The position numbers were made by a program, and so were the translations under genes. Under the pieces are notes generated by a model. It was not told the DNA's origin, did not search any database, and worked only from the letters and a program-made list of their open reading frames with translations. Shown piece by piece: positions 1 to 64,000 of a stretch of 64,000 nucleotides of DNA (positions within the stretch are counted from its first letter, which is position 1; each line of letters starts with the position of its first letter). This stretch comes from Sphaerisporangium rubeum (GTDB taxonomy: Bacteria; Actinomycetota; Actinomycetes; Streptosporangiales; Streptosporangiaceae): contig NZ_JACHIU010000001.1 in the NCBI RefSeq assembly GCF_014207705.1, positions 620,001 to 684,000 on the forward strand, given 5' to 3'.

Positions 1-163
1 CTCTCGCGTGTGGCCTCCGCGTGCCCCGCTCCCCGGGGACGCGTCACCGCTGTCTCGCACCCGCCTGAGAAAGTGTAGTTGAATGGTGGCGAACGGTAAA
101 CGCGTCCTGGGTGAAATGTCGCGAAATATGACTACATTCAGGGTTGTGGAGCTGAAATGTTCG

Positions 164-1174
164 TCAGTTGTCGGCTGGAGATCGGAGGATGTGCTGCACG
201 ACTTTCTGCATACGTTTCTCGGCGCGGAAGACGGCCGACTGACGGAGAGTGACTCCCACCAGGAAGTCGCCGTCCAGATCGAGCACATGCGTGTAAACGG
301 CACCGGACTCCACGTCGAGCACGATTCTGATCGGCCCCGCACCGATCACGTCGCGCACCGAACGTCCCAGGTGGTTGATGTCCCGCCGGGCCTTGTGCAC
401 GAGGTCGTCGTACAGTTCACGGCGCCGATGCCTGGTCATCGTGAAGAAAGCGGACTTCAGCCGAGGCGCGTCGAAGACATCGCAGGAGTAGACCGGCCGC
501 CAGTCCTTGTACAACGCCAGATAATGCAGGTCGTCGACGCTGAGGTTCGCGTCCATCACCTGCCGGACGTCCGGGGAGAACGCGCTCTCGCCGGGTCGGT
601 TGCTGATCGGCCCTGATCTTTCCAGGCTGACGAGCGCGTCCGAGTAACCACCGGGATCCTCGTCGGACAGGCCGTGCAGTTCGTTCCTTATCTTGGTGAC
701 GAGTGTGCAGAGCCGCCGGTCCGTCAGTTCGAGGTCGTCCACGTCACGGGCCGCCGCGACGAGATACTCCCCCGGCCGCACTCTGCCGCAGTGGACGATG
801 CCGCTCCGGGTCTGCACGACCGTGCGCATCAGCGGGCCGGTGTCCAGCTCGCCGAGCATCTGGTCCAGCCGTTCGACGCCTAGCACGACCTGGCGGAAGG
901 CGTGCCGCCGGGCCACGCGGACAGGCTCACGTTCCTCCTCGGGTTTCTCGCCGAGCAGGTCGATGGTGAAATCATGAAAACCTCGAGCGAAGCGGACCAG
1001 TGACTGTGGCCCCGCCGTATCGGGTATCGCCTCCGCACAGAGCTTGATGAGCGGATCGAACAGCGACGGGTCGCAGTGCTCGGCCCTCCAGACGGACAGG
1101 AGCCCCGCGAGCGGATGGTCCGCCGCCTCAGGCGAATGCTCCCAGCACTCGTCCGGTGGCTGGGGAAGGGTCAT
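164..1174 (-). CDS. Uncharacterised protein co-transcribed with the FxSxx-type locus
   Basis: A 336-aa protein that I do not recognise. It is acidic and mostly helical in appearance, with no signal peptide or membrane segment. The last ~90 residues look like an alternating strand/helix domain (DFLVGVTLRQSAVF near the end). The ATG at 1174 has an AAGGAAGG ribosome site about 11 nt upstream, and the gene starts 21 nt after the stop of the large P-loop/TPR gene, so both are probably read from one transcript together with the precursor peptide. By position it is an accessory, effector or regulatory partner of the RiPP locus, but nothing in the sequence shows a catalytic site. The function is unknown. 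Confidence 0.75.
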   Translation of the reverse strand: MTLPQPPDECWEHSPEAADHPLAGLLSVWRAEHCDPSLFDPLIKLCAEAIPDTAGPQSLVRFARGFHDFTIDLLGEKPEEEREPVRVARRHAFRQVVLGVERLDQMLGELDTGPLMRTVVQTRSGIVHCGRVRPGEYLVAAARDVDDLELTDRRLCTLVTKIRNELHGLSDEDPGGYSDALVSLERSGPISNRPGESAFSPDVRQVMDANLSVDDLHYLALYKDWRPVYSCDVFDAPRLKSAFFTMTRHRRRELYDDLVHKARRDINHLGRSVRDVIGAGPIRIVLDVESGAVYTHVLDLDGDFLVGVTLRQSAVFRAEKRMQKVVQHILRSPADN

Positions 1175-1195
1175 CTGCGCCTTGCCTTCCTTGAG

Positions 1196-4100
1196 CTAGC
1201 TCGGAATCTCGATGTCAACGGCCTCTCGGCCCGTCACCTGATGTGACTCGGTACGGCTCAGGTTGGCCTTGACCAGGCGAGTGGTGGGGTGGCCGTGGCC
1301 ATGGACCGTGACAAGGCCTGACAACGCGGTGCGCTCACGCTCGATCGCCTCGTCCCACCGGCCTCGCGCGGCGAGGACGCCGGCGTGGTTGGCGGTGACG
1401 GCGAGATAGAAGGGGTGCAGGTCGCCGAGCCGAGCGAGCAGACCGTCCATGGCCCGGGTGCTGTGTGACTCGGCGTCGCCGAACTCGCCCAAGGCCGTCA
1501 GGTAGACCGCCAGGTTGGCGCGGCAGATGTGGGTGAACGGGTGGTCGTCTCCCATCAGGCCGCGGAACCGCCGCAGTGTCCGCGCCGCTCCCGCGGCGGC
1601 CTCAGGCCACATCCGCAGGACGTGACGGTCGGCGTTGGCGCTGACCTCGCCGGCCATGGTGAGGGGGTGCGAAGGGCCGAACTCCGCGTGCAGCTCGGCG
1701 AGAGTCTGGTCGTTACCCTGCAGGAGGCCGGTCGTGAGCCGGCCGAGCCGGCGTTCGGTGACGGCGAGCCCGAGGCGTGCCGTCAGGCGCTCCAACTCGG
1801 CCGGGGAGTCGAGCCAGCTCAGCCGCCGGACCGCTTGCCGCAGGAGGTTGCGCGCGTCCTCGAGCCGGCCGAGTTCGCGGTAGAAGTAAGCGATGTTGCA
1901 GGCCGTGTGCAAGGCGAATCGGTCGTTCTCTCCGAACAGCGACTTACGGCGCCTGACGCGGTCCGTCGCCACCCGCACCGCTTCTTCGAACTGGCCGATG
2001 TGTCCTGCGGCCCTGGCGAAGTTGTTCATCGCACGGCCCACCTCGGGGTGGTTGGCGCCGAACAGCTCACGCAGGCCCTGCAGCGTCCGTGCCGCCTGGT
2101 CGTAGGCGCCGGAGAAGTCCCCGGTCAGCCGTAGCCCCGCGGCGAGTATCGTCGTCGCCTCCAGGACCAGGGGATGCAGAGTGCCGTACGCACGGGTCAA
2201 GCCGGGAAGAGCGCGTTCGGCGTTCACGACGACGCCGTCACCCTCGCTGAGGCGCAGGTGCACCCGTGCCAGGATCACGAGCAGTTCTTCGTGCGCCGTG
2301 CTCCTGGCCGGCTGTCCGGCGCCGGCGTCCTGTGCCATGCCGTCCTGGTGAGTGGCGGGTACGGTGGGGCTCCAGGCGGATCTCGCTTCCTCGGCCAGGC
2401 GCCGGGCCCGGTGAACGGCGCTCACGTGCCCCACACTGAGCAGGAAACGGAGCTGGGTGAGCACCCACTGGCGCACCTCGGCGGGAGCTCCGGGGGTGAT
2501 CGCGCCACAGGTCGGCAGATGGCGGTCGAGTTCCGCCAGAAGGTCCCGGTCGCCGGTGGCCATGTCTTCCATGTAGCGCGGGGCCGACGCGGCGAGGACA
2601 GACGTGATCTCCAGCCGCCTGCGATCGAGCAGGCCGGCGCGGCTCAGGCGCGTGCGCACGGATTCCTGTACCACTCGGTGCATGCGCACCGGCTCGGCGG
2701 GAAGACCGAGTTCGGCGCGGATGAGTGCGTAGCGGTCCGTTTCCCGCAGTACCGCGTCGATCAGCGTGGGTGCCGACAGCCGTTGATCGACCTCGGCGAT
2801 CCGAGCGAGCATGGAGGTGGAACGCAGCAGGCCAGGACCGATGCCTTGAGGGGACAGGAACGCGCACGCCTCCACGAGCCATTCGCCGGCCCGACCCGCC
2901 ACACCCTCCTTCAGCTTCTGGACCGCCAGTTCGACCAGCACGTCGTACACGTCGGGCTGTTCGCCGTACCGGCGTCCCTGCCGGCGGGATTCCTCGCCGA
3001 ACTCCGTCACGAACCTTTCGGCGACCTCCTGCTCGTACTGTCCCCTCTGCCACACGCCGTCGCCGTCGGTGAGGTCGGTCTGGCGTGTCCGGCCCGATCC
3101 CTGCTCCAGAAGCTCGCGGCGGATCAAGGCTCCGGCCAGGCGGACCGCCAGAGGCTGCTTCTCGACGGTCGCGACGACCTTTTCCGCGTCCGGCTCACGG
3201 ATGCCTTTCACCAGGTCGCGCAGCAGGCCGATGGCGCCGTCACGGTCCATCTCCCTGACCGTCAACTGCCTGAACGGCTCCGGCCAGTCGTAGCCGCGGC
3301 CGGTGACCAGGACGTGACCGACGCCGCCTGAGCCCGGCGCCGGCGGTTTCACGGCCGCCGCCACCTGCTCGGCGGATCTGGCGTCGTCGCAGACCAACAG
3401 CCAGCGGGACACCTTGCCGGAAGCGAGGTGCGCGCGTACGGCGTCCACCGGATCGCCTTGCGCCGACAGAAGGAGGTGCTCGGCGAGGTCGACCAGTCCC
3501 GCTCTGATGGTGTCCTGATGGCCGGCGTCGAGCCACCAGACCACGTCGTAGGCTCCGCGGAAGAGTCTGGCGTACTCCAAGGCGGTCTTGGTCTTGCCCG
3601 CGCCACCTGGCCCGACCAGCGCGACGTGGCCGCTCGCGCCGGGGCTCAGCAGGTCGCGGATGTCCTCCAGCAGTGTGCCACGGCCGCGGAACTCGCTGTC
3701 GTCGCGCGGCAGTCGCTCCAGGCCGGGCCGGCTGCCGGGAAGGCGTTCGTCCTCGGACTTGCGCCGCACGGCAGGCCCGGCGCCGAGGACGGAAGGGACG
3801 GCCGCGAGAACTTCCTGGGGTGACTCGCCGAGTGCGACCACCTCGTGACCCGCCAGGTCGTCAGGCAGACGTTCGCCGTCCAGGCGGACGAGCAGCGCGC
3901 GGAGCGACCGTACGCGCCGGCGGGTCGCCTCCCCGAGCTCGGCCGGTTGGAGCGCCACCCAGCGGTGGCCCTGAGGTGGCGGCGTGCCTCCGAGGTCTTC
4001 CTCCCGCACCAGGGTGACGCCTATGCCATGGCGTGTGCCCTGTTCCGCGAACCACTCGGCCCAGTGCCGCCGGCGCGACGGGTAGACGATGGAGACGCGC

Positions 4101-4951
4101 CGGACGGGGAAGACGGTACCCCCAGTGATCGTGGTGACGAGCTGCTCGTAAGCGCCACGCAGCCCTTCCGCGCCGGGCCGGTCGTGCAGGACGGCGAGCT
4201 CTTCCGATACGGAGTACGCGGCGCAGTAGGGGATCTCCAGGAGGTCGTCCCCAAGGCCGGACGCCTGCGCCATGTGCCTGGCCTCAGCCAGTGGCAGGCC
4301 CGCACCCAGGTCGACACGCACCGCCAGTGGCAGGATCTGTGGTGTGGCGCCTCTCGCCGACTCGATCCAGCGCGCGGCCTCCTCGACCGCCTGCGGGCTC
4401 ATCGGGAAGCACAGGACGAGTTGGTCCGCGGCGGCCGACACCATCTCTCGCACGCCGGGTGCGTTCGCGGGTGCGTCCAGGAGGACCACGTCGTACGGCG
4501 ATCCCGTGAGCTCCGCGCGCAGTCGTGCGGCTTCCTCGACGGTGAACGTCTCCGGCGTTCGTCGCAGGAGCGCGACGCCGCCGGAGGCGTCGAGGCGCAG
4601 GGGTACCGGCCGACGGCCGGGCTCCTCGCCGGCTTCGCCGAGGTCATCGGGGAGCAGTTCGCGCAGATAGGAGAAGGGGCCAGGCGGTTCGGTCCCGAGG
4701 TCGACGATCAGCACCCGGCGGCCGGCGGCGGCGAGGATGAGTGCGACATTGCACAGCGTCGTCGACTTACCCACTCCCGTGCGAGCGCCGTAGAAAGCGA
4801 TCATGGCGATCGGCGGAATTGTGGGAGGAACCTTGCCCATCGCGCTCCGTTTCGGTATCGCCGGGCCTTGCGCCAGGCGTCTCGGGCCGCGAGGAATCGT
4901 CTCGTGCCGTCGCTTCCGGTCTGAAGTATAGAGGTTTCGCATGCCCGTCAA
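1196..4951 (-). CDS. FxSxx-COOH system P-loop / TIR-like / NB-ARC / tetratricopeptide repeat protein
   Basis: A large multidomain STAND-type protein (1251 aa from the TTG at 4951). In order it has: a ParA/SIMIBI-like P-loop domain (GARTGVGKST, residues 55-64, then LIVDLGTEPPG); a degenerate TIR-like segment (about 285-391); an NB-ARC NTPase with Walker A GPGGAGKT (447-454); and C-terminal TPRs from about 800. This order matches the tetratricopeptide protein that accompanies FxSxx-COOH peptides in actinomycetes, whose role is unknown but presumed to be signalling or immunity-like. The first ~37 residues are basic and unlike the family. The ATG at 4840 (MGKVPP), preceded by ACGGAG, is the more likely start, and an ATG at 4942 is also possible. 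It follows the precursor gene on the same strand. Confidence 0.85.
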   Translation of the reverse strand: MTGMRNLYTSDRKRRHETIPRGPRRLAQGPAIPKRSAMGKVPPTIPPIAMIAFYGARTGVGKSTTLCNVALILAAAGRRVLIVDLGTEPPGPFSYLRELLPDDLGEAGEEPGRRPVPLRLDASGGVALLRRTPETFTVEEAARLRAELTGSPYDVVLLDAPANAPGVREMVSAAADQLVLCFPMSPQAVEEAARWIESARGATPQILPLAVRVDLGAGLPLAEARHMAQASGLGDDLLEIPYCAAYSVSEELAVLHDRPGAEGLRGAYEQLVTTITGGTVFPVRRVSIVYPSRRRHWAEWFAEQGTRHGIGVTLVREEDLGGTPPPQGHRWVALQPAELGEATRRRVRSLRALLVRLDGERLPDDLAGHEVVALGESPQEVLAAVPSVLGAGPAVRRKSEDERLPGSRPGLERLPRDDSEFRGRGTLLEDIRDLLSPGASGHVALVGPGGAGKTKTALEYARLFRGAYDVVWWLDAGHQDTIRAGLVDLAEHLLLSAQGDPVDAVRAHLASGKVSRWLLVCDDARSAEQVAAAVKPPAPGSGGVGHVLVTGRGYDWPEPFRQLTVREMDRDGAIGLLRDLVKGIREPDAEKVVATVEKQPLAVRLAGALIRRELLEQGSGRTRQTDLTDGDGVWQRGQYEQEVAERFVTEFGEESRRQGRRYGEQPDVYDVLVELAVQKLKEGVAGRAGEWLVEACAFLSPQGIGPGLLRSTSMLARIAEVDQRLSAPTLIDAVLRETDRYALIRAELGLPAEPVRMHRVVQESVRTRLSRAGLLDRRRLEITSVLAASAPRYMEDMATGDRDLLAELDRHLPTCGAITPGAPAEVRQWVLTQLRFLLSVGHVSAVHRARRLAEEARSAWSPTVPATHQDGMAQDAGAGQPARSTAHEELLVILARVHLRLSEGDGVVVNAERALPGLTRAYGTLHPLVLEATTILAAGLRLTGDFSGAYDQAARTLQGLRELFGANHPEVGRAMNNFARAAGHIGQFEEAVRVATDRVRRRKSLFGENDRFALHTACNIAYFYRELGRLEDARNLLRQAVRRLSWLDSPAELERLTARLGLAVTERRLGRLTTGLLQGNDQTLAELHAEFGPSHPLTMAGEVSANADRHVLRMWPEAAAGAARTLRRFRGLMGDDHPFTHICRANLAVYLTALGEFGDAESHSTRAMDGLLARLGDLHPFYLAVTANHAGVLAARGRWDEAIERERTALSGLVTVHGHGHPTTRLVKANLSRTESHQVTGREAVDIEIPS

Positions 4952-4997
4952 AAAGGACTATAGGACGCGGTGGAATGCCGATATGGTCAAGGTCGAT

Positions 4998-5177
4998 TTA
5001 GGGGCCGTCCTGAAACCCGACCCAGAACGGGTCCGTTTCGCCGTTTCCCTCGATGAGCCTGTTCAGGGCCTTGGCCAGCACCGGAGAGGCGTGGACGCGC
5101 AAGCTCGTCAGGTCGGCCACCGATAACTTCGCGATGACTGCGACGAGGCCGTCGTGATCTTCCTCCATCTCACCCAT
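4998..5177 (-). CDS. FxSxx-COOH-family RiPP precursor peptide, FxDxx variant
   Basis: A 59-aa ORF read on the minus strand, starting MGEMEEDHDG and ending DPFWVGFQDGP. A GGGGGTGA ribosome site lies about 7-12 nt before the ATG. The middle carries the FxSxx-family leader pattern (LSVADLTSL, then PVLAKALNRLI), in which a short Leu-rich helix precedes a V-L-x-x-A-L-x-R helix. The peptide terminates F55-Q-D-G-P59, which equals F-x-S-x-x-COOH with Asp replacing Ser. It lies between the divergent maturase genes and the TPR gene, where the family precursor is expected. FxsB-type enzymes join an aromatic residue to the beta carbon of the third residue, and an Asp could serve as acceptor. That the peptide is the substrate is inferred from position and leader similarity. 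F51-W52-V53 is a second possible aromatic site. Confidence 0.8.
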   Translation of the reverse strand: MGEMEEDHDGLVAVIAKLSVADLTSLRVHASPVLAKALNRLIEGNGETDPFWVGFQDGP

Positions 5178-5279
5178 CCGTTTGTGTCACCCCCGCTCTG
5201 GCGCTCCGCGAGCTGTCATGAGAGCGTTATAGTTGTTCAAAACCCACCTCGGTGGTATGTATTGCCCTGACGGGCTACC

Positions 5280-5297
5280 GATGATACATATATCATC
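5280..5297. promoter_or_regulatory. Perfect palindrome in the divergent RiPP promoter region
   Basis: GATGATA-CATA-TATCATC, two perfect 7-bp arms around a 4-bp spacer, sits in an AT-rich 193-bp gap between the precursor (minus strand) and maturase (plus strand) genes. A TATAAC -10-like hexamer for the minus strand is at 5231-5226. The palindrome is probably an operator serving one or both promoters. No regulator gene is adjacent. Confidence 0.5.
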
Positions 5298-5370
5298 CTG
5301 GTTTATGATGATTTAATCGAAGTATGGGATCACGGGATGGATTGCGTCATACGCTCCTCTGGTCTCGGCG

Positions 5371-6618
5371 GTGTGGGTGGACGACGCGGGTAATCAGCGA
5401 AGCCCGTCCGCCGGTACCCGAGAATGGCCGGACGACCTCCAGGTCGATGCGATGCTTGCCTCTGGCTGGCATCCCGCGCCACTTCGGGAATTCGTCCTGA
5501 AAGTGCACAGCAGATGCGATCTCGCCTGCGACTACTGCTACGTGTACCGATTCGCGGACCAGCGCTGGAGGACCCAGCCGCGCACCATGACCTCCCACGT
5601 CGCGGAGCTCACCGCCGGCCGCATCGCCGAACACGTCCGCGATCACCGGCTCACCCGCATCCGTGTCATCCTGCACGGCGGTGAGCCGTTGCTGCGGACG
5701 CCGGACGACCTCGCCGCCGTCGTCACACGGGTGCGGCGTGCCGTCGGCCCGGCGGTCACGGTGGACGCGAGCGTCCAGACCAACGGTGTGCGCCTGTCGG
5801 AGGACTACCTGCGCGCGTTCGACCAGGCCGGCGTCAGGGTCGGGGTGAGCCTCGACGGCGACGCCGCGGACCACGACCGGCATCGCCGCGGGCCGGACGG
5901 CCGAGGCAGCCACGCCGCGGTCACCGCCGCGATACGCCTCCTGACCTCCCCGCGATATCGCCACCTGTTCGGCGGGCTCCTGTGCGTGATCGATCCGCGG
6001 ACCGATCCCGCCGGCGTCTACCGGAGCCTGTCGGACCTCGATCCCCCCATGATCGACTTCTTGCTTCCACACGGACACTGGTCGAGCCCGCCACCTGGCC
6101 GGGAGGCAGGCGACGCCGCGACGCCGTACGCCGACTGGCTGATCACGGTCTTCGACCTGTGGTATGGCGCTTCGGCACCACCTCCGCCGGTTCGGTTGCT
6201 GGAGAGCATCGTCCACACCCTCCTCGGTGGCGGGCCGGCCGTACAAGGCATCGGGCTCGGGCCCGTCCAGACCGTGGTGGTGGAGACCGACGGGACGATC
6301 GAGCAGGGTGACGTGCTGAAGACCTCCCGCGCGGGAACCACGCGGAGCACACTGAACGTGGCGTCCGCGGCGTTCGACCGTGTGCTGCTCAGCCCGCCGG
6401 TCGTCGCGCAGCAACTGGGGCCGCTCGCGCTCGCACCCGTCTGCCGCTCCTGCGATCTGCGCCGCACCTGCGGAGGAGGCCAGTACGCGCACCGTTACCG
6501 CGACGGCGCGGGCTTCGCCAATCCCTCGGTGTACTGCCCCGACCTGTACCGGCTGATCTCGCACATCAGGCGGCGGCTCCGTGACGACCTGACCGGCCGT
6601 GGAGGTGTCGCCGGATGA
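5371..6618 (+). CDS. fxsB: FxsB-family radical SAM/SPASM cyclophane-forming peptide maturase
   Basis: A radical SAM peptide maturase of 415 aa. It has the CxxxCxxC iron-sulfur motif (C49, C53, C56 in CDLACDYCYVY), the LHGGEP strand, and a C-terminal SPASM-type cluster with C358, C361, C367 and C389 (CRSC, RRTCGGG, YCPDL). Family members install an aromatic-to-beta-carbon crosslink in a three-residue motif at the C terminus of the precursor. The start is uncertain: GTG 5371 has no clear ribosome site, GTG 5377 is also possible, and ATG 5452 would still retain all clusters. The stop overlaps the next start (ATGA), so the HExxH protein is translationally coupled. The matching precursor is the divergent 59-aa gene at 4998-5177. 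Confidence 0.9.
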   Translation: MWVDDAGNQRSPSAGTREWPDDLQVDAMLASGWHPAPLREFVLKVHSRCDLACDYCYVYRFADQRWRTQPRTMTSHVAELTAGRIAEHVRDHRLTRIRVILHGGEPLLRTPDDLAAVVTRVRRAVGPAVTVDASVQTNGVRLSEDYLRAFDQAGVRVGVSLDGDAADHDRHRRGPDGRGSHAAVTAAIRLLTSPRYRHLFGGLLCVIDPRTDPAGVYRSLSDLDPPMIDFLLPHGHWSSPPPGREAGDAATPYADWLITVFDLWYGASAPPPPVRLLESIVHTLLGGGPAVQGIGLGPVQTVVVETDGTIEQGDVLKTSRAGTTRSTLNVASAAFDRVLLSPPVVAQQLGPLALAPVCRSCDLRRTCGGGQYAHRYRDGAGFANPSVYCPDLYRLISHIRRRLRDDLTGRGGVAG

Positions 6619-7916
6619 GTCCGCCGCCACACGTCCTTCCCGCCGGTGTGTTCGGCGCGCTGGCCCGTGGCGAAGGCGGCGCGGAAGGAGTGCGGCTGCT
6701 GGCGGCGGCCGAACGCAGCAAGCACCTGTTGCTGGTCAGGAGCGTCGCCGAGTCGTTCCGCGACGACGGACAGGGAGGCACGCGTGCCGCGGAGGCGTAC
6801 GCGCTGCTCGCCGACCTGTGCGCGGCGGTCCCGGCGGCGGCCGAGGAGGTGCTCAGCTATCCGTCGGTGGGACTGTGGGCCCTCACCACGCTCCGTGCCA
6901 TGCGGTCCGGGGATCACGACCGCATCCGGCCGGAACGCCTCGCGGCGCTGGCCCTCACGGTAGCGGCGCGTGCGGGGACCGATCTCGCGGCGACCGTCCG
7001 CACCGAACACGGCGGTCTCGGTTTCCCGTCCCTCGGCGGGTTGCGCCTGAGCGGCGCCGGTGACCGTGCGCCGCTCAAGGTCCGGGTGCGGGACGGCCAT
7101 CTGGAACTGGACGAGGGCCGGTGGGTGCGCCTGGTACCGGGTCACCTCGGATGGCGGCCGGTGCGCCGGCTGCGTCTCGGTCCGCCAGGAGGGCTCTGGG
7201 AGATCTGTCTCGACGACGTCGACGCGTACAGTTTCCCCCCGCACCCCTGTCCCAGGTTCGTCCTGCACCCTCCTGAGGTGCAGGCGTGGCGTCGTTCGCT
7301 CCAGGAGTCGGCCGAGGTGCTCTCCGCGCGGCACCCTGCCGCCGCCGAGGAGGTACGGGAGGTGGTGCGTGTGCTCACGCCGGTGCTGGCCTCGGGTGAC
7401 AGCCATGCCAGCGCGAGCGCGCAGGCCGCGTTCGGCTCGGTGGCGATGTCCCGGCCGGTCGGCGGCACACACACGGCGGTGATGTTGGTGCACGAGGCCC
7501 AGCACCAGAAGCTGAATGCGCTCATGACCATGTTCGACCTGGTTCGTCCCCTCCCGGACGACCAGAACGACCAGTACTACGCTCCCTGGCGCAGCGACCC
7601 CCGTCCGTTCATCGGCCTCTTCCACGGTGCCTACGCGCACCTCGGCGTCACGTCCTTCTGGCGCGCGGAGTGGCTGCACGGCACCGGCGGCGTTCCCGCC
7701 GCCGCCTTGTACGCACGCTGGCGGGACGTGACGCTCGAAGCCGTCGACCGGTCGCTCGGCACCGGCCGGTTCACCCGTCTCGGCCGGTCGTTCGCCGAGG
7801 AGATGCTGCGGGTCCTCGACGGCTGGCGGGACGAACGGGTGCCCGCGGACGCGCGGGAGTGGGCTCTGAGGGAGGCCCGGCGGCACCGTGCGCACTACGC
7901 GGCGCGGAACCGATGA
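6615..7916 (+). CDS. HExxH-motif (2-oxoglutarate-type) peptide beta-hydroxylase of FxSxx loci
   Basis: A 433-aa protein whose key motif is H293-E-A-Q-H297 within LVHEAQHQKL, the HExxH signature of the family found fused to or beside FxsB maturases. The family was long named only for this motif and has more recently been described as iron/2-oxoglutarate-dependent peptide beta-hydroxylases. Residues before the motif are predominantly helical. No signal peptide is visible. The start overlaps the maturase stop by four bases, so the two enzymes are probably made in fixed ratio and act on the same peptide. The residue hydroxylated here is unknown; the Asp of the FQDGP tail is one candidate. Confidence 0.85.
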   Translation: MSPPPHVLPAGVFGALARGEGGAEGVRLLAAAERSKHLLLVRSVAESFRDDGQGGTRAAEAYALLADLCAAVPAAAEEVLSYPSVGLWALTTLRAMRSGDHDRIRPERLAALALTVAARAGTDLAATVRTEHGGLGFPSLGGLRLSGAGDRAPLKVRVRDGHLELDEGRWVRLVPGHLGWRPVRRLRLGPPGGLWEICLDDVDAYSFPPHPCPRFVLHPPEVQAWRRSLQESAEVLSARHPAAAEEVREVVRVLTPVLASGDSHASASAQAAFGSVAMSRPVGGTHTAVMLVHEAQHQKLNALMTMFDLVRPLPDDQNDQYYAPWRSDPRPFIGLFHGAYAHLGVTSFWRAEWLHGTGGVPAAALYARWRDVTLEAVDRSLGTGRFTRLGRSFAEEMLRVLDGWRDERVPADAREWALREARRHRAHYAARNR

Positions 7917-7938
7917 CTGTTGTCGAGCCGCCGGGTTC

Positions 7939-8625
7939 CTAGGTCTCCTGCCGCCGGCGCACCATCTCGTTGATCCAGATGGGGGCGAACGGGGACGTGC
8001 AGCCGGGGGAGGTCGGATAGTCCTTGAGGACCTCCAGGCGTTCGCCGATCTCTAGTGCGCGGGTGCGGTGTTCGGGGTGTTCTATGCCGATATAGGCCAG
8101 GCAGGTGTTCATGGACCACTGGAGGCGGTCGGGGGCCTCTTTCATGTTCGCCTCGATGGTGTCGAGCAGCGCGGAGAGGTCGAGGCCTTCGGGGTTCTTG
8201 GTGACCCGGTCGGCGGTGAGGGACCAGCCGGCGCTCGCGACCACGGGGTCCGGGTCGGTGGACCACGCGACGCGCAGGGCTTCGGCATCGGGGTTCTTCT
8301 TCACCACGTAGTTGACCAGCCAGTCGTGGACCTTCGGTGCGCGGGTCTGGCGGATCATGATGTTCAGTTCGTCGCGGTCGAAGGACTTGGGACGGCAGAT
8401 GAGGAGCGCCAGGAGCCTCGCCGCGGTGTCGTCGGTCTGCCAGAGGCGGCGTGCGAGTTCGTGATGGGTTTTCAGGCGTTTCGCGATGGCGCGGAGTTCG
8501 CCGAGGTTCACGCCGTGGTCATCGCCGTGTTTCTCGTTCACCTCGCGTGCCCTGGGGTCGTCCAACGCGGCCAGTTCGGCCATCAACTCGGCGACCGTGG
8601 TGTCGGTGAGCGTCGTCTCGGCCAT
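7939..8625 (-). CDS. AlkD-like DNA alkylation repair family (HEAT-repeat) protein
   Basis: A 228-aa protein made of HEAT-like helical pairs (for example LGELRAIAKRLK, LARRLWQTDDTAARLLALLI and KVHDWLVNYVVKK), the fold of the AlkC/AlkD DNA alkylation repair family. AlkD-type enzymes excise N3- and N7-alkylpurines. This protein lies in a broad HEAT-fold branch, so a glycosylase activity is not assured. The start is placed at the ATG at 8625 (MAETTLTD), with GGAGG six nt upstream; a longer in-frame version to 8661 lacks this spacing. It converges on the HExxH gene with a 22-nt gap and appears unrelated to the RiPP cluster. Confidence 0.75.
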   Translation of the reverse strand: MAETTLTDTTVAELMAELAALDDPRAREVNEKHGDDHGVNLGELRAIAKRLKTHHELARRLWQTDDTAARLLALLICRPKSFDRDELNIMIRQTRAPKVHDWLVNYVVKKNPDAEALRVAWSTDPDPVVASAGWSLTADRVTKNPEGLDLSALLDTIEANMKEAPDRLQWSMNTCLAYIGIEHPEHRTRALEIGERLEVLKDYPTSPGCTSPFAPIWINEMVRRRQET

Positions 8626-8845
8626 GTGAGCCTCCGTCCGTGACGTGCCAGAACTGCGCAAAGCCTATGACGGACGGCGGTGGTTCGCCGTACGGGCCGA
8701 CGGCGTGACCCAGCCGGTTCGGTCTGCCGGGGCTGGTCGGAGTTCGGGGTCGTCCTGTCGCCGGTTGGGGAGTCGTTGGGGACGGGGTGATTGCGTGAAA
8801 TGGGGCTCGGGGATCGGTCTGGAGTGGGATGGGGTTTTTGCGGGT

Positions 8846-8882
8846 GCAATATTGCTCGGAGGTGGCGGGTATTGCTCGCAAT
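8846..8882. promoter_or_regulatory. Two related palindromes upstream of the Crp-family gene
   Basis: Within the 358-bp gap 8626-8983 there is GCAATATTGC (8846-8855, perfect) and then ATTGC-TC-GCAAT (8871-8882, perfect arms). Both are built from the same ATTGC/GCAAT half-site, about two and a half helical turns apart. They lie about 100-140 bp before the Crp-family start and are reasonable operator candidates for autoregulation or for the divergent AlkD-like gene. Nothing else was recognised in the gap. Confidence 0.4.
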
Positions 8883-8983
8883 GGGGATTTGTGGGTATAG
8901 CGGTTTTATGGTGTGATTTGTCGATCAGCCGACAGGGGTGTAGCTTCTCAGCGCCGTGAAGTTGTCAATCAAAGGCGTTGTCG

Positions 8984-9700
8984 GTGGTTGGTGCGCATAT
9001 TCCGGTCATGTGGCCTAAGGGCACCCTTATGGACAGGCTTAGTCCGGTGGAAAGGGAAGGGCTGCTCGGGCTGGCGCCGTCGTCCTCGCGGGGGGCCGGG
9101 GAGGTGCTGATCCATCAGGGGGATCAGGACAGGACCGATGTCTACCTGCTGCGATCGCTTCCTGGGGCCGATGTCACGGCTTGTGTGAAGGTCGTCGTTT
9201 ATCTGGAGTCGGGGGCGGAGGTGTTGTTGGGGATCCGGGTCGGCGGGGATGTCGTGGGGGAGTTGGCGGCGTTGCGGCGGACGCCTCGTTCGGCGATGGT
9301 GACGACTTGTAGCCCCATGTTGGTGCATGTCATACGTGCGCAGGTTTTCGTGGACTTTCTCGATCGGCATCCGGCGGTGTGGAACGCGGTGGCGCGGATG
9401 GTCGCGGACCGGCTCGAATGGGCCAATCGGCGGCGGATCGACTTCGCGCAACACAGTGTGCCGGTGCGGGTGGCGAAGGTGTTGCTGGAGATCGCGGAGC
9501 GGTACGGCGTGGAGCGGGCAGACGGGAGAAGAGATCTCGGGGTGGAACTCACGCATGCCGAGATCGCGAGCATGATCGGGGCCGGTAAGGACGCTGTTTT
9601 CAAGGCCATGCGCGGGCTCAAGGACGCGGGGCTCATCGACTCGGTGAAGCGGCGGAGGATCGTGCTCGATCAGTACGGACTGTCCGTATACCAGGCTTGA
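8984..9700 (+). CDS. Crp/Fnr-family transcriptional regulator
   Basis: A cyclic-nucleotide-binding regulator of about 238 aa. The N-terminal half is a cupin-like cNMP domain. Its phosphate-binding cassette reads GDVVGELAALRRTPRSAMV, retaining the Gly-Glu and Arg-Ser pair that contacts the cyclic phosphate in Crp. The C-terminal winged helix (VPVRVAKVLLEIAERYG, then LTHAEIASMIGAGKDAVFKAMRGLKDAGLI) carries the recognition helix. The start is taken as GTG 8984, eight nt after AAAGG; TTG 8978 is possible. The gene immediately precedes a class III cyclase-like gene on the same strand, so a cyclic nucleotide made by that protein is a plausible ligand. This link is inferred. Confidence 0.88.
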   Translation: MVGAHIPVMWPKGTLMDRLSPVEREGLLGLAPSSSRGAGEVLIHQGDQDRTDVYLLRSLPGADVTACVKVVVYLESGAEVLLGIRVGGDVVGELAALRRTPRSAMVTTCSPMLVHVIRAQVFVDFLDRHPAVWNAVARMVADRLEWANRRRIDFAQHSVPVRVAKVLLEIAERYGVERADGRRDLGVELTHAEIASMIGAGKDAVFKAMRGLKDAGLIDSVKRRRIVLDQYGLSVYQA

Positions 9701-9724
9701 GGGTTGTCCAGAATTTTCGTGGAA

Positions 9725-9740
9725 GACGTACTGGTACGTC
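9725..9740. promoter_or_regulatory. Perfect 16-bp palindrome between the Crp-family and cyclase-like genes
   Basis: GACGTAC-TG-GTACGTC lies 25 bp after the Crp-family stop and about 75 bp before the cyclase-like start. It could be a short intrinsic terminator or an operator for the downstream operon. There is no T-run after it, so I favour a regulatory site slightly. Confidence 0.35.
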
Positions 9741-9815
9741 GTCGGTCACGCCGGTCTTCGCCACACTGCTCTCTCGGAGAACCGGGGCGATCCAGACATA
9801 ACAACAGGTGACGTG

Positions 9816-10733
9816 ATGCTTGATTCTGATTTCGGCCGTAGGCCGATTCTGGCGGTGGACGCCGAGAACTACGGCGGCGGGGACGATCTGCGGCACGACT
9901 CGATCCAGTCGGGGCTGGCGGCGGTGCTGGAGCGCAGTGCCAGGGAGTCGGGGTTCCGGCGGGACGAGTGGGAGCGGCAGGAAGGCGGGGACGGCGAGGT
10001 GTCGATCCTGCCGGCCCACGTGCAGGAACCGCAGATCATCGACGGGTTCGTCACCCGGATGCGGTGGGCCCTGCGTGACCACAACCGGGAGCGGCTTCCG
10101 GAGGCGCGCCTGCGGCTGCGGGTGTCGATCAACCATGGGGTGGTCAGGCGCGGCGCGATGGGGTTCGTCGGCCAGGCGGTCGTGACGGCGTGCCGGCTGC
10201 TCAACTCCGACGCCGCTCGTGCCGCGCTGCGGGACTGCCAGTTGGCCGACCTGGTGCTCATCCTGCCGGGACGCATCTTCGAGGACGTCGTACGGCAGGG
10301 TCACACCTTTCTCCAGGCGGACGATTTCACGCGCCTCGAGGTGCCGACCAAGGAAGGCCTTGAGATCGCGTGGGTGTGGGTTCCTTCTACTGACAAACGT
10401 GTGAGAGAGACGCTGAATATGGACAGAATTCCTGAGGTTGCGGACACGCTTTGGGCTCTTGTCTCCGGAGGGGCCCTCGACCGGTCCGGCTTGGAGACCG
10501 GCCTGGAGTCGGCCGGGTTGCTGCTCGCCAGATTGCGGGACTTCCGGACCAGGGAGGGTAGTCCGGCCATGCCTCGCACACGGGATGAACTGACCGAATC
10601 GCTCCGGCGGATGGTGCGGCTGGACGCCGCGGCGGAGAAGGTCGCGCAGCGGTTCATGGCCGAGAACATGTCCATCAACGTGATCACCGGTTCGGTGCGC
10701 GGCCAGGAGATCACCTTTGGCTTCAGGAACTGA
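9816..10733 (+). CDS. Class III nucleotidyl cyclase-like protein
   Basis: A 305-aa protein whose first ~190 residues follow the class III cyclase homology domain. ILAVDAENYG holds the first metal-ligand Asp (D15), EGGDGEVSIL matches the GDG loop (D59), and RLRVSINHGVVRRGAMGF with GQAVVTACRLLN matches the late strand and helix of cyclases. Both Asp residues are kept, so catalysis is possible, although the domain is divergent and base specificity cannot be read. A helical region follows, then a tail MSINVITGSVRGQEITFG. ATG 9816 sits five nt after AGGTG. It is the first gene of a tight operon with the NTPase, whose start overlaps its last codons. Confidence 0.7.
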   Translation: MLDSDFGRRPILAVDAENYGGGDDLRHDSIQSGLAAVLERSARESGFRRDEWERQEGGDGEVSILPAHVQEPQIIDGFVTRMRWALRDHNRERLPEARLRLRVSINHGVVRRGAMGFVGQAVVTACRLLNSDAARAALRDCQLADLVLILPGRIFEDVVRQGHTFLQADDFTRLEVPTKEGLEIAWVWVPSTDKRVRETLNMDRIPEVADTLWALVSGGALDRSGLETGLESAGLLLARLRDFRTREGSPAMPRTRDELTESLRRMVRLDAAAEKVAQRFMAENMSINVITGSVRGQEITFGFRN

Positions 10734-12705
10734 CCCGCTGAACGACGTGGACGCGGCGGAAGTGGAGGAATCCGACGAGGCGGCACGTGAGGGGTTCGGT
10801 CAGGTCTACCAGGGCCAGATCGTCATCAACCACATCCACGACCAGATCAGGAACGCGACCTTCGGCATCTCCGGCGCGCGGCCGGAAGGACGGCGCACCT
10901 CGGGACCCGTGCCGGAGGAGGAGATCGGGAAGGCCGCGATCTCGTTCGTCCGCCACGCCGCCTACACCGAGGCGGACAGACGGCTGAAGGTCCGCAACGT
11001 GGTGGTCCTCGTGGGAGGTTCCGGCACCGGCAAGAGGACCGCCGCGCTCAACCTGCTGCGCGACGTGGTCGCCGGACGTCGCGTGGTGGAGCTCAGCCCG
11101 GCGTACACGCTGGAGCAGCTCGCCGCGCGCGAGTACCGCGAGGGGTACGGCTACCTGCTCTCCGGCTGGCCCAAGGACGACCTCGAAGAGAGCGTCGCCG
11201 ACTTCAGCGTGCGCGAGATCCAGCGGCGCGTGCGGGAGGCGGGGGCCTACCTGGTCGTCACCGCCACGGCGGCGACGCTTCCCGACGGTCACCAGGTGCG
11301 CTGGACGCCGCCACCGGTCGAGCTCGTCCTGCGGGCCTACCAGGTGCCGCCTGCCGTCGCCGCGGACGTACGCCGGCGGATCACCGCCGACCATGCCATG
11401 TCCGACATCGTGGCGCTGGCGCGTGAGCTGGCGTCCGGGGCCTCGGTGGAGACGGCGCTCGGCCGGCTGGAGAGCGCCGGACGGCGGGACGTGGCGCAGT
11501 GGTTCGCGGGGGCCCGTACGCGGGGGGAGATCTTCGAGATGGCGGCCATGGTGTTCGCCGCCGGCCTGCCGGAACGCACCTTCGAACGCCTGCACGCGCG
11601 GCTCGAGGCCGCCGCGGGTCTCGCGTCCGAAGGCGCCGAGCCGGTGTCGGCGGACGACCTGATGCCGAGCCGGCGCATGATGCGGGTCGCGGACGGGTCG
11701 CTGTTCACGGTGACGCCGGGTGGCCTGCTCAGCTTCCGGGTGGAGAGCCACCGGACGTACGCCATGCAGGAGCTGTACCGGCAACACGGCATGCGGGTCT
11801 GGGACCCGGTGACCGAGTGGCTGCACGAGAGCGCGGCGCGGCGCGACCCGGCGGTGCAGCTCGAGATCGCCAGAGGCGTCGCCATCCTGGCCCAGGCCGC
11901 GGACTACCGGTACGTGGAGAAGACCTTCCTCACCGCGTGGGCCAAAGGCGAAGGCATCATGCGCAGCCAGGCGGTCGCCGCGCTCGCCGTCTCGTGGCTG
12001 TGCATGGACGAGACGACCCGGCCGCACGCGCTGCGCACGGTGAACTGGTGGGGCCGGTCGTCGAGCACGCGGCTGCGGTTCACCGCGACGCTCGCGTGCT
12101 CGGGGGAGCTCGGCATCCGGTTCCCGCTGGAGACGGTCCGGCTGCTGTGGTACCAGATCAGGAACTACCGGTACGGCGTGCCGCGCGCGCAGACGGCGCT
12201 GGCCCGCCTCTTCACGGCGCTGACCGAGGCCACGGGGAACGCGCTGCCGGTCCTGGACTGGCTCGATCGGCAGATCGCCGACGACAGGCGTATCGGCCGC
12301 GCCGTCGATCCGCTGAAGCGTTCGATCCTCAAGGTGCTGTCGGCCCACGCCGACGGGTCGGCCACCCCGTCGGTCACCGTGCAACTGCGCACCAGACAGG
12401 AGGCCGTGGCGCCGCTCGCCAGGCTGTGGGCCTCCATCCTGGTCAACCGGCCACTGCGCAGGGAGGCGCTGGCCTCGCTGTACGACGCCGTGTGCGCGCT
12501 CGACGAGCGGGACCACGCCGACCGCGCACGCGTACGCGCACTGTTCGCGGCCCTCGTGGCGGCGCTCCCCGAGAGGGAACGGCCGCTGCTGGCCCACGAC
12601 CTGCGAGCCCACGCCTTGTCGCGGGACACCGACGACAGCCGGCTCGAGGTCCTCATGTCGCTGCTGCGGGTGTTCCTCACCCCGGCATCTGCTTCGACCA
12701 TCTAG
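10717..12705 (+). CDS. STAND-like P-loop NTPase with helical-repeat C terminus
   Basis: A 662-aa cytosolic protein. A short N-terminal segment (QVYQGQIVINHIHDQI) resembles the small beta motif at the end of the upstream cyclase-like protein. Walker A is GGSGTGKR (100-107), and a hydrophobic strand AYLVVTATA may be the Walker B/sensor position. The C-terminal ~350 residues look like alpha-helical repeats, as in STAND sensors. Translation probably starts at TTG 10717, with AGGAGA upstream and a 17-nt overlap with the cyclase-like gene, meaning coupled expression. The likely role is NTP-dependent sensing or assembly in a conflict or stress module. No defined effector domain is visible in this protein. 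Confidence 0.7.
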   Translation: MASGTDPLNDVDAAEVEESDEAAREGFGQVYQGQIVINHIHDQIRNATFGISGARPEGRRTSGPVPEEEIGKAAISFVRHAAYTEADRRLKVRNVVVLVGGSGTGKRTAALNLLRDVVAGRRVVELSPAYTLEQLAAREYREGYGYLLSGWPKDDLEESVADFSVREIQRRVREAGAYLVVTATAATLPDGHQVRWTPPPVELVLRAYQVPPAVAADVRRRITADHAMSDIVALARELASGASVETALGRLESAGRRDVAQWFAGARTRGEIFEMAAMVFAAGLPERTFERLHARLEAAAGLASEGAEPVSADDLMPSRRMMRVADGSLFTVTPGGLLSFRVESHRTYAMQELYRQHGMRVWDPVTEWLHESAARRDPAVQLEIARGVAILAQAADYRYVEKTFLTAWAKGEGIMRSQAVAALAVSWLCMDETTRPHALRTVNWWGRSSSTRLRFTATLACSGELGIRFPLETVRLLWYQIRNYRYGVPRAQTALARLFTALTEATGNALPVLDWLDRQIADDRRIGRAVDPLKRSILKVLSAHADGSATPSVTVQLRTRQEAVAPLARLWASILVNRPLRREALASLYDAVCALDERDHADRARVRALFAALVAALPERERPLLAHDLRAHALSRDTDDSRLEVLMSLLRVFLTPASASTI

Positions 12706-12715
12706 GAAGACATCG

Positions 12716-13843
12716 ATGACGTACCCCGTGGTGAGCCAGGTCGCACTGGACCCGGTCGCCAAGAGCGGATTTCTCAGCAGGCCCCGCCGCCAGATCAGCA
12801 GCCTCCCGAGGCAGCTTCCCCACCAGCGGCTCGTCTTCGAGTACGACGGCGCGTTCGTGCTCGGCGACCGGCGATTGCACGGCGACGATCCGCACATCCT
12901 GCACGCCGAGAGCGTCAGCGTCGTGGACATGACCAAGGATCAGCCGGTGACGGCGCACGTCGCCATCAGGTCGGCGGGGGCCCACTACTTCCACGTCGCC
13001 GTGATGTTCGCGTGCACCGTGGACGACCCGGTCGAGGTCGTCAGGTCCGGCCTGACGAACGCCGAGGAGCACCTGGTCACGTACATCAAGGGCTACCACA
13101 AGCTGTTCGAGCTCGGCCGCGACCACCAGCTCGACGAGGCCCACGAGCTGTGGACGAAGGTCCACGCGCAGGTGAAGGCCTACACGACCGTCGTGCCGTC
13201 GGCCCTGCCGGGGATGACCGTACGGTTCGCCGGACTCGACCTGACGCCGCCTGAGGTCATCGCGCGCGGCAAGGAGCAGTACGAGACCAGCATCTTCACT
13301 ATTCGCGGCGAGCACGGCGTGCAGACCGAACGGCGCAAACTGGAACGTGACTACGAGCTCGACGAGCAGGAACACCTGCAGTACAAGTCCCGCGGCCAGA
13401 ACGACTTCACCCGCCAGGAGTCGTCGGCGGACCTCGACCACCAGATCGCCGACGCCACCAAGGTGCGCAACTTCCTGACCAGCGGCCCCGGCGCCGCCGA
13501 CGGCTACTTCGCCACCCTCCCCGGGCTCGGCACCCAGCAGGTCGCCGACCGGGTCGCCGCGCTCGGCGACCGTGAGTACCACGACGTACGGCGCGAGATC
13601 GAACGGGACCACGAGCTGCGGGTCGCCAGGGAGAAGGCGCGGGCCGACGTCGTCCGCGCGGCGATCCAGCAGGGACTGTTCAACGAGACGACCGGGAAGG
13701 AACTCCTGTCGTCCTTCGACAGGGCCGCGGGAGAGGAGCGATCGTACAGCGCGGTCGAGCAGCCGGCGCGGCAGGAGTACCGCGCGGAGCTGATCACGGC
13801 GCAGGACGACGACACGTTCATGGAGGAGGACGTCCGTGGTTGA
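12716..13843 (+). CDS. SPFH/band 7-like coiled-coil protein
   Basis: A 375-aa protein. The region from about residue 40 to 190 has the strand pattern and VDDPVEVV...YIKGYH...V..ALPGMTVRFAGLDLTPPEV order seen in SPFH/prohibitin domains. A charged heptad-rich stretch (RKLERDYELDEQEHLQY onward) suggests a long coiled coil. No N-terminal hydrophobic anchor is obvious. SPFH proteins scaffold membrane-associated complexes, and here the partner is likely the DUF4407 membrane protein whose start overlaps this stop. It begins 10 nt after the NTPase gene. The SPFH call rests on pattern similarity only. Confidence 0.55.
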   Translation: MTYPVVSQVALDPVAKSGFLSRPRRQISSLPRQLPHQRLVFEYDGAFVLGDRRLHGDDPHILHAESVSVVDMTKDQPVTAHVAIRSAGAHYFHVAVMFACTVDDPVEVVRSGLTNAEEHLVTYIKGYHKLFELGRDHQLDEAHELWTKVHAQVKAYTTVVPSALPGMTVRFAGLDLTPPEVIARGKEQYETSIFTIRGEHGVQTERRKLERDYELDEQEHLQYKSRGQNDFTRQESSADLDHQIADATKVRNFLTSGPGAADGYFATLPGLGTQQVADRVAALGDREYHDVRREIERDHELRVAREKARADVVRAAIQQGLFNETTGKELLSSFDRAAGEERSYSAVEQPARQEYRAELITAQDDDTFMEEDVRG

Positions 13844-15167
13844 CGTGCTCCACCGGCCCACGCTGATCGATGCGCCGGTCCTGCGTGAACGTGCCGTCCG
13901 GCCGTACCCCGGCGCGGTCCTGCGGCGTCTCACCGGGGTGGACGAGGAGATCCTCGCGAGCGTCCCGCAGGAGCGGGCCCGGTACACGAGCCTCGGCGGC
14001 ATCGTGCTCAGTACGGCGGTCATCGCGAGCGTCTCGATGTCCGGCGCGCTGACACTCATGGCCGAGATGCCGTATCTGGTCGTCCTGTCGGCGGCACTGC
14101 TGTGGGGGCTCAGCGTCGCCAACATCGACCGGTTCCTCATCACCAGCATGCAAGGCGACAGCGAGGGCTGGTCACGATGGTCGACCTTCGTGCTGCGGTT
14201 GATGCTCGCCGTCGTCGTCGGGCTCTTCATCGCCGAGCCGCTGACCTTGAAGATCTTCCAGGACCGGCTCGACCAGCAGATCAAGCTGGAGCAGGCGCAG
14301 GAGATCAGCCAGGCGGAGAGCCGCTACAAGCAGTGCAACCCTGGTACGGGGATCGCGCCGCCGTCCGGCCTGGACTGCTCCGGCTGGATCCTCGACGGCG
14401 GCGAGCAGGCGGCGGCGGTCGGGACCACGATCAGCCAGATGCAGGACTCGTTGGAGCAGAAGAACCGGCGGCTGGACCAGTGGAAGGCCGATCTGGAGAA
14501 GCTGTCGAACCGCACCGCGTCGGAGTGCTTCGGCGTGCTGATCGAAGGCCGCACCACCGGCAGGGCCGGGGTGGGTCCCGAATGCAAGGCGCGCCGCGCG
14601 GAGCTGGCACGGTTCGACCGGGCCCATGACATCGCCGGTCTCGAGCGCGAGGTGAGCGCTCTGGAAAAGCAGATCAACGACATGGACGCCAAGCGCGGTG
14701 CGGCCGAGGCGACCCGTGCGGGGACCATCAGTCAGAAGATCGCGGAGAAGATCAAGGAGAAAGAGGCCGCGTTCGGCGAGATCGGCATCCTCGAACGCTG
14801 GGAGGCCCTCGGCACCGTGGCGGCCCAGAGCGGCATGGTCAACTTCGCGCACTGGCTGCTGAGGATCATCTTCGTGCTCCTCGACTGCATGCCGATCATC
14901 TCCAAGGTCCTCAACGGCAGGACGCAGTACGACCGCCTGGTCGCCGGGAAACTCCGCAGCGGCGCATCCCGGTACCAGGCCAGGCTCAAGTGGGAGGACC
15001 GCGAGACGACCGGCACGTACGAGAACCGGCTCCACGAGGTGGATCTCCGCCTGAAGCGCGAACGCCGCGAGATGGACCTCGACCAGCGCATCAACGCGGT
15101 CAGCCGTGATGAGGAGATCGACCGCCTGGCCAAGGAGTTCATGGCCGGCTCGGCAGGCACTCGGTAA
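13836..15167 (+). CDS. DUF4407-type membrane protein
   Basis: A 443-aa integral membrane protein. Two hydrophobic helices (about 50-100) are followed by a third (about 113-135), a large loop of ~190 residues rich in charged coiled-coil sequence containing four or more Cys, and a fourth helix (HWLLRIIFVLLDCMPII). This is the DUF4407 architecture. The C-terminal tail is again charged and helical. The GTG at 13836 overlaps the previous stop by eight bases. As the last gene of the cyclase/NTPase/SPFH operon it is the obvious candidate for a membrane sensor or effector, although no DUF4407 function is established. A strong hairpin terminator follows at 15249. Confidence 0.8.
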   Translation: MVDVLHRPTLIDAPVLRERAVRPYPGAVLRRLTGVDEEILASVPQERARYTSLGGIVLSTAVIASVSMSGALTLMAEMPYLVVLSAALLWGLSVANIDRFLITSMQGDSEGWSRWSTFVLRLMLAVVVGLFIAEPLTLKIFQDRLDQQIKLEQAQEISQAESRYKQCNPGTGIAPPSGLDCSGWILDGGEQAAAVGTTISQMQDSLEQKNRRLDQWKADLEKLSNRTASECFGVLIEGRTTGRAGVGPECKARRAELARFDRAHDIAGLEREVSALEKQINDMDAKRGAAEATRAGTISQKIAEKIKEKEAAFGEIGILERWEALGTVAAQSGMVNFAHWLLRIIFVLLDCMPIISKVLNGRTQYDRLVAGKLRSGASRYQARLKWEDRETTGTYENRLHEVDLRLKRERREMDLDQRINAVSRDEEIDRLAKEFMAGSAGTR

Positions 15168-15248
15168 CGCCGGGGCGTGTTTCCTCGCCGCGTCAGACTG
15201 AGCGATGTACTTCTGACGTAGGCACTGTCAGTCAGCGGATGTTCGTCC

Positions 15249-15287
15249 ATCGTCAAGGCGCCTCTCTTCGGGAGACGCCTTGACGAT
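15249..15287 (+). terminator. Hairpin terminator after the DUF4407 gene
   Basis: Perfect 12-bp arms ATCGTCAAGGCG (15249-15260) and CGCCTTGACGAT (15276-15287) enclose a 15-nt loop that can pair further. It lies between the plus-strand DUF4407 gene and the minus-strand vapC gene and could serve both. Confidence 0.75.
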
Positions 15288-15318
15288 GTCTCGCACTGCT
15301 CGGAAGGAGGTCGGTGCC

Positions 15319-15732
15319 CTACACCAGAAGAGGCGGGTACCGGTGAATCTCCGCTCGGTGTCCTGTTGAGCCGGCGAACTTGGCGTCGTCGGTGAGCAGC
15401 GGGATCCTCAGCAGCTCCGCCAGTGCGACGTACATGCCGTCGTACGAGGTGAGATTGTTCCGGAGCTCCAGTACGCGTAGGTGAAGAGGCTGCATTCGGT
15501 GGCGGACGATCTTGAGCTGGGAGAAGCGTTCCAGCATGATCCGAGCCCGCTCCTCTGAGATGCGCACCTCAGGCTTGCTGGTGATCACATGACCGCGTAC
15601 CACCGAAGCGATCTCGACGTCGATCAACGCCGGGGCGTGCACTCTTCGGCTCAGCCTTTGCCGGAGAAGATCGTCACCTTTCACGTTCGCCAGGAGCCGG
15701 AAGATGATCGAGGCGTCGACGACCAGGCTCAA
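15319..15732 (-). CDS. vapC: VapC-like PIN-domain toxin
   Basis: A 137-aa PIN nuclease. The acidic residues expected for Mg2+ binding are present: D6 (VVDAS), E40 (DVEIASVV), D98 (SYDGMYVALAE) and D115/D116 (LLTDDAKFA). VapC toxins cleave tRNA or rRNA and are neutralised by the cognate antitoxin. The TTG start at 15732 overlaps the antitoxin stop (TTGA), which is typical toxin-antitoxin coupling. The length is normal for the family and no key residue is missing, so the toxin is probably active. Confidence 0.9.
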   Translation of the reverse strand: MSLVVDASIIFRLLANVKGDDLLRQRLSRRVHAPALIDVEIASVVRGHVITSKPEVRISEERARIMLERFSQLKIVRHRMQPLHLRVLELRNNLTSYDGMYVALAELLRIPLLTDDAKFAGSTGHRAEIHRYPPLLV

Positions 15733-15953
15733 CGACGACCCTCGCGCATCGTCTCGCGAACGAAGTCAGGGTCGTACGGCACCGGTTCGTCCGTGGCGAT
15801 CTTGGCCATCACCTCGTCCAGTGTAGGAGTGGCCGCCTCCTCGTTGAGAAGGTCGCGGACGTAGGCGGTCAGCGATTTACCTTGATGCTCGGCTCGCGCT
15901 TTCAGCGTCGACTCCGTGTCTTCGGGGACGTCCCGGATCTGGATGGTACCCAT
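15729..15953 (-). CDS. vapB: Ribbon-helix-helix (FitA/VapB-like) antitoxin
   Basis: A 74-aa protein starting MGTIQIRDVPEDT, a ribbon-helix-helix N terminus as in FitA/Arc (beta strand TIQIRDVP, then helices KARAEHQGKSLTAYVRDLL). The C-terminal half (LDEVMAKIATDEPVPYDPDF) should wrap the toxin. The start at 15953 is preferred because the family begins at this strand; an in-frame ATG at 15980 exists but would add an unusual Cys-rich leader. The gene is first in the operon and probably represses it through the GCATGC sites just upstream. Confidence 0.88.
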   Translation of the reverse strand: MGTIQIRDVPEDTESTLKARAEHQGKSLTAYVRDLLNEEAATPTLDEVMAKIATDEPVPYDPDFVRETMREGRR

Positions 15954-15965
15954 ACAGGCACCATA

Positions 15966-16028
15966 GCATGCTGACTGCATGCAGAAATGAGGATTGGAGC
16001 ATGCAAATCATGGTGGTCGGCCATGCAT
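15966..16028. promoter_or_regulatory. Phased GCATGC palindrome array upstream of vapBC
   Basis: Perfect GCATGC palindromes start at 15966, 15977 and 15999, and a one-mismatch copy (CCATGC) starts at 16021. The spacings are 11, 22 and 22 bp, that is one or two helical turns, which places every site on the same DNA face. The array begins 12 bp before the antitoxin ATG, the expected position for ribbon-helix-helix autorepression. Confidence 0.55.
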
Positions 16029-16147
16029 GAGGTAGAGGGCGGGTGGTGATGCGCCGGTGTCTTGCAGGGCCGGTAGTGACGTACCCGCTGGTGGAAGGTC
16101 GGCGGCGGTCTGGTGGTCGTGGGGTGAGGGGGATGTGCCGGAGGGTC

Positions 16148-17643
<1,496 letters not shown>

Positions 17644-17656
17644 GCGGCCCTCCCCA

Positions 17657-17688
17657 CGAAGGCGGACGTACCGGTACGTCCGCCTTCG
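17657..17688. terminator. Bidirectional terminator between argG and the CBM2 gene
   Basis: CGAAGGCGGACGTACC (17657-17672) is followed directly by its exact reverse complement (17673-17688), giving a 16-bp perfect inverted repeat between convergent genes. Confidence 0.8.
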
Positions 17689-17694
17689 CCGTCG

Positions 17695-18117
17695 TCAGGG
17701 GCTGGTGCAGGTCGCGACCGGGGTGGCCGCGGTGCCGTAGGCGGTGAAGCCGAACAACGCGGCGCCGTTCGCGGGCAGTGCGCCGTTGAACGACGCGTTG
17801 CGCAGCGTAACGTCGGGGCCGGACACCGTGGACGAGACGCTGAACACGTTGATGAAGGTCTGGCTGCCGGGCCAGGTCCACCGCACGGTCCAGCCGTTGA
17901 TCGGCGAGCTGCCGGCGCGGACCGTCCCGAGGGACTGGAAACCCCCGGGCCAGGAGCTGACCGTCGTGATCGTCACCGAGCAGGTGCCGGGAACGGGGGC
18001 CGGCGGCGTGCTCGCGGTGGTGGCGGCGTGGCTCGCGCTCAGCGCCGCGTGGCCTGTGGTCAGAACGAGGAGCGCCGTGAGCGCGATCGCTCCGCCAATC
18101 GATGTGTACCTCGGCAT
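17695..18117 (-). CDS. Secreted stand-alone CBM2-like carbohydrate-binding protein
   Basis: A 140-aa protein with a signal peptide (basic MPRYTS, then a hydrophobic ALTALLVLTT core ending near ALSASHA), a short Pro/Thr linker, and one CBM2-type domain. The domain starts CSVTITTVSSWPGGFQ, continues with INGWTVRWTWPG and NASFNGALPANGAALFGF, and ends in a Cys that would pair with the first. One of the usual surface Trp positions is replaced (FINVFSVSS). There is no catalytic domain, so it is a free cellulose/chitin-binding module, perhaps an adhesin or accessory factor. ATG 18117 has AGGGA upstream. A LacI-type operator sits 84 bp before the start. Confidence 0.8.
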   Translation of the reverse strand: MPRYTSIGGAIALTALLVLTTGHAALSASHAATTASTPPAPVPGTCSVTITTVSSWPGGFQSLGTVRAGSSPINGWTVRWTWPGSQTFINVFSVSSTVSGPDVTLRNASFNGALPANGAALFGFTAYGTAATPVATCTSP

Positions 18118-18200
18118 CACACGTTCCCTCTCCCGTTCCATTGTGGTGTCAGCGGTAACAACGCTCAGTACGATGCGGCACGGAGATGCGGAACATGCGC

Positions 18201-18212
18201 GTTAGCGCTAAC
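18201..18212. promoter_or_regulatory. LacI-family operator upstream of the CBM2 gene
   Basis: GTTAGCGCTAAC is a perfect 12-bp palindrome with the central GCGC of LacI/CebR-type sites controlling polysaccharide genes in actinomycetes. It lies in the 376-bp gap 18118-18493 upstream of the minus-strand CBM2 gene. No repressor gene is nearby. The remainder of the gap shows no gene. Confidence 0.6.
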
Positions 18213-18493
18213 AATCGGTGATGCGGAGCCAATACGAGCCGCTGTGAGGTGTCAAGCAACGGCCGGCTCGGCTCGCACCACGCGAACCCCCAGGAAAAGG
18301 CCCACATTTCCTGACCAGCGAGTCGTTCGCCGGGCCTGCCGAGACACCGTATGAAACTTCCGCTCCCCCGAGGCCGGCCCTTCCTGCCGTTCCCGGAAGA
18401 CACGTGTGATCACCACGTCATTCAGGTCAGAAAGTGGCCGCTGTCCCCCCTAGCGTGGAACACGTACCGACGAGCCACTGGAAGGTGGAGATC

Positions 18494-19045
18494 ATGACCA
18501 TGAGCGACCAGATCCTCGACGCGGGACAGGTGAACGACGACGGGGAGCGGGCCGACCTGCTGGAGGCGCTCGGCAAGCAGCGGCACTTCCTGCGGTTCAC
18601 CACACGGGAGCTCAGCGACGAGCAGGCGCGGCAGCGGACGACCGCCAGTGAACTGACCCTCGGTGGTCTGATCAAGCACGTCACACAGGTCGAGCGCAAC
18701 TGGGCCGACTTCGCGGCGCGTGGACCGGCGGCCATGCCGGACTTCTCGGCCATGACCGAGGAGGACTTCGCGCACTGGGGTGAGCAGTTCGTCCTGCTGC
18801 CGCACGAGACGCTGGCCGAGGTGCTCGAACGGTACGACGAGGTGGCCCGCAGGACGGACGAACTGGTGGCGACGCTTCCCGACCTCGGCGCCACGCACCC
18901 GCTGCCGAACGCGCCGTGGTTCGAGCCGGGTAAGCGGTGGTCGATCCGCCGCGTGTTCACGCACATCCTCGCCGAGACCGCTCAGCACGCCGGTCACGCC
19001 GACATCATCCGCGAGTCCCTGGACGGCGCCAAGACCATGGGGTGA
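18494..19045 (+). CDS. DinB-superfamily (DUF664-like) protein
   Basis: A 183-aa helical-bundle protein of the DinB/YfiT superfamily. Conserved His residues that bind a divalent metal appear to be present (GGLIKHVTQVERNW, then FTHILAETAQHAGHADIIRE). Many members are thiol-dependent S-transferases (mycothiol or bacillithiol), a sensible role in a mycothiol-making actinomycete. The substrate cannot be deduced. ATG 18494 follows GGTGGAG at good spacing. It is 38 nt upstream of the alpha-galactosidase gene and may share its transcript, although the functions look unrelated. Confidence 0.85.
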   Translation: MTMSDQILDAGQVNDDGERADLLEALGKQRHFLRFTTRELSDEQARQRTTASELTLGGLIKHVTQVERNWADFAARGPAAMPDFSAMTEEDFAHWGEQFVLLPHETLAEVLERYDEVARRTDELVATLPDLGATHPLPNAPWFEPGKRWSIRRVFTHILAETAQHAGHADIIRESLDGAKTMG

Positions 19046-19083
19046 GGCGGACCGACCGGCCGCGGCACACTAAAAAGGGTGGC

Positions 19084-21240
19084 GTGACCACACAAGAAGA
19101 CTCCACAGCGCCGGCTCATCTGCGGGCCGGCGGCACCGGACTCGTCGTGGCCGTGGACGGCGGACGGCTGCCGCGCGTCCTGCACTGGGGCCCCGACCTC
19201 GGCACGCTCGGCGACGCGGCCCTGCGCGACCTGGCGCGGGCCGCACAGCCCGCCATCTGGGACAGCGTCATCGCCTACCCGCAGCCTGTGCCGGTGCTGC
19301 CGCAGCTCACCGAGGGCTGGCTCGGCCGTCCAGGGCTCACCGGGGACTCCGGCGCGCGCCGCTGGGCCCCGAGGTTCGCGGAGGCGACGCACCGGCTCGA
19401 CGAGGACGCGCCGGGTGGGCCGGTGCTGCGCAGCACGGCGCGCGACCCCGAGTACGGGCTGGCCCTGGAGATCGAGATCCAGGTGCTCGCGGCGAGCGGG
19501 CTGGTACGCCAGCGGGCCACCGTCACCAATCTGGCCGGTGAGCCGTACACCGTGCGGAGCCTGGAGATGGCGCTCCCCGTGCCGGCCGCCGCCGCCGAGG
19601 TGCTCGACCTGACCGGCCGCTGGGCCCTGGAGCGGGTGCCGCAGCGGCGGCCGTTCCACATCGGGGAGTGGGTGCGCGCGTCCAGAGGCGGCAAGCCGGG
19701 GCTGGAGAACACCATGCTGCTGGTCGCCGGCGAGCAGGGGTTCGGGTTCCGGAGCGGCATGGTGTGGGGGACGCACCTGGCGTGGAGCGGCGGCCAGGTG
19801 CTCGCCGCCGAACGCACCCCCGCGGGGACGCGGCACCTCGCGGCCGGTGAGCTGCTGCTTCCCGGCGAGGTGGTGCTCGGTGAGGGGGAGCCGCACACGA
19901 GCCCGTGGCAGTACGGCTCGTGGGGAGAGGGGCTGGACGCGCTCGCGGCGCGGTTCCACCGGCACCTGCGGGCCAGGCCCGAGCACCCGCGCGCACCGCG
20001 TCCGGTCGTGCTCAACACCTGGGAGGCGGTGTACTTCCGGCACGACCTCGGCGTGCTCACCGAACTGGCCGAGCACGGCGCGCGGATCGGCGCGGAGCGT
20101 TTCGTGCTGGACGACGGGTGGTTCCTCGGCCGCAGGGACGACACCTCCTCGCTCGGCGACTGGACGGTCGACCCGGAAGTCTGGCCGGACGGGCTGGAGC
20201 CGCTGGTCGCGCGGGTGCGTGCGCTCGGCATGGAGTTCGGGTTGTGGTTCGAACCCGAGATGGTCAGCCTGGACTCCGGACTGGCCCGCGCGCACCCCGA
20301 GTGGGTGTTCGACGCGGGCCACGGCCCCGGGCTGCCGTCCCGCCAGCAGCATGTGCTCGACCTCGGTCACCCGGAGGCGTACGCGTACGTCTTCGAGCGC
20401 ATGAGCACCCTCATCGGCAGGCTCGGCGTCGCGTACGTCAAGTGGGACCACAACCGGTACCTGCTCGACGCCGGCCACACACCGGACGGCAGGCCGGGGG
20501 TGCGGCGGCAGGTGGAGCGAACGTACCGGCTGATGGCCGCGCTGAAGGCCGCGCATCCGGGGCTGGAGATCGAATCGTGCGCCAGCGGCGGCGGCCGGGT
20601 CGACCTCGGTGTGCTGGAGCACGCCGACCGGGTGTGGCCGAGCGACTGCATCGACCCGCACGAACGGCTGGAGATCCAGCGCTGGACCGGGTTGCTGGTG
20701 CCGCCGGAGATGCAGGGGACGCACATCGCGGCGGAGGAGTCGCACACCACCCACCGCGTCCACCCGCTGGACTACCGGGCCGAGAAGGCGCTGTGGGGAC
20801 ACCTCGGCCTGGAGATCGACCTGCTGGCCGTCGACGAGGAGACCCGCGCGGCGCTGGCCCGCTGGGTCGCGTTCCACAAGGAACACCGGACCCTGCTGCA
20901 CACCGGCGACGTGGTGCACGCCGACCTCGCCGACCCGGCGCTGCGGCTGGAAGGCGTCGTGGCACGTGACCGCGCCGAGGCGCTGTACGCGTTCAGTGTC
21001 GTCGAACGGCCGCCGGGCTGGCCGCCTGGACGGGTCACGCTGCCGGGGCTCGACGACGATCGCGTCTACGACGTGCGCGCCGTGTACCCGGGGACGCCTC
21101 CCGCGCCGCGCGCCATGCTGCCGCCGTGGCTGCGCGACGGGGTGACCCTGCCGGGACGGGTGCTTCGCCTGGCCGGCGTCGAGGCGCCGCCGCTGGACGT
21201 GGACCGCTCGGTGCTGCTGCGCGTGGTCGCCGTTCACTAG
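19084..21240 (+). CDS. GH36 alpha-galactosidase
   Basis: It hydrolyses terminal alpha-galactosides such as raffinose and melibiose. The protein is 718 aa: an N-terminal beta-sandwich, a (beta/alpha)8 barrel from about residue 300, and a C-terminal beta domain, which is the usual GH36 size. The nucleophile is D455 in VKWDHNR and the acid/base is D521 in PSDCIDP. FVLDDGWF and LWFEPEMV are further barrel motifs. There is no signal peptide, so it acts inside the cell. GTG 19084, with AAGGG upstream, is preferred; longer in-frame versions run into the dinB-like gene. No sugar transporter lies beside it. Confidence 0.92.
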   Translation: MTTQEDSTAPAHLRAGGTGLVVAVDGGRLPRVLHWGPDLGTLGDAALRDLARAAQPAIWDSVIAYPQPVPVLPQLTEGWLGRPGLTGDSGARRWAPRFAEATHRLDEDAPGGPVLRSTARDPEYGLALEIEIQVLAASGLVRQRATVTNLAGEPYTVRSLEMALPVPAAAAEVLDLTGRWALERVPQRRPFHIGEWVRASRGGKPGLENTMLLVAGEQGFGFRSGMVWGTHLAWSGGQVLAAERTPAGTRHLAAGELLLPGEVVLGEGEPHTSPWQYGSWGEGLDALAARFHRHLRARPEHPRAPRPVVLNTWEAVYFRHDLGVLTELAEHGARIGAERFVLDDGWFLGRRDDTSSLGDWTVDPEVWPDGLEPLVARVRALGMEFGLWFEPEMVSLDSGLARAHPEWVFDAGHGPGLPSRQQHVLDLGHPEAYAYVFERMSTLIGRLGVAYVKWDHNRYLLDAGHTPDGRPGVRRQVERTYRLMAALKAAHPGLEIESCASGGGRVDLGVLEHADRVWPSDCIDPHERLEIQRWTGLLVPPEMQGTHIAAEESHTTHRVHPLDYRAEKALWGHLGLEIDLLAVDEETRAALARWVAFHKEHRTLLHTGDVVHADLADPALRLEGVVARDRAEALYAFSVVERPPGWPPGRVTLPGLDDDRVYDVRAVYPGTPPAPRAMLPPWLRDGVTLPGRVLRLAGVEAPPLDVDRSVLLRVVAVH

Positions 21241-21265
21241 AATCCGGCACGTGGAAAGGGGACAG

Positions 21266-21721
21266 ATGGAGATCGTGGTGGACGATCTGTCCGGCCCGCG
21301 GATCGCCGGGTTCCTGACCGAGCACCTGGAGGAGATGCGGTCCCTGTCCCCTCCGGAGAGCGTGCACGCGCTCGACCTGGACGACCTGCGTCGGCCCGAG
21401 GTCACCTTCTGGTCCGTGCTCGACGGCCCCACCCTGGTCGGCTGCGGCGCGCTCATGCGCATCGACGCCGAGCACGCCGAGATCAAGTCCATGCGCACCA
21501 CCGCGGCGCGCAAACGCGGCGGCGTCGCGTCGCTGCTCCTCGACCACATCCTCACCGAGGCCAGACGCATGGGCCTCACCCGCCTCAGCCTGGAGACGGG
21601 CTCGGCGGAACATTTCCGGCCGGCCCGCCGCCTGTACGAGAAGTACGGCTTCGAGTACTGCGGCCCGTTCGGCGACTACCGCCTCGACCCGCACAGTGTG
21701 TACATGACGCGGCTGCTGTGA
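21266..21721 (+). CDS. GNAT-family N-acetyltransferase
   Basis: A 151-aa GNAT protein. The acetyl-CoA pyrophosphate loop is ARKRGGVASLLLDHIL (R-x-x-G-x-A form), preceded by the IKSMRTT strand and followed by RLYEKYGFEYCGPF. The pattern resembles PhnO/YitI-type amino-group acetyltransferases, but the acceptor is unknown. ATG 21266 has AAAGGGG five nt upstream; GTG 21251 is less likely. It ends 47 nt before a convergent protease gene, with a hairpin terminator between. Confidence 0.88.
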   Translation: MEIVVDDLSGPRIAGFLTEHLEEMRSLSPPESVHALDLDDLRRPEVTFWSVLDGPTLVGCGALMRIDAEHAEIKSMRTTAARKRGGVASLLLDHILTEARRMGLTRLSLETGSAEHFRPARRLYEKYGFEYCGPFGDYRLDPHSVYMTRLL

Positions 21722-21729
21722 CACGCGAA

Positions 21730-21758
21730 CGCGGCCGGGGGGTGGACCCCCGGCCGCG
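21730..21758. terminator. Bidirectional terminator between the GNAT and protease genes
   Basis: CGCGGCCGGGGG (21730-21741) pairs perfectly with CCCCCGGCCGCG (21747-21758) around a five-base loop, between convergent stops. Confidence 0.8.
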
Positions 21759-21768
21759 AGGACGGTCG

Positions 21769-23037
21769 TCAGTGCACCATCACGTAGGCGTTGAAGGCCA
21801 GTGCGACGTCCCAGACCCGCGAGAAGACGATCACTCGTCCGCCGTCGAGCCCGCCGCAGTACACCGGGCTGCCGACGGCCGAGGTGATGCCCTGCGCCGC
21901 CACCTCGTCGAACCAGTTGGTGTAGGAGAACACCGGGCCGCCGCTGTCCCCGTGCGCGACGGCGCAGCCTCCCTCCACGCTCTTGGCGCGGACCATGTGC
22001 TTGACGTACTGACCATTGGTGTAGGTGCCGCTCCAGGCGGTCTCGGTCACCTTGATCAGGCAGTACTCCCCGCGCCTGGACCCGGAGTTGCACACGAAGT
22101 TGCCGACGTGCGCCTTCCACAGCGCCACCACCCGGTTGCTGCTCGACGAGGTGGGTCCGCCGTCGAACATGTCGGCGGTGGCGTCGGCCCGCACGACGGC
22201 GGCGTCCCGGTAGGAGATGCGCTCCGACACCGGGCCCATGTAGTTCGCCGGAGTGAAGCCGCCGCCGTCGTAGAACAGGTTCCCCAGCTCGCCGCAGTGC
22301 GCGGCGGTGAGGAACGCGCGGTTGTCGTACCGGTCCCAGACCGCGAAGCCCGAGGTGCAGCCGGCCCCCGTCGTGAGGTTCCTGGTGCGGCCCCCCGCGT
22401 AGTAGCTCGGCACGTCGTCCAGCCTGCTGTAGGCGGGCTCGAACGTCTCCCCGTTCTCCAGCGTGATCGGCGCCGTGGCCCCCGAAGGCCGGTGCAGCTC
22501 ACCGGGCTCGGTGTCCTGGCCGGAGACCGACAGGCGCAGTCCGCTGCCGTCCGCCAGCGGAGCCGCCCCCGTGACCTGGCCGGACGAGACCCACCTGTCC
22601 ACCTCCTCCAGCAACTGCGCGCGGCTGTGGGCCGCCGGCAGCACCGCCACCGGCGCCGCCAGCCGTCCTTCGGTCACGACGTCCTGGACGGCCCGCGGCA
22701 CGGTTCCCCGCCAGTAGAGCCGCACCTCGTGGTTCTCGGGGTCGGCGACGATCCCCGCGTACCCCTCGGCGTCCTCGGACACCGCGAGCAGCCGGTCGGC
22801 CACCCCGTTCAGCCGCGCCTGCTCGGTGAACAGCGCGCGCCAGTCCGCGAAGCCCCCCGGCACCGGGTCTCGCGGCCCCGTGTCGTCGCGGACCGGCGGC
22901 TTGTCCCCCGTGGCGACCCGCCGGGTGGGCTCGGGCTCGCCGGACACCTGCGCCGCGGCGGCTCCCACCCCGAGAGCCGGCACGACGGCACAGACCACGC
23001 TCAGCACCGCCAGGCATAAGCGCACTTTCTTCTGCAT
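21769..23037 (-). CDS. Secreted trypsin-like (S1) serine protease
   Basis: A 422-aa exported protease precursor. The signal peptide is basic MQKKVR, then a hydrophobic stretch ending near GVGAAAA. A propeptide-like region of about 180 residues follows, then a chymotrypsin-fold domain with the triad H247 (LTAAHC), D278 (SYRDAAVV) and S365 (GDSGGPV). Cys pairs suit an extracellular protein. This layout matches alpha-lytic/streptogrisin-like enzymes that use an intramolecular chaperone prodomain. AGGAA lies just before the ATG. Expression is probably monocistronic. Confidence 0.9.
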   Translation of the reverse strand: MQKKVRLCLAVLSVVCAVVPALGVGAAAAQVSGEPEPTRRVATGDKPPVRDDTGPRDPVPGGFADWRALFTEQARLNGVADRLLAVSEDAEGYAGIVADPENHEVRLYWRGTVPRAVQDVVTEGRLAAPVAVLPAAHSRAQLLEEVDRWVSSGQVTGAAPLADGSGLRLSVSGQDTEPGELHRPSGATAPITLENGETFEPAYSRLDDVPSYYAGGRTRNLTTGAGCTSGFAVWDRYDNRAFLTAAHCGELGNLFYDGGGFTPANYMGPVSERISYRDAAVVRADATADMFDGGPTSSSSNRVVALWKAHVGNFVCNSGSRRGEYCLIKVTETAWSGTYTNGQYVKHMVRAKSVEGGCAVAHGDSGGPVFSYTNWFDEVAAQGITSAVGSPVYCGGLDGGRVIVFSRVWDVALAFNAYVMVH

Positions 23038-23157
23038 TTCCTTGTTCCCCCGTTCGTTGGACCGGAGGCGATTACAGCAGGAGCGTCGCGGAGCGTTCCG
23101 CGGCGAAATGCGTGCGCGTCCTGTGCCGTTTGCTCTTGTGGAACGGCGGCCCGGGTG

Positions 23158-25395
23158 CTAACGGTCCCGCGCGGCGGCGACCACGGCCTGGCCGAGGCTG
23201 ATGCCGCCGTCGTTCGCGGGGATCCGGCGGTGGGTGAGCACGCGGAAACCGGCGGCGCTCAGGCCGGTCACGGTGCGGTCGAGCAGCAGCATGTTCTGGA
23301 ACACGCCGCCGGAGAGGGCCACGGTGGTCAGGCCCGAAGTCTCCCTGAGTGCTTCGCAGCGGCGCACGACGAGGCCGGTGACGGCGTTGTGGAAGCGCGC
23401 GGCGATCACCTCGCGGGGGACGCCGGACAGCAGGTCGTCGGCGGCGGCGCGCACCAGGTCGGCGCCGCGGACGCCTCCGGGGGTGACGGTGGCCTGGTAG
23501 GTGCCGCGTTCCGCGGGATCGGCGAGTCGTTCGAGTTCGACGGCGGCCTGGCCCTCGTAGGTGACGGCGTGCCGTACCCCGAGCAGGGCCGAGACGGCGT
23601 CGAACAGGCGGCCGGCGCTGGAGGTCAGGGGGGAGGCGAGGCCGGTGCGGGCCAGGGTGAGCACGTCGTGCCAGCGGTCGTCCGTCGCCAGCTCCTCGGG
23701 GGGACGGCCGTCGTACGCGGCGTCGAGGTAGGCGGCGGCCATGCGCCACGGCTGCCGGATCGCGGCGGCGCCGCCTGGCATCGGCACGGGGACGAGGTGC
23801 GCGGCCCGTTCGGCTTCCGCGAGGCCGGCGAGCAGGAACTCGCCACCCCACAGGGTGCCGTCGGTGCCGTGGCCGAGACCGTCGAACGCGACCCCGATCA
23901 CCGGGCCCTGTTCGCCGTTGTCGGCGAGGCAGGAGGCGATGTGCGCGTGGTGGTGCTGCACGCCGATCAGTTCGACGCCGTCGAGGCCGAAGGCGTGCTT
24001 GGTGGACAGGTACTCGGGGTGCAGGTCGTGCGCCACCACCTCGGGGACGACGCCGAACAGGCGCGACAGATGCGCGATGCCTTCGGTGTACGAGCGCAGC
24101 GTCTCGTGGTTCTCCAGGTCGCCGATGTGGTGCGAGACGAAGGCACGCCGGCCCTCGGCCAGGCAGAACGTGTTCTTCAGCTCCGCGCCGCACGCCAGCA
24201 CGGGCCGCGCCGCGCCGGACGGCAGCGTGAACGGCTCGGGGACATGGCCCCGCGAGCGGCGGAGCATCATGGAGCCGCCGCGGAAGGGCCGCACCACCGA
24301 GTCGTCGGTGCGGACGTGGATGGGCCGGTCGTGGGTGAGGAACACGTCCGCGACGCCGGTGAGCCGCGTGAACGCGTCGGCGTCGTCGTGCGCGATCGGC
24401 TCGTCCGACACGTTGCCGCTGGTCAGCACGATCGGCTCGCCGGTGGCCGCGAGCAGCAGGTGGTGCAGCGGGGTGTACGGCAGCATGAGGCCGAGGTGCG
24501 GCGCGCCTGGCGCGACCGACGGCGCCACGGGGGCCCGGTCCCGCCTCGGCAGCAGGACGACGGGCCGCCCGGGGCCGGTCAGCAGCGCGGCGGCGAGCCC
24601 GTCCACCTCGCACAGCAGTGTGGCGCGTGGCGCGTCGGCCACCATCACGGCGAACGGCTTGTCCTCGCGGTGCTTGCGCCGCCGCAGCGCCGACGCCGCC
24701 GCCTCGTCGGACGCCAGGACCGCCAGGTGGTACCCGCCGAGCCCTTTGACCGCCGCCACGCCGCCGTCGCGCAGTGCGGCGGCGCACTCGGCCACGGGGT
24801 CACCCGGCAGGCCGGCGCCGGTCGCGGCCGTCAGCCGCAGCCGGGGGCCGCAGCCGGGGCAGCACGTCGGCTGCGCGTGGAACCGCCGGTCGGCGGGGTC
24901 GTGGTACTCGGCGGCGCAGGCCGCGCACATGGCGAAGCCCGCCATCGTGGTGCGCGACCGGTCGTAAGGCACACCGCGCACGATGGTGAACCGCGGCCCG
25001 CAGGCGGTGCAGTTGACGAACGCGTACCGGTACCGCCTGTCCGCCGGGTCGGCCATCTCCCGCAGGCAGTCGTCACAGGTGGCCGTGTCCGGCGACACCA
25101 GCGCGCGCCGTACCCCCGAGGTGTCGCTGCGCGCGATGGCGAACCCCGAGGCCCCGAGGGGGGCCCCTTCCACCGCGCGGACCCGTTCGACGCGCGCGAG
25201 CGCCGGCGCGTCCCGCCGCAGCGCGACCAGGAACTCCTCGACCCGGTTCCTCGGCCCTTCCGCCTCGACGAACACCCCTTCGGCGTCGTTGCCGACCACC
25301 CCCGCGAGCCCGAGCCGCGTGGCGAGCCCGTACACGAACGGCCGGAACCCGACCCCCTGCACGACCCCCTCGACCCGCACGTCGACGCGTATCAC
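23158..25395 (-). CDS. hypF: Carbamoyltransferase HypF ([NiFe]-hydrogenase maturation)
   Basis: HypF uses carbamoyl phosphate and ATP to build the thiocarbamate from which HypE makes the cyanide ligands of [NiFe]-hydrogenase. The ~745-aa protein shows all domains in order: acylphosphatase (RVEGVVQGVGFRPFVY), two zinc-finger motifs with repeated CxxC pairs (CDDC, CTAC, CAAC, CPGC), the YrdC-like domain (KGLGGYHLAV, TSGNVSDEPI), and the Kae1-like domain (VQHHHAHIASC, LSGGVFQN). GTG 25395 is chosen because it starts the acylphosphatase strand; ATG 25422 is possible. No other hyp or hydrogenase gene is in the window, so this is a detached copy. Confidence 0.95.
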   Translation of the reverse strand: MIRVDVRVEGVVQGVGFRPFVYGLATRLGLAGVVGNDAEGVFVEAEGPRNRVEEFLVALRRDAPALARVERVRAVEGAPLGASGFAIARSDTSGVRRALVSPDTATCDDCLREMADPADRRYRYAFVNCTACGPRFTIVRGVPYDRSRTTMAGFAMCAACAAEYHDPADRRFHAQPTCCPGCGPRLRLTAATGAGLPGDPVAECAAALRDGGVAAVKGLGGYHLAVLASDEAAASALRRRKHREDKPFAVMVADAPRATLLCEVDGLAAALLTGPGRPVVLLPRRDRAPVAPSVAPGAPHLGLMLPYTPLHHLLLAATGEPIVLTSGNVSDEPIAHDDADAFTRLTGVADVFLTHDRPIHVRTDDSVVRPFRGGSMMLRRSRGHVPEPFTLPSGAARPVLACGAELKNTFCLAEGRRAFVSHHIGDLENHETLRSYTEGIAHLSRLFGVVPEVVAHDLHPEYLSTKHAFGLDGVELIGVQHHHAHIASCLADNGEQGPVIGVAFDGLGHGTDGTLWGGEFLLAGLAEAERAAHLVPVPMPGGAAAIRQPWRMAAAYLDAAYDGRPPEELATDDRWHDVLTLARTGLASPLTSSAGRLFDAVSALLGVRHAVTYEGQAAVELERLADPAERGTYQATVTPGGVRGADLVRAAADDLLSGVPREVIAARFHNAVTGLVVRRCEALRETSGLTTVALSGGVFQNMLLLDRTVTGLSAAGFRVLTHRRIPANDGGISLGQAVVAAARDR

Positions 25396-25570
25396 CCGGC
25401 CAGTGTGCGACCGGGCCCTCATGCCGGAAAGCGACCGCGCCGGGATTTTTGTGACACAGGTCACATCGAAGCCGGGGAATGACCCGCGGCGTACCGGCGG
25501 TTGACGCCTGTGTCGCGGGAAACGGGGAAAATCTCCCCGGTTCGTGTGACAGATGGGAAGGGGGATCATC

Positions 25571-26221
25571 GTGAGTGACGTGCGCACGATCACCAAGCGA
25601 GGCGGCGCGCCGCGGTTGCGGGCGGACGCGTCGCGCAACCGTGAGCGTATCGTGGCCGCCGCGCGTGAGGCGTTCGTGGAGTACGGAGCCGAGGTGACCC
25701 TCGACCAGATCGCGCGGCGGGCCGGAGTCGGGAACGCCACGATGTACCGGCACTTCGCCGACCGCGCGGAGCTCAACCGCCAGGTGGTGCTGGAGGTCCT
25801 CGACCGGGTCGTCGACCTGGCCGAGTCGGCCGCGGCGGACCCGGACCCGTTCCAGGCGCTGCGCCGCTTCGTGCACGGCGCCGCGGCCGAACGCGTCGGG
25901 GCCCTGTGCACGACCCTGTCCGGAGACTGGCAGCCGATCGCGGAGGAACTCGTGGTCAGGCGCACCAGGCTCGAACAGGCCGTCCAGGCCCTCATGGACC
26001 GCGCGCGCACCGCGGGCCTCATCCGTGCGGACGTCGCCCCCGGCGACATCGTGATCGCGCTCTCCCAGCTCACCCGCCCCCTGCCAGGAACAGGGTGCCT
26101 GGCGCTCGGCAGGTTCGCCGAGCGTCATCTGGACATCTTCCTCGACGGTCTGCGCGCACCCGCGCGCTCGGTCCTGCCGGGACCCGGGGCGACCTTCGAG
26201 GACCTCCGGCCGCACCCCTGA
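25571..26221 (+). CDS. TetR/AcrR-family regulator
   Basis: A 216-aa regulator with the TetR N-terminal helix-turn-helix (RERIVAAAREAFVEYGAEVTLDQIARRAGVGNATMYRHFADRAEL) and a helical ligand domain. GTG 25571 is preceded by GGAAGGGGG; the ATG at 25553 overlaps that site and is unlikely. A DHA2 efflux gene follows 112 nt downstream on the same strand, the usual arrangement for a drug-responsive repressor and its pump. The inducing compound is unknown. Confidence 0.9.
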   Translation: MSDVRTITKRGGAPRLRADASRNRERIVAAAREAFVEYGAEVTLDQIARRAGVGNATMYRHFADRAELNRQVVLEVLDRVVDLAESAAADPDPFQALRRFVHGAAAERVGALCTTLSGDWQPIAEELVVRRTRLEQAVQALMDRARTAGLIRADVAPGDIVIALSQLTRPLPGTGCLALGRFAERHLDIFLDGLRAPARSVLPGPGATFEDLRPHP

Positions 26222-26333
26222 CAATCCCCGCCGTCTGACGCCCCGTCGACCCACCCCCCGCGTCGTCCCCGGACATCACGATCACCAGGCCATCGCCAGG
26301 TGATCGCCTCTCCGACCGTTAGTGAGTTGACGC

Positions 26334-27848
26334 ATGCCTGAAACGGCCCAGGTCCTGCCGGACCCCCGCCGCTGGAAAGCACTTCTGTTCATCGCCATGG
26401 CCCAGCTGATGGTCGTCCTCGACGCGACGATCGTGAACATAGCCCTGCCGTCCGCGCAGGCCGATCTCGGCATCTCCGACGCCAACCGACAGTGGGTCAT
26501 CACCGCGTACGCCTTGGCGTTCGGCGGTCTGCTGCTGTTCGGCGGACGCGTCGCGGACCTGTGGGGACGCAAGCGCGCCTTCACCGTGGGCCTCGTCGGC
26601 TTCGCCGCGGCCTCCGCGATCGGCGGCGTCGCCGCCAACGAGGCCATGCTGCTCGGCGCGCGGGCCCTCCAGGGTGCCTTCGGCGCGCTGCTCGCGCCGG
26701 CCGCGTTGTCCCTGCTCGCCGTGACGTTCACCGAGGCGCGCGAACGCGCCAGAGCGTTCGGCGTGTACGGCGCCATCGCCGGTGGCGGCAGCGCCGTCGG
26801 CCTGATCCTCGGCGGATTCCTCACCGAGTACCTCGACTGGCGCTGGACGTTCTTCGTGAACATCCCGTTCGCCGCGTTCGCCGTCGCCGGCGCGCTGTTC
26901 GTGATCCGCGAACCCGCCGGCACCCGCAACCGCAGCGGTCTCGACATCCCCGGAGTCGTGCTCGCGACCCTCGGCCTCGTGTCCCTGGTCTACGCCTTCA
27001 CCCGCGCCGAGTCCGACGGCTGGACCGCAGGCGCCACCATCGGATTGTTCGCCGCGGCCGTCGTGCTGCTCGGCGCGTTCGTGCTGGTCGAGAGCAGGGT
27101 GCGGCACCCGTTGCTGCCGCTGCGCGTGATCACCGACCGGGCCAGGGGCGGGGTGTACCTGGCCCTCGGCCTGGCGATCATCGCGATGTTCGGCCTGTTC
27201 CTGTTCCTCACCTACTACCTGCAGGTCGTCAAGGGGTACAGCCCCGTGCGCACCGGGTTCGCGTTCCTCCCCATGGTCGCCGGCATGATCATCGGCTCGA
27301 CGCAGATCGGCGCGCGCCTGATGACCCGCGTCCCCGCGTGGTGGCTCATGACCCCGGGCTTCCTCGTGGCCGCCGCCGGCATGCTCATCCTCACCCAGAT
27401 GGAGACCGGCAGCTCCTACGCCGGCCTGATCCTCCCCGCGCAGGTCCTGCTCGGCCTCGGCATGGGGACGGCGTTCATGCCGGCGATGAGCCTCGCCACC
27501 GCCGGGGTGGAACCCCGCGACGCCGGGGTGGCGTCCGCGATGGTCAACACCTCACAGCAGGTCGGCGGCGCCATCGGCACCGCGCTGCTGAACACGGTCG
27601 CCGCCGGCGCCGCGACGACCTGGGCCACCACGCACGCCGCCGAGCTGCGCACGCTCGGCCAGGCGGCGTTCGTCAACGAGACCGCGGTGCACGGCTACGC
27701 CACGGCGATCTGGTGGGCCGTCGGCATCCTGCTGGTGTCCGCCGCCGTCGTGGTCGCGCTCATCTCCACGCACAAGCCGGGTGACGCGGCCGCGACCGGC
27801 GAGGACGGCGTGGACGACGCTCCGCCGGTTCCGGTGCTCGCGCACTGA
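26334..27848 (+). CDS. DHA2-family MFS drug efflux transporter (14 TM)
   Basis: A proton-driven exporter of 504 aa. It starts with a cytosolic RRWKALLFIAMAQLMVVLD, where the TM1 Asp and the DATIVNIALP motif are typical of EmrB/QacA-type DHA2 transporters. GGRVADLWGRKR is motif A, and GVYGAIAGGGSAVGLILGG is the antiporter motif C. The length fits 14 helices. The Asp/Pro-rich C-terminal tail is cytosolic. It is probably controlled by the TetR protein just upstream. Substrates cannot be predicted. Confidence 0.93.
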   Translation: MPETAQVLPDPRRWKALLFIAMAQLMVVLDATIVNIALPSAQADLGISDANRQWVITAYALAFGGLLLFGGRVADLWGRKRAFTVGLVGFAAASAIGGVAANEAMLLGARALQGAFGALLAPAALSLLAVTFTEARERARAFGVYGAIAGGGSAVGLILGGFLTEYLDWRWTFFVNIPFAAFAVAGALFVIREPAGTRNRSGLDIPGVVLATLGLVSLVYAFTRAESDGWTAGATIGLFAAAVVLLGAFVLVESRVRHPLLPLRVITDRARGGVYLALGLAIIAMFGLFLFLTYYLQVVKGYSPVRTGFAFLPMVAGMIIGSTQIGARLMTRVPAWWLMTPGFLVAAAGMLILTQMETGSSYAGLILPAQVLLGLGMGTAFMPAMSLATAGVEPRDAGVASAMVNTSQQVGGAIGTALLNTVAAGAATTWATTHAAELRTLGQAAFVNETAVHGYATAIWWAVGILLVSAAVVVALISTHKPGDAAATGEDGVDDAPPVPVLAH

Positions 27849-27862
27849 CCACGGTTCGTCAC

Positions 27863-27891
27863 GGGCCCGCGTCCTTTCCGGACGCGGGCCC
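27863..27891 (+). terminator. Hairpin terminator after the DHA2 transporter
   Basis: GGGCCCGCGTCC (27863-27874) and GGACGCGGGCCC (27880-27891) form a perfect 12-bp stem with a TTTCC loop, between convergent genes. Confidence 0.8.
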
Positions 27892-27931
27892 TTCCGCCGC
27901 TCGTCTTCGGACCCGGGCCCGCTCCGGTCCG

Positions 27932-28804
27932 TCAGACCTTCCGCACGCCGAGCGCGTCGGCGGCGACGGTCAGCGCCGCCAGGTGGTCGTCCACGGTGCG
28001 CAGGCCCGCCTTCATCGTGTTGACGGCCATGTGGGTCGCGCCGGCGGCACGCCACCGCTCGCCGAGGTCCCGCACGGCGTCGGGGTCCCCCGTCCAGTTC
28101 GCGCGGCCCTCCATGCCGATGGCGGCCGGGTCGCGGCCGGCCTCCGCGGCGGCCCCGTGGACGACGGCCTTGGCCTCCTCCAGCTCGGGGCCCGGCCCCA
28201 TCTGGGGGAACCAGCCGTCGGCCAGCCGGCCCGCGCGGCGGTACGCCTTCTCGGACTGGCCGCCGAACCACAGCGGCACGGGACGCTGGACCGGCGCCGG
28301 CGCGAGGCCCGCCGCGGTCACGCGATGATAGGCGCCGTCGAACGTCACGGCCTGCTCGGTCCACAGGCGGCGCAGCACCTCCACCTGTTCCTCCATGCGC
28401 CTGCCGCGTGTGGTGAAGTCCTCACCGAGCGCCTCGTACTCGACCTTGTTCCAGCCGAGCCCGACCCCGAGCCGGAACCGGCCACCGGTGAGCAGGTCGA
28501 CCTCGGCCGCCTGCTTGGCCACCAGCACCGTCTGCCGCTGCGGCAGGATGATGATGCCGGTCACCAGCTCCAGCGACGTCAACGCCGCCAGGTATCCGAA
28601 CATGACCATCGGCTCGTGGAAGGTCGTGTGCAGGTCGTAGGGGCCGCTCCAGCCCTTGTGCGCCTCGGGGTCCGCGCCGACCACGTGGTCGTACGCCATG
28701 ACATGCCGGTAACCGAGCTCCTCCACCCCCTGTCCGTACGCGCGCACGGCCCCGGCGTCCCCGCCGAGCTCGGTCTGCGGGAACACCACACCGATCCGCA
28801 TCAT
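27932..28804 (-). CDS. LLM-class F420-dependent oxidoreductase
   Basis: A 290-aa luciferase-like (beta/alpha)8 barrel protein. MRIGVVFPQTELG, AYDHVVGAD, VTGIIILPQRQTVLVAKQAA, DLLTGGRFRLGVGLGW and PLWFGGQSEKAYRRA are the standard landmarks of the F420-using branch in actinomycetes. It transfers hydride between F420H2 and an unknown organic substrate. The start is one of two adjacent ATG codons (28804 or 28801), with AGGGAG upstream. It stands alone between the efflux gene and a divergent amidase gene. Confidence 0.88.
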   Translation of the reverse strand: MMRIGVVFPQTELGGDAGAVRAYGQGVEELGYRHVMAYDHVVGADPEAHKGWSGPYDLHTTFHEPMVMFGYLAALTSLELVTGIIILPQRQTVLVAKQAAEVDLLTGGRFRLGVGLGWNKVEYEALGEDFTTRGRRMEEQVEVLRRLWTEQAVTFDGAYHRVTAAGLAPAPVQRPVPLWFGGQSEKAYRRAGRLADGWFPQMGPGPELEEAKAVVHGAAAEAGRDPAAIGMEGRANWTGDPDAVRDLGERWRAAGATHMAVNTMKAGLRTVDDHLAALTVAADALGVRKV

Positions 28805-28962
28805 CGCTCCCTGGTGCCTCTGCGACTCATCCGCCGATCATCATTCCGTGTACGGCGCCGCTCAACCCTGCCGCGGGGCCGCGTAATCGGCTCGACGGCG
28901 CGGGCCGCGCTCCGGCAGCATGGGGCCGGTCTCGAACGCCGCGCCGGAACGGACAGAACCCC

Positions 28963-30381
28963 ATGGAGATCCACGAGTACGCGCACCATGACGCTCTCGG
29001 GCTGGCCGAACTGATCCGGTCCGGCGCCGTGAGCGTGAAAGAAGTCGAACTGGCCGCGCGGGAGGCGCTGGCGGAGGCCGACGCGGCGGTCAACGGCCTG
29101 GTGGGGCCGCTGTTCGACGAGCCGCTGTGGCACGCGGACGGCGGGCCGTTCGCCGGGGTGCCGTTCCTCCTCAAGGACCACGGGCCGGTGGCGGCGGGGG
29201 TGCCGTTCACCATCGGGAGCCGGGCTCTCAAAGGCGCTGTGGCGCAGCGGGACACCGAGCTGATGACGCGGTTCCGCATGGCGGGGCTGTCCACGCTCGG
29301 CGTCACGACCGTGCCGGAGATGGCGATCAGTTTCGCCACCGAGTCGGCGCGGTACGGCCGCACGCGCAACCCGTGGGACCTCACCCGAGGCGTCGGCGGG
29401 TCCAGCGGCGGCGCCGCCGCGCTGGTCGCCTCCGGTGCCGTGCCGATGGCGCACGGCGGGGACGGCGCCGGGTCCCTGCGGGTCCCCGCCGCCTGCTGCG
29501 GACTGGTCGGGCTGAAGCCGAGCAGGGCCAGGGTGTCGTGCGGGCCGGACTCGGGGGAACCGGGGCTCGGCATGACGTACGAGTTCGCGCTGACCCGCAC
29601 CGTACGCGACGCCGCGCACCTGCTGGACGCCGTCCAGGGACCGGCCCCCGGCGACAAGTACGTGGCGCCGCCGCCGCGCGGGCCGTACGCGGACGAGATC
29701 GGCCGCGACCCCGGCACGTTGCGGGTCGCGGTCACCACGACGGCCTGGTCGGGGGTGCCGGTCGACCCCGAGGTGGCCGCCGCGGCGGTGCGGACCGCGC
29801 GGGTACTGGAGAGCGCCGGTCACCACGTCACCGAGGCGAGCCCCGAGGTCGACTCCGGCGCCATGACGCGGAGCCTGGTGGCAGGGCTGGCGCACATCGG
29901 CTCCCTGTATCTGGTCGCGCCGCGGCAGCCCGACCCCGCCGAGATGGAGGCCGTGTCCCGGCTGGTCCTCGACCTCGGCCGTGCGTACCGCCTGGTGGAG
30001 ATGACGGCCGCCGCGGACGCGATGAACCACGTGACCCGGTCGGTGGGGAGGTTCTTCACCGAGTACGACCTGCTGGTCACCCCGGTGCTGTCCCGGTCCC
30101 CGGCCCCGCACGGCACCCTCGACTACGACAACCCCGAGCACACCGTGACGAGCTGGGTCGAGACGCTGTTCGCCTACGCTCCGTTCACCGCGCTGTTCAA
30201 CGTCTCCGGCCAGCCCGCCGTCAGCCTGCCGCTCGGCCACGGCGCCGACGGCCTGCCGATCGGCGTGCAGCTCGTCGCGCCGTACGGCCGGGAGGACCTG
30301 TTGTTCCAGGTCGCCGCGTGGCTGGAGCGCGAGATGCCGTGGCGGGACAGAAGACCCCCTGTGCATGTCGGCGGCCACTGA
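28963..30381 (+). CDS. Amidase-signature family amidase
   Basis: A 472-aa amidohydrolase of the amidase-signature family. The Ser-cisSer-Lys triad is visible as K71 (LLKDHG), S147 (GGSSGG) and S171 (GDGAGSLRVPAA). The length is normal. Such enzymes hydrolyse carboxamides; the substrate pocket gives no clear hint, and the HYQ-type glutamine site of GatA is not obvious, so it is not a tRNA amidotransferase subunit. The ribosome site before ATG 28963 is weak. An SRPBCC gene follows 82 nt downstream on the same strand. Confidence 0.9.
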   Translation: MEIHEYAHHDALGLAELIRSGAVSVKEVELAAREALAEADAAVNGLVGPLFDEPLWHADGGPFAGVPFLLKDHGPVAAGVPFTIGSRALKGAVAQRDTELMTRFRMAGLSTLGVTTVPEMAISFATESARYGRTRNPWDLTRGVGGSSGGAAALVASGAVPMAHGGDGAGSLRVPAACCGLVGLKPSRARVSCGPDSGEPGLGMTYEFALTRTVRDAAHLLDAVQGPAPGDKYVAPPPRGPYADEIGRDPGTLRVAVTTTAWSGVPVDPEVAAAAVRTARVLESAGHHVTEASPEVDSGAMTRSLVAGLAHIGSLYLVAPRQPDPAEMEAVSRLVLDLGRAYRLVEMTAAADAMNHVTRSVGRFFTEYDLLVTPVLSRSPAPHGTLDYDNPEHTVTSWVETLFAYAPFTALFNVSGQPAVSLPLGHGADGLPIGVQLVAPYGREDLLFQVAAWLEREMPWRDRRPPVHVGGH

Positions 30382-30463
30382 TAGGAATGACCACGCAGGC
30401 GCGCACACTGGCCCGACATCGCCATCCTGGACGCGCAGCCCACGAGCCGGCAGGAGGACGGTC

Positions 30464-31186
30464 ATGACCGACGCAGCATCGCCGCCCGTCATCGAGGTCA
30501 CCATCGCGGCACCCGCGCCGGTCGTGTGGCAGGCGCTGCGCGACCCCGCACTGATCCGCCGCTGGCACGGCTGGGACTTCGACGGGCTCGACGAAGAGGT
30601 CGAGAGCATCTACGTCACCGATGTCGCGGCGGACGACACGGCGCATGTGCTCGCCATCCAGGGTGGCGACCGCTTCAGCCTGCATCCGGCGCCGGACGGC
30701 ACGCTGGTGCGCCTGAGCCGCGTCCCCATCGGCGCCGACCCCGAGTGGGACACCTACTACAACGAGATCACCGCCGGCTGGTACACGTTCCTGCAGCAGC
30801 TCAAGTTCGCCGTTGAGCGCCACGACCTCGCGCCGCGCCGCACCCTGATCCTCGAAGGCACCCTGGAGCAGCCCGGCATCCTCGTCGACGCGCTCGGCCT
30901 GCACACCGTCGCGGCCCTCGAACCCGGTGCGCCGTACAAGGCGGAGACCCCGGCGGGCCGCCTGACCGGCGAGGTGTGGGCCACCTGTCCCGGCCAGTTG
31001 CTGCTCACCGCCGAGGAGCTCGGCGACGGCCTCGCCGCGTTCGTCCAGCAGGAGCACACTTCCTACCGGCCCGAGGGTGGCGTGCTCGTGCTGCTGACGA
31101 CGTACGGCATGGACGACGACGCGTTCGCCGCACTGGAGTCCCGCTGGGCCTCGTGGTGGGAGCGGCACCGCCTCTCATCCGAATGA
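30464..31186 (+). CDS. SRPBCC (START/Bet v1-like) family protein
   Basis: A 240-aa protein whose N-terminal part has the SRPBCC/AHSA1 pattern: VIEVTIAAPAPVVWQALRDPALIRRW, a strand-rich middle, and the C-terminal helix YNEITAGWYTFLQQLKFAVE. The family binds hydrophobic ligands in a helix-grip cavity. Residues beyond ~130 form a second, less recognisable half, so this may be a duplicated or extended form. ATG 30464 has a perfect AGGAGG. It converges on a TetR gene with only five nt between stops. Confidence 0.82.
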   Translation: MTDAASPPVIEVTIAAPAPVVWQALRDPALIRRWHGWDFDGLDEEVESIYVTDVAADDTAHVLAIQGGDRFSLHPAPDGTLVRLSRVPIGADPEWDTYYNEITAGWYTFLQQLKFAVERHDLAPRRTLILEGTLEQPGILVDALGLHTVAALEPGAPYKAETPAGRLTGEVWATCPGQLLLTAEELGDGLAAFVQQEHTSYRPEGGVLVLLTTYGMDDDAFAALESRWASWWERHRLSSE

Positions 31187-31191
31187 GCCCG

Positions 31192-31773
31192 TCAGGTCTG
31201 CGCGTCGAGCAGCGCGCGGGCCGCGGTGACCACGCTCTCGGGTACGGGGGTGGCGCGCACGAGGACGTAGGACATGGCGCCGTCGAACAGCATGAGGAGC
31301 TGGTCGGCGAGCGAGCCGGGGTCCTCGGCACCCATGGCGGCGGCCTGGCGGGAGAAGAAGTCGCGCATGCGGAGCTTCTGCTCCAGGGCCACGACCCGGG
31401 CCGGGTGCGCGGGGTCGGGGAGTTCGGCGGCGGCGTTCAGCATGGGGCAGCCCCGGAAGCCCGGCTCGCGGGAGCGCTCGCACAGGGTCGTGAACAGTGC
31501 GAGCACGCGGTCGCGCGGCGGGGTGGCGTCGTCCTCCGGTGGCAGCAGGCGGCCGGTGACGGCGGTGCCACTGGCCGACAGGTACTCGGCGATCAGCGCG
31601 TCCTTGCCGCCGAACCGCTGGTAGAGGCTGCGCTTGGACACTCCTGCGGCCTCGCTGAGGCGGTCCACGCCGGTGGCGCAGATGCCGCCGGCGTAGAACA
31701 GCTCGCCGGCGGTGCTGAGGATGCGTTCGCGTACCGTGTCCGTGGCGGTGTCCCTGCTTCCCACCCGATGCAT
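31192..31773 (-). CDS. TetR-family regulator
   Basis: A 193-aa repressor with the helix-turn-helix ILSTAGELFYAGGICATGVDRLSEAAGVSKRSLYQRFGGKDALI and the C-terminal pattern GFRGCPMLNAAAEL typical of a group of TetR proteins that sense small organic compounds. It is divergent from a serine hydrolase gene, and the palindrome AAACCGATCGGTTT lies 12 bp upstream of its start. It probably represses itself and the hydrolase. Confidence 0.9.
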   Translation of the reverse strand: MHRVGSRDTATDTVRERILSTAGELFYAGGICATGVDRLSEAAGVSKRSLYQRFGGKDALIAEYLSASGTAVTGRLLPPEDDATPPRDRVLALFTTLCERSREPGFRGCPMLNAAAELPDPAHPARVVALEQKLRMRDFFSRQAAAMGAEDPGSLADQLLMLFDGAMSYVLVRATPVPESVVTAARALLDAQT

Positions 31774-31785
31774 TCTACCCGCTGG

Positions 31786-31799
31786 AAACCGATCGGTTT
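31786..31799. promoter_or_regulatory. TetR operator between tetR and the serine hydrolase gene
   Basis: AAACCGATCGGTTT is a perfect 14-bp palindrome in the 112-bp divergent gap. Its location beside a TetR start and its symmetry fit a dimeric TetR site. Confidence 0.65.
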
Positions 31800-31885
31800 A
31801 CCCGGTGCCGCAGGTGCATGGCGGCGCGGGATGGGTACCGACAGAGGGCTCACATCCCGGCTTTCCTCGCGAAAGGAACCACGAA

Positions 31886-33214
31886 GTGGCCACAGCAGTG
31901 GATCCCGGCCGGTGGCACGCACGACTCGGTGAGCTGATCGCCGAATACGGCGTCCCCGGCGCCACCCTCGCCTACCTGCACCGCGGCGAGGTGCACGAGT
32001 ACGCCGCCGGCGTGCTCAACGTGGCCACCGGTGTCGAGGCGACCCCCGACTCGCTCTTCCAGATCGGCTCGGTCACCAAGGTGTGGACCGCCACCCAGAT
32101 CATGCGGCTCGTCGAGGAAGGCCGGCTCACCCTCGACATGCCGGTGGCCGACATCCTGCCGGACTTCCGGGTCGCCGACCCCGACGTCTCCAAGGCCGTG
32201 ACCGTGCGGCACCTGCTCACCCACACCTCAGGCATCGACGGCGACCTTTTCCTCGACACCGGCCGCGGCGACGACTGCGTCGCGCGGTACGTCGCGGCCT
32301 GCGTGAACCTGCGGCAGAACCACCCGCTCGGCGCCACCCACTCGTACTGCAACTCCGGTTTCATCATCGCCGGCCACGTCATCGAGCAGGTCACCGGCAA
32401 GGTCTGGGACACCGCGCTGCGCGAGCAGATCATCGAACCGCTCGGCCTCACGCACACCTGCACCCTGCCTGAGGACGTGCTGCGTTTCCGCGCCGCCATG
32501 GGCCACCACAACGGCGCGCCGGCCCCCGTGTGGGGGCTCATGCGCTCCGGCGGCCCCGCCGGGCTCATCTGCGCCAGAGCCGCCGACGTGGTGGCGTTCG
32601 CCGCCGCGCACCTCGGCGACCGGCTGCTCGCCGCGCCACGCGTGATGTGGGAACCACAGGTGGACGTGCCGAACCCGTACTCGCTCGGCAGGCAGTGGGG
32701 TCTCGGCTGGGTCGTCGACCAGTGGGACCGGCGGCTGGTCCTGTCGCACGGCGGCAACACCATCGGCCAGGCGGCCATGCTGTGGATGCTGCCTGACACC
32801 GGCACCATCGTGTGCGTGCTGGCCAACGGCGGGTACACCTCGGCGTTCCAGCGGGCCCTGATCACCGAACTGCTCGGCGAACTGACCGGGGTGACCGTGC
32901 CGGCCCCGCTCGGCCCACCCGCCGAGCCGTACGAGACCGACGTCGCACGGTACGCCGGGGTGTACGAACGCGAAGGCAACCGGCTCACGCTGACCGTGCG
33001 CGACGGCCGGCTCCACCTGCACGACGAGATCACCGGTGCGCTCGCCGGCTACGAGGAACCCACCGAGATGGAGCTCGTCCCGGTGAACGACACGACCTTC
33101 GTCGGACGGCTGGACGGCCGGCCCAACTGGATGTCCGCCGTCTTCTACGAACTGCCGGGTGGCCGGCCCTACCTGCACATGGCGGCGCGGGCCACCCCGA
33201 AGGTCAGCGGCTGA
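31886..33214 (+). CDS. Class C beta-lactamase/penicillin-binding-like serine hydrolase
   Basis: A 442-aa protein of the serine beta-lactamase-like superfamily. The SxxK nucleophile is S62-V-T-K65 (IGSVTKVW), the second motif is Y154-C-N156, and LSHGGNTIG supplies the third (HGG). The C-terminal ~100 residues form a lipocalin-like beta domain (VARYAGVYEREGNRLTL) as in esterase/peptidase members such as Pab87-like proteins. There is no signal peptide, so a cytosolic esterase or peptidase is more likely than a lactamase. GTG 31886 has AAAGGA upstream. The 3' end overlaps the convergent racemase gene by 11 nt. It is likely repressed by the divergent TetR. Confidence 0.85.
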   Translation: MATAVDPGRWHARLGELIAEYGVPGATLAYLHRGEVHEYAAGVLNVATGVEATPDSLFQIGSVTKVWTATQIMRLVEEGRLTLDMPVADILPDFRVADPDVSKAVTVRHLLTHTSGIDGDLFLDTGRGDDCVARYVAACVNLRQNHPLGATHSYCNSGFIIAGHVIEQVTGKVWDTALREQIIEPLGLTHTCTLPEDVLRFRAAMGHHNGAPAPVWGLMRSGGPAGLICARAADVVAFAAAHLGDRLLAAPRVMWEPQVDVPNPYSLGRQWGLGWVVDQWDRRLVLSHGGNTIGQAAMLWMLPDTGTIVCVLANGGYTSAFQRALITELLGELTGVTVPAPLGPPAEPYETDVARYAGVYEREGNRLTLTVRDGRLHLHDEITGALAGYEEPTEMELVPVNDTTFVGRLDGRPNWMSAVFYELPGGRPYLHMAARATPKVSG

Positions 33215-34304
33215 TCCACTCGGTGCCGGTCGTCACCTCGTCCAGGGCCGCCGGTATCGGCGCCACGCCGATGCCGGGGCCGGTGGGGACGTCCAGATGG
33301 CCGTCCCGCAGCTCGAACGGTTCGGTGATGTCGGTCTTGTAGTAACGGCGCGACGCGGAGGTGTCCCCGGGGAGCGAGAACCCGGGGAGCGCGGCCAGCG
33401 CGACGTTCGCGGCACGGCCCACCCCGGTCTCCAGCATGCCGCCGCACCACACGGCGACGCCGTGCGCGCGGCACACGTCGTGCACCCGCCTGGCCTCCAG
33501 GTAGCCGCCGACCCGGCCCGGTTTGACGTTCACCACCGAGCAGGCGCCGAGCGAGATCGCCGCGGCGGCGTGCGCGGCAGACTCGATGGACTCGTCCAGG
33601 CAGACCGGGGTGCGCAGCCGCTTCGCCAGCGCCGCGTGCTGCACGATGTCGTCCTCGGCGAGCGGCTGCTCGATGAGCAGCAGGCCGAACTCGTCCAGCC
33701 TCGCCAGGTGCGGCGCCTCGGTGAGGGTGTAGGCGGCGTTCGCGTCCACCTGCAACGGCACGTCCGGCCCGAACCGCTCACGTACGGCACGCACCGGCTC
33801 CACGTCCCAGCCCGGCTCGATCTTCAGCTTGATCCGGACGTACCCCTCGTCGAGGTAGCCCTCGACCGCGTCCAGCAGCCGCGGGATCGAGTCCATGATG
33901 CCGACCGACACCCCCGCCGCCACCCGCGTCCGCACCGCTCCGAGGAACGTGCCGAGCGACTGGCCCGTGCCGCGCAGCCACGCGTCCAGGACCGCCGTCT
34001 CCAGCGCCGCCTTGGCCATGCGGTGCCCCTTGAACGGCCGCAGCGCTCGCTCGACGGCGTAGGGATCGGCGTGCGCCGGCAACGCGGGGATCAGGAACCG
34101 CCGCAACACGTCCACGGCGCCGTCCACGTACTCCGCCGAGTACAGCGGCGCCTCCATGGCGACACACTCACCCCACCCCTCGGCACCCGGCGTGACCACC
34201 CGCAACAGCAGGACGTCCCGCATGGTCTCGGTGCCGAACGACGTACGGAACGGCGCCACCAACGGCAGCGCGATCCGCCGCAACTCAATCCCTGTGATCT
34301 TCAT
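33204..34304 (-). CDS. menC: o-Succinylbenzoate synthase / N-acylamino acid racemase (enolase superfamily)
   Basis: A 366-aa muconate-lactonising-subgroup enzyme. The catalytic Lys pair is in RIKLKIEPGWD, the metal ligands are in LQVDANAAY, LIEQPLAEDD and VCLDESIES, and the second base is the Lys of VNVKPGRVGG. Members of this branch make o-succinylbenzoate for menaquinone, racemise N-acylamino acids, or do both. No other men gene is nearby. An M20 peptidase lies 87 nt upstream on the same strand, which favours N-acylamino acid racemisation followed by deacylation. The menC label is therefore provisional. Confidence 0.85.
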   Translation of the reverse strand: MKITGIELRRIALPLVAPFRTSFGTETMRDVLLLRVVTPGAEGWGECVAMEAPLYSAEYVDGAVDVLRRFLIPALPAHADPYAVERALRPFKGHRMAKAALETAVLDAWLRGTGQSLGTFLGAVRTRVAAGVSVGIMDSIPRLLDAVEGYLDEGYVRIKLKIEPGWDVEPVRAVRERFGPDVPLQVDANAAYTLTEAPHLARLDEFGLLLIEQPLAEDDIVQHAALAKRLRTPVCLDESIESAAHAAAAISLGACSVVNVKPGRVGGYLEARRVHDVCRAHGVAVWCGGMLETGVGRAANVALAALPGFSLPGDTSASRRYYKTDITEPFELRDGHLDVPTGPGIGVAPIPAALDEVTTGTEWISR

Positions 34305-34391
34305 ATCTCACCGTACGGCCCCCGAGCCGCCTCTCTCTTCACCTGGAACTCCCGCCTGCGCGGAGCCACACATCCCGACGGTACGCCGCCG

Positions 34392-35579
34392 TCACGCGCA
34401 CACCGCCTCGATCAGCCCCCTGAGCAGCGCCGCGCGCCTCGGCATCTCGGCGACGACGACATGCTCGCTCTCGGCGTGCGCACCGCCGCCGACCGCGCCG
34501 AGCCCGTCCAGCGTGGGACACCCCACCCCGGCCGTGAAGTTCCCGTCCGACGCACCCCCCACCCCGGCACCCCGCAACGGCGGCAACCCCAGCCCGGCCG
34601 CCACCCGCTGCGCGAGAGCGAACAACTCTGCCGAGGACCCCGGCTCAAGCGGCGGCCGGTTCGGCCCGCCGAGTACTTCGAGCCGCGTCCCTTCGACCTG
34701 CGGCCTCAGCCCTCTGATCAGCTCATCCACCCGGAGCTGCGCCGCCACAGTCGGCACCCGCACATCCACCGCCACCCGTCCCGACGCCGGCACCGTGTTA
34801 CTGGTCGTCCCCGCCGACAACACAGTAGGAGTCACCGTAACCGGCCCCAAATCTCCGTACCCCTCAGCGGCCCCCGTCCCCGGATCAGGGTTCCTCTCAG
34901 CGGCCTTCGGATTTCCGTACCCGCCGCCGGTCCCCATCCCCGCGCCGTTCACCCGCTCCGCGAGCCCGTCCAGCGCCAGCACCTGATGCGCCAGCTCCAC
35001 CGCCGCGTTCACCCCCTTGGCCGGTTCCAGCCCCGCGTGAGCCCCCCGGCCGTGCACCACCAGCTCGTAGTTCGACGTCCCCTTACGCGCGACCTTCAAC
35101 GTCCCGCCGTCCGCACTCGCCTCCATCACGAACGCCGCCACGCACTCACGCGCCGTCTCCTCGATCAGCCCCCGCGAGGTAGGCGACCCCAGCTCCTCGT
35201 CCCCGGTGACCAGCACACAGACCCCGTCCCTGGACGGCAGCCCGGCGACCGCGTGAAACATCTGCACCAACCCCGCCTTCATGTCGAACACCCCAGGCCC
35301 CCGAGCCACCCCGTCCACCACCGACCAGGGCTTCCTCTCCAACGTCCCCAAAGGCCACACCGTGTCGTGATGACCGAGCAACAACACTCTCGGCGTCCCG
35401 AAACACCACCGCAGATGGGACACCCCATCAATCAGAACCGTCTCCGCCTCCACCCCCAGCAACCGCCTCCCAAGCCCCCCGACCACCTCCGCACTCCGCG
35501 CCACCGCCGCAAGATCCGCAGAAAACGACTCACACCCCACCAAAACCTCAAGATCCCTAAGCATCTCCCCCAACTCCAC
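34392..35579 (-). CDS. M20-family metallopeptidase / N-acyl-amino acid deacylase
   Basis: A 395-aa zinc hydrolase of the carboxypeptidase G2/ArgE-DapE type. The zinc ligands and base are visible: H70-x-D72 (LLGHHDTVW), D99 (GVFDMKAG), E128/E129 (VTGDEELGS), E153 (VMEAS), and a late His in AHAESEHVVV. The GRGAHAGLEPAKGVNAA segment is the dimerisation domain. A Gly/Asn/Pro-rich insertion with internal repetition (about residues 210-245) is unusual for the family. GTG 35579 has GGAGGG upstream. It is probably co-transcribed with the downstream racemase gene, and together they could turn N-acyl-D-amino acids into L-amino acids. Confidence 0.88.
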   Translation of the reverse strand: MELGEMLRDLEVLVGCESFSADLAAVARSAEVVGGLGRRLLGVEAETVLIDGVSHLRWCFGTPRVLLLGHHDTVWPLGTLERKPWSVVDGVARGPGVFDMKAGLVQMFHAVAGLPSRDGVCVLVTGDEELGSPTSRGLIEETARECVAAFVMEASADGGTLKVARKGTSNYELVVHGRGAHAGLEPAKGVNAAVELAHQVLALDGLAERVNGAGMGTGGGYGNPKAAERNPDPGTGAAEGYGDLGPVTVTPTVLSAGTTSNTVPASGRVAVDVRVPTVAAQLRVDELIRGLRPQVEGTRLEVLGGPNRPPLEPGSSAELFALAQRVAAGLGLPPLRGAGVGGASDGNFTAGVGCPTLDGLGAVGGGAHAESEHVVVAEMPRRAALLRGLIEAVCA

Positions 35580-35850
35580 CGAAACCCTCCATCCCTAGGT
35601 ACCCCGACCGTACGCCACCCTCTCCCTCCCCCGCGCATGGCAAGCCCCGTCGGCGCCGGGTCGCACGTTCCCCCACTCCGGCCACCCACCTCTCCGTCTC
35701 CGGCGCCGACGCGGCGGGACGTGGTACGGCGAATCCGGCGCCGCCGTACGGTGGCTCACCAGTCCAGAACGGCCGTGATCGCTGTCTCAGCCGAAATTTC
35801 CCTGCACAACTCCCGATGTCGGGGCCGATTTCCCGGAGTACATTGGCGCT

Positions 35851-36663
35851 GTGGCGGAGCCCGGCACCACATCAGACCCGGCACCATCAGCCCAGGCACC
35901 CCCCGCGCCGGCCGAGCCGTCCGCGCGAGGTGTCCTGCTCACGCCTCATCTGCTGCTCACCGCCCTCGTCGCCGCGTTCTCGCTGGCCATGGTCGTCCTG
36001 TTGCTCACCGGTGCGGGCGCCTGGTTCACCCGTGTGGCGATGCTGCTGGCCGCCAGCGCGGGGACGGCGGTCGTCGTCGTCCGGATACCGGCGTCATGGC
36101 GAGCACGTACGGGGCTGCTCGTCACGGCGTTCGCCACGACGGCCGGACTGCTCCCCGTGATCGTCGGCGAGGGCGACGCGCCGGGCCGGGTGAACGTCTC
36201 CTACATGGCCGACCTGGTGAGACGTGGCCCGTTCACCGAACGGCTTCCCGAACCGCTCACGCTGCTCGGCTTCTCGGACGTCCTCGTCTCCGACTCCCTC
36301 GACAAGGTCGACGCCGTGGCACTGGACCTGACCTGGCCGGACGAGTACGACCCTTTCCAGGGCTTCGACGGCCCGAACGCGCACATCGAGATCTACGACA
36401 CCCCGGCACGCGCCGCCGAACGGGCCCGTGAGCGTTTCGCGGTGCTCAGGAAGCAGTACCCCGAATCGGGCCCGGCACGGCAGACCGGGACCGGCTACTA
36501 CGTCTTCACCGACTCCGAGCTGTGGGCAGGCGGCGCGAAGGGCCACGCGTACGTGGAGGCGTACTCGTTCCCACCAGGAAACTCCGACCTGGCCCTGGTC
36601 AGCGGCACGATCACCGCCGTACTCCGCTACACCGACCGCATGGCCGCACAGGCCTCGGGCTGA
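35851..36663 (+). CDS. Membrane-anchored protein of unknown function
   Basis: A 270-aa protein I do not recognise. A Pro/Ala-rich cytosolic N terminus is followed by three hydrophobic segments (about 31-54, 57-75 and 85-105). An external domain of ~160 residues follows (LVRRGPFTERLPEPLTLLGFSDVLV onward) with no Cys and no visible catalytic motif. GTG 35851 is the start. The APH-like gene begins 51 nt downstream, so the two may share a transcript. The function is unknown. Confidence 0.75.
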   Translation: MAEPGTTSDPAPSAQAPPAPAEPSARGVLLTPHLLLTALVAAFSLAMVVLLLTGAGAWFTRVAMLLAASAGTAVVVVRIPASWRARTGLLVTAFATTAGLLPVIVGEGDAPGRVNVSYMADLVRRGPFTERLPEPLTLLGFSDVLVSDSLDKVDAVALDLTWPDEYDPFQGFDGPNAHIEIYDTPARAAERARERFAVLRKQYPESGPARQTGTGYYVFTDSELWAGGAKGHAYVEAYSFPPGNSDLALVSGTITAVLRYTDRMAAQASG

Positions 36664-36714
36664 CCCCCGGGAAATCGTTTCCCTCCAGACACGCGTCCCG
36701 GTACCGTCGGCGCC

Positions 36715-37680
36715 GTGCGTGATCAACCGTTGGATGTGGACGAGAAAGCGCTGCTCGACACCCTGAAGGCATGGGGCATCACCACCGACGCGGTCGAATA
36801 CGCACCGGTGGGCTTCGGCGACCACCACTGGATCGCCGGTACGGACTGGTTCGTCACCGTGGCCGACCTGCCGCACAAGCCGCACTGCGGCGACGGACCG
36901 GACGCCGCGTTCACGGGTCTGCACGCCGCCATGGACACCGCCTGGTCCCTGCGCCACGAGACCGGCCTGCCGTTCGTCACGGCGCCACTGCGCACGGCCG
37001 CCGGGGACACGACGGTGCGCCTCGGACAGCGATACGCGGTGAGCGTCTTCCCGTACACCGACGGCACGGCCGGCGACTTCGGCACGCGCCTCACACCTGA
37101 GGAACGCACCCCGGTCATCGACATGCTCGCGGCCCTGCACGGCATCACACCCCCACCGTCCACCCCGGCCAGGCCGCTGACCCTGTCAGAACGCGCCGGC
37201 CTGGAGCGGGCCCTGGCCGAGACCGGCCGGACCTCGGACGGCGGCCCGTACGCCGAACCGGTCCGAGACCTGCTGAGCCGCCACCGCACGGGCCTGCGCC
37301 GCCGGCTGGAGGAGTTCGACCGCCGGTCCGCAGGCGTACGCGGCGAGCCTGTCGTCACCCATGGCGAGCCGCACCCCGGCAACGTGCTCCGCGCACCCGG
37401 CGGCCTGGCGTTGGTCGACTGGGACACCGTCGGCCTCGCGCCGCCGGAACGCGACCTGTGGCTGGCCGCCACGACTCCCGAGGACCTGGACCGGTACGCC
37501 GAGGCCACCGGCCGCCACCCCGACCCGTCGCTGCTGGAGCTGTACCGGCTGCGCTGGAGCCTTGAGGACGTCTCTCTCTTCCTGGACTATTTCCGTTCAC
37601 CGCACGACGGCACGGCCGACGCGGAACAGTCATGGACGGCGCTGACCGGCACCGTCGAATGGCTGACAATGACCCAATAG
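36715..37680 (+). CDS. Aminoglycoside phosphotransferase (APH)-fold kinase
   Basis: A 321-aa protein of the APH/choline kinase superfamily. The Brenner motif is THGEPHPGNVL, with Glu where Asp is usual, and LALVDWDTVGLAPPERDLW supplies the metal-binding Asp. The N-lobe is divergent: FGDHHWIAGTDWFVTVADL lacks a textbook glycine loop. The substrate is unknown. Resistance is possible but small-molecule kinases of metabolism share this fold. The changed catalytic-loop residue makes activity uncertain. GTG 36715 is the start. A small ThiF/peptide locus follows on the same strand after an AT-rich gap. Confidence 0.8.
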   Translation: MRDQPLDVDEKALLDTLKAWGITTDAVEYAPVGFGDHHWIAGTDWFVTVADLPHKPHCGDGPDAAFTGLHAAMDTAWSLRHETGLPFVTAPLRTAAGDTTVRLGQRYAVSVFPYTDGTAGDFGTRLTPEERTPVIDMLAALHGITPPPSTPARPLTLSERAGLERALAETGRTSDGGPYAEPVRDLLSRHRTGLRRRLEEFDRRSAGVRGEPVVTHGEPHPGNVLRAPGGLALVDWDTVGLAPPERDLWLAATTPEDLDRYAEATGRHPDPSLLELYRLRWSLEDVSLFLDYFRSPHDGTADAEQSWTALTGTVEWLTMTQ

Positions 37681-37856
37681 TACAGTTTCGGACGTTAGTC
37701 AGCCGAAAATAAGCTTGCCTTTACGAACCACCTCGAATAGCGGCCCCGTAACCGGTCCTGGCTGCGAGAAAAAAATACAGCATTCGCCAACAAACCCCCC
37801 GCATAATTCTCCTCGGAGGTGAATGCTCGAAGGATGGATGAAGTTCTCACGACGCT

Positions 37857-39080
37857 GTGGACTCCATGCGCGACCCCTTCGGCGCCGGTCACCAGACCCG
37901 GCGTCGTACCGGACCGGCCGGCCTTCATGACCCCCCGCTGACAATCGCGGCGACGCCGTTGACCGTCGACGCGGACGGGACGCCTGCGATACTGCGTCCC
38001 CGGGTGAAGCCTGAGCACCGGCCGCACCGGTACCCCGACGGCACGGTGCGCGTCGGCGGTGAGATCTACGGCCTCGCGGCCGAGATCAGCGACCCGCGTG
38101 GCTGGGTGTGGGCCGCGCTGACCCTGATGGACGGCACCATCGCCGTCCCGCAGATCGTGGCACGGCTGAACCTGCTGTTCCCCGAACTGTCGGCACGGCA
38201 GGCGGAGTCCCTGGTACGGCAGCTCATCCGTTCCGGCTACGTCGAGGACGCCGCCGCCGAACCGCCGCGGGACCTGACGGCGCGCGAGCTCGACCGGTAC
38301 AGCAGGAACCACGCCTACTTCCGCCGGGCCGACCTCGTCCCCCGCACGCACGGCTGGGAGGCGCAACTCGCGCTGAAGAACGCGCATGTCGTGGTGGTCG
38401 GCCTCGGCGGCACCGGCAGTCACGTGGCCTGGGCCCTCACCGCCGCCGGCGTCGGACACCTGCACTGCGTGGACCCCGACGTCGTCGAACTGTCCAACCT
38501 CAGCCGCCAGGTCCTGTACGCCGAAGCGGACGTCGGCCTGTTCAAGGTGGACGTCGCACTCCGCCGCCTGCGCCAGGTCAACTCCGACGTGGCCGTCAGC
38601 GGCGACCGTACCCGCGTGGTGAGCGCCGCGAGGCTCGGCCGCCTCGTCCGCGGCGCCGACATGCTCGCTCTGTGCGCCGACGAACCCGGCGGTCACCGCC
38701 TCCGCGTGTGGGCCAACCGGGTGTGCGCACGGGCCGGCATCCCCTGGGCCGGCGGCGGCTACAGCGGCCCCCTGGTCACCGTCGGCGTGTACGGCCCCGG
38801 TGGAACGTGCTACGAGTGCTACAGCGCCACCGAAGGAGCCAGACGCCGTCCCGGCACCCCCGTGGACCTCGGCGGACCCGGTGTGCTCGCCACATCGGCG
38901 GGCCTGTCCGGCCACCTGCTGGCCCACCTCGTGATCGCGCGCCTCACCGGCGTACCCCCCGTCCCACCCGGCCGCGTGATCGGCGTGAACCTGATCGCAC
39001 CGGACCAGCACATCGACATCAGCCACCCGCCTCGGGCCGACTGTCATATTTGTGGTGATCCACGCGGTGATACCGCTTGA
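37857..39080 (+). CDS. MccB/E1-like ThiF-family adenylyltransferase with N-terminal peptide-binding-like domain
   Basis: A 407-aa E1-superfamily enzyme. From about residue 46 a winged-helix-like region (RVKPEHRPHRYPDGTVRVGG to SGYVEDA) resembles the RRE/peptide clamp at the N terminus of microcin C enzyme MccB. The adenylation domain has GLGGTGS (182-188), VDPDVVELSNLSRQ (Arg finger at 217), K230 and CADEPGG (D275). Zinc ligands are C318/C321 (CYEC) and C396/C399 (CHIC). No E1 thioester Cys is evident, as in MccB. GTG 37857 lacks a strong ribosome site, and the true start may be downstream (for example TTG 37957 or GTG 38004). A 40-aa peptide ending in Asn follows and may be the substrate. 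Confidence 0.82.
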   Translation: MDSMRDPFGAGHQTRRRTGPAGLHDPPLTIAATPLTVDADGTPAILRPRVKPEHRPHRYPDGTVRVGGEIYGLAAEISDPRGWVWAALTLMDGTIAVPQIVARLNLLFPELSARQAESLVRQLIRSGYVEDAAAEPPRDLTARELDRYSRNHAYFRRADLVPRTHGWEAQLALKNAHVVVVGLGGTGSHVAWALTAAGVGHLHCVDPDVVELSNLSRQVLYAEADVGLFKVDVALRRLRQVNSDVAVSGDRTRVVSAARLGRLVRGADMLALCADEPGGHRLRVWANRVCARAGIPWAGGGYSGPLVTVGVYGPGGTCYECYSATEGARRRPGTPVDLGGPGVLATSAGLSGHLLAHLVIARLTGVPPVPPGRVIGVNLIAPDQHIDISHPPRADCHICGDPRGDTA

Positions 39081-39190
39081 CCTGCCGCCTCGGTACTCGG
39101 AGGATCGATCCACCACCGCCGAGGCCGTCCGAGCCGACCAGACGACCAGACTTCCGCCGGTCTCGGCTACAGCAAGGGGAGTGTGGCGCC

Positions 39191-39313
39191 ATGAAGTTCG
39201 CGGAACGCGACAACCAGCCCGCCGAGATGGAGGGTGAGGTGCGGGCGATGATCGTCATCCGCAGACTCGACCAGTCCGAGACCGCCGCTGACAGCTCCGG
39301 GAACTCCAACTGA
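39191..39313 (+). CDS. Small peptide, candidate substrate of the ThiF-like enzyme
   Basis: A 40-aa ORF starting MKFAERDNQPAEMEG and ending SSGNSN. AAGGGGAG lies about nine nt before the ATG, so translation is likely. It sits 110 nt after the ThiF-like gene. MccB enzymes activate the C-terminal Asn of their peptide (microcin C7 ends in Asn), and this peptide also ends in Asn within G-N-S-N. The N-terminal part is charged with a hydrophobic strand (AMIVIRRL) that could bind the enzyme's RRE-like domain. Function as a nucleotide-peptide precursor is an inference; I know of no named family for it. Confidence 0.6.
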   Translation: MKFAERDNQPAEMEGEVRAMIVIRRLDQSETAADSSGNSN

Positions 39314-39324
39314 TCACCCGTCGC

Positions 39325-39945
39325 CTATAGAACGAAGGCCCCCGGTGGCTCCTCGACCGGGGGCCGCGCCAAAAGCGCCTCCACCCCAGGCAGCACCAAG
39401 GCCAGAAAAGCGTCGTTCAACGCCTCGGGCCCCACGCCGGCATCCCCTTCCACCCAGTCACGCACCAGCGCCATGAACGCGCCGACGATCGCCGTCACGA
39501 CGAGGTCGAGCTGCGGCGGCGGCTCCGCACCCTCAGGCAGATACGCCACCAGTTCCCCACGCACGATCCCCGCCAGCACCTTCTCCGCGTGCGCCACCAC
39601 CACCGTCCCGCCTCGGCGTCCGATCAGCGCACGCAGCAAGGTCCGCTGCTCGTGCACATGCTGGAACATCGCCAGACTGAACGAGAACAATTTCCCCGGC
39701 GACCCCGCCGACGCCTCCCGCAGGAACCGCGTGAACCGGTCGAGGTTCCCGAACAACACCTCCTGCTTGCTGGTGTAGTGCGCATAGAACGTGGACCTGC
39801 CGATATCCGCTCGCTCAATGACATCGGTGACGGTGACCGCCTCGTACCCCTTCTCCAGGATCAACTCGACCAGAGCCCGCTGAATGGCCTGCCGAGTCCG
39901 CCGCACCCGACGATCCGGACTCTCCAAGCAGTCGTATTCGTACAC
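39325..39945 (-). CDS. TetR-family regulator
   Basis: A 206-aa TetR protein: RRTRQAIQRALVELILEKGYEAVTVTDVIERADIGRSTFYAHYTSKQEVL is the DNA-binding domain, and the C-terminal part (TetR_C type with LDLVVTAIVGAFMALVRDWVE) is the ligand domain. GTG 39945, preceded by AGGAG, is the start; the longer in-frame ORF to 40266 runs across the divergent methyltransferase gene and is spurious. It is divergent from that methyltransferase with a 120-bp gap, and probably represses it. Confidence 0.9.
   Translation of the reverse strand: MYEYDCLESPDRRVRRTRQAIQRALVELILEKGYEAVTVTDVIERADIGRSTFYAHYTSKQEVLFGNLDRFTRFLREASAGSPGKLFSFSLAMFQHVHEQRTLLRALIGRRGGTVVVAHAEKVLAGIVRGELVAYLPEGAEPPPQLDLVVTAIVGAFMALVRDWVEGDAGVGPEALNDAFLALVLPGVEALLARPPVEEPPGAFVL
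39337..39365. terminator. Hairpin after the Asn-terminated peptide gene
   Basis: GGCCCCCGGT (39337-39346) pairs with ACCGGGGGCC (39356-39365). It lies 24 nt after the peptide stop and inside the 3' end of the convergent TetR gene. Confidence 0.5.
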
Positions 39946-40065
39946 TTTCCGGCTCCTGTCCGGTACGGCACATCTGCGCTGATCTGCTGGTTGACCCTTC
40001 GAGGGTAACGAACGGAGCATACGTAAACGAACACTTTGTTCCGTAACTCGATCCAAGGAGCAACC

Positions 40066-40773
40066 ATGTCCCACAAGCACAACCACAAGCACCAGACCCA
40101 CAGCCACCAAGGCCACGACCACGACCACGGTCACCACGACCACGGTGCCGGTACGATCGACCATCCCCGCGCCTACGAGGTCCTCATCTCGCTGATCCTG
40201 GCCGGCCGGCGCCGCCGCCTGTACACCCAGATGATCGACCGCGCAGGCATGACCCCAGGCGACCACGTCCTCGACGTAGGCTGCGGCACCGGCTACCTGA
40301 CCCGCCTGATAGCCGACCGCGTGACCCCCTCAGGCCAGGTCACCGGCCTCGACGCCGCCCCCGCCATGATCGACTACTCCCGCCGCCACGCCGCCGCCAA
40401 CTGCACCTACGTAACCGCGGAAGCCCAGCAGATCCCCCTCCCCGACAAGTCCTACGACGTGGTCGTCTCCAGCTTCGCCCTCCACCACATAGCCCCCACG
40501 GCCCGCGCCGCATCCCTGCGGGAAATGTTCCGAGTCCTCCGTCCCGGAGGACGCCTCCTGATAGCCGAATTCCGCCCCGCGGAAGGCCACCCCGTAGAAC
40601 GTTGGCTCAACGCCTTCTTCGGCCACGCCATGCGCACCGGCCTCCGCGAATCCCTCCCACCCCTCGCCACAGAAGCCGGCTTCCACATCGACACCATCAC
40701 CAAGACCCAACCAGCAGCTTTCCACCTCCTCGCCGTCCGTCCCGCCACAGACCGGGAGACGGCGTCCCGTTGA
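40066..40773 (+). CDS. Class I SAM-dependent methyltransferase with His-rich N terminus
   Basis: A 235-aa methyltransferase. VLDVGCGTGYLTRLIADRV is the SAM-binding motif I, LDAAPAMIDYSRR follows, and PDKSYDVVVSSFALHHI and FRVLRPGGRLLIAEF complete the class I fold of the UbiE/ubiquinone type. The first ~35 residues are almost entirely His/Lys/Asp (SHKHNHKHQTHSHQGHDHDH), a metal-chelating tail not usual in the family. ATG 40066 follows AAGGAG. It is divergent from a TetR gene; metal or small-molecule stress control is plausible. An IS256 element is inserted 78 bp after its stop. Confidence 0.88.
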   Translation: MSHKHNHKHQTHSHQGHDHDHGHHDHGAGTIDHPRAYEVLISLILAGRRRRLYTQMIDRAGMTPGDHVLDVGCGTGYLTRLIADRVTPSGQVTGLDAAPAMIDYSRRHAAANCTYVTAEAQQIPLPDKSYDVVVSSFALHHIAPTARAASLREMFRVLRPGGRLLIAEFRPAEGHPVERWLNAFFGHAMRTGLRESLPPLATEAGFHIDTITKTQPAAFHLLAVRPATDRETASR

Positions 40774-40851
40774 TCCAGATGCACGTGCGCGCAGACCCGC
40801 TGGAGGTGGAACCTTAGATGGGCTGAAGAAGGTGAGTACCGTTCCGCCGTC

Positions 40852-42274
40852 GGGTCACGTCCAGCGGAGTGGTGTATGAGTTGATCTCTGCGTGATCCTG
40901 TTTCTGCAGGTTAAGCAGTGAGTGGTTGTGGGAGTGGGTTGTGCTGGGGTGTGTCGCCGGGAATCAGCCGGAGCCGGGTTTTGGCCAGCACGTCCAGTCC
41001 CATGTAGCGGCGGGCCTCGGTCCATTCGTCGGTTTGTTCGGCCAGTACCGCGCCGATCAGTCGGACGATGGAACCACGGTCGGGGAAGATGCCCACGACG
41101 TCGGTTCGGCGGCGGATCTCTTTGTTCAGTCGTTCCTGGGGGTTGTTCGACCAGATCTGTCTCCAGGTTTCCCGGGGGAAGGCAGCGAAGGCGAGGAGTT
41201 CCTCGCGTGCTGCGTCCAGGTGGTCGCAGGCGGCGGGGTACTTGGCCGACAAGGCGTCGATGACCCAGGCGTGCTGGGTGCGTACTTGTTCGGCGGTGGG
41301 CTGGTCGAAGATGGTGCGCACCAGGGTTGCCACCCACGGCTGCGCGGATTTGGGGACGCAGGTGAGGAGGTTGCGCAGGTAGTGGGTGCGGCAGCGCTGC
41401 CAGCACGCGCCGGGCAACGCGGCGGCGACCGCGGTCGTCAGCCCGGTGTGGGCATCGGAGGTCACCAGCTGCACTCCTGACAGTCCCCGGGCCACCAGGC
41501 CGCGCAGGAAGGTCAGCCAGCCGGCGCCGTCCTCGGCCGAGGTCACCTCAAGCCCCAGGATCTCCCGGTTGCCGTTGTTGTTGACCGCGGTGGCGACCAG
41601 CACGTGCACATTGATGATCCGGCCGCCCTCTCGGACCTTCTGGGTGAGGGCGTCCAGCCACACGAACGCATACGGGCCGGCGTCCAGCGGCCGGGTGCGG
41701 AACGCCTCCACCTGGCCGTCCAGCACCTTGGCCATCTCCGAGACCTGGCTTTTGGATATGTGCTTGATGCCCAGTTGCTCCACCAGCTTGTCCACCCGCC
41801 GGGTCGACACTCCCAGCAGATAGGAGGTCGCGACCACGCTGATCAGCGCCTGTTCGGCCCGCCGGCGACGCTCCAGCAGCCAATGGGGGAAGTAGGACCC
41901 GGTCCGCAGCTTGGGGATCGCCAGCTCGACGGTTCCCGCGCGGGTGTCCCACTCCCGCGTCCGGTAGCCGTTGCGCCGGTTGGTCCGCTCGCTGCTGCGC
42001 TCGCCGTACCCGGCGCCGCACAACGAGTCGGCCTCGGCCGACATCAACGTCTCGGCCATGGTCTGCACCATGGATCGCAACAGATCCGGATCCTGGGTCC
42101 GAAGCTGCTCCGCCAGCCAGGCAGCAGGGTCCACACTGTCATTCACGGCCATCGCACCGATCTCCTTCGATCTTGGTTCACCGACCTGAAGGATCACGCG
42201 ATGGCCGTCCTCGTTTCACGACGCCACGCTGACTACCAGCAGAAACTCGTACACCACCTCCGTGGACGCAACCC
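40852..42274. mobile_element. IS256-family insertion sequence
   Basis: A 1.42-kb element carrying one intact transposase. The left end reads GGGTCACGTCCAGCGGAG inward from 40852. The right end reads GGGTTGCGTCCACGGAGG inward from 42274. The inverted repeats continue to about 32 bp with mismatches (shared TGGTGTA and GAGTT blocks). GCCGTC flanks both ends (40846-40851 and 42275-42280) as a possible target duplication; IS256 elements usually make 8-9 bp, so the exact boundary may be off by a few bases. Confidence 0.8.
40911..42152 (-). CDS. IS256-family (Mutator-type) transposase
   Basis: A 413-aa DDE transposase. Acidic residues are seen in AFVWLDALTQKV, QLVTSDAHTGL and ERLNKEIRRRTDVVGIFPD, the three family blocks. 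CRTHYLRNLLTCVPK and QIWSNNPQERLNKE are diagnostic for IS256. ATG 42152 (MAVNDSVDPAAW) follows GGAG at ten nt; an upstream in-frame start at 42197 is unlikely. The frame is uninterrupted, so the element may be mobile. Confidence 0.95.
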   Translation of the reverse strand: MAVNDSVDPAAWLAEQLRTQDPDLLRSMVQTMAETLMSAEADSLCGAGYGERSSERTNRRNGYRTREWDTRAGTVELAIPKLRTGSYFPHWLLERRRRAEQALISVVATSYLLGVSTRRVDKLVEQLGIKHISKSQVSEMAKVLDGQVEAFRTRPLDAGPYAFVWLDALTQKVREGGRIINVHVLVATAVNNNGNREILGLEVTSAEDGAGWLTFLRGLVARGLSGVQLVTSDAHTGLTTAVAAALPGACWQRCRTHYLRNLLTCVPKSAQPWVATLVRTIFDQPTAEQVRTQHAWVIDALSAKYPAACDHLDAAREELLAFAAFPRETWRQIWSNNPQERLNKEIRRRTDVVGIFPDRGSIVRLIGAVLAEQTDEWTEARRYMGLDVLAKTRLRLIPGDTPQHNPLPQPLTA

Positions 42275-42334
42275 GCCGTCGTCGCGGTCCTTGCGAAGAG
42301 GCGCTTCGCGCGGAGGCCGCAAGGGCTGTTCTAT

Positions 42335-42369
42335 GTGGGGGACACCCCCACACCCCCGGCCCTGCCGGG
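42335..42369 (-). terminator. Double hairpin downstream of the ATPase gene
   Basis: GTGGGGG-ACA-CCCCCAC (42335-42351) and CCCGGC-CCT-GCCGGG (42355-42369) are consecutive perfect hairpins about 80 bp past the ATPase stop and 60 bp from the IS end. Confidence 0.55.
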
Positions 42370-42450
42370 CTCACCTCTTTCCGGCTGCTCCTGCTGGATA
42401 TCTTCCCTGGGTGGTGGAGTTCCTCGGAAAAGAGTGTCTGCCGGTGTCGG

Positions 42451-42879
42451 TCAACCGTAGTTCACTTCGCACCGGACAGACTGCCAGGACCAGCCCCTGG
42501 AGACACCCCAGCGGTGCGCGATCATCTGCACGAGCAGCAGACCGCGTCCTCCTTCAGCGAGCAGGTCCTCGCGGATCTCAGGTGCCGTCTCGCTGCCTTC
42601 GTCGGTGACCTCGACGTGGACGTGTCCCACCCGATCGACGATCATCACCGTCACCGTTCCGCCGTTCCGTGACCTGGAGTGCACCACGGCGTTGGTGACC
42701 AGTTCCGACACCAGCAGCGTCACGTCGTTGGCGGCCGGATGCCACTTGCCGAGCCTTTCCGTCACGAATCCTCGCGCGAGCGCGACCGATTCGGGTCGTC
42801 CGGGTAGTTCGCGTGAAGCCACTGGAACGTCCGGTTCAGTGGCTTTTCCGACAAGCGGAGGCATCGCGGGATCAGCCAT
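42451..42879 (-). CDS. Anti-sigma-type ATP-binding protein (HATPase_c_2)
   Basis: A 142-aa GHKL ATPase of the SpoIIAB/RsbW group. LVSELVTNAVVHS is the N box, VEVTDEGSETAPE the G1-like box, and GGRGLLLVQMIAHRWG the G2 box. Proteins like this are abundant in filamentous actinomycetes and bind sigma factors, or act beside Scr1/WhiJ-type regulators. It is divergent from the XRE/DUF5753 gene by about 55 bp, the common arrangement of such three-gene sets (ATPase, XRE, DUF397). Confidence 0.9.
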   Translation of the reverse strand: MADPAMPPLVGKATEPDVPVASRELPGRPESVALARGFVTERLGKWHPAANDVTLLVSELVTNAVVHSRSRNGGTVTVMIVDRVGHVHVEVTDEGSETAPEIREDLLAEGGRGLLLVQMIAHRWGVSRGWSWQSVRCEVNYG

Positions 42880-42934
42880 TGATCAACGTGATTTGAAACC
42901 CCCTTCGGTCCGTTGAAACGAGGTGCGACGGCAG

Positions 42935-43642
42935 ATGACGGCACTCAACGGCGGCACGCCGCGTATGTTCCTTGCTCGGGAATTGCGCCGGGCCCGTGAA
43001 GGAAAAGGAATATCCCGGTCAGAGCTCGCCAAAGCGTTCTACGTGAGCGAAGTCCTGGTCCGTCAATGGGAGACCGGCCACCGGGCCCCTGTGATGGACC
43101 ACGTGACCAAGCTGGACGAGATGTTCGACATACGGGGCATCCTCGTCCGCATCCGCGAGGATCTGGTGAAGGCTTCCGTACCGCTGGAGTGGTTCGGACG
43201 GTGGACGGAGATCGAGGGGAGAGCGTCGTCGCTGTGGTCGTTCCAGCCGATGGTGGTACCGGGTCTCCTACAGACCGAGGACTACGCGAGGGCCATCTTG
43301 CAGGCGGCCAACCACCTGGCGGATGTCGTGGAGATGGTCAATGCTCGCATGGAGCGACAGAAGATCCTGCACAGGGACGAGGAACCGCCTATGTTCGTCG
43401 CGTTGATCGCTGAGAGCGTCCTGTCGCAGAACGTGGGGGGTCCCGATGTCATGGCCAGGCAGCTTGTCCACTTCTCAGAGCTGGCACGACGCGAGAACGT
43501 GATCACACAAATCGTTCCCGCTCGCGCGACGGTGTGTGCGGGATTTACCGGTCCTTTTATGATCGTCTTCCGCGTTGACGCTCTGTCACGGCAAGAATCT
43601 GTGATCCTCATGACAAGGATGGCCGGACAATGGAAGAACTGA
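42935..43642 (+). CDS. XRE-family regulator with DUF5753 (Scr1/WhiJ-like)
   Basis: A 235-aa protein. The N-terminal helix-turn-helix (LARELRRAREGKGISRSELAKAFYVSEVLVRQWETGHRAP) is followed by DUF5753 (EWFGRWTEIEGRASSLWSFQPMVVPGLLQTEDYARA...). These regulators pair with DUF397 proteins and affect development and antibiotic production in streptomycetes; some pairs act like toxin-antitoxin modules. ATG 42935 is preferred over GTG 42923. The C terminus overlaps the DUF397 start by 13 nt. Confidence 0.92.
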   Translation: MTALNGGTPRMFLARELRRAREGKGISRSELAKAFYVSEVLVRQWETGHRAPVMDHVTKLDEMFDIRGILVRIREDLVKASVPLEWFGRWTEIEGRASSLWSFQPMVVPGLLQTEDYARAILQAANHLADVVEMVNARMERQKILHRDEEPPMFVALIAESVLSQNVGGPDVMARQLVHFSELARRENVITQIVPARATVCAGFTGPFMIVFRVDALSRQESVILMTRMAGQWKN

Positions 43643-43809
43643 ACTGGAAGAAGTCTTCCTACAGCTCGGCGAACGGCGGGGACTGCGTCGAGATCGCCAC
43701 CCTTCCCACCGATGTGGTCATCCGTGACAGCAAGGCCCCATCGATCGGTCACCTTGTGGTGCCGGCAGTTGAGTTCGGCGCATTCATCACCGCTCTCAGA
43801 GGTATCTGA
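43630..43809 (+). CDS. DUF397 protein, partner of the XRE/DUF5753 regulator
   Basis: A 59-aa protein: MEELNWKKSSYSSANGG DCVEIA gives the DUF397 signature (W-x-K-S-S-Y-S, then G-x-C-V-E-V/I-A), followed by VVIRDSKAP and ending EFGAFITALRGI. It is encoded by an ORF that overlaps the end of the XRE gene by 13 nt, in another frame, so the two are translationally coupled. In WhiJ- and Scr1-like sets this protein antagonises or is controlled by its XRE partner. Confidence 0.92.
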   Translation: MEELNWKKSSYSSANGGDCVEIATLPTDVVIRDSKAPSIGHLVVPAVEFGAFITALRGI

Positions 43810-43944
43810 CGAGGAGGTTCACCTCGTGGGGAGGGTGCCTGGAACCGGCGGACTCACGGTGGTCGGTCTCCGTCCCCACGAACCTTGAACAGCTGCTCTG
43901 CGGGCTGCTCTGTCCGAGTCGGACCTCCGATTGAAGCGACCCTG

Positions 43945-46900
43945 TTACTCCTCATGGTTCGGAGGGGCTTCCTCAAGCCAGGCCGGTATGTCCTGACCCG
44001 TGATCTTGCGGAACGTTTCACGGAACGCGGTGACGTCTTCCCCGTAAGCATCTCGCAGCTGCTCAGCGGCCCTCATCATGAGGCTCTGCGTGTGGTCCGC
44101 CAGGTAGGCGTTGCGGTTGAGTCTGGCGACTTCGCGGCGTAGGCGGGTGACCTCTTCGGAGATCCTTTTCGCTTCGTGGCGTAGTCCGACGCTCGTGAGC
44201 CGGATCGCGTGGTTGCGAAGCGACCTGACCAGTTCGGGTAGGTAGGCGTTGCGGTTGAGGCGGGTGAGTTTGCGGTAAAGGCGGACGGCTTCTTTGGAGA
44301 TGCGTAGTGCTTCGAGTTGGTGTCCGGCTTCCGCGAGTGAGATCGCGTGGTTGTTCAGTGAACTGGCCAGGTCGGGTAGGTAGGCGTTGTGGTTGGTTCG
44401 GAGGAGTTCGCGGCGTATGCCGATGGATTCTTCCGACACGCTTAGCGCTTCGGGGTGTTGTCCGACTAAGGCGAGTACGTTCGCGTGGGTGTTCAGTGAG
44501 CCTGCCAGGTGGGGTAGGTAGGCGTCGCGGTTGAGCCGGGTGAGTTCGCGGTAGAGGTCGAGCGCTTCTTCGGAGATGAGTAGTGCTTCTGGGAGTCGTC
44601 CGATCTGTGCGAGTATGTTCGCTTGGGTGTGCAGCGACAGCGCCAGGCTGGGAAGGTATGCGTCGCGGTTGAGCCGGGTGAGTTCGCGGGATAGGTTGAC
44701 GTCTTCTTCAGAGATGGGTAGCGCTTCGGAGTGTCGTCCGATTTGCGCGAGTATGTTCGCGTGATTGTGCAGCGCCATTGCCAGGTCAGGCAGGTAGGCG
44801 TCGCTGTTGATCTCGGTCAGTTGGCGGTAGAGGCTGACGGCTTCTTCGGAGACGGGTATCGCTTCTACGTTTCGGCCGACTCCTGAGAGCACATTCGTGT
44901 GGGTGTTCAGCGAGATGGCGAGCTTGGGTAGGTAGGCGTCGCGGTTGAGCAGGGTGAGTTCGCGGCGTAGGCGGACGGCTTCTTCGGAGACGGGTACCGC
45001 TTCGATACTTCGTCCGGTTTCCGCGAGCGCGGTCGCGTAGGTGTTCAGCGACATCGCAAGGCCGGGGAGGTAGGTGTCGCGGTCGAGTCGGGTGAGTTCG
45101 CGGTTCAGGCGGACGGCTTCTTCGGAGACGGGTAGCGCTTCGGTGCGTCGTCCGGTTTCCGCGAGCCTGTTCGCGAGGTTGTTCAGCGAGCCGGCCAGGT
45201 CGGGTAGGTGCACGTCGCGGTTGAGCCGGGTGAGTTCGCGGTTCAGGCGGACGGCTTCTTCTGAGACGGGTACCGCTTCGGTGTGCTGCCCGATGTCCGC
45301 GAGCCGGATCCCGTAGTTGTTCAGCGAGCCGGCCAGGCCGGGTAGGTAGGCGTCGCGGTCGAGGCCGGTGAGGTCGCGGTACAGGGTGGTGAGGACCTCG
45401 GTGACGGTCGTGTTGAAGCGGGCCAGGCTGATGGAGGTGTCGGGGAGTAGGTCATTGGCGAGGGAGATCTGGTGGCTCAGGGCCTCTGGGTTGTCGGTGG
45501 CGAGGGCCTGAAGGCCGGGGAGGAGGAGGGAACGGTGTCCGGAGGCCACGGCCAGCAGGGGAGCGGCTGTGGCGAACGGGTCGGGGTGGGTGGTGATCAC
45601 ATCGGTGATCGCTTTGGTCACCGTGTCGGTGAAGGGAGGGTGAGTGGCGGTGCGGATCAGGGTGAACAGGGACGATTGTGCGGTTTCCAGGTCGTTGACC
45701 AAGGCGGCGATCTCGGCGGGTAGCCCGGTGTGGTCGGGTCGGAAGGGCTCGCCGGCGGGGGGTGGGGTGAGGATGTCGCCGAGGAGGTGCTCGGCCAGGC
45801 GGTCGGGCTGGATGTGGCCGAGGGCCAGGCTCTGGTTCGGAGGTGGGTACAGCGAGCCCAGCCAGTAGAGGATGTCGCCGGTGTGGCCAGGGCCGGGGTG
45901 ACTCGGGGTGGCCAGCGCGGCGAGGGATCTGGCGGTGGAGGTGTCGCAGGGGCCCAGCAGGATCAAGGCCGCGACGCAGCGTTCCAGAGCGTGCCAGGAC
46001 TGGCGGTGACGTACGTGGGGGGAGGTGGCGGTGGACAGGACGCCGGGGTCGAAGAGTCCGCAAGTGGCGGCTACGCGTTTGAGGTAGTCGCGTTCGTGGA
46101 CGACCAGTTGGTGTTCGGGGCGGGTGGTGAGGGTGCGTTCTTGTCCGGTGGCCGCGTGGAGAAGGTCGAGCAGTGCGGTCATCTGGAGGGTGAGCGCGTT
46201 GGCGGAGGTGGACGGCAGGGTGGGTGGGGTGGTGGAAAGGTCCGCTGCCAGGCGGGGCCAGGGGTGTCGTGGTGGATGGCCGATGGCCGGTTGAGGAAGG
46301 TTCGGGAGGGCTTCGGCCAGGTCGGTGACCGCGGCCCGGTACAGGTCGTGCCGGTCGGTCTCGGTGTCTCCCAGCGGGGGAAGCGGCCAGTGGGGTGCCG
46401 CGGGTTCGCCTAGCAGGTCGGTGATACCGGTCCACCAGGCTCCGGGGGTGCGGGCCAGGAGCAGCACCCGGACGGGATGGGTGGGTGACGCCGTGCTCAG
46501 GGCTTCGATGAGTGCGTCGACGAAACCGGGGTGGGCTTCGGCGTAGTCGCAGATGACCAGTACGGGGGTGGCCAGAGTGCGGGCTCGGTCGGCGAGTCTG
46601 TGTGCTCGGGTTCTGTGCTGGTCGTCGCTGAGCGGCTGGGGTGGGGGTTTGACGGTGAAGGCGACGGCCCAGTCGGGCCTGGTGACGTTGTGGGGTGACT
46701 CAGGGGGGAGGTGGGTCTCGCCTTGGCTGCCTGTGGTCGTGGTGCGCGCGAACTCCCGGGCCAGGCGGGTCTTGCCTTGGCCGCCTTCCGCGGTGATCAG
46801 TGCTACCGAGAAGTGGAGAGTGGGGTCGTCGCGCCAGGTGGTCAGGCGGTCGAGCATGTCGGGTCGGGGGTGGAAGCGGACGACCTCGGCCGCGGCGGCC

Positions 46901-47676
46901 AGCAGTGAGCCGGGGGTCTCGGCGGGGGCCTTTCGCAGGTCGGTGGTGATCACGTCGGTGAGGCCGGCCAGTTCCACCGGCTCTGTGATCGGTGAGATGC
47001 CGGTGTCCGCGCGGACCAGGCTCGCGAACTCCTCGTCGGTGACGAAGTCGTGAACGGGTCTGGCGTGCAGGCGTTTGTTGCCGAAGAGGCGGTCATCGAG
47101 AATCATCACGCCGAGGACCAACCCGCCGTGCAGCACCGCTGTGCCGGAGGCGCCGGGCCAGAGGCGGTCCTCTTGCTTGGCATTGTGGTGGTCCGGGTCG
47201 TCGCGGTATCGGCCGTGGTGCGGTTCCGGTGCGGCGTCCTGGTCCAGTACGTGGCAGCCGCCTGGGCCGGTGGACCAGGGACGGATCGTGCCGCCTAGTT
47301 GCTCGATGCCTCGCTCGGTGTCGTCGTACCGTGCGAAGCGGGGGAAGCCCATTCCGGAATAGGTCACCGGCTCGGTGCCGGTCAGACGGCCCCAGCGGAC
47401 TGTGCCTGCTTGGGTGGGTCGTTCCAGTCGGAGCAGCGCTACGTCCAGGTCCGGATGCTGCCAGCACACCCTGGCCAGGATCGGGCTGGTCTGTGCGCCT
47501 GTGTGCCGTGGATGTCCCAGACGTACCTGGATGCGGGGGAAGTCTCCCGCATCATCTGCCACGACGTGGCGGGCCGTCAGGACCAGACGCGGGCCGATCA
47601 GATAGCCGGAGCCGCACTTCTTCACCAGGGTGTCGGTGCCGGCGCGGATGTCGGCCAGCCGGGCCGGGTCCATCAC
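43945..47676 (-). CDS. Trypsin-like peptidase / P-loop NTPase / TPR conflict-system protein
   Basis: A 1243-aa fusion. Residues 1-200 are a trypsin-like domain with H37 (LTARHVV), D78 (PDLDVALLRL) and S177 (WPGASGTAV), all three triad positions kept. A STAND-type NTPase follows with Walker A EGGQGKT (297-303) and a Walker B-like VLVICDYAE. A helical region leads to nine 46-residue TPR-like repeats (774-1187). There is no signal peptide, so the protease works inside the cell, presumably switched by the NTPase when the repeats sense a target. The start overlaps the trypco2 stop (GTG 47676 or ATG 47673). The two genes form a known co-occurring pair; the trigger and target are unknown. Confidence 0.88.
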   Translation of the reverse strand: MMDPARLADIRAGTDTLVKKCGSGYLIGPRLVLTARHVVADDAGDFPRIQVRLGHPRHTGAQTSPILARVCWQHPDLDVALLRLERPTQAGTVRWGRLTGTEPVTYSGMGFPRFARYDDTERGIEQLGGTIRPWSTGPGGCHVLDQDAAPEPHHGRYRDDPDHHNAKQEDRLWPGASGTAVLHGGLVLGVMILDDRLFGNKRLHARPVHDFVTDEEFASLVRADTGISPITEPVELAGLTDVITTDLRKAPAETPGSLLAAAAEVVRFHPRPDMLDRLTTWRDDPTLHFSVALITAEGGQGKTRLAREFARTTTTGSQGETHLPPESPHNVTRPDWAVAFTVKPPPQPLSDDQHRTRAHRLADRARTLATPVLVICDYAEAHPGFVDALIEALSTASPTHPVRVLLLARTPGAWWTGITDLLGEPAAPHWPLPPLGDTETDRHDLYRAAVTDLAEALPNLPQPAIGHPPRHPWPRLAADLSTTPPTLPSTSANALTLQMTALLDLLHAATGQERTLTTRPEHQLVVHERDYLKRVAATCGLFDPGVLSTATSPHVRHRQSWHALERCVAALILLGPCDTSTARSLAALATPSHPGPGHTGDILYWLGSLYPPPNQSLALGHIQPDRLAEHLLGDILTPPPAGEPFRPDHTGLPAEIAALVNDLETAQSSLFTLIRTATHPPFTDTVTKAITDVITTHPDPFATAAPLLAVASGHRSLLLPGLQALATDNPEALSHQISLANDLLPDTSISLARFNTTVTEVLTTLYRDLTGLDRDAYLPGLAGSLNNYGIRLADIGQHTEAVPVSEEAVRLNRELTRLNRDVHLPDLAGSLNNLANRLAETGRRTEALPVSEEAVRLNRELTRLDRDTYLPGLAMSLNTYATALAETGRSIEAVPVSEEAVRLRRELTLLNRDAYLPKLAISLNTHTNVLSGVGRNVEAIPVSEEAVSLYRQLTEINSDAYLPDLAMALHNHANILAQIGRHSEALPISEEDVNLSRELTRLNRDAYLPSLALSLHTQANILAQIGRLPEALLISEEALDLYRELTRLNRDAYLPHLAGSLNTHANVLALVGQHPEALSVSEESIGIRRELLRTNHNAYLPDLASSLNNHAISLAEAGHQLEALRISKEAVRLYRKLTRLNRNAYLPELVRSLRNHAIRLTSVGLRHEAKRISEEVTRLRREVARLNRNAYLADHTQSLMMRAAEQLRDAYGEDVTAFRETFRKITGQDIPAWLEEAPPNHEE
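44116..45357 (-). repeat. Nine tandem 138-bp units coding 46-residue TPR-like repeats
   Basis: Nine contiguous in-frame copies with consensus RDAYLPxLAxSLNxHAxxLA, then xxGRxxEALPxSEEAVxLYR and ELTRLN, plus a degenerate tenth. Spacing is exactly 138 bp between the GTAGG-GCGTCGCGGTT landmarks. Neighbouring copies are similar at DNA level, so the array could change copy number by recombination. Confidence 0.9.
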
Positions 47677-47993
47677 TCGTCCCAGGGATGTGCTTCTTCG
47701 TCGGCGAATTCGAGATGTCGGCTCCCGAGGGCCGCGTCCATGACGTTCAGCCGGAGTGTCAACCGGTGGGTCGAGCCGCGAGCGATCTTTCCTTCGGCAT
47801 TTCCCTCAGCTCCGATCGCGAGAACGCCGAACGACGCCTTGGCCGAGCCTTCCTTGCGAAGCTCGACGAGGAACTCCACCTCCACCTCGGTGACCTCGAA
47901 ACGGAGTTGCTGGTCGGCTCCGGCGTCTTGCGCCTCTCCCAGTTCAGTGCGTAACTGCTCGATCGCTTCGGCAAGTCCGATGCGCGCCGCCAT
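47673..47993 (-). CDS. Trypco2 (trypsin-co-occurring domain 2) family protein
   Basis: A 106-aa protein. IGLAEAIEQLRTELGEAQ is the N-terminal helix and LRFEVTEVEVEFLVELRKE the central strands; GKIARGSTHRLTLRLNVMD completes the pattern of trypco2 proteins, which are encoded beside trypsin-like NTPase fusions. ATG 47993 follows GGGGAGGAACT. Its stop overlaps the start of the large protease gene, so a stoichiometric complex is likely. It may be the substrate or activator of the protease; this is inferred from co-occurrence. Confidence 0.85.
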   Translation of the reverse strand: MAARIGLAEAIEQLRTELGEAQDAGADQQLRFEVTEVEVEFLVELRKEGSAKASFGVLAIGAEGNAEGKIARGSTHRLTLRLNVMDAALGSRHLEFADEEAHPWDE

Positions 47994-48163
47994 AGTTCCT
48001 CCCCGCCTATGTCGAGCCTTCGCGTCAAGTCTCTCCGATCTTCCGCACTTCGTGCCGGGACAATCACCGAACCGGCATGTGTGGGGCCTCATGGTTGCGT
48101 GAAGGCCCCGGACGCTCGGATGAGGCCCGTCCCCGTTCTCGAAGTTCTCGAAGTTCTCGAACG

Positions 48164-48877
48164 TCAGTCTCGTCGGACGGGGGCCGTGCCGTTGCCGGCT
48201 GTCGGGATGAGGGCCTGGATCTCGGTGGCGATCAGGAGCTCGGCGTCCAGGCCCATGGCGGTGAAGGCGCCGGCGAGCTCGAGGGAGACGAGGCCGTGGA
48301 TCCGGGACCAGGTCAGTACGCCGTGGCGTAGGGCCGGTGGGGTGATTCGGCTGGAGGCGCCTAGTGCGTGCCGCCAGCGGAGCAACGACTCGTCCAGGGG
48401 GGTGGCGTCGCCGGGGGCTGGGGGGGAGAGGTCCTGGAGGGCTTCCAGGAGGACGAGCATGGCTTGGTTGACCGCGGTGACGCCTTCTGGTGGGTCCTGT
48501 GCGGAGGGGCGGTCGGAGAACAGCATCGCGTAGCGGCGTGGGTGGGTCAGGGCCCAGTGGCGCCAGGCGTGGACGATCGCGGCGATCCTGCTTGGGGCGT
48601 CCTCGGCTGGTCCGGTGGTCGCGGCGGAGGCGACGGTGGTGCCGAGGTCGGTGTAGGCGTCGACCACCAGTGCGTCCAGCAGGGCTTCGCGGGACGAGAA
48701 GTAGCGGTACAGGGCCGGGGGGCTCATGCCCATGGCCTTGCTCACCGCGGCTATGGACACCTCGTCGGTACCGCCGCTGTCGAGCAGTCCGAAGGCGCGT
48801 TCCTTGATTTCCTCGGTGGTCTGCCTTCGGAGCCGTTCGCGGCGGGACAGGTGGCCGGTGTCGGCGTCCATGGACAT
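48164..48877 (-). CDS. TetR-family regulator
   Basis: A 237-aa repressor. TEEIKERAFGLLDSGGTDEVSIAAVSKAMGMSPPALYRYFSSREALL is the DNA-binding domain, and the C-terminal domain has the WRHWALTHPRRYAMLFSDRP pattern of the WHG/TetR_C_13 group. The ATG at 48877 is the start. It is divergent from a small membrane protein gene, with the inverted repeat TACGGT-5-ACCGTA between. Three GTTCTCGAA copies lie just after its stop. Confidence 0.9.
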   Translation of the reverse strand: MSMDADTGHLSRRERLRRQTTEEIKERAFGLLDSGGTDEVSIAAVSKAMGMSPPALYRYFSSREALLDALVVDAYTDLGTTVASAATTGPAEDAPSRIAAIVHAWRHWALTHPRRYAMLFSDRPSAQDPPEGVTAVNQAMLVLLEALQDLSPPAPGDATPLDESLLRWRHALGASSRITPPALRHGVLTWSRIHGLVSLELAGAFTAMGLDAELLIATEIQALIPTAGNGTAPVRRD

Positions 48878-48919
48878 GAGTCGAAGTGTAGTGGCGTTGC
48901 TTTGGCTACGGATCGACGC

Positions 48920-48936
48920 TACGGTTAATGACCGTA
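48920..48936. promoter_or_regulatory. Candidate TetR operator in the divergent gap
   Basis: TACGGT-TAATG-ACCGTA, six-bp perfect arms with a five-bp spacer, lies 43 bp upstream of the TetR start and 87 bp upstream of the membrane protein gene. Confidence 0.5.
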
Positions 48937-49022
48937 ACTGAAGCTAATCGGCGTCGCTGTCGGATGGGCTGCCTGCGGCTCGCGCGTCGGCGCGACGTCC
49001 ACCTTCCACAAGAGGAGTTCTC

Positions 49023-49442
49023 ATGAGCGTTGACGTCGGCGTTCCGGCCGTCACTCGGCCGGCTGCCTGGGCCGACCGGGTCGGACGGGTACTGATGGGG
49101 ATGGACGGGATCGCGACACTCGTCGCGTTCGCGGGATCGATCTCGATCATGCTGAACGTGTCGGACGACCGGGTCATCACCGAGGCGTGGCGGACGTTCG
49201 CCTACGTCGTCTTCGCCGGGCTGTGGTTCATCTTGGCCATCGAACCGCGCCGGCAGTGGGGCCTGTGGGAACTGCTGATCGCTCAGAAGCTCGCGATCAC
49301 CGTCTACGCGTTCGCGAGGTGGGACATGCCGGACGCACCGATGACCGCCTTCATCGATCTCGCCGTCACGGTGACGACCGTGATCGCCTACGTGCTGTGC
49401 CGGGGCTGGTCGAGCTGGCGGACCGGCGTCTCCGGCCGGTGA
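49023..49442 (+). CDS. Small four-helix membrane protein
   Basis: A 139-aa integral membrane protein with four hydrophobic segments (about 28-48, 58-76, 84-98 and 107-127) separated by short loops. No family is recognised with confidence. The ATG at 49023 follows GAGGAG. It is divergent from, and likely repressed by, the adjacent TetR protein, which suggests a role in export or stress response. The function is unknown. Confidence 0.78.
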   Translation: MSVDVGVPAVTRPAAWADRVGRVLMGMDGIATLVAFAGSISIMLNVSDDRVITEAWRTFAYVVFAGLWFILAIEPRRQWGLWELLIAQKLAITVYAFARWDMPDAPMTAFIDLAVTVTTVIAYVLCRGWSSWRTGVSGR

Positions 49443-49556
49443 ACGGCGTACGGTCCGCCGGGCCGCGGCGTCCTGCCGCGAAACAGGTCGCCGGTGGCCC
49501 GGCATGAAGGTGATGGGGAGACCAGGCGCCGACGCGAGTGATGGTGGCGGGGTCCG

Positions 49557-50066
49557 TCACGCGGGGACGGAGATTCCTATGCCGCCGGGGGTGTCGGCGC
49601 CGTAGCGGGCGATCTCCTTTTGGATGTCCAGAGGACGGATCTTGGAGCGGCCGGCGAGGGTTTCGTCGGTGAGGAGGCTTGCGGGGACGAGCCAGGAGAC
49701 CTCGAATTCGAGGCCGTCGGGGTCCTTGGCGTAGAGGGCCTTTGTGGTGGAGTGGTCGGAGGCGCCTGCCAGTGCGCCTAGGTCGGTGAGTTTGGTGGCG
49801 GTTCGCTGGAGGTCGTCGAGGGTTTCGACCTCCCAGGCGAGGTGGTAGAGGCCTACCGTGGCGCGGCCGGCTTGGGAGGCTGTGGCTTGGGGGCCTATCT
49901 GGAAGAGGCCGAGGTCGTGGTCGTTCTGGGAGGCGGGGGCCTGGAGGAAGGCGGCGCCTGGCATGGACATGACTACGCGGAAGCCCAGGGCTTCCTGGTA
50001 GAAGGCGACACTGCGGTCCACGTCGCGGACGTAGAGGACGGCGTGGTTGAGGCGGCGGACGGCCAT
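49557..50066 (-). CDS. VOC-family (glyoxalase/extradiol dioxygenase-like) protein
   Basis: A 169-aa vicinal-oxygen-chelate protein. RRLNHAVLYVRDVDRSVAFYQEALGFRVV begins the first beta-alpha-beta-beta-beta module with a metal-ligand His, LYHLAWEVETLDDL begins the second with another His, and DPDGLEFEVSW carries the ligand Glu. This resembles CatE/extradiol-type VOC proteins, but the substrate is unknown. ATG 50066 follows GGGAGG. It is isolated between a membrane protein gene and the xylose regulator. Confidence 0.85.
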   Translation of the reverse strand: MAVRRLNHAVLYVRDVDRSVAFYQEALGFRVVMSMPGAAFLQAPASQNDHDLGLFQIGPQATASQAGRATVGLYHLAWEVETLDDLQRTATKLTDLGALAGASDHSTTKALYAKDPDGLEFEVSWLVPASLLTDETLAGRSKIRPLDIQKEIARYGADTPGGIGISVPA

Positions 50067-50189
50067 GGGTCCTCCCAGGAAGTAGTTCAACTCTCAACTA
50101 AATCTAGTCGATGGATGCACGGGGTGCGTAGGAGAGGTGAGGAGGTGGGGCACTGGTCGAGACGCGTGATCAGAGGGAAGTGGAGCGGG

Positions 50190-51368
50190 TCATGGGGTGG
50201 GGGTGGTGAGGGGGGATTCGATGTGGGGCATGGGGTCGGCTATCACCTGTTGGATCACTGAGCCGGCGGCGCCTAAGGGGGCGGCATTGGTGCCGGCGGC
50301 GGAGACGATCAAGGTGGGGACCTTGGGGTGCATCTGGTTGAGGCGGTCGTGGAGAGTTCTGGCGGCGGGGGTGGAGATCCAGGGGAACAAGGGGGCGTAG
50401 ATGCCGCCGAGGACGATGGTGTCGGGGTCGAAGAGGTTGACGGCGGTGGTGAGGGCTATGCCTAAGGCGGTGCCGGCTTGGGTGCAGGCGGTGACGGCTT
50501 CGGGGTCGGAGGCTTGGAGGCGGGTCACCAGGTCGCTGAGGGTCTGGCCGCTGGACAGCAGGGCATCCTGGCCGGCGTAGCGTTCCAGGCAGCCGGAGCC
50601 GCCGCAGCGGCAAGGGGGGCCGTCGGGGGTGACGACGACGTGGCCGAGTTCGCCGGCGAAGCCGTGTGCGCCGCGGAAAAGGTCGCCGGCGACGACCAGG
50701 CCGGCGCCGATGCCGATCTCACCGGAGACGTGGAGGAAGTCTCCGAGGGACGGGCCGTGGCCGAACCACAGTTCGCCGAGCGCGGCGAGGTTGGCTTCGT
50801 TGTCGACGGTCACGGGGAGGGGGAGGTCGAGGATGTCGGTGACGGCGACGTCGTGCCAGCCGAGGTTGGGTGCGCGGTGGACGGCGCCGGTGGCGGGGTT
50901 CACCGGGCCGGGGAGGGCCACCACGGCGCCGGCGATGGTCAGGCCGAGGGTTGCGGCCTCGGTGAGGACGGTGGTGGCGAGGGAGCGGAGGAGGGCTATG
51001 GCCTCGGACGGGGGGAGGGAACGGTTGTCCACAGGGTGGGTGCGGGTGACGCGGATCTCGCGGGTGAGGTCCACCAGGCAGGCGGCCAGGTAGTCGACGT
51101 TGATCTCCAGGCCGAGAGCGGCGACGCGGTGGCCGCTGAGGCGGACGGCGGTGCCGGGCCGGCCGCGTTCGCCGTCGCGGACGGCGCCGGACTCCACCGC
51201 GAGGCCGGCGTCGATGAGGTCGCCGACGAGCTTCGACACGGTGGTCTTGGTCAGGCCGGTGCCGTCGGCGAGCGCGGCGCGGGTCAGGGGGCCGTGGCGG
51301 TCGAGTTCGCCGAGGACGAGCGCGAGGTTGCCCGCGCGCATCGTTCCGTGCCGTAGGGCCTGCGCCAT
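50190..51368 (-). CDS. xylR: ROK-family xylose repressor (XylR-like)
   Basis: A 392-aa ROK repressor. The N-terminal winged helix is RHGPLTRAALADGTGLTKTTVSKLVGDLIDAGLA. The ROK domain has AALGLEINVDYLAACLVDL, an EIGIGAGLVVAGDLFRGAHGFAGELGHVVV block, and the zinc motif CRCGGSGCLE. Xylose or xylulose would relieve binding. ATG 51368 has GGAGAG upstream. It diverges from xylA across an ATTTAGTC/GACTAAAT operator that closely matches the XylR-type consensus half-site TTAGT, so autoregulation and control of xylAB are expected. Confidence 0.92.
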   Translation of the reverse strand: MAQALRHGTMRAGNLALVLGELDRHGPLTRAALADGTGLTKTTVSKLVGDLIDAGLAVESGAVRDGERGRPGTAVRLSGHRVAALGLEINVDYLAACLVDLTREIRVTRTHPVDNRSLPPSEAIALLRSLATTVLTEAATLGLTIAGAVVALPGPVNPATGAVHRAPNLGWHDVAVTDILDLPLPVTVDNEANLAALGELWFGHGPSLGDFLHVSGEIGIGAGLVVAGDLFRGAHGFAGELGHVVVTPDGPPCRCGGSGCLERYAGQDALLSSGQTLSDLVTRLQASDPEAVTACTQAGTALGIALTTAVNLFDPDTIVLGGIYAPLFPWISTPAARTLHDRLNQMHPKVPTLIVSAAGTNAAPLGAAGSVIQQVIADPMPHIESPLTTPTP

Positions 51369-51435
51369 CAGGGGTTCTCTCCGGCTCCGATCACAACCAG
51401 GCTCCCTTCTCCGTGAAGTCACGGACCCTTGCCTC

Positions 51436-51486
51436 TTGACCTGTCGCGCCGCGCGGCTGATATTTAGTCCACAACCTAGACTAAAT
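51436..51486 (+). promoter_or_regulatory. xylAB promoter with overlapping XylR-type operator
   Basis: TTGACC (51436-51441) and GATATT (51459-51464) form a -35/-10 pair with exactly 17-bp spacing. The operator ATTTAGTC (51462-51469), nine-bp spacer, GACTAAAT (51479-51486) overlaps the -10 and the expected transcription start, so repressor binding would exclude polymerase. Confidence 0.8.
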
Positions 51487-51511
51487 ACGTTCGAGCAGGA
51501 GATGCCAGACA

Positions 51512-52663
51512 GTGGACGCGTACACACCCAAGAAAGAAGACAAGTTCACCTTCGGTCTGTGGACGGTCGGCTGGCAGGCGCGCGACCCCTTCGGTGACGC
51601 CTCCCGGCCTCCGCTCGACCCGGTGGAGTCGGTCAACCGGCTCGCCGAGCTCGGCGCGTACGGCGTCACCTTCCACGACGACGACCTGCTTGCCACCGAG
51701 CCGGACCGGGACAAGGCCGTCGCGGCGTTCAAGAAGGCCCTGGAGGGCACGGGGCTCAAGGTCCCCATGGCCACCACCAACCTGTTCACCCACCCGGTGT
51801 TCAAGGACGGCGCGTTCACGAGCAACGACCGCGACGTGCGGCGGTACGCGCTGCGCAAGGTCATCCGCAACGTGGACCTCGCGGCGGAGCTCGGCGCCAC
51901 CACGTACGTCTGCTGGGGTGGCCGTGAGGGTGCGGAGTCCGACGCCGCCAAGGACGTCAAGGCGGCGCTCGACCGGTACAAGGAAGGGCTCGACTTCCTG
52001 TGCCAGTACGTCATCGACAAGGGCTACGACATCCGGTTCGCGCTCGAGCCGAAGCCGAACGAGCCGCGCGGCGACATCCTGCTGCCGACCATCGGCCACG
52101 CGCTCGCGCTGATCAACGACCTGGAGCACCCGGAGATGGTCGGCCTCAACCCCGAGGTCGGTCACGAGCAGATGGCCGGGCTCAACTTCGTGCACGGCAT
52201 CGCGCAGGCCCTGTGGCACGGCAAGCTCTTCCACCTCGACCTGAACGGCCAGCACGGGCCGAAGTACGACCAGGACCTCGTCTTCGGTCACGGTGACGTG
52301 AAGAGCGCGTTCTTCCTGGTGGACCTGCTGGAGAACGGCGGGTACGACGGGCCGCGGCACTTCGACTACAAGCCGCTGCGCACCGAGGACCCCGAGGACG
52401 TGTGGGTGTCGGCCGCCGCCAACATGCGGACGTACCTCATCCTGAAGGCCAAGTCGGCCGCGTTCCGCGCCGACCCCGAGGTGCAGCAGGCCCTCGCCGA
52501 CTCCCGCGTGACCGAGCTGGCGCAGCCGACCCTCGCGCCTGGTGAGACGTACGCGGACCTGGCCAAGGACGACTTCGACATCGACAAGGCGGCCGAGCGG
52601 GGGTTCCACTTCACCCACCTCAACCAGCTCGCGCTCGAGCACCTGCTCGGAGTACGCGGATGA
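51512..52663 (+). CDS. xylA: Xylose isomerase
   Basis: It converts D-xylose to D-xylulose by a metal-assisted hydride shift. The 383-aa size marks a class I actinomycete enzyme. Active-site residues are in place: H55 and D58 (FHDDDL), E179 and K181 (ALEPKP), E215 and H218 (NPEVGHEQM), D243 (HLDLNG), D253/D255 (YDQD) and D285 (HFDYKP). GTG 51512 follows AGGAGA. The stop overlaps the xylB ATG (ATGA), so the two are translationally coupled. Transcription is controlled by the divergent ROK repressor. Confidence 0.97.
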
Positions 52664-54057
52664 CACTGGTCGCCGGGATCGACTCATCGACGCAGAGCTG
52701 CAAGGTGGTCGTCCGGGACGCGGAGACGGGGGCACTGGTCCGTGAGGGCCGGGCCCCCCATCCCCCGGGGACCGCGGTGCATCCCGACCACTGGTGGACG
52801 GCGCTGCGTCAGGCCGTCGCCGAGGCCGGTGGGCTCGACGGTGTGGCGGCCCTGTCGGTCGGCGCGCAGCAGCACGGCATGGTGGCCCTCGACGAGGACG
52901 GCGGGGTCGTCCGTGAGGCGTTGCTGTGGAACGACACCCGTTCCGCGCGTGCGGCCGAGGAGCTGATCACCGAGCTCGGCGGTGCGCAGGCGTGGGCCGA
53001 CGCGGTGAGCAGCGTGCCGGTGGCGTCGTTCACGGTGACGAAGCTGCGGTGGCTGGCCGAGCACGAGCCCGACAACGCGCGCCGTACGGCAGCGGTCGGG
53101 TTGCCGCACGACTGGCTGACGTGGCGGCTGGCCGGGGCCGGGGAGATCGGCTCGCTGACCACCGACCGGGGGGATGCCTCCGGGACGGGATACTGGTCGC
53201 CGGCGACCGGGACGTACCGGACCGATCTGCTCAAGCTGGCGTTGGGTCACACGCCGCTGGTGCCTCGGGTGCTCGACCCGGTGGGACAGGCCGGTGTGGT
53301 GGACGGGTCGCTGTTCCCCGGAGCGGAGTCGGTACGGCTGGCCCCGGGGACCGGGGACAACATGGCGGCGGCGCTCGGGGTCGGGCTGCGGCCCGGAGAC
53401 GTGGTCGTGTCGATCGGGACGTCCGGCACGGTGTTCGCGTGCTCGGACGCGCCGAGTCATGACGCGTCCGGGGTGATCGCGGGGTTCGCGGACGCCACCG
53501 GACGGTATCTGCCGCTGGTCTGCACGTTGAACGCCGCTCGGGTGCTGGACGCCGCGGCGGCCATGCTCGGGGTGAGCGTCGGTGAGCTGTCGGACCTGGC
53601 GTTGCAGTCGCCTCCCGGCGCGGACGGGCTCGTGCTCGTGCCGTACCTGGAGGGGGAGCGCACGCCGAACAAACCGGACGCCACCGGGTCCGTGCACGGG
53701 CTGAGGCTGTCGAACGCGACGCCGGCGCACCTGGCGCGGGCCGCGGTCGAAGGCATGCTGTGCGGCCTCGCGGACGGCCTCGACGCCATCGGCCTGGAGC
53801 CGAGCCGTGTGCTGCTCATCGGTGGCGGCGCGCGGTCGGAGGCCGTACGCCGCATCGCGCCGTCGGTGTTCGGCCGGCCCGTGCTGGTCCCCGAACCCGG
53901 GGAGTACGTCGCCGACGGCGCGGCCCGCCAGGCGGCCTGGCTCCTCGCCGGCACCGCCGAGCCCCCCGCCTGGGAGTCCGGCGAGCCGGAGTCCTACCAG
54001 GCCGATCGGGTGCCTGGGCTGCGCGAACGCTACACGGAGGTCGCCGCCATGGCCTGA
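52660..54057 (+). CDS. xylB: Xylulokinase
   Basis: An FGGY-family kinase of 465 aa that makes D-xylulose 5-phosphate for the pentose phosphate pathway. It has [13 protein letters not shown] (phosphate loop), [11 protein letters not shown] and LWNDTRS (substrate contacts), [12 protein letters not shown] with the catalytic Asp, and [15 protein letters not shown] near the C terminus. It is slightly shorter than the E. coli enzyme but complete. It is the second and last gene of the xylAB operon and ends before a hairpin terminator. Confidence 0.96.
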
Positions 54058-54070
54058 CCCCATGAAGGCG

Positions 54071-54106
54071 TGCGACCCGGGACCGGCGAGGGGGTCTCGG
54101 GTCGCA
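54071..54106 (+). terminator. Terminator of the xylAB operon
   Basis: TGCGACCCG (54071-54079) pairs with CGGGTCGCA (54098-54106), and GACC/GGTC inside extends the stem. Confidence 0.7.
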
Positions 54107-54184
54107 TCCGTCAGGGGTCGGCTCAGGGTCGGGTCAGGGATAAAACGGATGTCTTAGATGGCTTCTTTGGGGGAGTCTTGAGGC

Positions 54185-54844
54185 ATGGTTCCCCTGAGAA
54201 GGCTTTACCCCCTGATCGCGGGGGTTGGTGTGCTCGGTGCTTCTTTGTCGTTGGTCGCCGGCCGGGTCGGTGGGCCTGCCGGGATGGCCGACATGTCTGT
54301 CGCGCGGTACGCGTCCCTGGACGGGGGCCACGCGGCGGCGGCGCTCGGGGTGCTCGGGGTGTCGTCGCTGGTGCTCGTGGTCGGGATGTGGGCCGTGCGG
54401 GGGCCGGTCGACGGGTGGGCTCAGTGGCTGATGCCGGTCTACGGCGTCGGGGCCGTTGTGGCGTCGCTCGTGCCGGGGACCCGCGTGGCCGAGGCGGCGC
54501 TGCTGGTGGCGATGGTGGCGATGGCGGGTGCGGCGGCGTTGATGTCGCGGCGGTTCGCCGAGGACGAGCGGTGGCGTGCCATCGCCCGGCCGCTGGAGTG
54601 GCTGGCGCTCGGGGCCGGTGGGTCGCTGGCCGTACTGACTTATGTGTCGCTTCCGGGACACGGGGTGCTTGTCGGGCTTGTCGAGTGGACGCTTCTCGGG
54701 GTGGAGACGGCGGTGCTGGCGCTCGTCGCGGCGCATCTGACCCGGGTGGCGTGGGAGGACGCGGGCCGGCGGGTCGGCGACGAGGTCGAGGCGCGGGTCG
54801 TGCTGCCGGAAGCCGCGGGGGTCGCGGTGCGGGACCTCGCGTAG
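54185..54844 (+). CDS. DUF998-family membrane protein
   Basis: A 219-aa integral membrane protein with about six hydrophobic helices (LYPLIAGVGVLGASLSLVAG through LVGLVEWTLLGVETAVLALVA) and a short charged C-terminal tail. The pattern, including an ALSVARYASLDGGH-like first loop and the penultimate VLVGLVEW helix, resembles DUF998 (Frag1-like) proteins of unknown function. It is not obviously linked to the xylose genes. A strong terminator follows. Confidence 0.65.
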   Translation: MVPLRRLYPLIAGVGVLGASLSLVAGRVGGPAGMADMSVARYASLDGGHAAAALGVLGVSSLVLVVGMWAVRGPVDGWAQWLMPVYGVGAVVASLVPGTRVAEAALLVAMVAMAGAAALMSRRFAEDERWRAIARPLEWLALGAGGSLAVLTYVSLPGHGVLVGLVEWTLLGVETAVLALVAAHLTRVAWEDAGRRVGDEVEARVVLPEAAGVAVRDLA

Positions 54845-54857
54845 GGAGGTCGGAGGT

Positions 54858-54885
54858 GGGGTCGCGCGCGGTGGCGCGCGACCCC
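54858..54885 (+). terminator. Terminator after the DUF998 gene
   Basis: GGGGTCGCGCGC-GGTG-GCGCGCGACCCC is a perfect 12-bp stem with a four-base loop. Confidence 0.8.
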
Positions 54886-55082
54886 GGCCTGCGGTGGGCC
54901 GCGGGTGCGAGGGTTATTGGTGGCGGGGTTTGCCGAATTTGCGACATCGATGACAGATAGGTCTATTTGGCGCTATTTCACAAATGCCTCATAAGAAACA
55001 CCACTCCCAGTGCTAATCTCGTCGCCGATCTTCACCCTCGGATAACCGGTCTCCGGCCGAACCCGCGAACCGATGAGGTGTC

Positions 55083-57182
55083 ATGGCGACGAGCAGATCC
55101 ATCCGGTTCAAGATCACCGCACTGCTCGTGATCCCGCTGCTGTCCCTGATGGCCCTCTGGGTGTTCGGGGCGAGCGTGACCACGAAGGAGTCGGCCAGCA
55201 TGTTCGCGGTCGCCTCTCTCTATGCGAACATCACCAAACCGGGTGACGACGTGGCCATCGCCATGCAGCGGGAGCATGTCCTCACGGCGGAATGGCTCGG
55301 CGCGAGGTCGGCCGAGCGCAAGGACGCGATGGTACGGCAGCGTGAAATCGTGGACGACGTCCGCGCGAGGTTCCGTGACCTGGCGCTGAGCGACGCGGCG
55401 CAGGCCGAGTTGTCGACCCCGGTGATGCGGACCAGGTTCGACAAGATGATCGTGATGATGGGACGGCTGGACGCGGCCAGGTCGGCCGTCGACGCCGGTG
55501 TGCTGGACCAGGCCGCGCTGACGGTCGAGTTCGGCCGCTTCCCCGACGCCATGCAGCGGCTCGTGGCCGGCATGACGGTCGCCGACGACCTGCCTCTGTA
55601 CCGGCAGTCGCGGGCCGTGGCGGCGCTCGGCCACGCCAAGGACCTCCTGTCGCGGGAACGCGGCCTGGTCAGCGGCGTGCTGATCGGCTCACGCGCGCTC
55701 TCACCGGACGAGTACCGTTCGTTCGCGCAGCTCGCCGCCACCCGGCGCTTCCTGTTCTCCCAAGGCCTGGCGGACCTGGACGAGACGTTGCGTGCGCCGT
55801 TCGACGAGCTGGAACGTTCGCAGACCTACCAGCGCTTCGTCACCATGGAGGAGCAGATCCTCGCCGACCAGGGCCGTGTGTTCCCCCACGCGGCGTGGCG
55901 CGAGGCCGCCGACGCCATCGAGGCCGCCTACCAGGTCACGCTCACGCGGACGGGGGACGCGCTGGCCGCGAGCGCCGAGCCCGCCGCGGTCGCGACGTAC
56001 GTGCGCGCGGGGCTCGCGGGGGTGCTCGGGCTGGTGGCCGTCGTCGTCTCGCTCGTCGTGGCGTTCCGGGTGGGCCGCGGGCTGACCAGGGAGATCGGTG
56101 AGCTGCGTGACGCCGCGACCGAGCTCGCCGGGGTGCGGCTGCCACGCGTGATCGGCCGCCTGCGGCGAGGAGAGCAGGTGGACGTGGACGCCGAGGCCCC
56201 GCCGGTCGGCGTCACCGGGACCACCACGGAGCTGCGTGACCTCGGTGCGGCGTTCGCGTCGGTGCGGCGCACGGCGGTGGAGGCCGCGGTGGAACAGGCC
56301 ACGCTGCGCGACGCGACCGGCACGGCGCTGCGCAACCTCGCGCGGCGCAGCCAGACGTTGCTGCAACGTCAGCTCAAGCTGCTCGACGGCATGCAGCGGC
56401 GCATCGAGGACCCCGAGACGCTGCGTGAGCTGTTCCGCGCGGACCACCTCACCACCCGCATGCGGCGGCAGGCCGAGGGCCTGGTCATCCTGTCGGGAGG
56501 GTCGCCTGGCCGTACGTTCGCGCGCGAGGTGCCGCTGGCCGACGTGCTGCGCGCCGCGGTCGCGGAGGTCGAGGACTACACCAGGGTGCACGTGTACCCC
56601 ATGCCTGACGTGGCGGTCGGCGGCGGCGCGGCGGCCGACGTCATCCATCTGCTCGCCGAGCTGGTCGAGAACGCCACCGTGTTCTCCCGCGGCGAGGTGT
56701 CCGTGCGCGCCGAGGAGGCGGCCAGAGGCATCGCGGTCGAGGTGGAGGACCGAGGGGCCGGCCTGACCCCGCAGGAGCGGGACGCGATCAACGCGAGGCT
56801 GTCGCGACCGCCGGAGTTCGACGCGACGGTCACCGAACGGCTCGGCCTGCACGTCACGGGACGGCTCGCCGCGCGGCACGGCATCGCGGTGGAGCTGCGC
56901 GGCTCCCCGTACGGCGGCACGACCGCGATCGTGCTGATCCCCGACACGCTGATCGCCGCGCCGGCCGTGCGTGAGGTCGCCTCGTCCGGGCAGGCGCGGG
57001 TCACGCGGATCACGAGTGCGAGCGGCAAGGCCCTGCCGCGTCGCGTGCGCCAGGCACACCTGGCACCCCAGCTCAGGCGGCCGGACACCCCGGAGGAGCC
57101 CGCGGACGCCGGGCCGGCGCTGACGAATCTCACGCGGACGGGGCCGCGGGACAGGACCGACGAAGACGATGAGGGGATGTGA
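55083..57182 (+). CDS. cvnA: Conservon sensor histidine kinase-like protein CvnA (first conservon)
   Basis: A 699-aa membrane sensor. One N-terminal TM helix (residues ~10-30) is followed by a nitrate/nitrite-sensing-like (NIT) external helical domain (about 50-300), a second TM (about 305-330) and a HAMP-like linker. After a long helix, a GHKL ATPase domain follows (IHLLAELVENATVFS N box; VEDRGAGLTPQE G1; ERLGLHVTGRLAARHGI). The phospho-accepting His region is degenerate, as usual for CvnA. The tail is Pro/Thr-rich. It is the first gene of a cvnA-B-C set that ends without a GTPase gene. CvnA proteins sit at the membrane and recruit the roadblock/GTPase complex. Confidence 0.9.
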   Translation: MATSRSIRFKITALLVIPLLSLMALWVFGASVTTKESASMFAVASLYANITKPGDDVAIAMQREHVLTAEWLGARSAERKDAMVRQREIVDDVRARFRDLALSDAAQAELSTPVMRTRFDKMIVMMGRLDAARSAVDAGVLDQAALTVEFGRFPDAMQRLVAGMTVADDLPLYRQSRAVAALGHAKDLLSRERGLVSGVLIGSRALSPDEYRSFAQLAATRRFLFSQGLADLDETLRAPFDELERSQTYQRFVTMEEQILADQGRVFPHAAWREAADAIEAAYQVTLTRTGDALAASAEPAAVATYVRAGLAGVLGLVAVVVSLVVAFRVGRGLTREIGELRDAATELAGVRLPRVIGRLRRGEQVDVDAEAPPVGVTGTTTELRDLGAAFASVRRTAVEAAVEQATLRDATGTALRNLARRSQTLLQRQLKLLDGMQRRIEDPETLRELFRADHLTTRMRRQAEGLVILSGGSPGRTFAREVPLADVLRAAVAEVEDYTRVHVYPMPDVAVGGGAAADVIHLLAELVENATVFSRGEVSVRAEEAARGIAVEVEDRGAGLTPQERDAINARLSRPPEFDATVTERLGLHVTGRLAARHGIAVELRGSPYGGTTAIVLIPDTLIAAPAVREVASSGQARVTRITSASGKALPRRVRQAHLAPQLRRPDTPEEPADAGPALTNLTRTGPRDRTDEDDEGM

Positions 57183-57184
57183 CG

Positions 57185-57571
57185 ATGTCGACCGAGCTGA
57201 ACTGGCTCCTCGACGATTTCGTGGCGCGGGTGACGGAGGTCCGGCACGCGATCATCCTGTCCAACGACGGGCTGCGTGTGGCGGCGTCAGGCGGCCTCAG
57301 CCGGGAGGACTCCGAGCATCTGTCGGCGGTCGCCGCCGGCTTCCAGAGCCTCGCCAAAGGCGCGGGGCTGCGGTTCGGCGGCGGCGCGGTGCGGCAGACC
57401 ATCGTGGAGATGGAGGCGGCGCTGTTGTTCGTGACGGCCGCGGGGAACGGCAGTTGCCTCGCGGTGATGAGCGGCATGGAGGCCGACGCGGGTCTCATCG
57501 CGTATGAGATGGCGCGGCTGGTCGGCCGGATGGGTCAGCATCTGACGACCCATCCGCGTGGTTCGGTGTGA
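57185..57571 (+). CDS. cvnB: Roadblock/LC7-domain protein CvnB (first conservon)
   Basis: A 128-aa roadblock/LC7 protein. ELNWLLDDFVARVTEVRHAIILSNDGLRVAASGGLSRED is the canonical start and IVEMEAALLFVTAAGNGSCLAVM the central strand pair. In conservons CvnB acts as a GTPase-regulating partner. ATG 57185, eight nt after GAGGGG, is chosen; GTG 57179 overlaps the cvnA stop but is too close to the ribosome site. The stop overlaps the next start (TGATG). Confidence 0.92.
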   Translation: MSTELNWLLDDFVARVTEVRHAIILSNDGLRVAASGGLSREDSEHLSAVAAGFQSLAKGAGLRFGGGAVRQTIVEMEAALLFVTAAGNGSCLAVMSGMEADAGLIAYEMARLVGRMGQHLTTHPRGSV

Positions 57572-57933
57572 TGGACGGCGAGTGGATCGACGACGTGCCG
57601 GTGGTCCGGCCGTTCGCGCTGGCCGGCGGCAGGACGCCGCCGCCGGCGTCGTCGTTCGACTTGCTGACACTGGTCGTGGCCACCGGCGTGGGGGTGCCGG
57701 AGGCCGCCACGGGCCTCGGGCCCGAGCACCGGCGCCTGCTGACCCTGGTGCGCCGGTCCAGGCCGGTGGCCGAGGTGGCCGCCGACCTGGACCTGCCGCT
57801 CGGTGTGCTGCGCCTGCTGCTCGCCGACCTGCGTGACCAAGGTCTGATCCGGTCCAGGGCCCCGAAGCCTTCTGGCTCGACGCCTCGCGCCGACCTGCTG
57901 CGCGAGGTCCTGGACGGCCTCAAGACCCTCTAG
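57571..57933 (+). CDS. cvnC: DUF742 protein CvnC (first conservon)
   Basis: A 120-aa DUF742 protein. VVRPFALAGGRTPPP is the conserved N-terminal motif, then LGPEHRRLLTLVRRSRPVAEVAADLDLPLGVLRLLLADL forms a winged-helix-like core, and LLREVLDGLKTL ends the protein exactly like other CvnC proteins. It overlaps cvnB by one base. The usual next gene (cvnD GTPase) is absent: a convergent sulfotransferase begins four nt beyond the stop. Confidence 0.92.
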   Translation: MDGEWIDDVPVVRPFALAGGRTPPPASSFDLLTLVVATGVGVPEAATGLGPEHRRLLTLVRRSRPVAEVAADLDLPLGVLRLLLADLRDQGLIRSRAPKPSGSTPRADLLREVLDGLKTL

Positions 57934-57937
57934 ACGT

Positions 57938-59233
57938 TCACAGGGACTCGTGCGGCACGTCGAAGTGCTCGTAGTAGAAGGCGAACCGTTCCCGTAGTTC
58001 GTCGGGGTCCAGGCCGAGGTCAGCGGCCGTGTAGACATGTTCACCGTGCTTGCCGCGCGCGTTCTTCGGCAGCCATTCCTTCAGGCGTCGTTCCGCCTCG
58101 GGGGTCAGCTCGGCACCGGCCCGGTCGTAGATACGGCGGACCGTTCCAATCGGATCGGCGTTCAGCTCGGCGAACTTGACGTCGACGAACCGGTCGTCGG
58201 CGGGGTCGCGGTCGCGTACGGCGCCGCGCAGCAGCCGTTCTGTCATGATGACGGCCTGGCGTCCCACGAGGTGGGGATTGGGGTGCGCGTAGGCCTGCCG
58301 GTACGAGTACGCCAGCAGGCTGCCGGTGGACAACACGCTGCGCACGGGGTCGCGATGGGTCTGCACGACGGTGGCGTCGGGGAACGCCGCGGTGAGAGGC
58401 TTGAACTGCTCCATGTGCTGCGGCGACTTCAGCAGCCAGCGTCTGCCGGTCGGCCGGATCCAGGCCATGGCCTGCAGCACGCGCCGCAGGTAGGCGTACC
58501 CGGCGGTGTGGTCGGTGCCGGTGTACCACTTCATGTAGTCCGGCAGCATCGGCGCCGTCGCCTCGAACTGCATCGAGCAGAAGCCCATGGCGAGGATGCC
58601 GAGTTCTTCTTCCGCGGCCTCGTTGTCCATCTCGTGCATCTTGACCATCTCGGGGGACGACCGGTGCATGTACCTGATGATCCTGGCGCCGGCCGCGATG
58701 CGCGGGTCGGGATCAGGCACCGGCTCGGCGGCGTCCCCGAACGGCAGCGGGTTCACCATCTCCCAGAACGGGATGAAACGCAGGCCGGGGTCCTCGGCCA
58801 TGAGGCGCTGCAGGAAACTCGTGCCGCTGCGCACCAGTCCGGCGACGACGATGGGGCCCTCGACCGGCTGCTCGAACGCCTCGGGCCGCCGCTTGGCGAG
58901 GTCCTCCAGCCGTAATCGGTTCGACAGCGCGCTCAGGATCGTCGAGTACATCGACAATCGGCCGAAAGGGTGGAACTCGGTCACCTCGTTGACGCCGCGG
59001 CACAGGAGCTCCAACGGCTCGTCCAGCGGCGCGAGGTCCCCGAAGTCGGTCAGGCCGGTGCGCTTGCGGGCCTTGGCCTTGAGTACCTCGGGGTCGAACC
59101 GCCACAGGCGCGAGCCGAACGGCCGCAGGACGAGGTTGGCGGTGCGTAACTCGATCGGCAGCCGGGGGTTCTGCCAGTCTCTGGCGCGTTCGGTCAGTTC
59201 TTCGGTTCGCGGTTGAGGGACGCCTTTGTACAC
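57938..59233 (-). CDS. PAPS-dependent sulfotransferase family protein
   Basis: A 431-aa sulfotransferase-fold protein. VVAGLVRSGTSFLQRLMAEDPGLRFIPFW is the 5'-phosphosulfate loop, and ATVVQTHRDPVRSVLSTGSLLAYSYRQAY the 3'-phosphate-binding region. LKSPQHMEQFKPLTAAFPDA precedes it. The length and pattern fit the large bacterial sulfotransferase family (Sulfotransfer_3) acting on lipids or small molecules; the acceptor is unknown. GTG 59233 is the start. It lies between two conservons that converge on it, a position that may be accidental. Confidence 0.88.
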   Translation of the reverse strand: MYKGVPQPRTEELTERARDWQNPRLPIELRTANLVLRPFGSRLWRFDPEVLKAKARKRTGLTDFGDLAPLDEPLELLCRGVNEVTEFHPFGRLSMYSTILSALSNRLRLEDLAKRRPEAFEQPVEGPIVVAGLVRSGTSFLQRLMAEDPGLRFIPFWEMVNPLPFGDAAEPVPDPDPRIAAGARIIRYMHRSSPEMVKMHEMDNEAAEEELGILAMGFCSMQFEATAPMLPDYMKWYTGTDHTAGYAYLRRVLQAMAWIRPTGRRWLLKSPQHMEQFKPLTAAFPDATVVQTHRDPVRSVLSTGSLLAYSYRQAYAHPNPHLVGRQAVIMTERLLRGAVRDRDPADDRFVDVKFAELNADPIGTVRRIYDRAGAELTPEAERRLKEWLPKNARGKHGEHVYTAADLGLDPDELRERFAFYYEHFDVPHESL

Positions 59234-59317
59234 GGCGACTCCGATCCGGTGATGAGAGGGGGTCGCCGGTGCGGACGGCGAAGGGGGGTGCGGGTGGAGC
59301 TGGGGCCGAGAGGGTTC

Positions 59318-59890
59318 CTATCCGGCGGGGGTGAGTGTGTGCAGCGCGTGCTCGACGAGCGTGACGAGCACGATCTTGGCGGAGGCGCGGCGGCGCACGT
59401 CACACATGATGACCGGCACCTCGGGGTCGAGGTCCAGCGCGATGCGCACGTCCTCGGCCTCGTGGCGGTCGGCGCCGTCGAAGCAGTTGACGGCCACGAT
59501 GAACGGTGTGCCGCGCTGCTCGAAGTAGTCGATCGAGGGGAAGCAGTCGGTGAGGCGGCGGGTGTCGGCGAGCACGACGGCGCCGAGCGCGCCGTAGGAC
59601 AACTCATCCCACATGAACCAGAAACGCTCCTGTCCGGGGGTGCCGAACAGGTACACCACGAGGCCCTCGCGGATGGTGATGCGGCCGAAGTCCATCGCCA
59701 CGGTGGTGGTCGTCTTGGTCTCGACCCCGTCGAGGTCGTCGACGCCGATGCCGCGGTCGGACAGCACCTCTTCGGTGCGCAGCGGACGGATCTCGCTGAT
59801 CGCCCCGACCAGCGTGGTCTTCCCCACGCCGAAGCCGCCCGCCACCAGGATCTTGAGGGCGACGGGCTCCTCAGAGTGCTCGTAAGCCAT
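59318..59890 (-). CDS. cvnD: Ras-like small GTPase CvnD (second conservon)
   Basis: A 190-aa small GTPase. G1 is GGFGVGKTTLVGA, G3 is LFGTPGQERFWFMW (DxxG replaced by GTPGQ), and G4 is AVNCFDG in place of NKxD, all typical of conservon GTPases. It completes cvnA-B-C-D on the minus strand and overlaps cvnC by 20 nt. It should interact with the roadblock protein CvnB at the CvnA membrane complex. Confidence 0.95.
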   Translation of the reverse strand: MAYEHSEEPVALKILVAGGFGVGKTTLVGAISEIRPLRTEEVLSDRGIGVDDLDGVETKTTTTVAMDFGRITIREGLVVYLFGTPGQERFWFMWDELSYGALGAVVLADTRRLTDCFPSIDYFEQRGTPFIVAVNCFDGADRHEAEDVRIALDLDPEVPVIMCDVRRRASAKIVLVTLVEHALHTLTPAG

Positions 59891-60245
59891 TGATCACTTC
59901 CTTGAGAAGGCGCTCGTTCGGCCGCGGTCCCCGATGCGCGGGGGCCTGCACGCCGATCATGCCGTGGTCGTGGAGATCGCCGAGGAGCACACGGACCACG
60001 CCGAGCGGCAGGTCGATCTCGGAGGCGATGTCCGCGACCGACATCGGCCGTTCGCACAGGTCGAGGATGCGCTGCTCCTCAGGCCCGAGACCGGCCTCGC
60101 CAGTGTACGGAGCACCGGTCGCGGTGACCATAGCGATCAGGTCGAGATCGTCGGCGGACGACCGGGTGCGGCCACGGATCAGCGCGTAGGGACGGACGAC
60201 GGGGCCCGCCTCCTCGTCCAGCCACTGCTCTCCGCTGAGGGTCAT
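59871..60245 (-). CDS. cvnC: DUF742 protein CvnC (second conservon)
   Basis: A 124-aa DUF742 protein with VVRPYALIRGRTRSS, the LDLCERPMSVADIASEIDLPLGVVRVLLGDL winged-helix-like core, and the ending LLKEVINGLRAL. The ATG at 60245 overlaps the cvnB stop (ATGA). It is clearly paralogous to the CvnC at 57571. Confidence 0.93.
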   Translation of the reverse strand: MTLSGEQWLDEEAGPVVRPYALIRGRTRSSADDLDLIAMVTATGAPYTGEAGLGPEEQRILDLCERPMSVADIASEIDLPLGVVRVLLGDLHDHGMIGVQAPAHRGPRPNERLLKEVINGLRAL

Positions 60246-60646
60246 GGCGCCGTCCGCGGGTTGGTGGAGATGTGCTGGCCGACCCGCTTGACGAGCATGG
60301 CCATCTCGTAGGCGATGTGGCCCACGTCGGCGTCGGCGCTGCTGAGCACCGCGAGGCACGTGCCGGTGCCGGCCGCGGTCACGAACAGGAACGCGCTCTC
60401 CATCTCGACGATGGTCTGCCGCACCTCGCCGCCGCCGAAGTGGCGGCCCGCGCCGCGCGCGAGGCTCTGGAAGCCGGACGCGACGGCCGACAGGTGCTCG
60501 GCGTCCTCGCGGCCGAAGCCCGAGGAGGCCCCGACGACCAGGCCGTCGGTAGACAGGATGACGGCCTGGCGCACGGCGGCGACCCTGCTGATCAGATCGT
60601 CCAGAAGCCAGTTGAGTTCGCCGTTTGGCGAGACATTGCCAGTCAT
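60242..60646 (-). CDS. cvnB: Roadblock/LC7-domain protein CvnB (second conservon)
   Basis: A 134-aa roadblock/LC7 protein: ELNWLLDDLISRVAAVRQAVILSTDGLVVGASSGFGRED, then VEMESAFLFVTAAGTGTCLAVLS, closely matching the CvnB at 57185. Both ends overlap neighbouring cvn genes by four bases (ATGA), so the operon is translationally coupled throughout. Confidence 0.94.
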   Translation of the reverse strand: MTGNVSPNGELNWLLDDLISRVAAVRQAVILSTDGLVVGASSGFGREDAEHLSAVASGFQSLARGAGRHFGGGEVRQTIVEMESAFLFVTAAGTGTCLAVLSSADADVGHIAYEMAMLVKRVGQHISTNPRTAP

Positions 60647-63312
60647 TCGTCACCCTTCTCGCCGGTCGCCTGATGGACGTAGCCCTCACTATGGTCGCGC
60701 AGCCCGCGCTGTGGGTCACGCCGGTCCGCGCGTTCCGAAGGCTCCTCGCCTTCGCCGCGCGCGGCCTCCGGCGGCGTCTGCGCGCCGTCGTGCCTGCTCA
60801 GGTGCTCATTCGGCCGGTCGTGCTGTGCCGCGGAGTTCTCACCAGGATCCTGTTCCGATTCCAGCCGTCCGCGGCGTCCGCCTTGCTGGAAGGCCGAGAA
60901 CATGGCGCGCGTCTCGTCGGGAGAGCGTTCCGGGGCGGTGGGGCCGGTGTCGGCGGAGGGGGTCGGGGCGGCGAGAGGCGTGGCGGCCTCCCGGGTCCTG
61001 CTGTCCTGCTGCTTGTTGTCCCGCAGTTGCGGCGCCATGCTGGCCTGCCGCACCCGGCGGGGAAGGCCGGCGTGGGTGCCGGCCGCCTTGGGTTTGGGTG
61101 CCGGGGTCCGCTGCGGCGGCACCGTGGACGGTGGCCCGGTGTCGGTGATCGCCGTGATGGCGGGGTCGGTGGCGGGGCCGTCGTCGCTGTTCACCAGGCC
61201 CGGGACGACGGTCAGCGACGGGCTGTCGCCGGTCCGCGCGGGGGTGAAGTACGGCGAGGGTGACTCCTCGGCCGGTTTGTCTACCTCGCCTGCCGCGGCC
61301 GGTGCGTCCGCCGTCCTCGCCGTTCCTGCCGTGTCCGTCGCCTCCGCGGCGGACAGCACGGGGAGCGGGCCGCGTGCGTGGCGGGGGCCGGTGTCGGCGA
61401 CGAGCAGCGGAGCGGGGGAGGCGTCGTCGGACACGATCTGGCGCGGGATGAGCACGATGGCCGTCGTGCCGCCGTACGGGGACGCGCGCAGCACGACGCT
61501 CACGTTGTTGCGCGCGGCGAGCTGGCCCACGACGAACAGGCCGAGACGGTCGCTGTCGGCGAGGTCGAACTCCGGCGGCTGCGCGAGCCGCTGGTTGATG
61601 GAGGCGTACTCCTCCGGGCTGAGACCGAGGCCGCGGTCCTCGATCTCGACGACGAAGCCGTTGGCCACCGAATCGCCGCGCACCTGCACGCGGGTGCGCG
61701 GCGGCGAGAACACGGTGGCGTTCTCGATCAGCTCGGCGATCAGGTGGATGATGTCGGCGACCGCCGCACCGGCGACGAACGCGTTCGGCAGGGGGAACAC
61801 GTTGACCCGTGTGTAGCCCTCCACCTCGGCGACCGCGGCGCGCACCACGTCCATCACCGGCACGGGCTTGCGCCACGCGCGGCCGGGAGCGGCGCCGGAC
61901 AGGATGATCAGGCTTTCCGCGTGGCGGCGCATGCGCGTGGTGAGGTGGTCGAGCTGGAACAGGTCCTCCAGCGCCTCGGGGTCGGACGCGCGGCGCTGCA
62001 TGGTGTCGAGCAGCCGCAGCTGCCGGTGCAGCAGCCCCTGCTTGCGCCGCGCCAGGTTGAGGAACACCTGGCTGACGCCTCTGCGCAGGTCGGCCTGCTC
62101 CACGGCGGCCCGCACGGCGGTGCGCTGCACCGAGCCGAACGCCTCGGCGACGTCGTGCACCTCGGCGGAGTCGCCACCGGGGATCGGCGGGGCCTCGGCC
62201 TCGACGTCGACCTCCTCACCCTTGCGCAGGCGGTCGACGACCCGCGGCAGGCGTACCCCGGCCAGCTCGCGCGCGGAGTTGCGCAGGTCGGCCAGCTCGC
62301 GGATGAGGCGGCGGCCGAAGCGCACCGAGATGACGATGGACGCGACCACGGCGATCAGGCCGAGGCCGCCGGCGATGCCGATGCGCAGGAGGATGCCGGT
62401 GGCGACGCTCAGCGCGCGGTCGGCCAGCGCGCCGGAGGCCTTGCTGCCGACCTGGTCGAGCATCGCGGACAGGTTGTCGGTGATGGCCTGCCAGCGGCTC
62501 ACCGACGGAGGCAGCGGGCCGGTGGCCCTGGCCCGGTCGATGATGTCCTGCTCCATCGTGATGAAGCGTTTGAACGTCGGGGAGGCGAAGACCTCCTCGT
62601 ACGGCTTGCGCAGGTCCGGTTCGAGCATCGCCATGCCCTTGGCGTACTGGAAGCGCCGGTTGGCCACCCACTCGGCGAACGCCTCGTACTCGGCGTCGGA
62701 CAGGCCGTCGCGTGCGATGGCCGCGGTGACGAGCGCGTTCTCCCTGGCGATGATCTCGCGGGCCTGGCCCATGGACTGCATCGCGCCGGCCTGCTCGAAG
62801 ATGGACAGGTCAGGGACCGAGACCATGCGGTCGTACAGGCGGAAGACGCCGTCCATGATCTGGTTGTACGCCTGGATGGTGGCGAGGCGCGTGGACTGGC
62901 CGCTGTCCACGTTGGCCCGGATGCCGGGAAGCTGCTCCAGCTCGTTGAGCAGGGCCGTCGTCGCGTCCCGTGTGGCGTCGTTCGAGGCGCTGCGCGTGTC
63001 GCCGGACAACGCGGCGGCGCGGAACTTGGCGAGGGAGGCGTCGGTGGCGCGGCGCTGGGCCGCCATGCGGTCCTGCTGCTGCGGCGCGGACCCGGACGCG
63101 GTGGCGGAGACGGAACGTTCGGCCTGAACCTGGAGCCCCAGGTCCGTGGAAGTGAGTCCGAGGCTCTGGTAGATGGTGTTGGCCCGCATCAGCGACAGGC
63201 CGTCCCCGACGGTCAGATTGAGGACGAAGCCCCATAGCGCGCTTAACGAAAGCAGTGGTAGGAGCAGCAATGAAAAGATCTTGAAGCGGATCGACCGCTT
63301 TCCAGAACTCAT
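60643..63312 (-). CDS. cvnA: Conservon sensor histidine kinase-like protein CvnA (second conservon)
   Basis: An 889-aa sensor. TM1 (about 10-32) and TM2 (about 310-335) bracket an NIT-like external helical domain. A HAMP-like linker (RRLIRELADLRNSARELAGVRLPRVVDRLR) and long helix lead to the GHKL ATPase (IHLIAELIENATVFS; EIEDRGLGLSPEE; DRLGLFVVGQLAARN). The C-terminal ~250 residues are low-complexity Pro/Thr/Glu-rich, longer than in the paralogue at 55083 and likely disordered. AGGAG precedes ATG 63312. It heads the complete cvnABCD set and is divergent from the dehydrogenase gene. Confidence 0.92.
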   Translation of the reverse strand: MSSGKRSIRFKIFSLLLLPLLSLSALWGFVLNLTVGDGLSLMRANTIYQSLGLTSTDLGLQVQAERSVSATASGSAPQQQDRMAAQRRATDASLAKFRAAALSGDTRSASNDATRDATTALLNELEQLPGIRANVDSGQSTRLATIQAYNQIMDGVFRLYDRMVSVPDLSIFEQAGAMQSMGQAREIIARENALVTAAIARDGLSDAEYEAFAEWVANRRFQYAKGMAMLEPDLRKPYEEVFASPTFKRFITMEQDIIDRARATGPLPPSVSRWQAITDNLSAMLDQVGSKASGALADRALSVATGILLRIGIAGGLGLIAVVASIVISVRFGRRLIRELADLRNSARELAGVRLPRVVDRLRKGEEVDVEAEAPPIPGGDSAEVHDVAEAFGSVQRTAVRAAVEQADLRRGVSQVFLNLARRKQGLLHRQLRLLDTMQRRASDPEALEDLFQLDHLTTRMRRHAESLIILSGAAPGRAWRKPVPVMDVVRAAVAEVEGYTRVNVFPLPNAFVAGAAVADIIHLIAELIENATVFSPPRTRVQVRGDSVANGFVVEIEDRGLGLSPEEYASINQRLAQPPEFDLADSDRLGLFVVGQLAARNNVSVVLRASPYGGTTAIVLIPRQIVSDDASPAPLLVADTGPRHARGPLPVLSAAEATDTAGTARTADAPAAAGEVDKPAEESPSPYFTPARTGDSPSLTVVPGLVNSDDGPATDPAITAITDTGPPSTVPPQRTPAPKPKAAGTHAGLPRRVRQASMAPQLRDNKQQDSRTREAATPLAAPTPSADTGPTAPERSPDETRAMFSAFQQGGRRGRLESEQDPGENSAAQHDRPNEHLSRHDGAQTPPEAARGEGEEPSERADRRDPQRGLRDHSEGYVHQATGEKGDE

Positions 63313-63420
63313 GGTGACTCCTGCGCGCCGGGAGGATCTTGCCGCATTTGGGGGGAATGCACCTCCGGAAGATCGCTCAGAAGGCTAGCACCGATAAGGT
63401 TCCGGCGTACTGGAGGACGA

Positions 63421-64000
63421 ATGATTACTGTAATAACAGGCGCCACAGCCGGCATCGGCGCGGCAGCCGCCGAAGGTATCGCACGCGCGGGTCACGACGT
63501 CGTCCTGGTCGGTCGTTCCCGCGCCAGACTTGACTCCGTCGCCGCCAGGATCGAGACGCTCACCGGCCGCCGGCCGGACGCGCACGCCGCGGACTTCGCG
63601 TCGTTCGACGAGGTCAGAGCGCTGGCCGCCACGTTGCTCGGCACCTACGAACGCATCGACGTGCTCGCCAACAACGCGGGGGTCATGACGCCGCGGCGTG
63701 AGACCACCGTGGACGGTCACGAGCTGATGATGCAGGTCAACCACCTGTCCGGTTTCCTGCTCACCCACCTGCTGCGCGAGCGCGTCACCGAGTCGGCCGG
63801 CCGCGTGGTGACCACCAGCTCGAGGGCCGCCAAGAGCGGCAAGCTGGACCCCACCGACCTCGACCGCAAGTCCCGCAGATGGTTCGGGTGGTTGCAGTAC
63901 GGCGACACCAAGCAGGCCAACGCGCTGTTCACCGGCGAGCTGGCCAGGCGCGGCGTGACGGCCACCTGCTTCCACCCCGGCGTCATCAAGACCGGGTTCG
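63421..64000 (+). CDS. Short-chain dehydrogenase/reductase (partial, runs off the window)
   Basis: At least 193 residues of an SDR. TGATAGIGAAAAEGIARAG is the NAD(P)-binding loop (TGxxxGIG), NNAGVM the stabilising motif, SSRAAKSG the catalytic Ser region, and YGDTKQAN the YxxxK catalytic pair. The ribosome site GGAGG is five nt before ATG 63421. The sequence continues past 64000 in frame, so the C terminus is missing. The substrate is unknown; the lack of an obvious Asp after the second strand plus GRSRARL suggests NADP preference. Confidence 0.9.
   Translation, partial: MITVITGATAGIGAAAAEGIARAGHDVVLVGRSRARLDSVAARIETLTGRRPDAHAADFASFDEVRALAATLLGTYERIDVLANNAGVMTPRRETTVDGHELMMQVNHLSGFLLTHLLRERVTESAGRVVTTSSRAAKSGKLDPTDLDRKSRRWFGWLQYGDTKQANALFTGELARRGVTATCFHPGVIKTGF

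Follow-up and report, generated by a model that had tools for sequence, protein, structure and literature searches.

The 64,000-nucleotide stretch of Sphaerisporangium rubeum DNA analysed here (the window) carries a five-gene module that is split between the two strands. On the minus strand lie an unnamed 336-aa protein that we call P5 (164-1174), a large TPR protein (1196-4951) and a short precursor peptide gene (4998-5168); on the plus strand lie an FxsB radical SAM/SPASM maturase (5371-6618) and an aKG-HExxH-type peptide beta-hydroxylase (6615-7916). Three of the five proteins score above curated models of the FxSxx-COOH system. The maturase reaches 459 bits against TIGR04269 (cut-off 370), bearing out the preliminary description, which had placed a genuine FxsB next to the peptide; its CxxxCxxC motif and further C-terminal cysteines are conserved, and its nearest solved structure is the radical SAM domain of ChlB (9gm3, E = 4.7e-77). 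The hydroxylase scores 148.5 bits against TIGR04267 (cut-off 40), carries the HExxH motif as HEAQH, and has two solved relatives among the matches found, 22nu (E = 1.7e-44) and ChlH (8s5f, E = 4e-4). The TPR protein, with an N-terminal ParA/MinD-like domain and an NB-ARC region, is identified as the FxSxx-COOH partner by NF040586 (523 bits, cut-off 300); it scores 41.9 bits against NF047398, under the cut-off of 90, and in Pfam its TPR matches exceed the cut-off while NB-ARC, at 22.8 bits, falls just below 23.5. PADLOC returned weak rSAM, ATPase and NTPase matches only, for two of the five module proteins. The divergent intergenic region (5178-5370, unstranded) contains an inverted repeat, GATGATA-N4-TATCATC (5280-5297), which lies in the promoter region, has short arms and may be due to chance.

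The precursor lies in a minus-strand open reading frame of 59 aa at 4998-5177 that reads MGEMEEDHDGLVAVIAKLSVADLTSLRVHASPVLAKALNRLIEGNGETDPFWVGFQDGP. It sits between the TPR protein and FxsB, as had been described, on a strand that the preliminary description omitted, and is transcribed divergently from the FxsB and hydroxylase genes. Both the F-W-V-G-F tract and the F-Q-D-G-P end reported earlier are correct in the translation. The gene probably starts at the ATG at 5168 (56 aa), and less likely at 5177 (59 aa), because both close relatives align from the second methionine (Met4). The peptide terminates in WVGFQDGP, and this conserved core is encoded at 5001-5024 on the minus strand, as read from the codons; the predicted ring would run from Phe (5013-5015) to Asp (5007-5009) around a middle Gln (5010-5012) on the same strand.

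An ORF this short, overlapped by another ORF on the plus strand and lacking any NCBIfam match (E up to 1) or Pfam match (E up to 0.01), could in principle be a chance frame between two genes. We consider that reading scarcely credible: both nearest loci have a homologous ORF at the corresponding position, and "leave-out" profiles still recover the window ORF. The first such profile drew on 93 precursors of the FxSxx type; the three FxDxx peptides (the window's and its two close relatives') had been taken out, and the FQD-ending row of a further locus, L050, was kept. It recovered the window ORF at E = 1.7e-5 among 11,407 ORFs. With L050 removed too, the remaining 92 rows, now without any FxD peptide, recovered it at E = 5.7e-6 among the same 11,407 and the precursors of the two close relatives at 2.4e-11 and 3.6e-10; the first matches above 1e-3 sit at 0.014 and 0.018. 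The relatives' ORFs, the alignment and the 92-row profile together refute the chance-frame reading. Judged by this homology to precursors beside FxsB homologues, the gene is real and belongs with the FxSxx-COOH peptides, as the preliminary description had proposed.

The curated precursor model, TIGR04268, did not recover the window precursor in its own genome at E up to 1 (150 of the 561 candidates scored); lacking any NCBIfam match at E up to 1, the peptide stays under that model's cut-off. The same genome holds a second system, from 6,216,026 onward, in which FxsB and HExxH are fused into a single protein of 842 aa. Its precursor, which ends PVAGFTASI with Ala at the third core position, reaches 15.7 bits against the TIGR04268 cut-off of 28, so the model is narrow. 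The genome's second FxsB is accompanied by this precursor of its own.

The F-Q-D-G-P end is not a literal F-x-S-x-x-COOH terminus. We tabulated the core residues of precursors beside FxsB homologues. The alignment placed 103 of 107 rows, 96 of them unique, dropping one each of L052, L131, L209 and L210 (an earlier alignment on the aromatic column had placed 103 of 106). Of the 96, 84 have F as their first ring residue, 6 have H, 5 have W and 1 has Y. In the middle position stands Q in 31, D in 25, T and N in 10 each, S in 8, G in 4, M in 3, K and E in 2 each and L in 1. The third is S in 43, N in 30, A in 13, D in 4, Q and T in 2 each, and V and G in 1 each; the sample is biased toward relatives of the window FxsB, and misplaced columns could account for the rarest classes. 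The four precursors with Asp in third place are those of the window, L044, L045 and L050. Since only 43 of the 96 carry Ser there, the literal ending is no strict mark of membership, and the name "FxSxx" covers only part of the family, in which the third residue is mostly Ser, Asn or Ala and rarely Asp, Gln or Thr. Asp54 of the window precursor falls exactly in this Ser/Asn/Ala column, in agreement with the earlier proposal that Asp replaces Ser. Four loci from the window's genus (L047, L048, L049 and L052) share the window gene order and have an aberrant core, S-N/T-D-Y-x-E/R, without a clear FxS-like motif; L052 had no HExxH match.

When the window's own genome is set aside, the FxsBs that match best in 341 family genomes are those of Streptosporangium sp. 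KLBMP 9127 (NZ_JAKNTW010000007.1; 70% identical) and Nonomuraea thailandensis DSM 46694 (NZ_JAMZEB010000002.1; 65%), and the others among the matches listed are at most 61% identical. Both loci contain all five module genes in the same order, with the precursor again divergent from FxsB. The precursors end WVGHQDST and WVGFQDGS, respectively; FxDxx or HxDxx peptides therefore do lie beside the closest FxsB homologues, where the preliminary description had suggested looking for them. W49, V50, G51, Q53 and D54 are invariant in the three precursors and the predicted ring donor alternates between F and H. A CRP-like regulator gene lies near the window module (8978-9700, plus strand), and no homologue of it was detected in the examined stretches of the other two FxD loci.

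The variant is rare. A profile of the three precursors recovered only those three, its own training members, at E values from 4.3e-32 to 1.7e-30 in the 341 family genomes; weaker matches occurred in 37 other family genomes, the best at 1.3e-6. At E 1e-4 no further strong match appeared in 396 genomes of the phylum or 394 of the class; these draws share members with each other and with the family set, and up to 16 candidates were scored per genome. The two weak phylum matches fall within frames that are 446 and 477 aa long, and the three weak class matches end AGFQSAL, AGFQSSI and AGFQSNI. A widespread distribution of FxD peptides was rejected on these results. A separate FxD peptide occurs at L050 (genome G370), where a precursor at 3678-3947 on the minus strand ends AGFQD-COOH, with Asp as the last residue; it adjoins a same-strand FxsB. 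Because that FxsB lies outside the clade formed by the other three, Asp at the third position appears to have arisen twice.

Rarity raises the question of whether the locus is decaying or its core drifting, so that Asp is tolerated without being crosslinked and the peptide is left unmodified or only hydroxylated. The restriction of the peptide to 3 of 341 family genomes fits such an account, as does the single base that separates Asn from Asp codons. We nonetheless rate it improbable: the five genes are open and syntenic across three genera at 40-70% identity, the cluster cysteines of FxsB are kept, and F/H-Q-D is kept in all three precursors while most of the peptide has diverged.

In a FastTree phylogeny of 103 FxsB sequences, the three maturases associated with FxD or HxD precursors form one clade (support 0.999). 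It is nested in a group in which most precursors are transcribed divergently and the precursor ends vary (FQN, HQS, HNS, YQS, FDS, FES and the aberrant S-N/T-D-Y); as exceptions, L069 is same-strand inside this group and L073 is divergent and lies elsewhere in the tree. At twelve FxsB positions the trio shares a residue that is rare in the other sequences. Six of the changes add positive charge (E60R, S65R, N236H, E292Q, Y320R and A325R), two remove it (R263L and R347Q), and the remainder are L113D, M301T, V313G and T326S. The net change of +3 is the highest among 22 supported clades (range -5 to +3), by a small margin and in a set that includes the trio itself and some nested clades. ChlB likewise carries Arg at position 60. 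This charge shift is suggestive only, a lead and not a result.

Gene order and P5 together define a "divergent" five-gene subtype, to which the window locus belongs. P5 has no NCBIfam match (E up to 1) or Pfam match (E up to 0.01), and homologues are present in the other two FxD loci. Among the 85 of the 103 FxsB sequences that have an assigned precursor, P5 was detected at 11 of the 12 divergent loci, at none of the 47 "same-strand-far" loci and at 1 of the 26 "same-strand-near" loci (1 of 73 non-divergent loci); the census leaves out 14 FxsB sequences with no assigned precursor and the four of L147-L150, and its flanks are mostly 6-9 kb, some shorter, which makes absences softer than presences. 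At L073, the one divergent locus scored as lacking it, P5 does appear in a wider stretch of what is apparently the same locus (L216). A structure model of P5 from five sequences (pLDDT 80.2) has two similar halves. Foldseek matched it to MglB and Roadblock domains, mostly at probability 1.00, with E about 1e-3 to 2e-2 and target TM scores of 0.5-0.76 over about 115-150 columns; a match to Mon1-Ccz1 has E 1e-4 but a TM score of about 0.2. P5 is accordingly modelled as tandem roadblock/longin domains.

The reading that we favour, and hold to be on balance probable, is that, within this five-gene system, the precursor serves as substrate for the neighbouring FxsB. The enzyme would bind the precursor's helical leader and form a bond between the beta carbon of Asp54 and a carbon in the aromatic ring of Phe52, a residue that is His in one relative. 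The peptide would lose 2 Da and carry a three-residue F-Q-D cyclophane close to its C terminus. The HExxH enzyme would then probably beta-hydroxylate a ring residue, most likely the middle Gln53, and the product would presumably signal to, or be sensed by, the ParA/NB-ARC/TPR protein. We favour this reading because the three FxD or HxD precursors adjoin FxsBs of one clade in loci with the same five-gene synteny, because the three-precursor profile sets those peptides well apart from the next match, because an aromatic first residue with mostly Ser, Asn or Ala third is the rule in the 96 unique precursors, and because the donor swaps between F and H against a constant W, V, G, Q and D. Published ring types also point this way. 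We take MscB to be the FxsB-type member among the triceptide enzymes. PMC11002830 lists three-residue rings of Phe-Ser (MscB), Trp-Asn/Asp (OscB), Tyr-Asp (YxdB), His-Ala (HaaB) and Tyr/His-Arg (YhhB).

The same list bears on novelty. The preliminary description held that an aromatic-Asp cyclophane would be a new product type for this family, which overstates the case: the OscB and YxdB examples, from other cyclophane-forming rSAM enzymes, are in print (PMC11002830), and such a ring is not new as such. A Phe-Asp or His-Asp ring made by an FxsB does not figure in the passages of PMC11002830 consulted and would be a new variant for FxsB. The term "FxDxx" did not occur in the papers listed by our search, and we claim its absence from print no further than that. 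On the sequence evidence the window peptide is a genuine but rare precursor of the FxSxx triceptide type, an FxD/HxD variant of modest chemical novelty.

An alternative pairing would have FxsB link other residues, for example through Trp49 or from Phe52 to a different residue, leaving Asp54 without a ring partner as the site of HExxH hydroxylation. Trp49 is invariant in the three precursors, an aromatic three residues before the F/H position is present in 8 of 15 precursors with divergent orientation, in 6 of 71 on the same strand and in 10 of 17 without an assignment, and PMC12636437 reports Asp and His as residues hydroxylated by a fused rSAM-HExxH protein. We think this arrangement unlikely, given that Asp54 occupies exactly the family's Ser/Asn/Ala column, that the third residue of W-V-G offers no beta carbon, and that the reported HExxH activity depends on a preinstalled cyclophane (PMC12636437). 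The second ring that had been suggested for F-W-V-G-F was rejected as unlikely: its first F is not conserved, the relatives having R and Q there, and a W-V-G ring would have to use a beta carbon of glycine.

On the favoured reading, hydroxylation of the tail by the HExxH enzyme, as the preliminary description envisaged, is plausible, with the middle Gln as the better candidate. PflC and PosC are reported to hydroxylate Gln strings (PMC12636437), and 29 of the 31 Gln-middle precursors have an intact HExxH gene in the stretch examined, which is why Gln53 is proposed. The corresponding counts are 5 of 25 for Asp, 8 of 8 for Ser, 9 of 10 for Thr, 4 of 10 for Asn, 3 of 4 for Gly, 2 of 3 for Met, 1 of 2 each for Lys and Glu, and 1 of 1 for Leu; the "no HExxH" class includes false negatives (L077 ends at a contig end, and L063 was so scored despite an ORF with an HE..H string, by string only), and the association with Gln is confounded by phylogeny and limited flanks. 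The Ser- and Thr-middle rows show that Gln is not required; the middle Gln is still the more plausible target of the enzyme. Against the favoured reading as a whole, Asp54 could remain unmodified. We also entertain, more tentatively and as somewhat short of an even chance, a broader proposal: that this FxsB clade shifted from Ser/Asn to Asp with a Phe or His donor, making the family's first Phe-Asp and His-Asp rings, with Gln beta-hydroxylated and a tandem-roadblock protein of its own.

Compared with known FxSxx-COOH/FxsB systems and the MscB triceptides, the window module shares its enzymes, its TPR protein and a homologous precursor, and differs in the Asp at the third core position, in a precursor outside NCBIfam and in the divergent five-gene order with P5. 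The aromatic-to-Asp rings of OscB/GrrM and YxdB (PMC11002830) resemble the one predicted here, yet the window FxsB scores only 72.4 bits on the GrrM/OscB model against 459 on FxsB. ChlB and ChlH are fused, unlike the separate FxsB and HExxH genes of the window, and the likeness to them noted here concerns the enzymes. The "FxSxx" label understates the natural diversity of cores beside FxsB enzymes; the compact natural series FQD, HQD, FQN, HQS and FQS, with their related enzymes, offers a direct test of residue choice by a radical SAM cyclase, an Asp-bearing ring would add a carboxylate handle, and a distinct gene order is linked to a hitherto unnamed roadblock-like partner.

Standalone actinobacterial peptide-processing systems described in eLife 2020 (PMC7159879, section 24) combine FxSxx peptides, an HExxH protein, a radical SAM-SPASM protein and a TPR protein in which an AP-ATPase is fused to a MinD/ParA-like domain. 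Some include a CRP-like regulator, and the window, too, has such a gene nearby. The peptide types given in that section are FxSxx, RxD, acidic and FtsH, with no FxD type and no roadblock protein named. The HExxH protein is treated as a peptidase there and reported as a hydroxylase in the later PMC12636437. The ParA domain is called inactive in the same eLife section, whereas the Walker motif of the window TPR protein keeps its Lys (GVGKST). Of 31 loci, 8 gave a match to our search pattern for this motif, the window among them; in the 7 others that matched the residue is Arg (GVGRTT, GCGRSM and similar).
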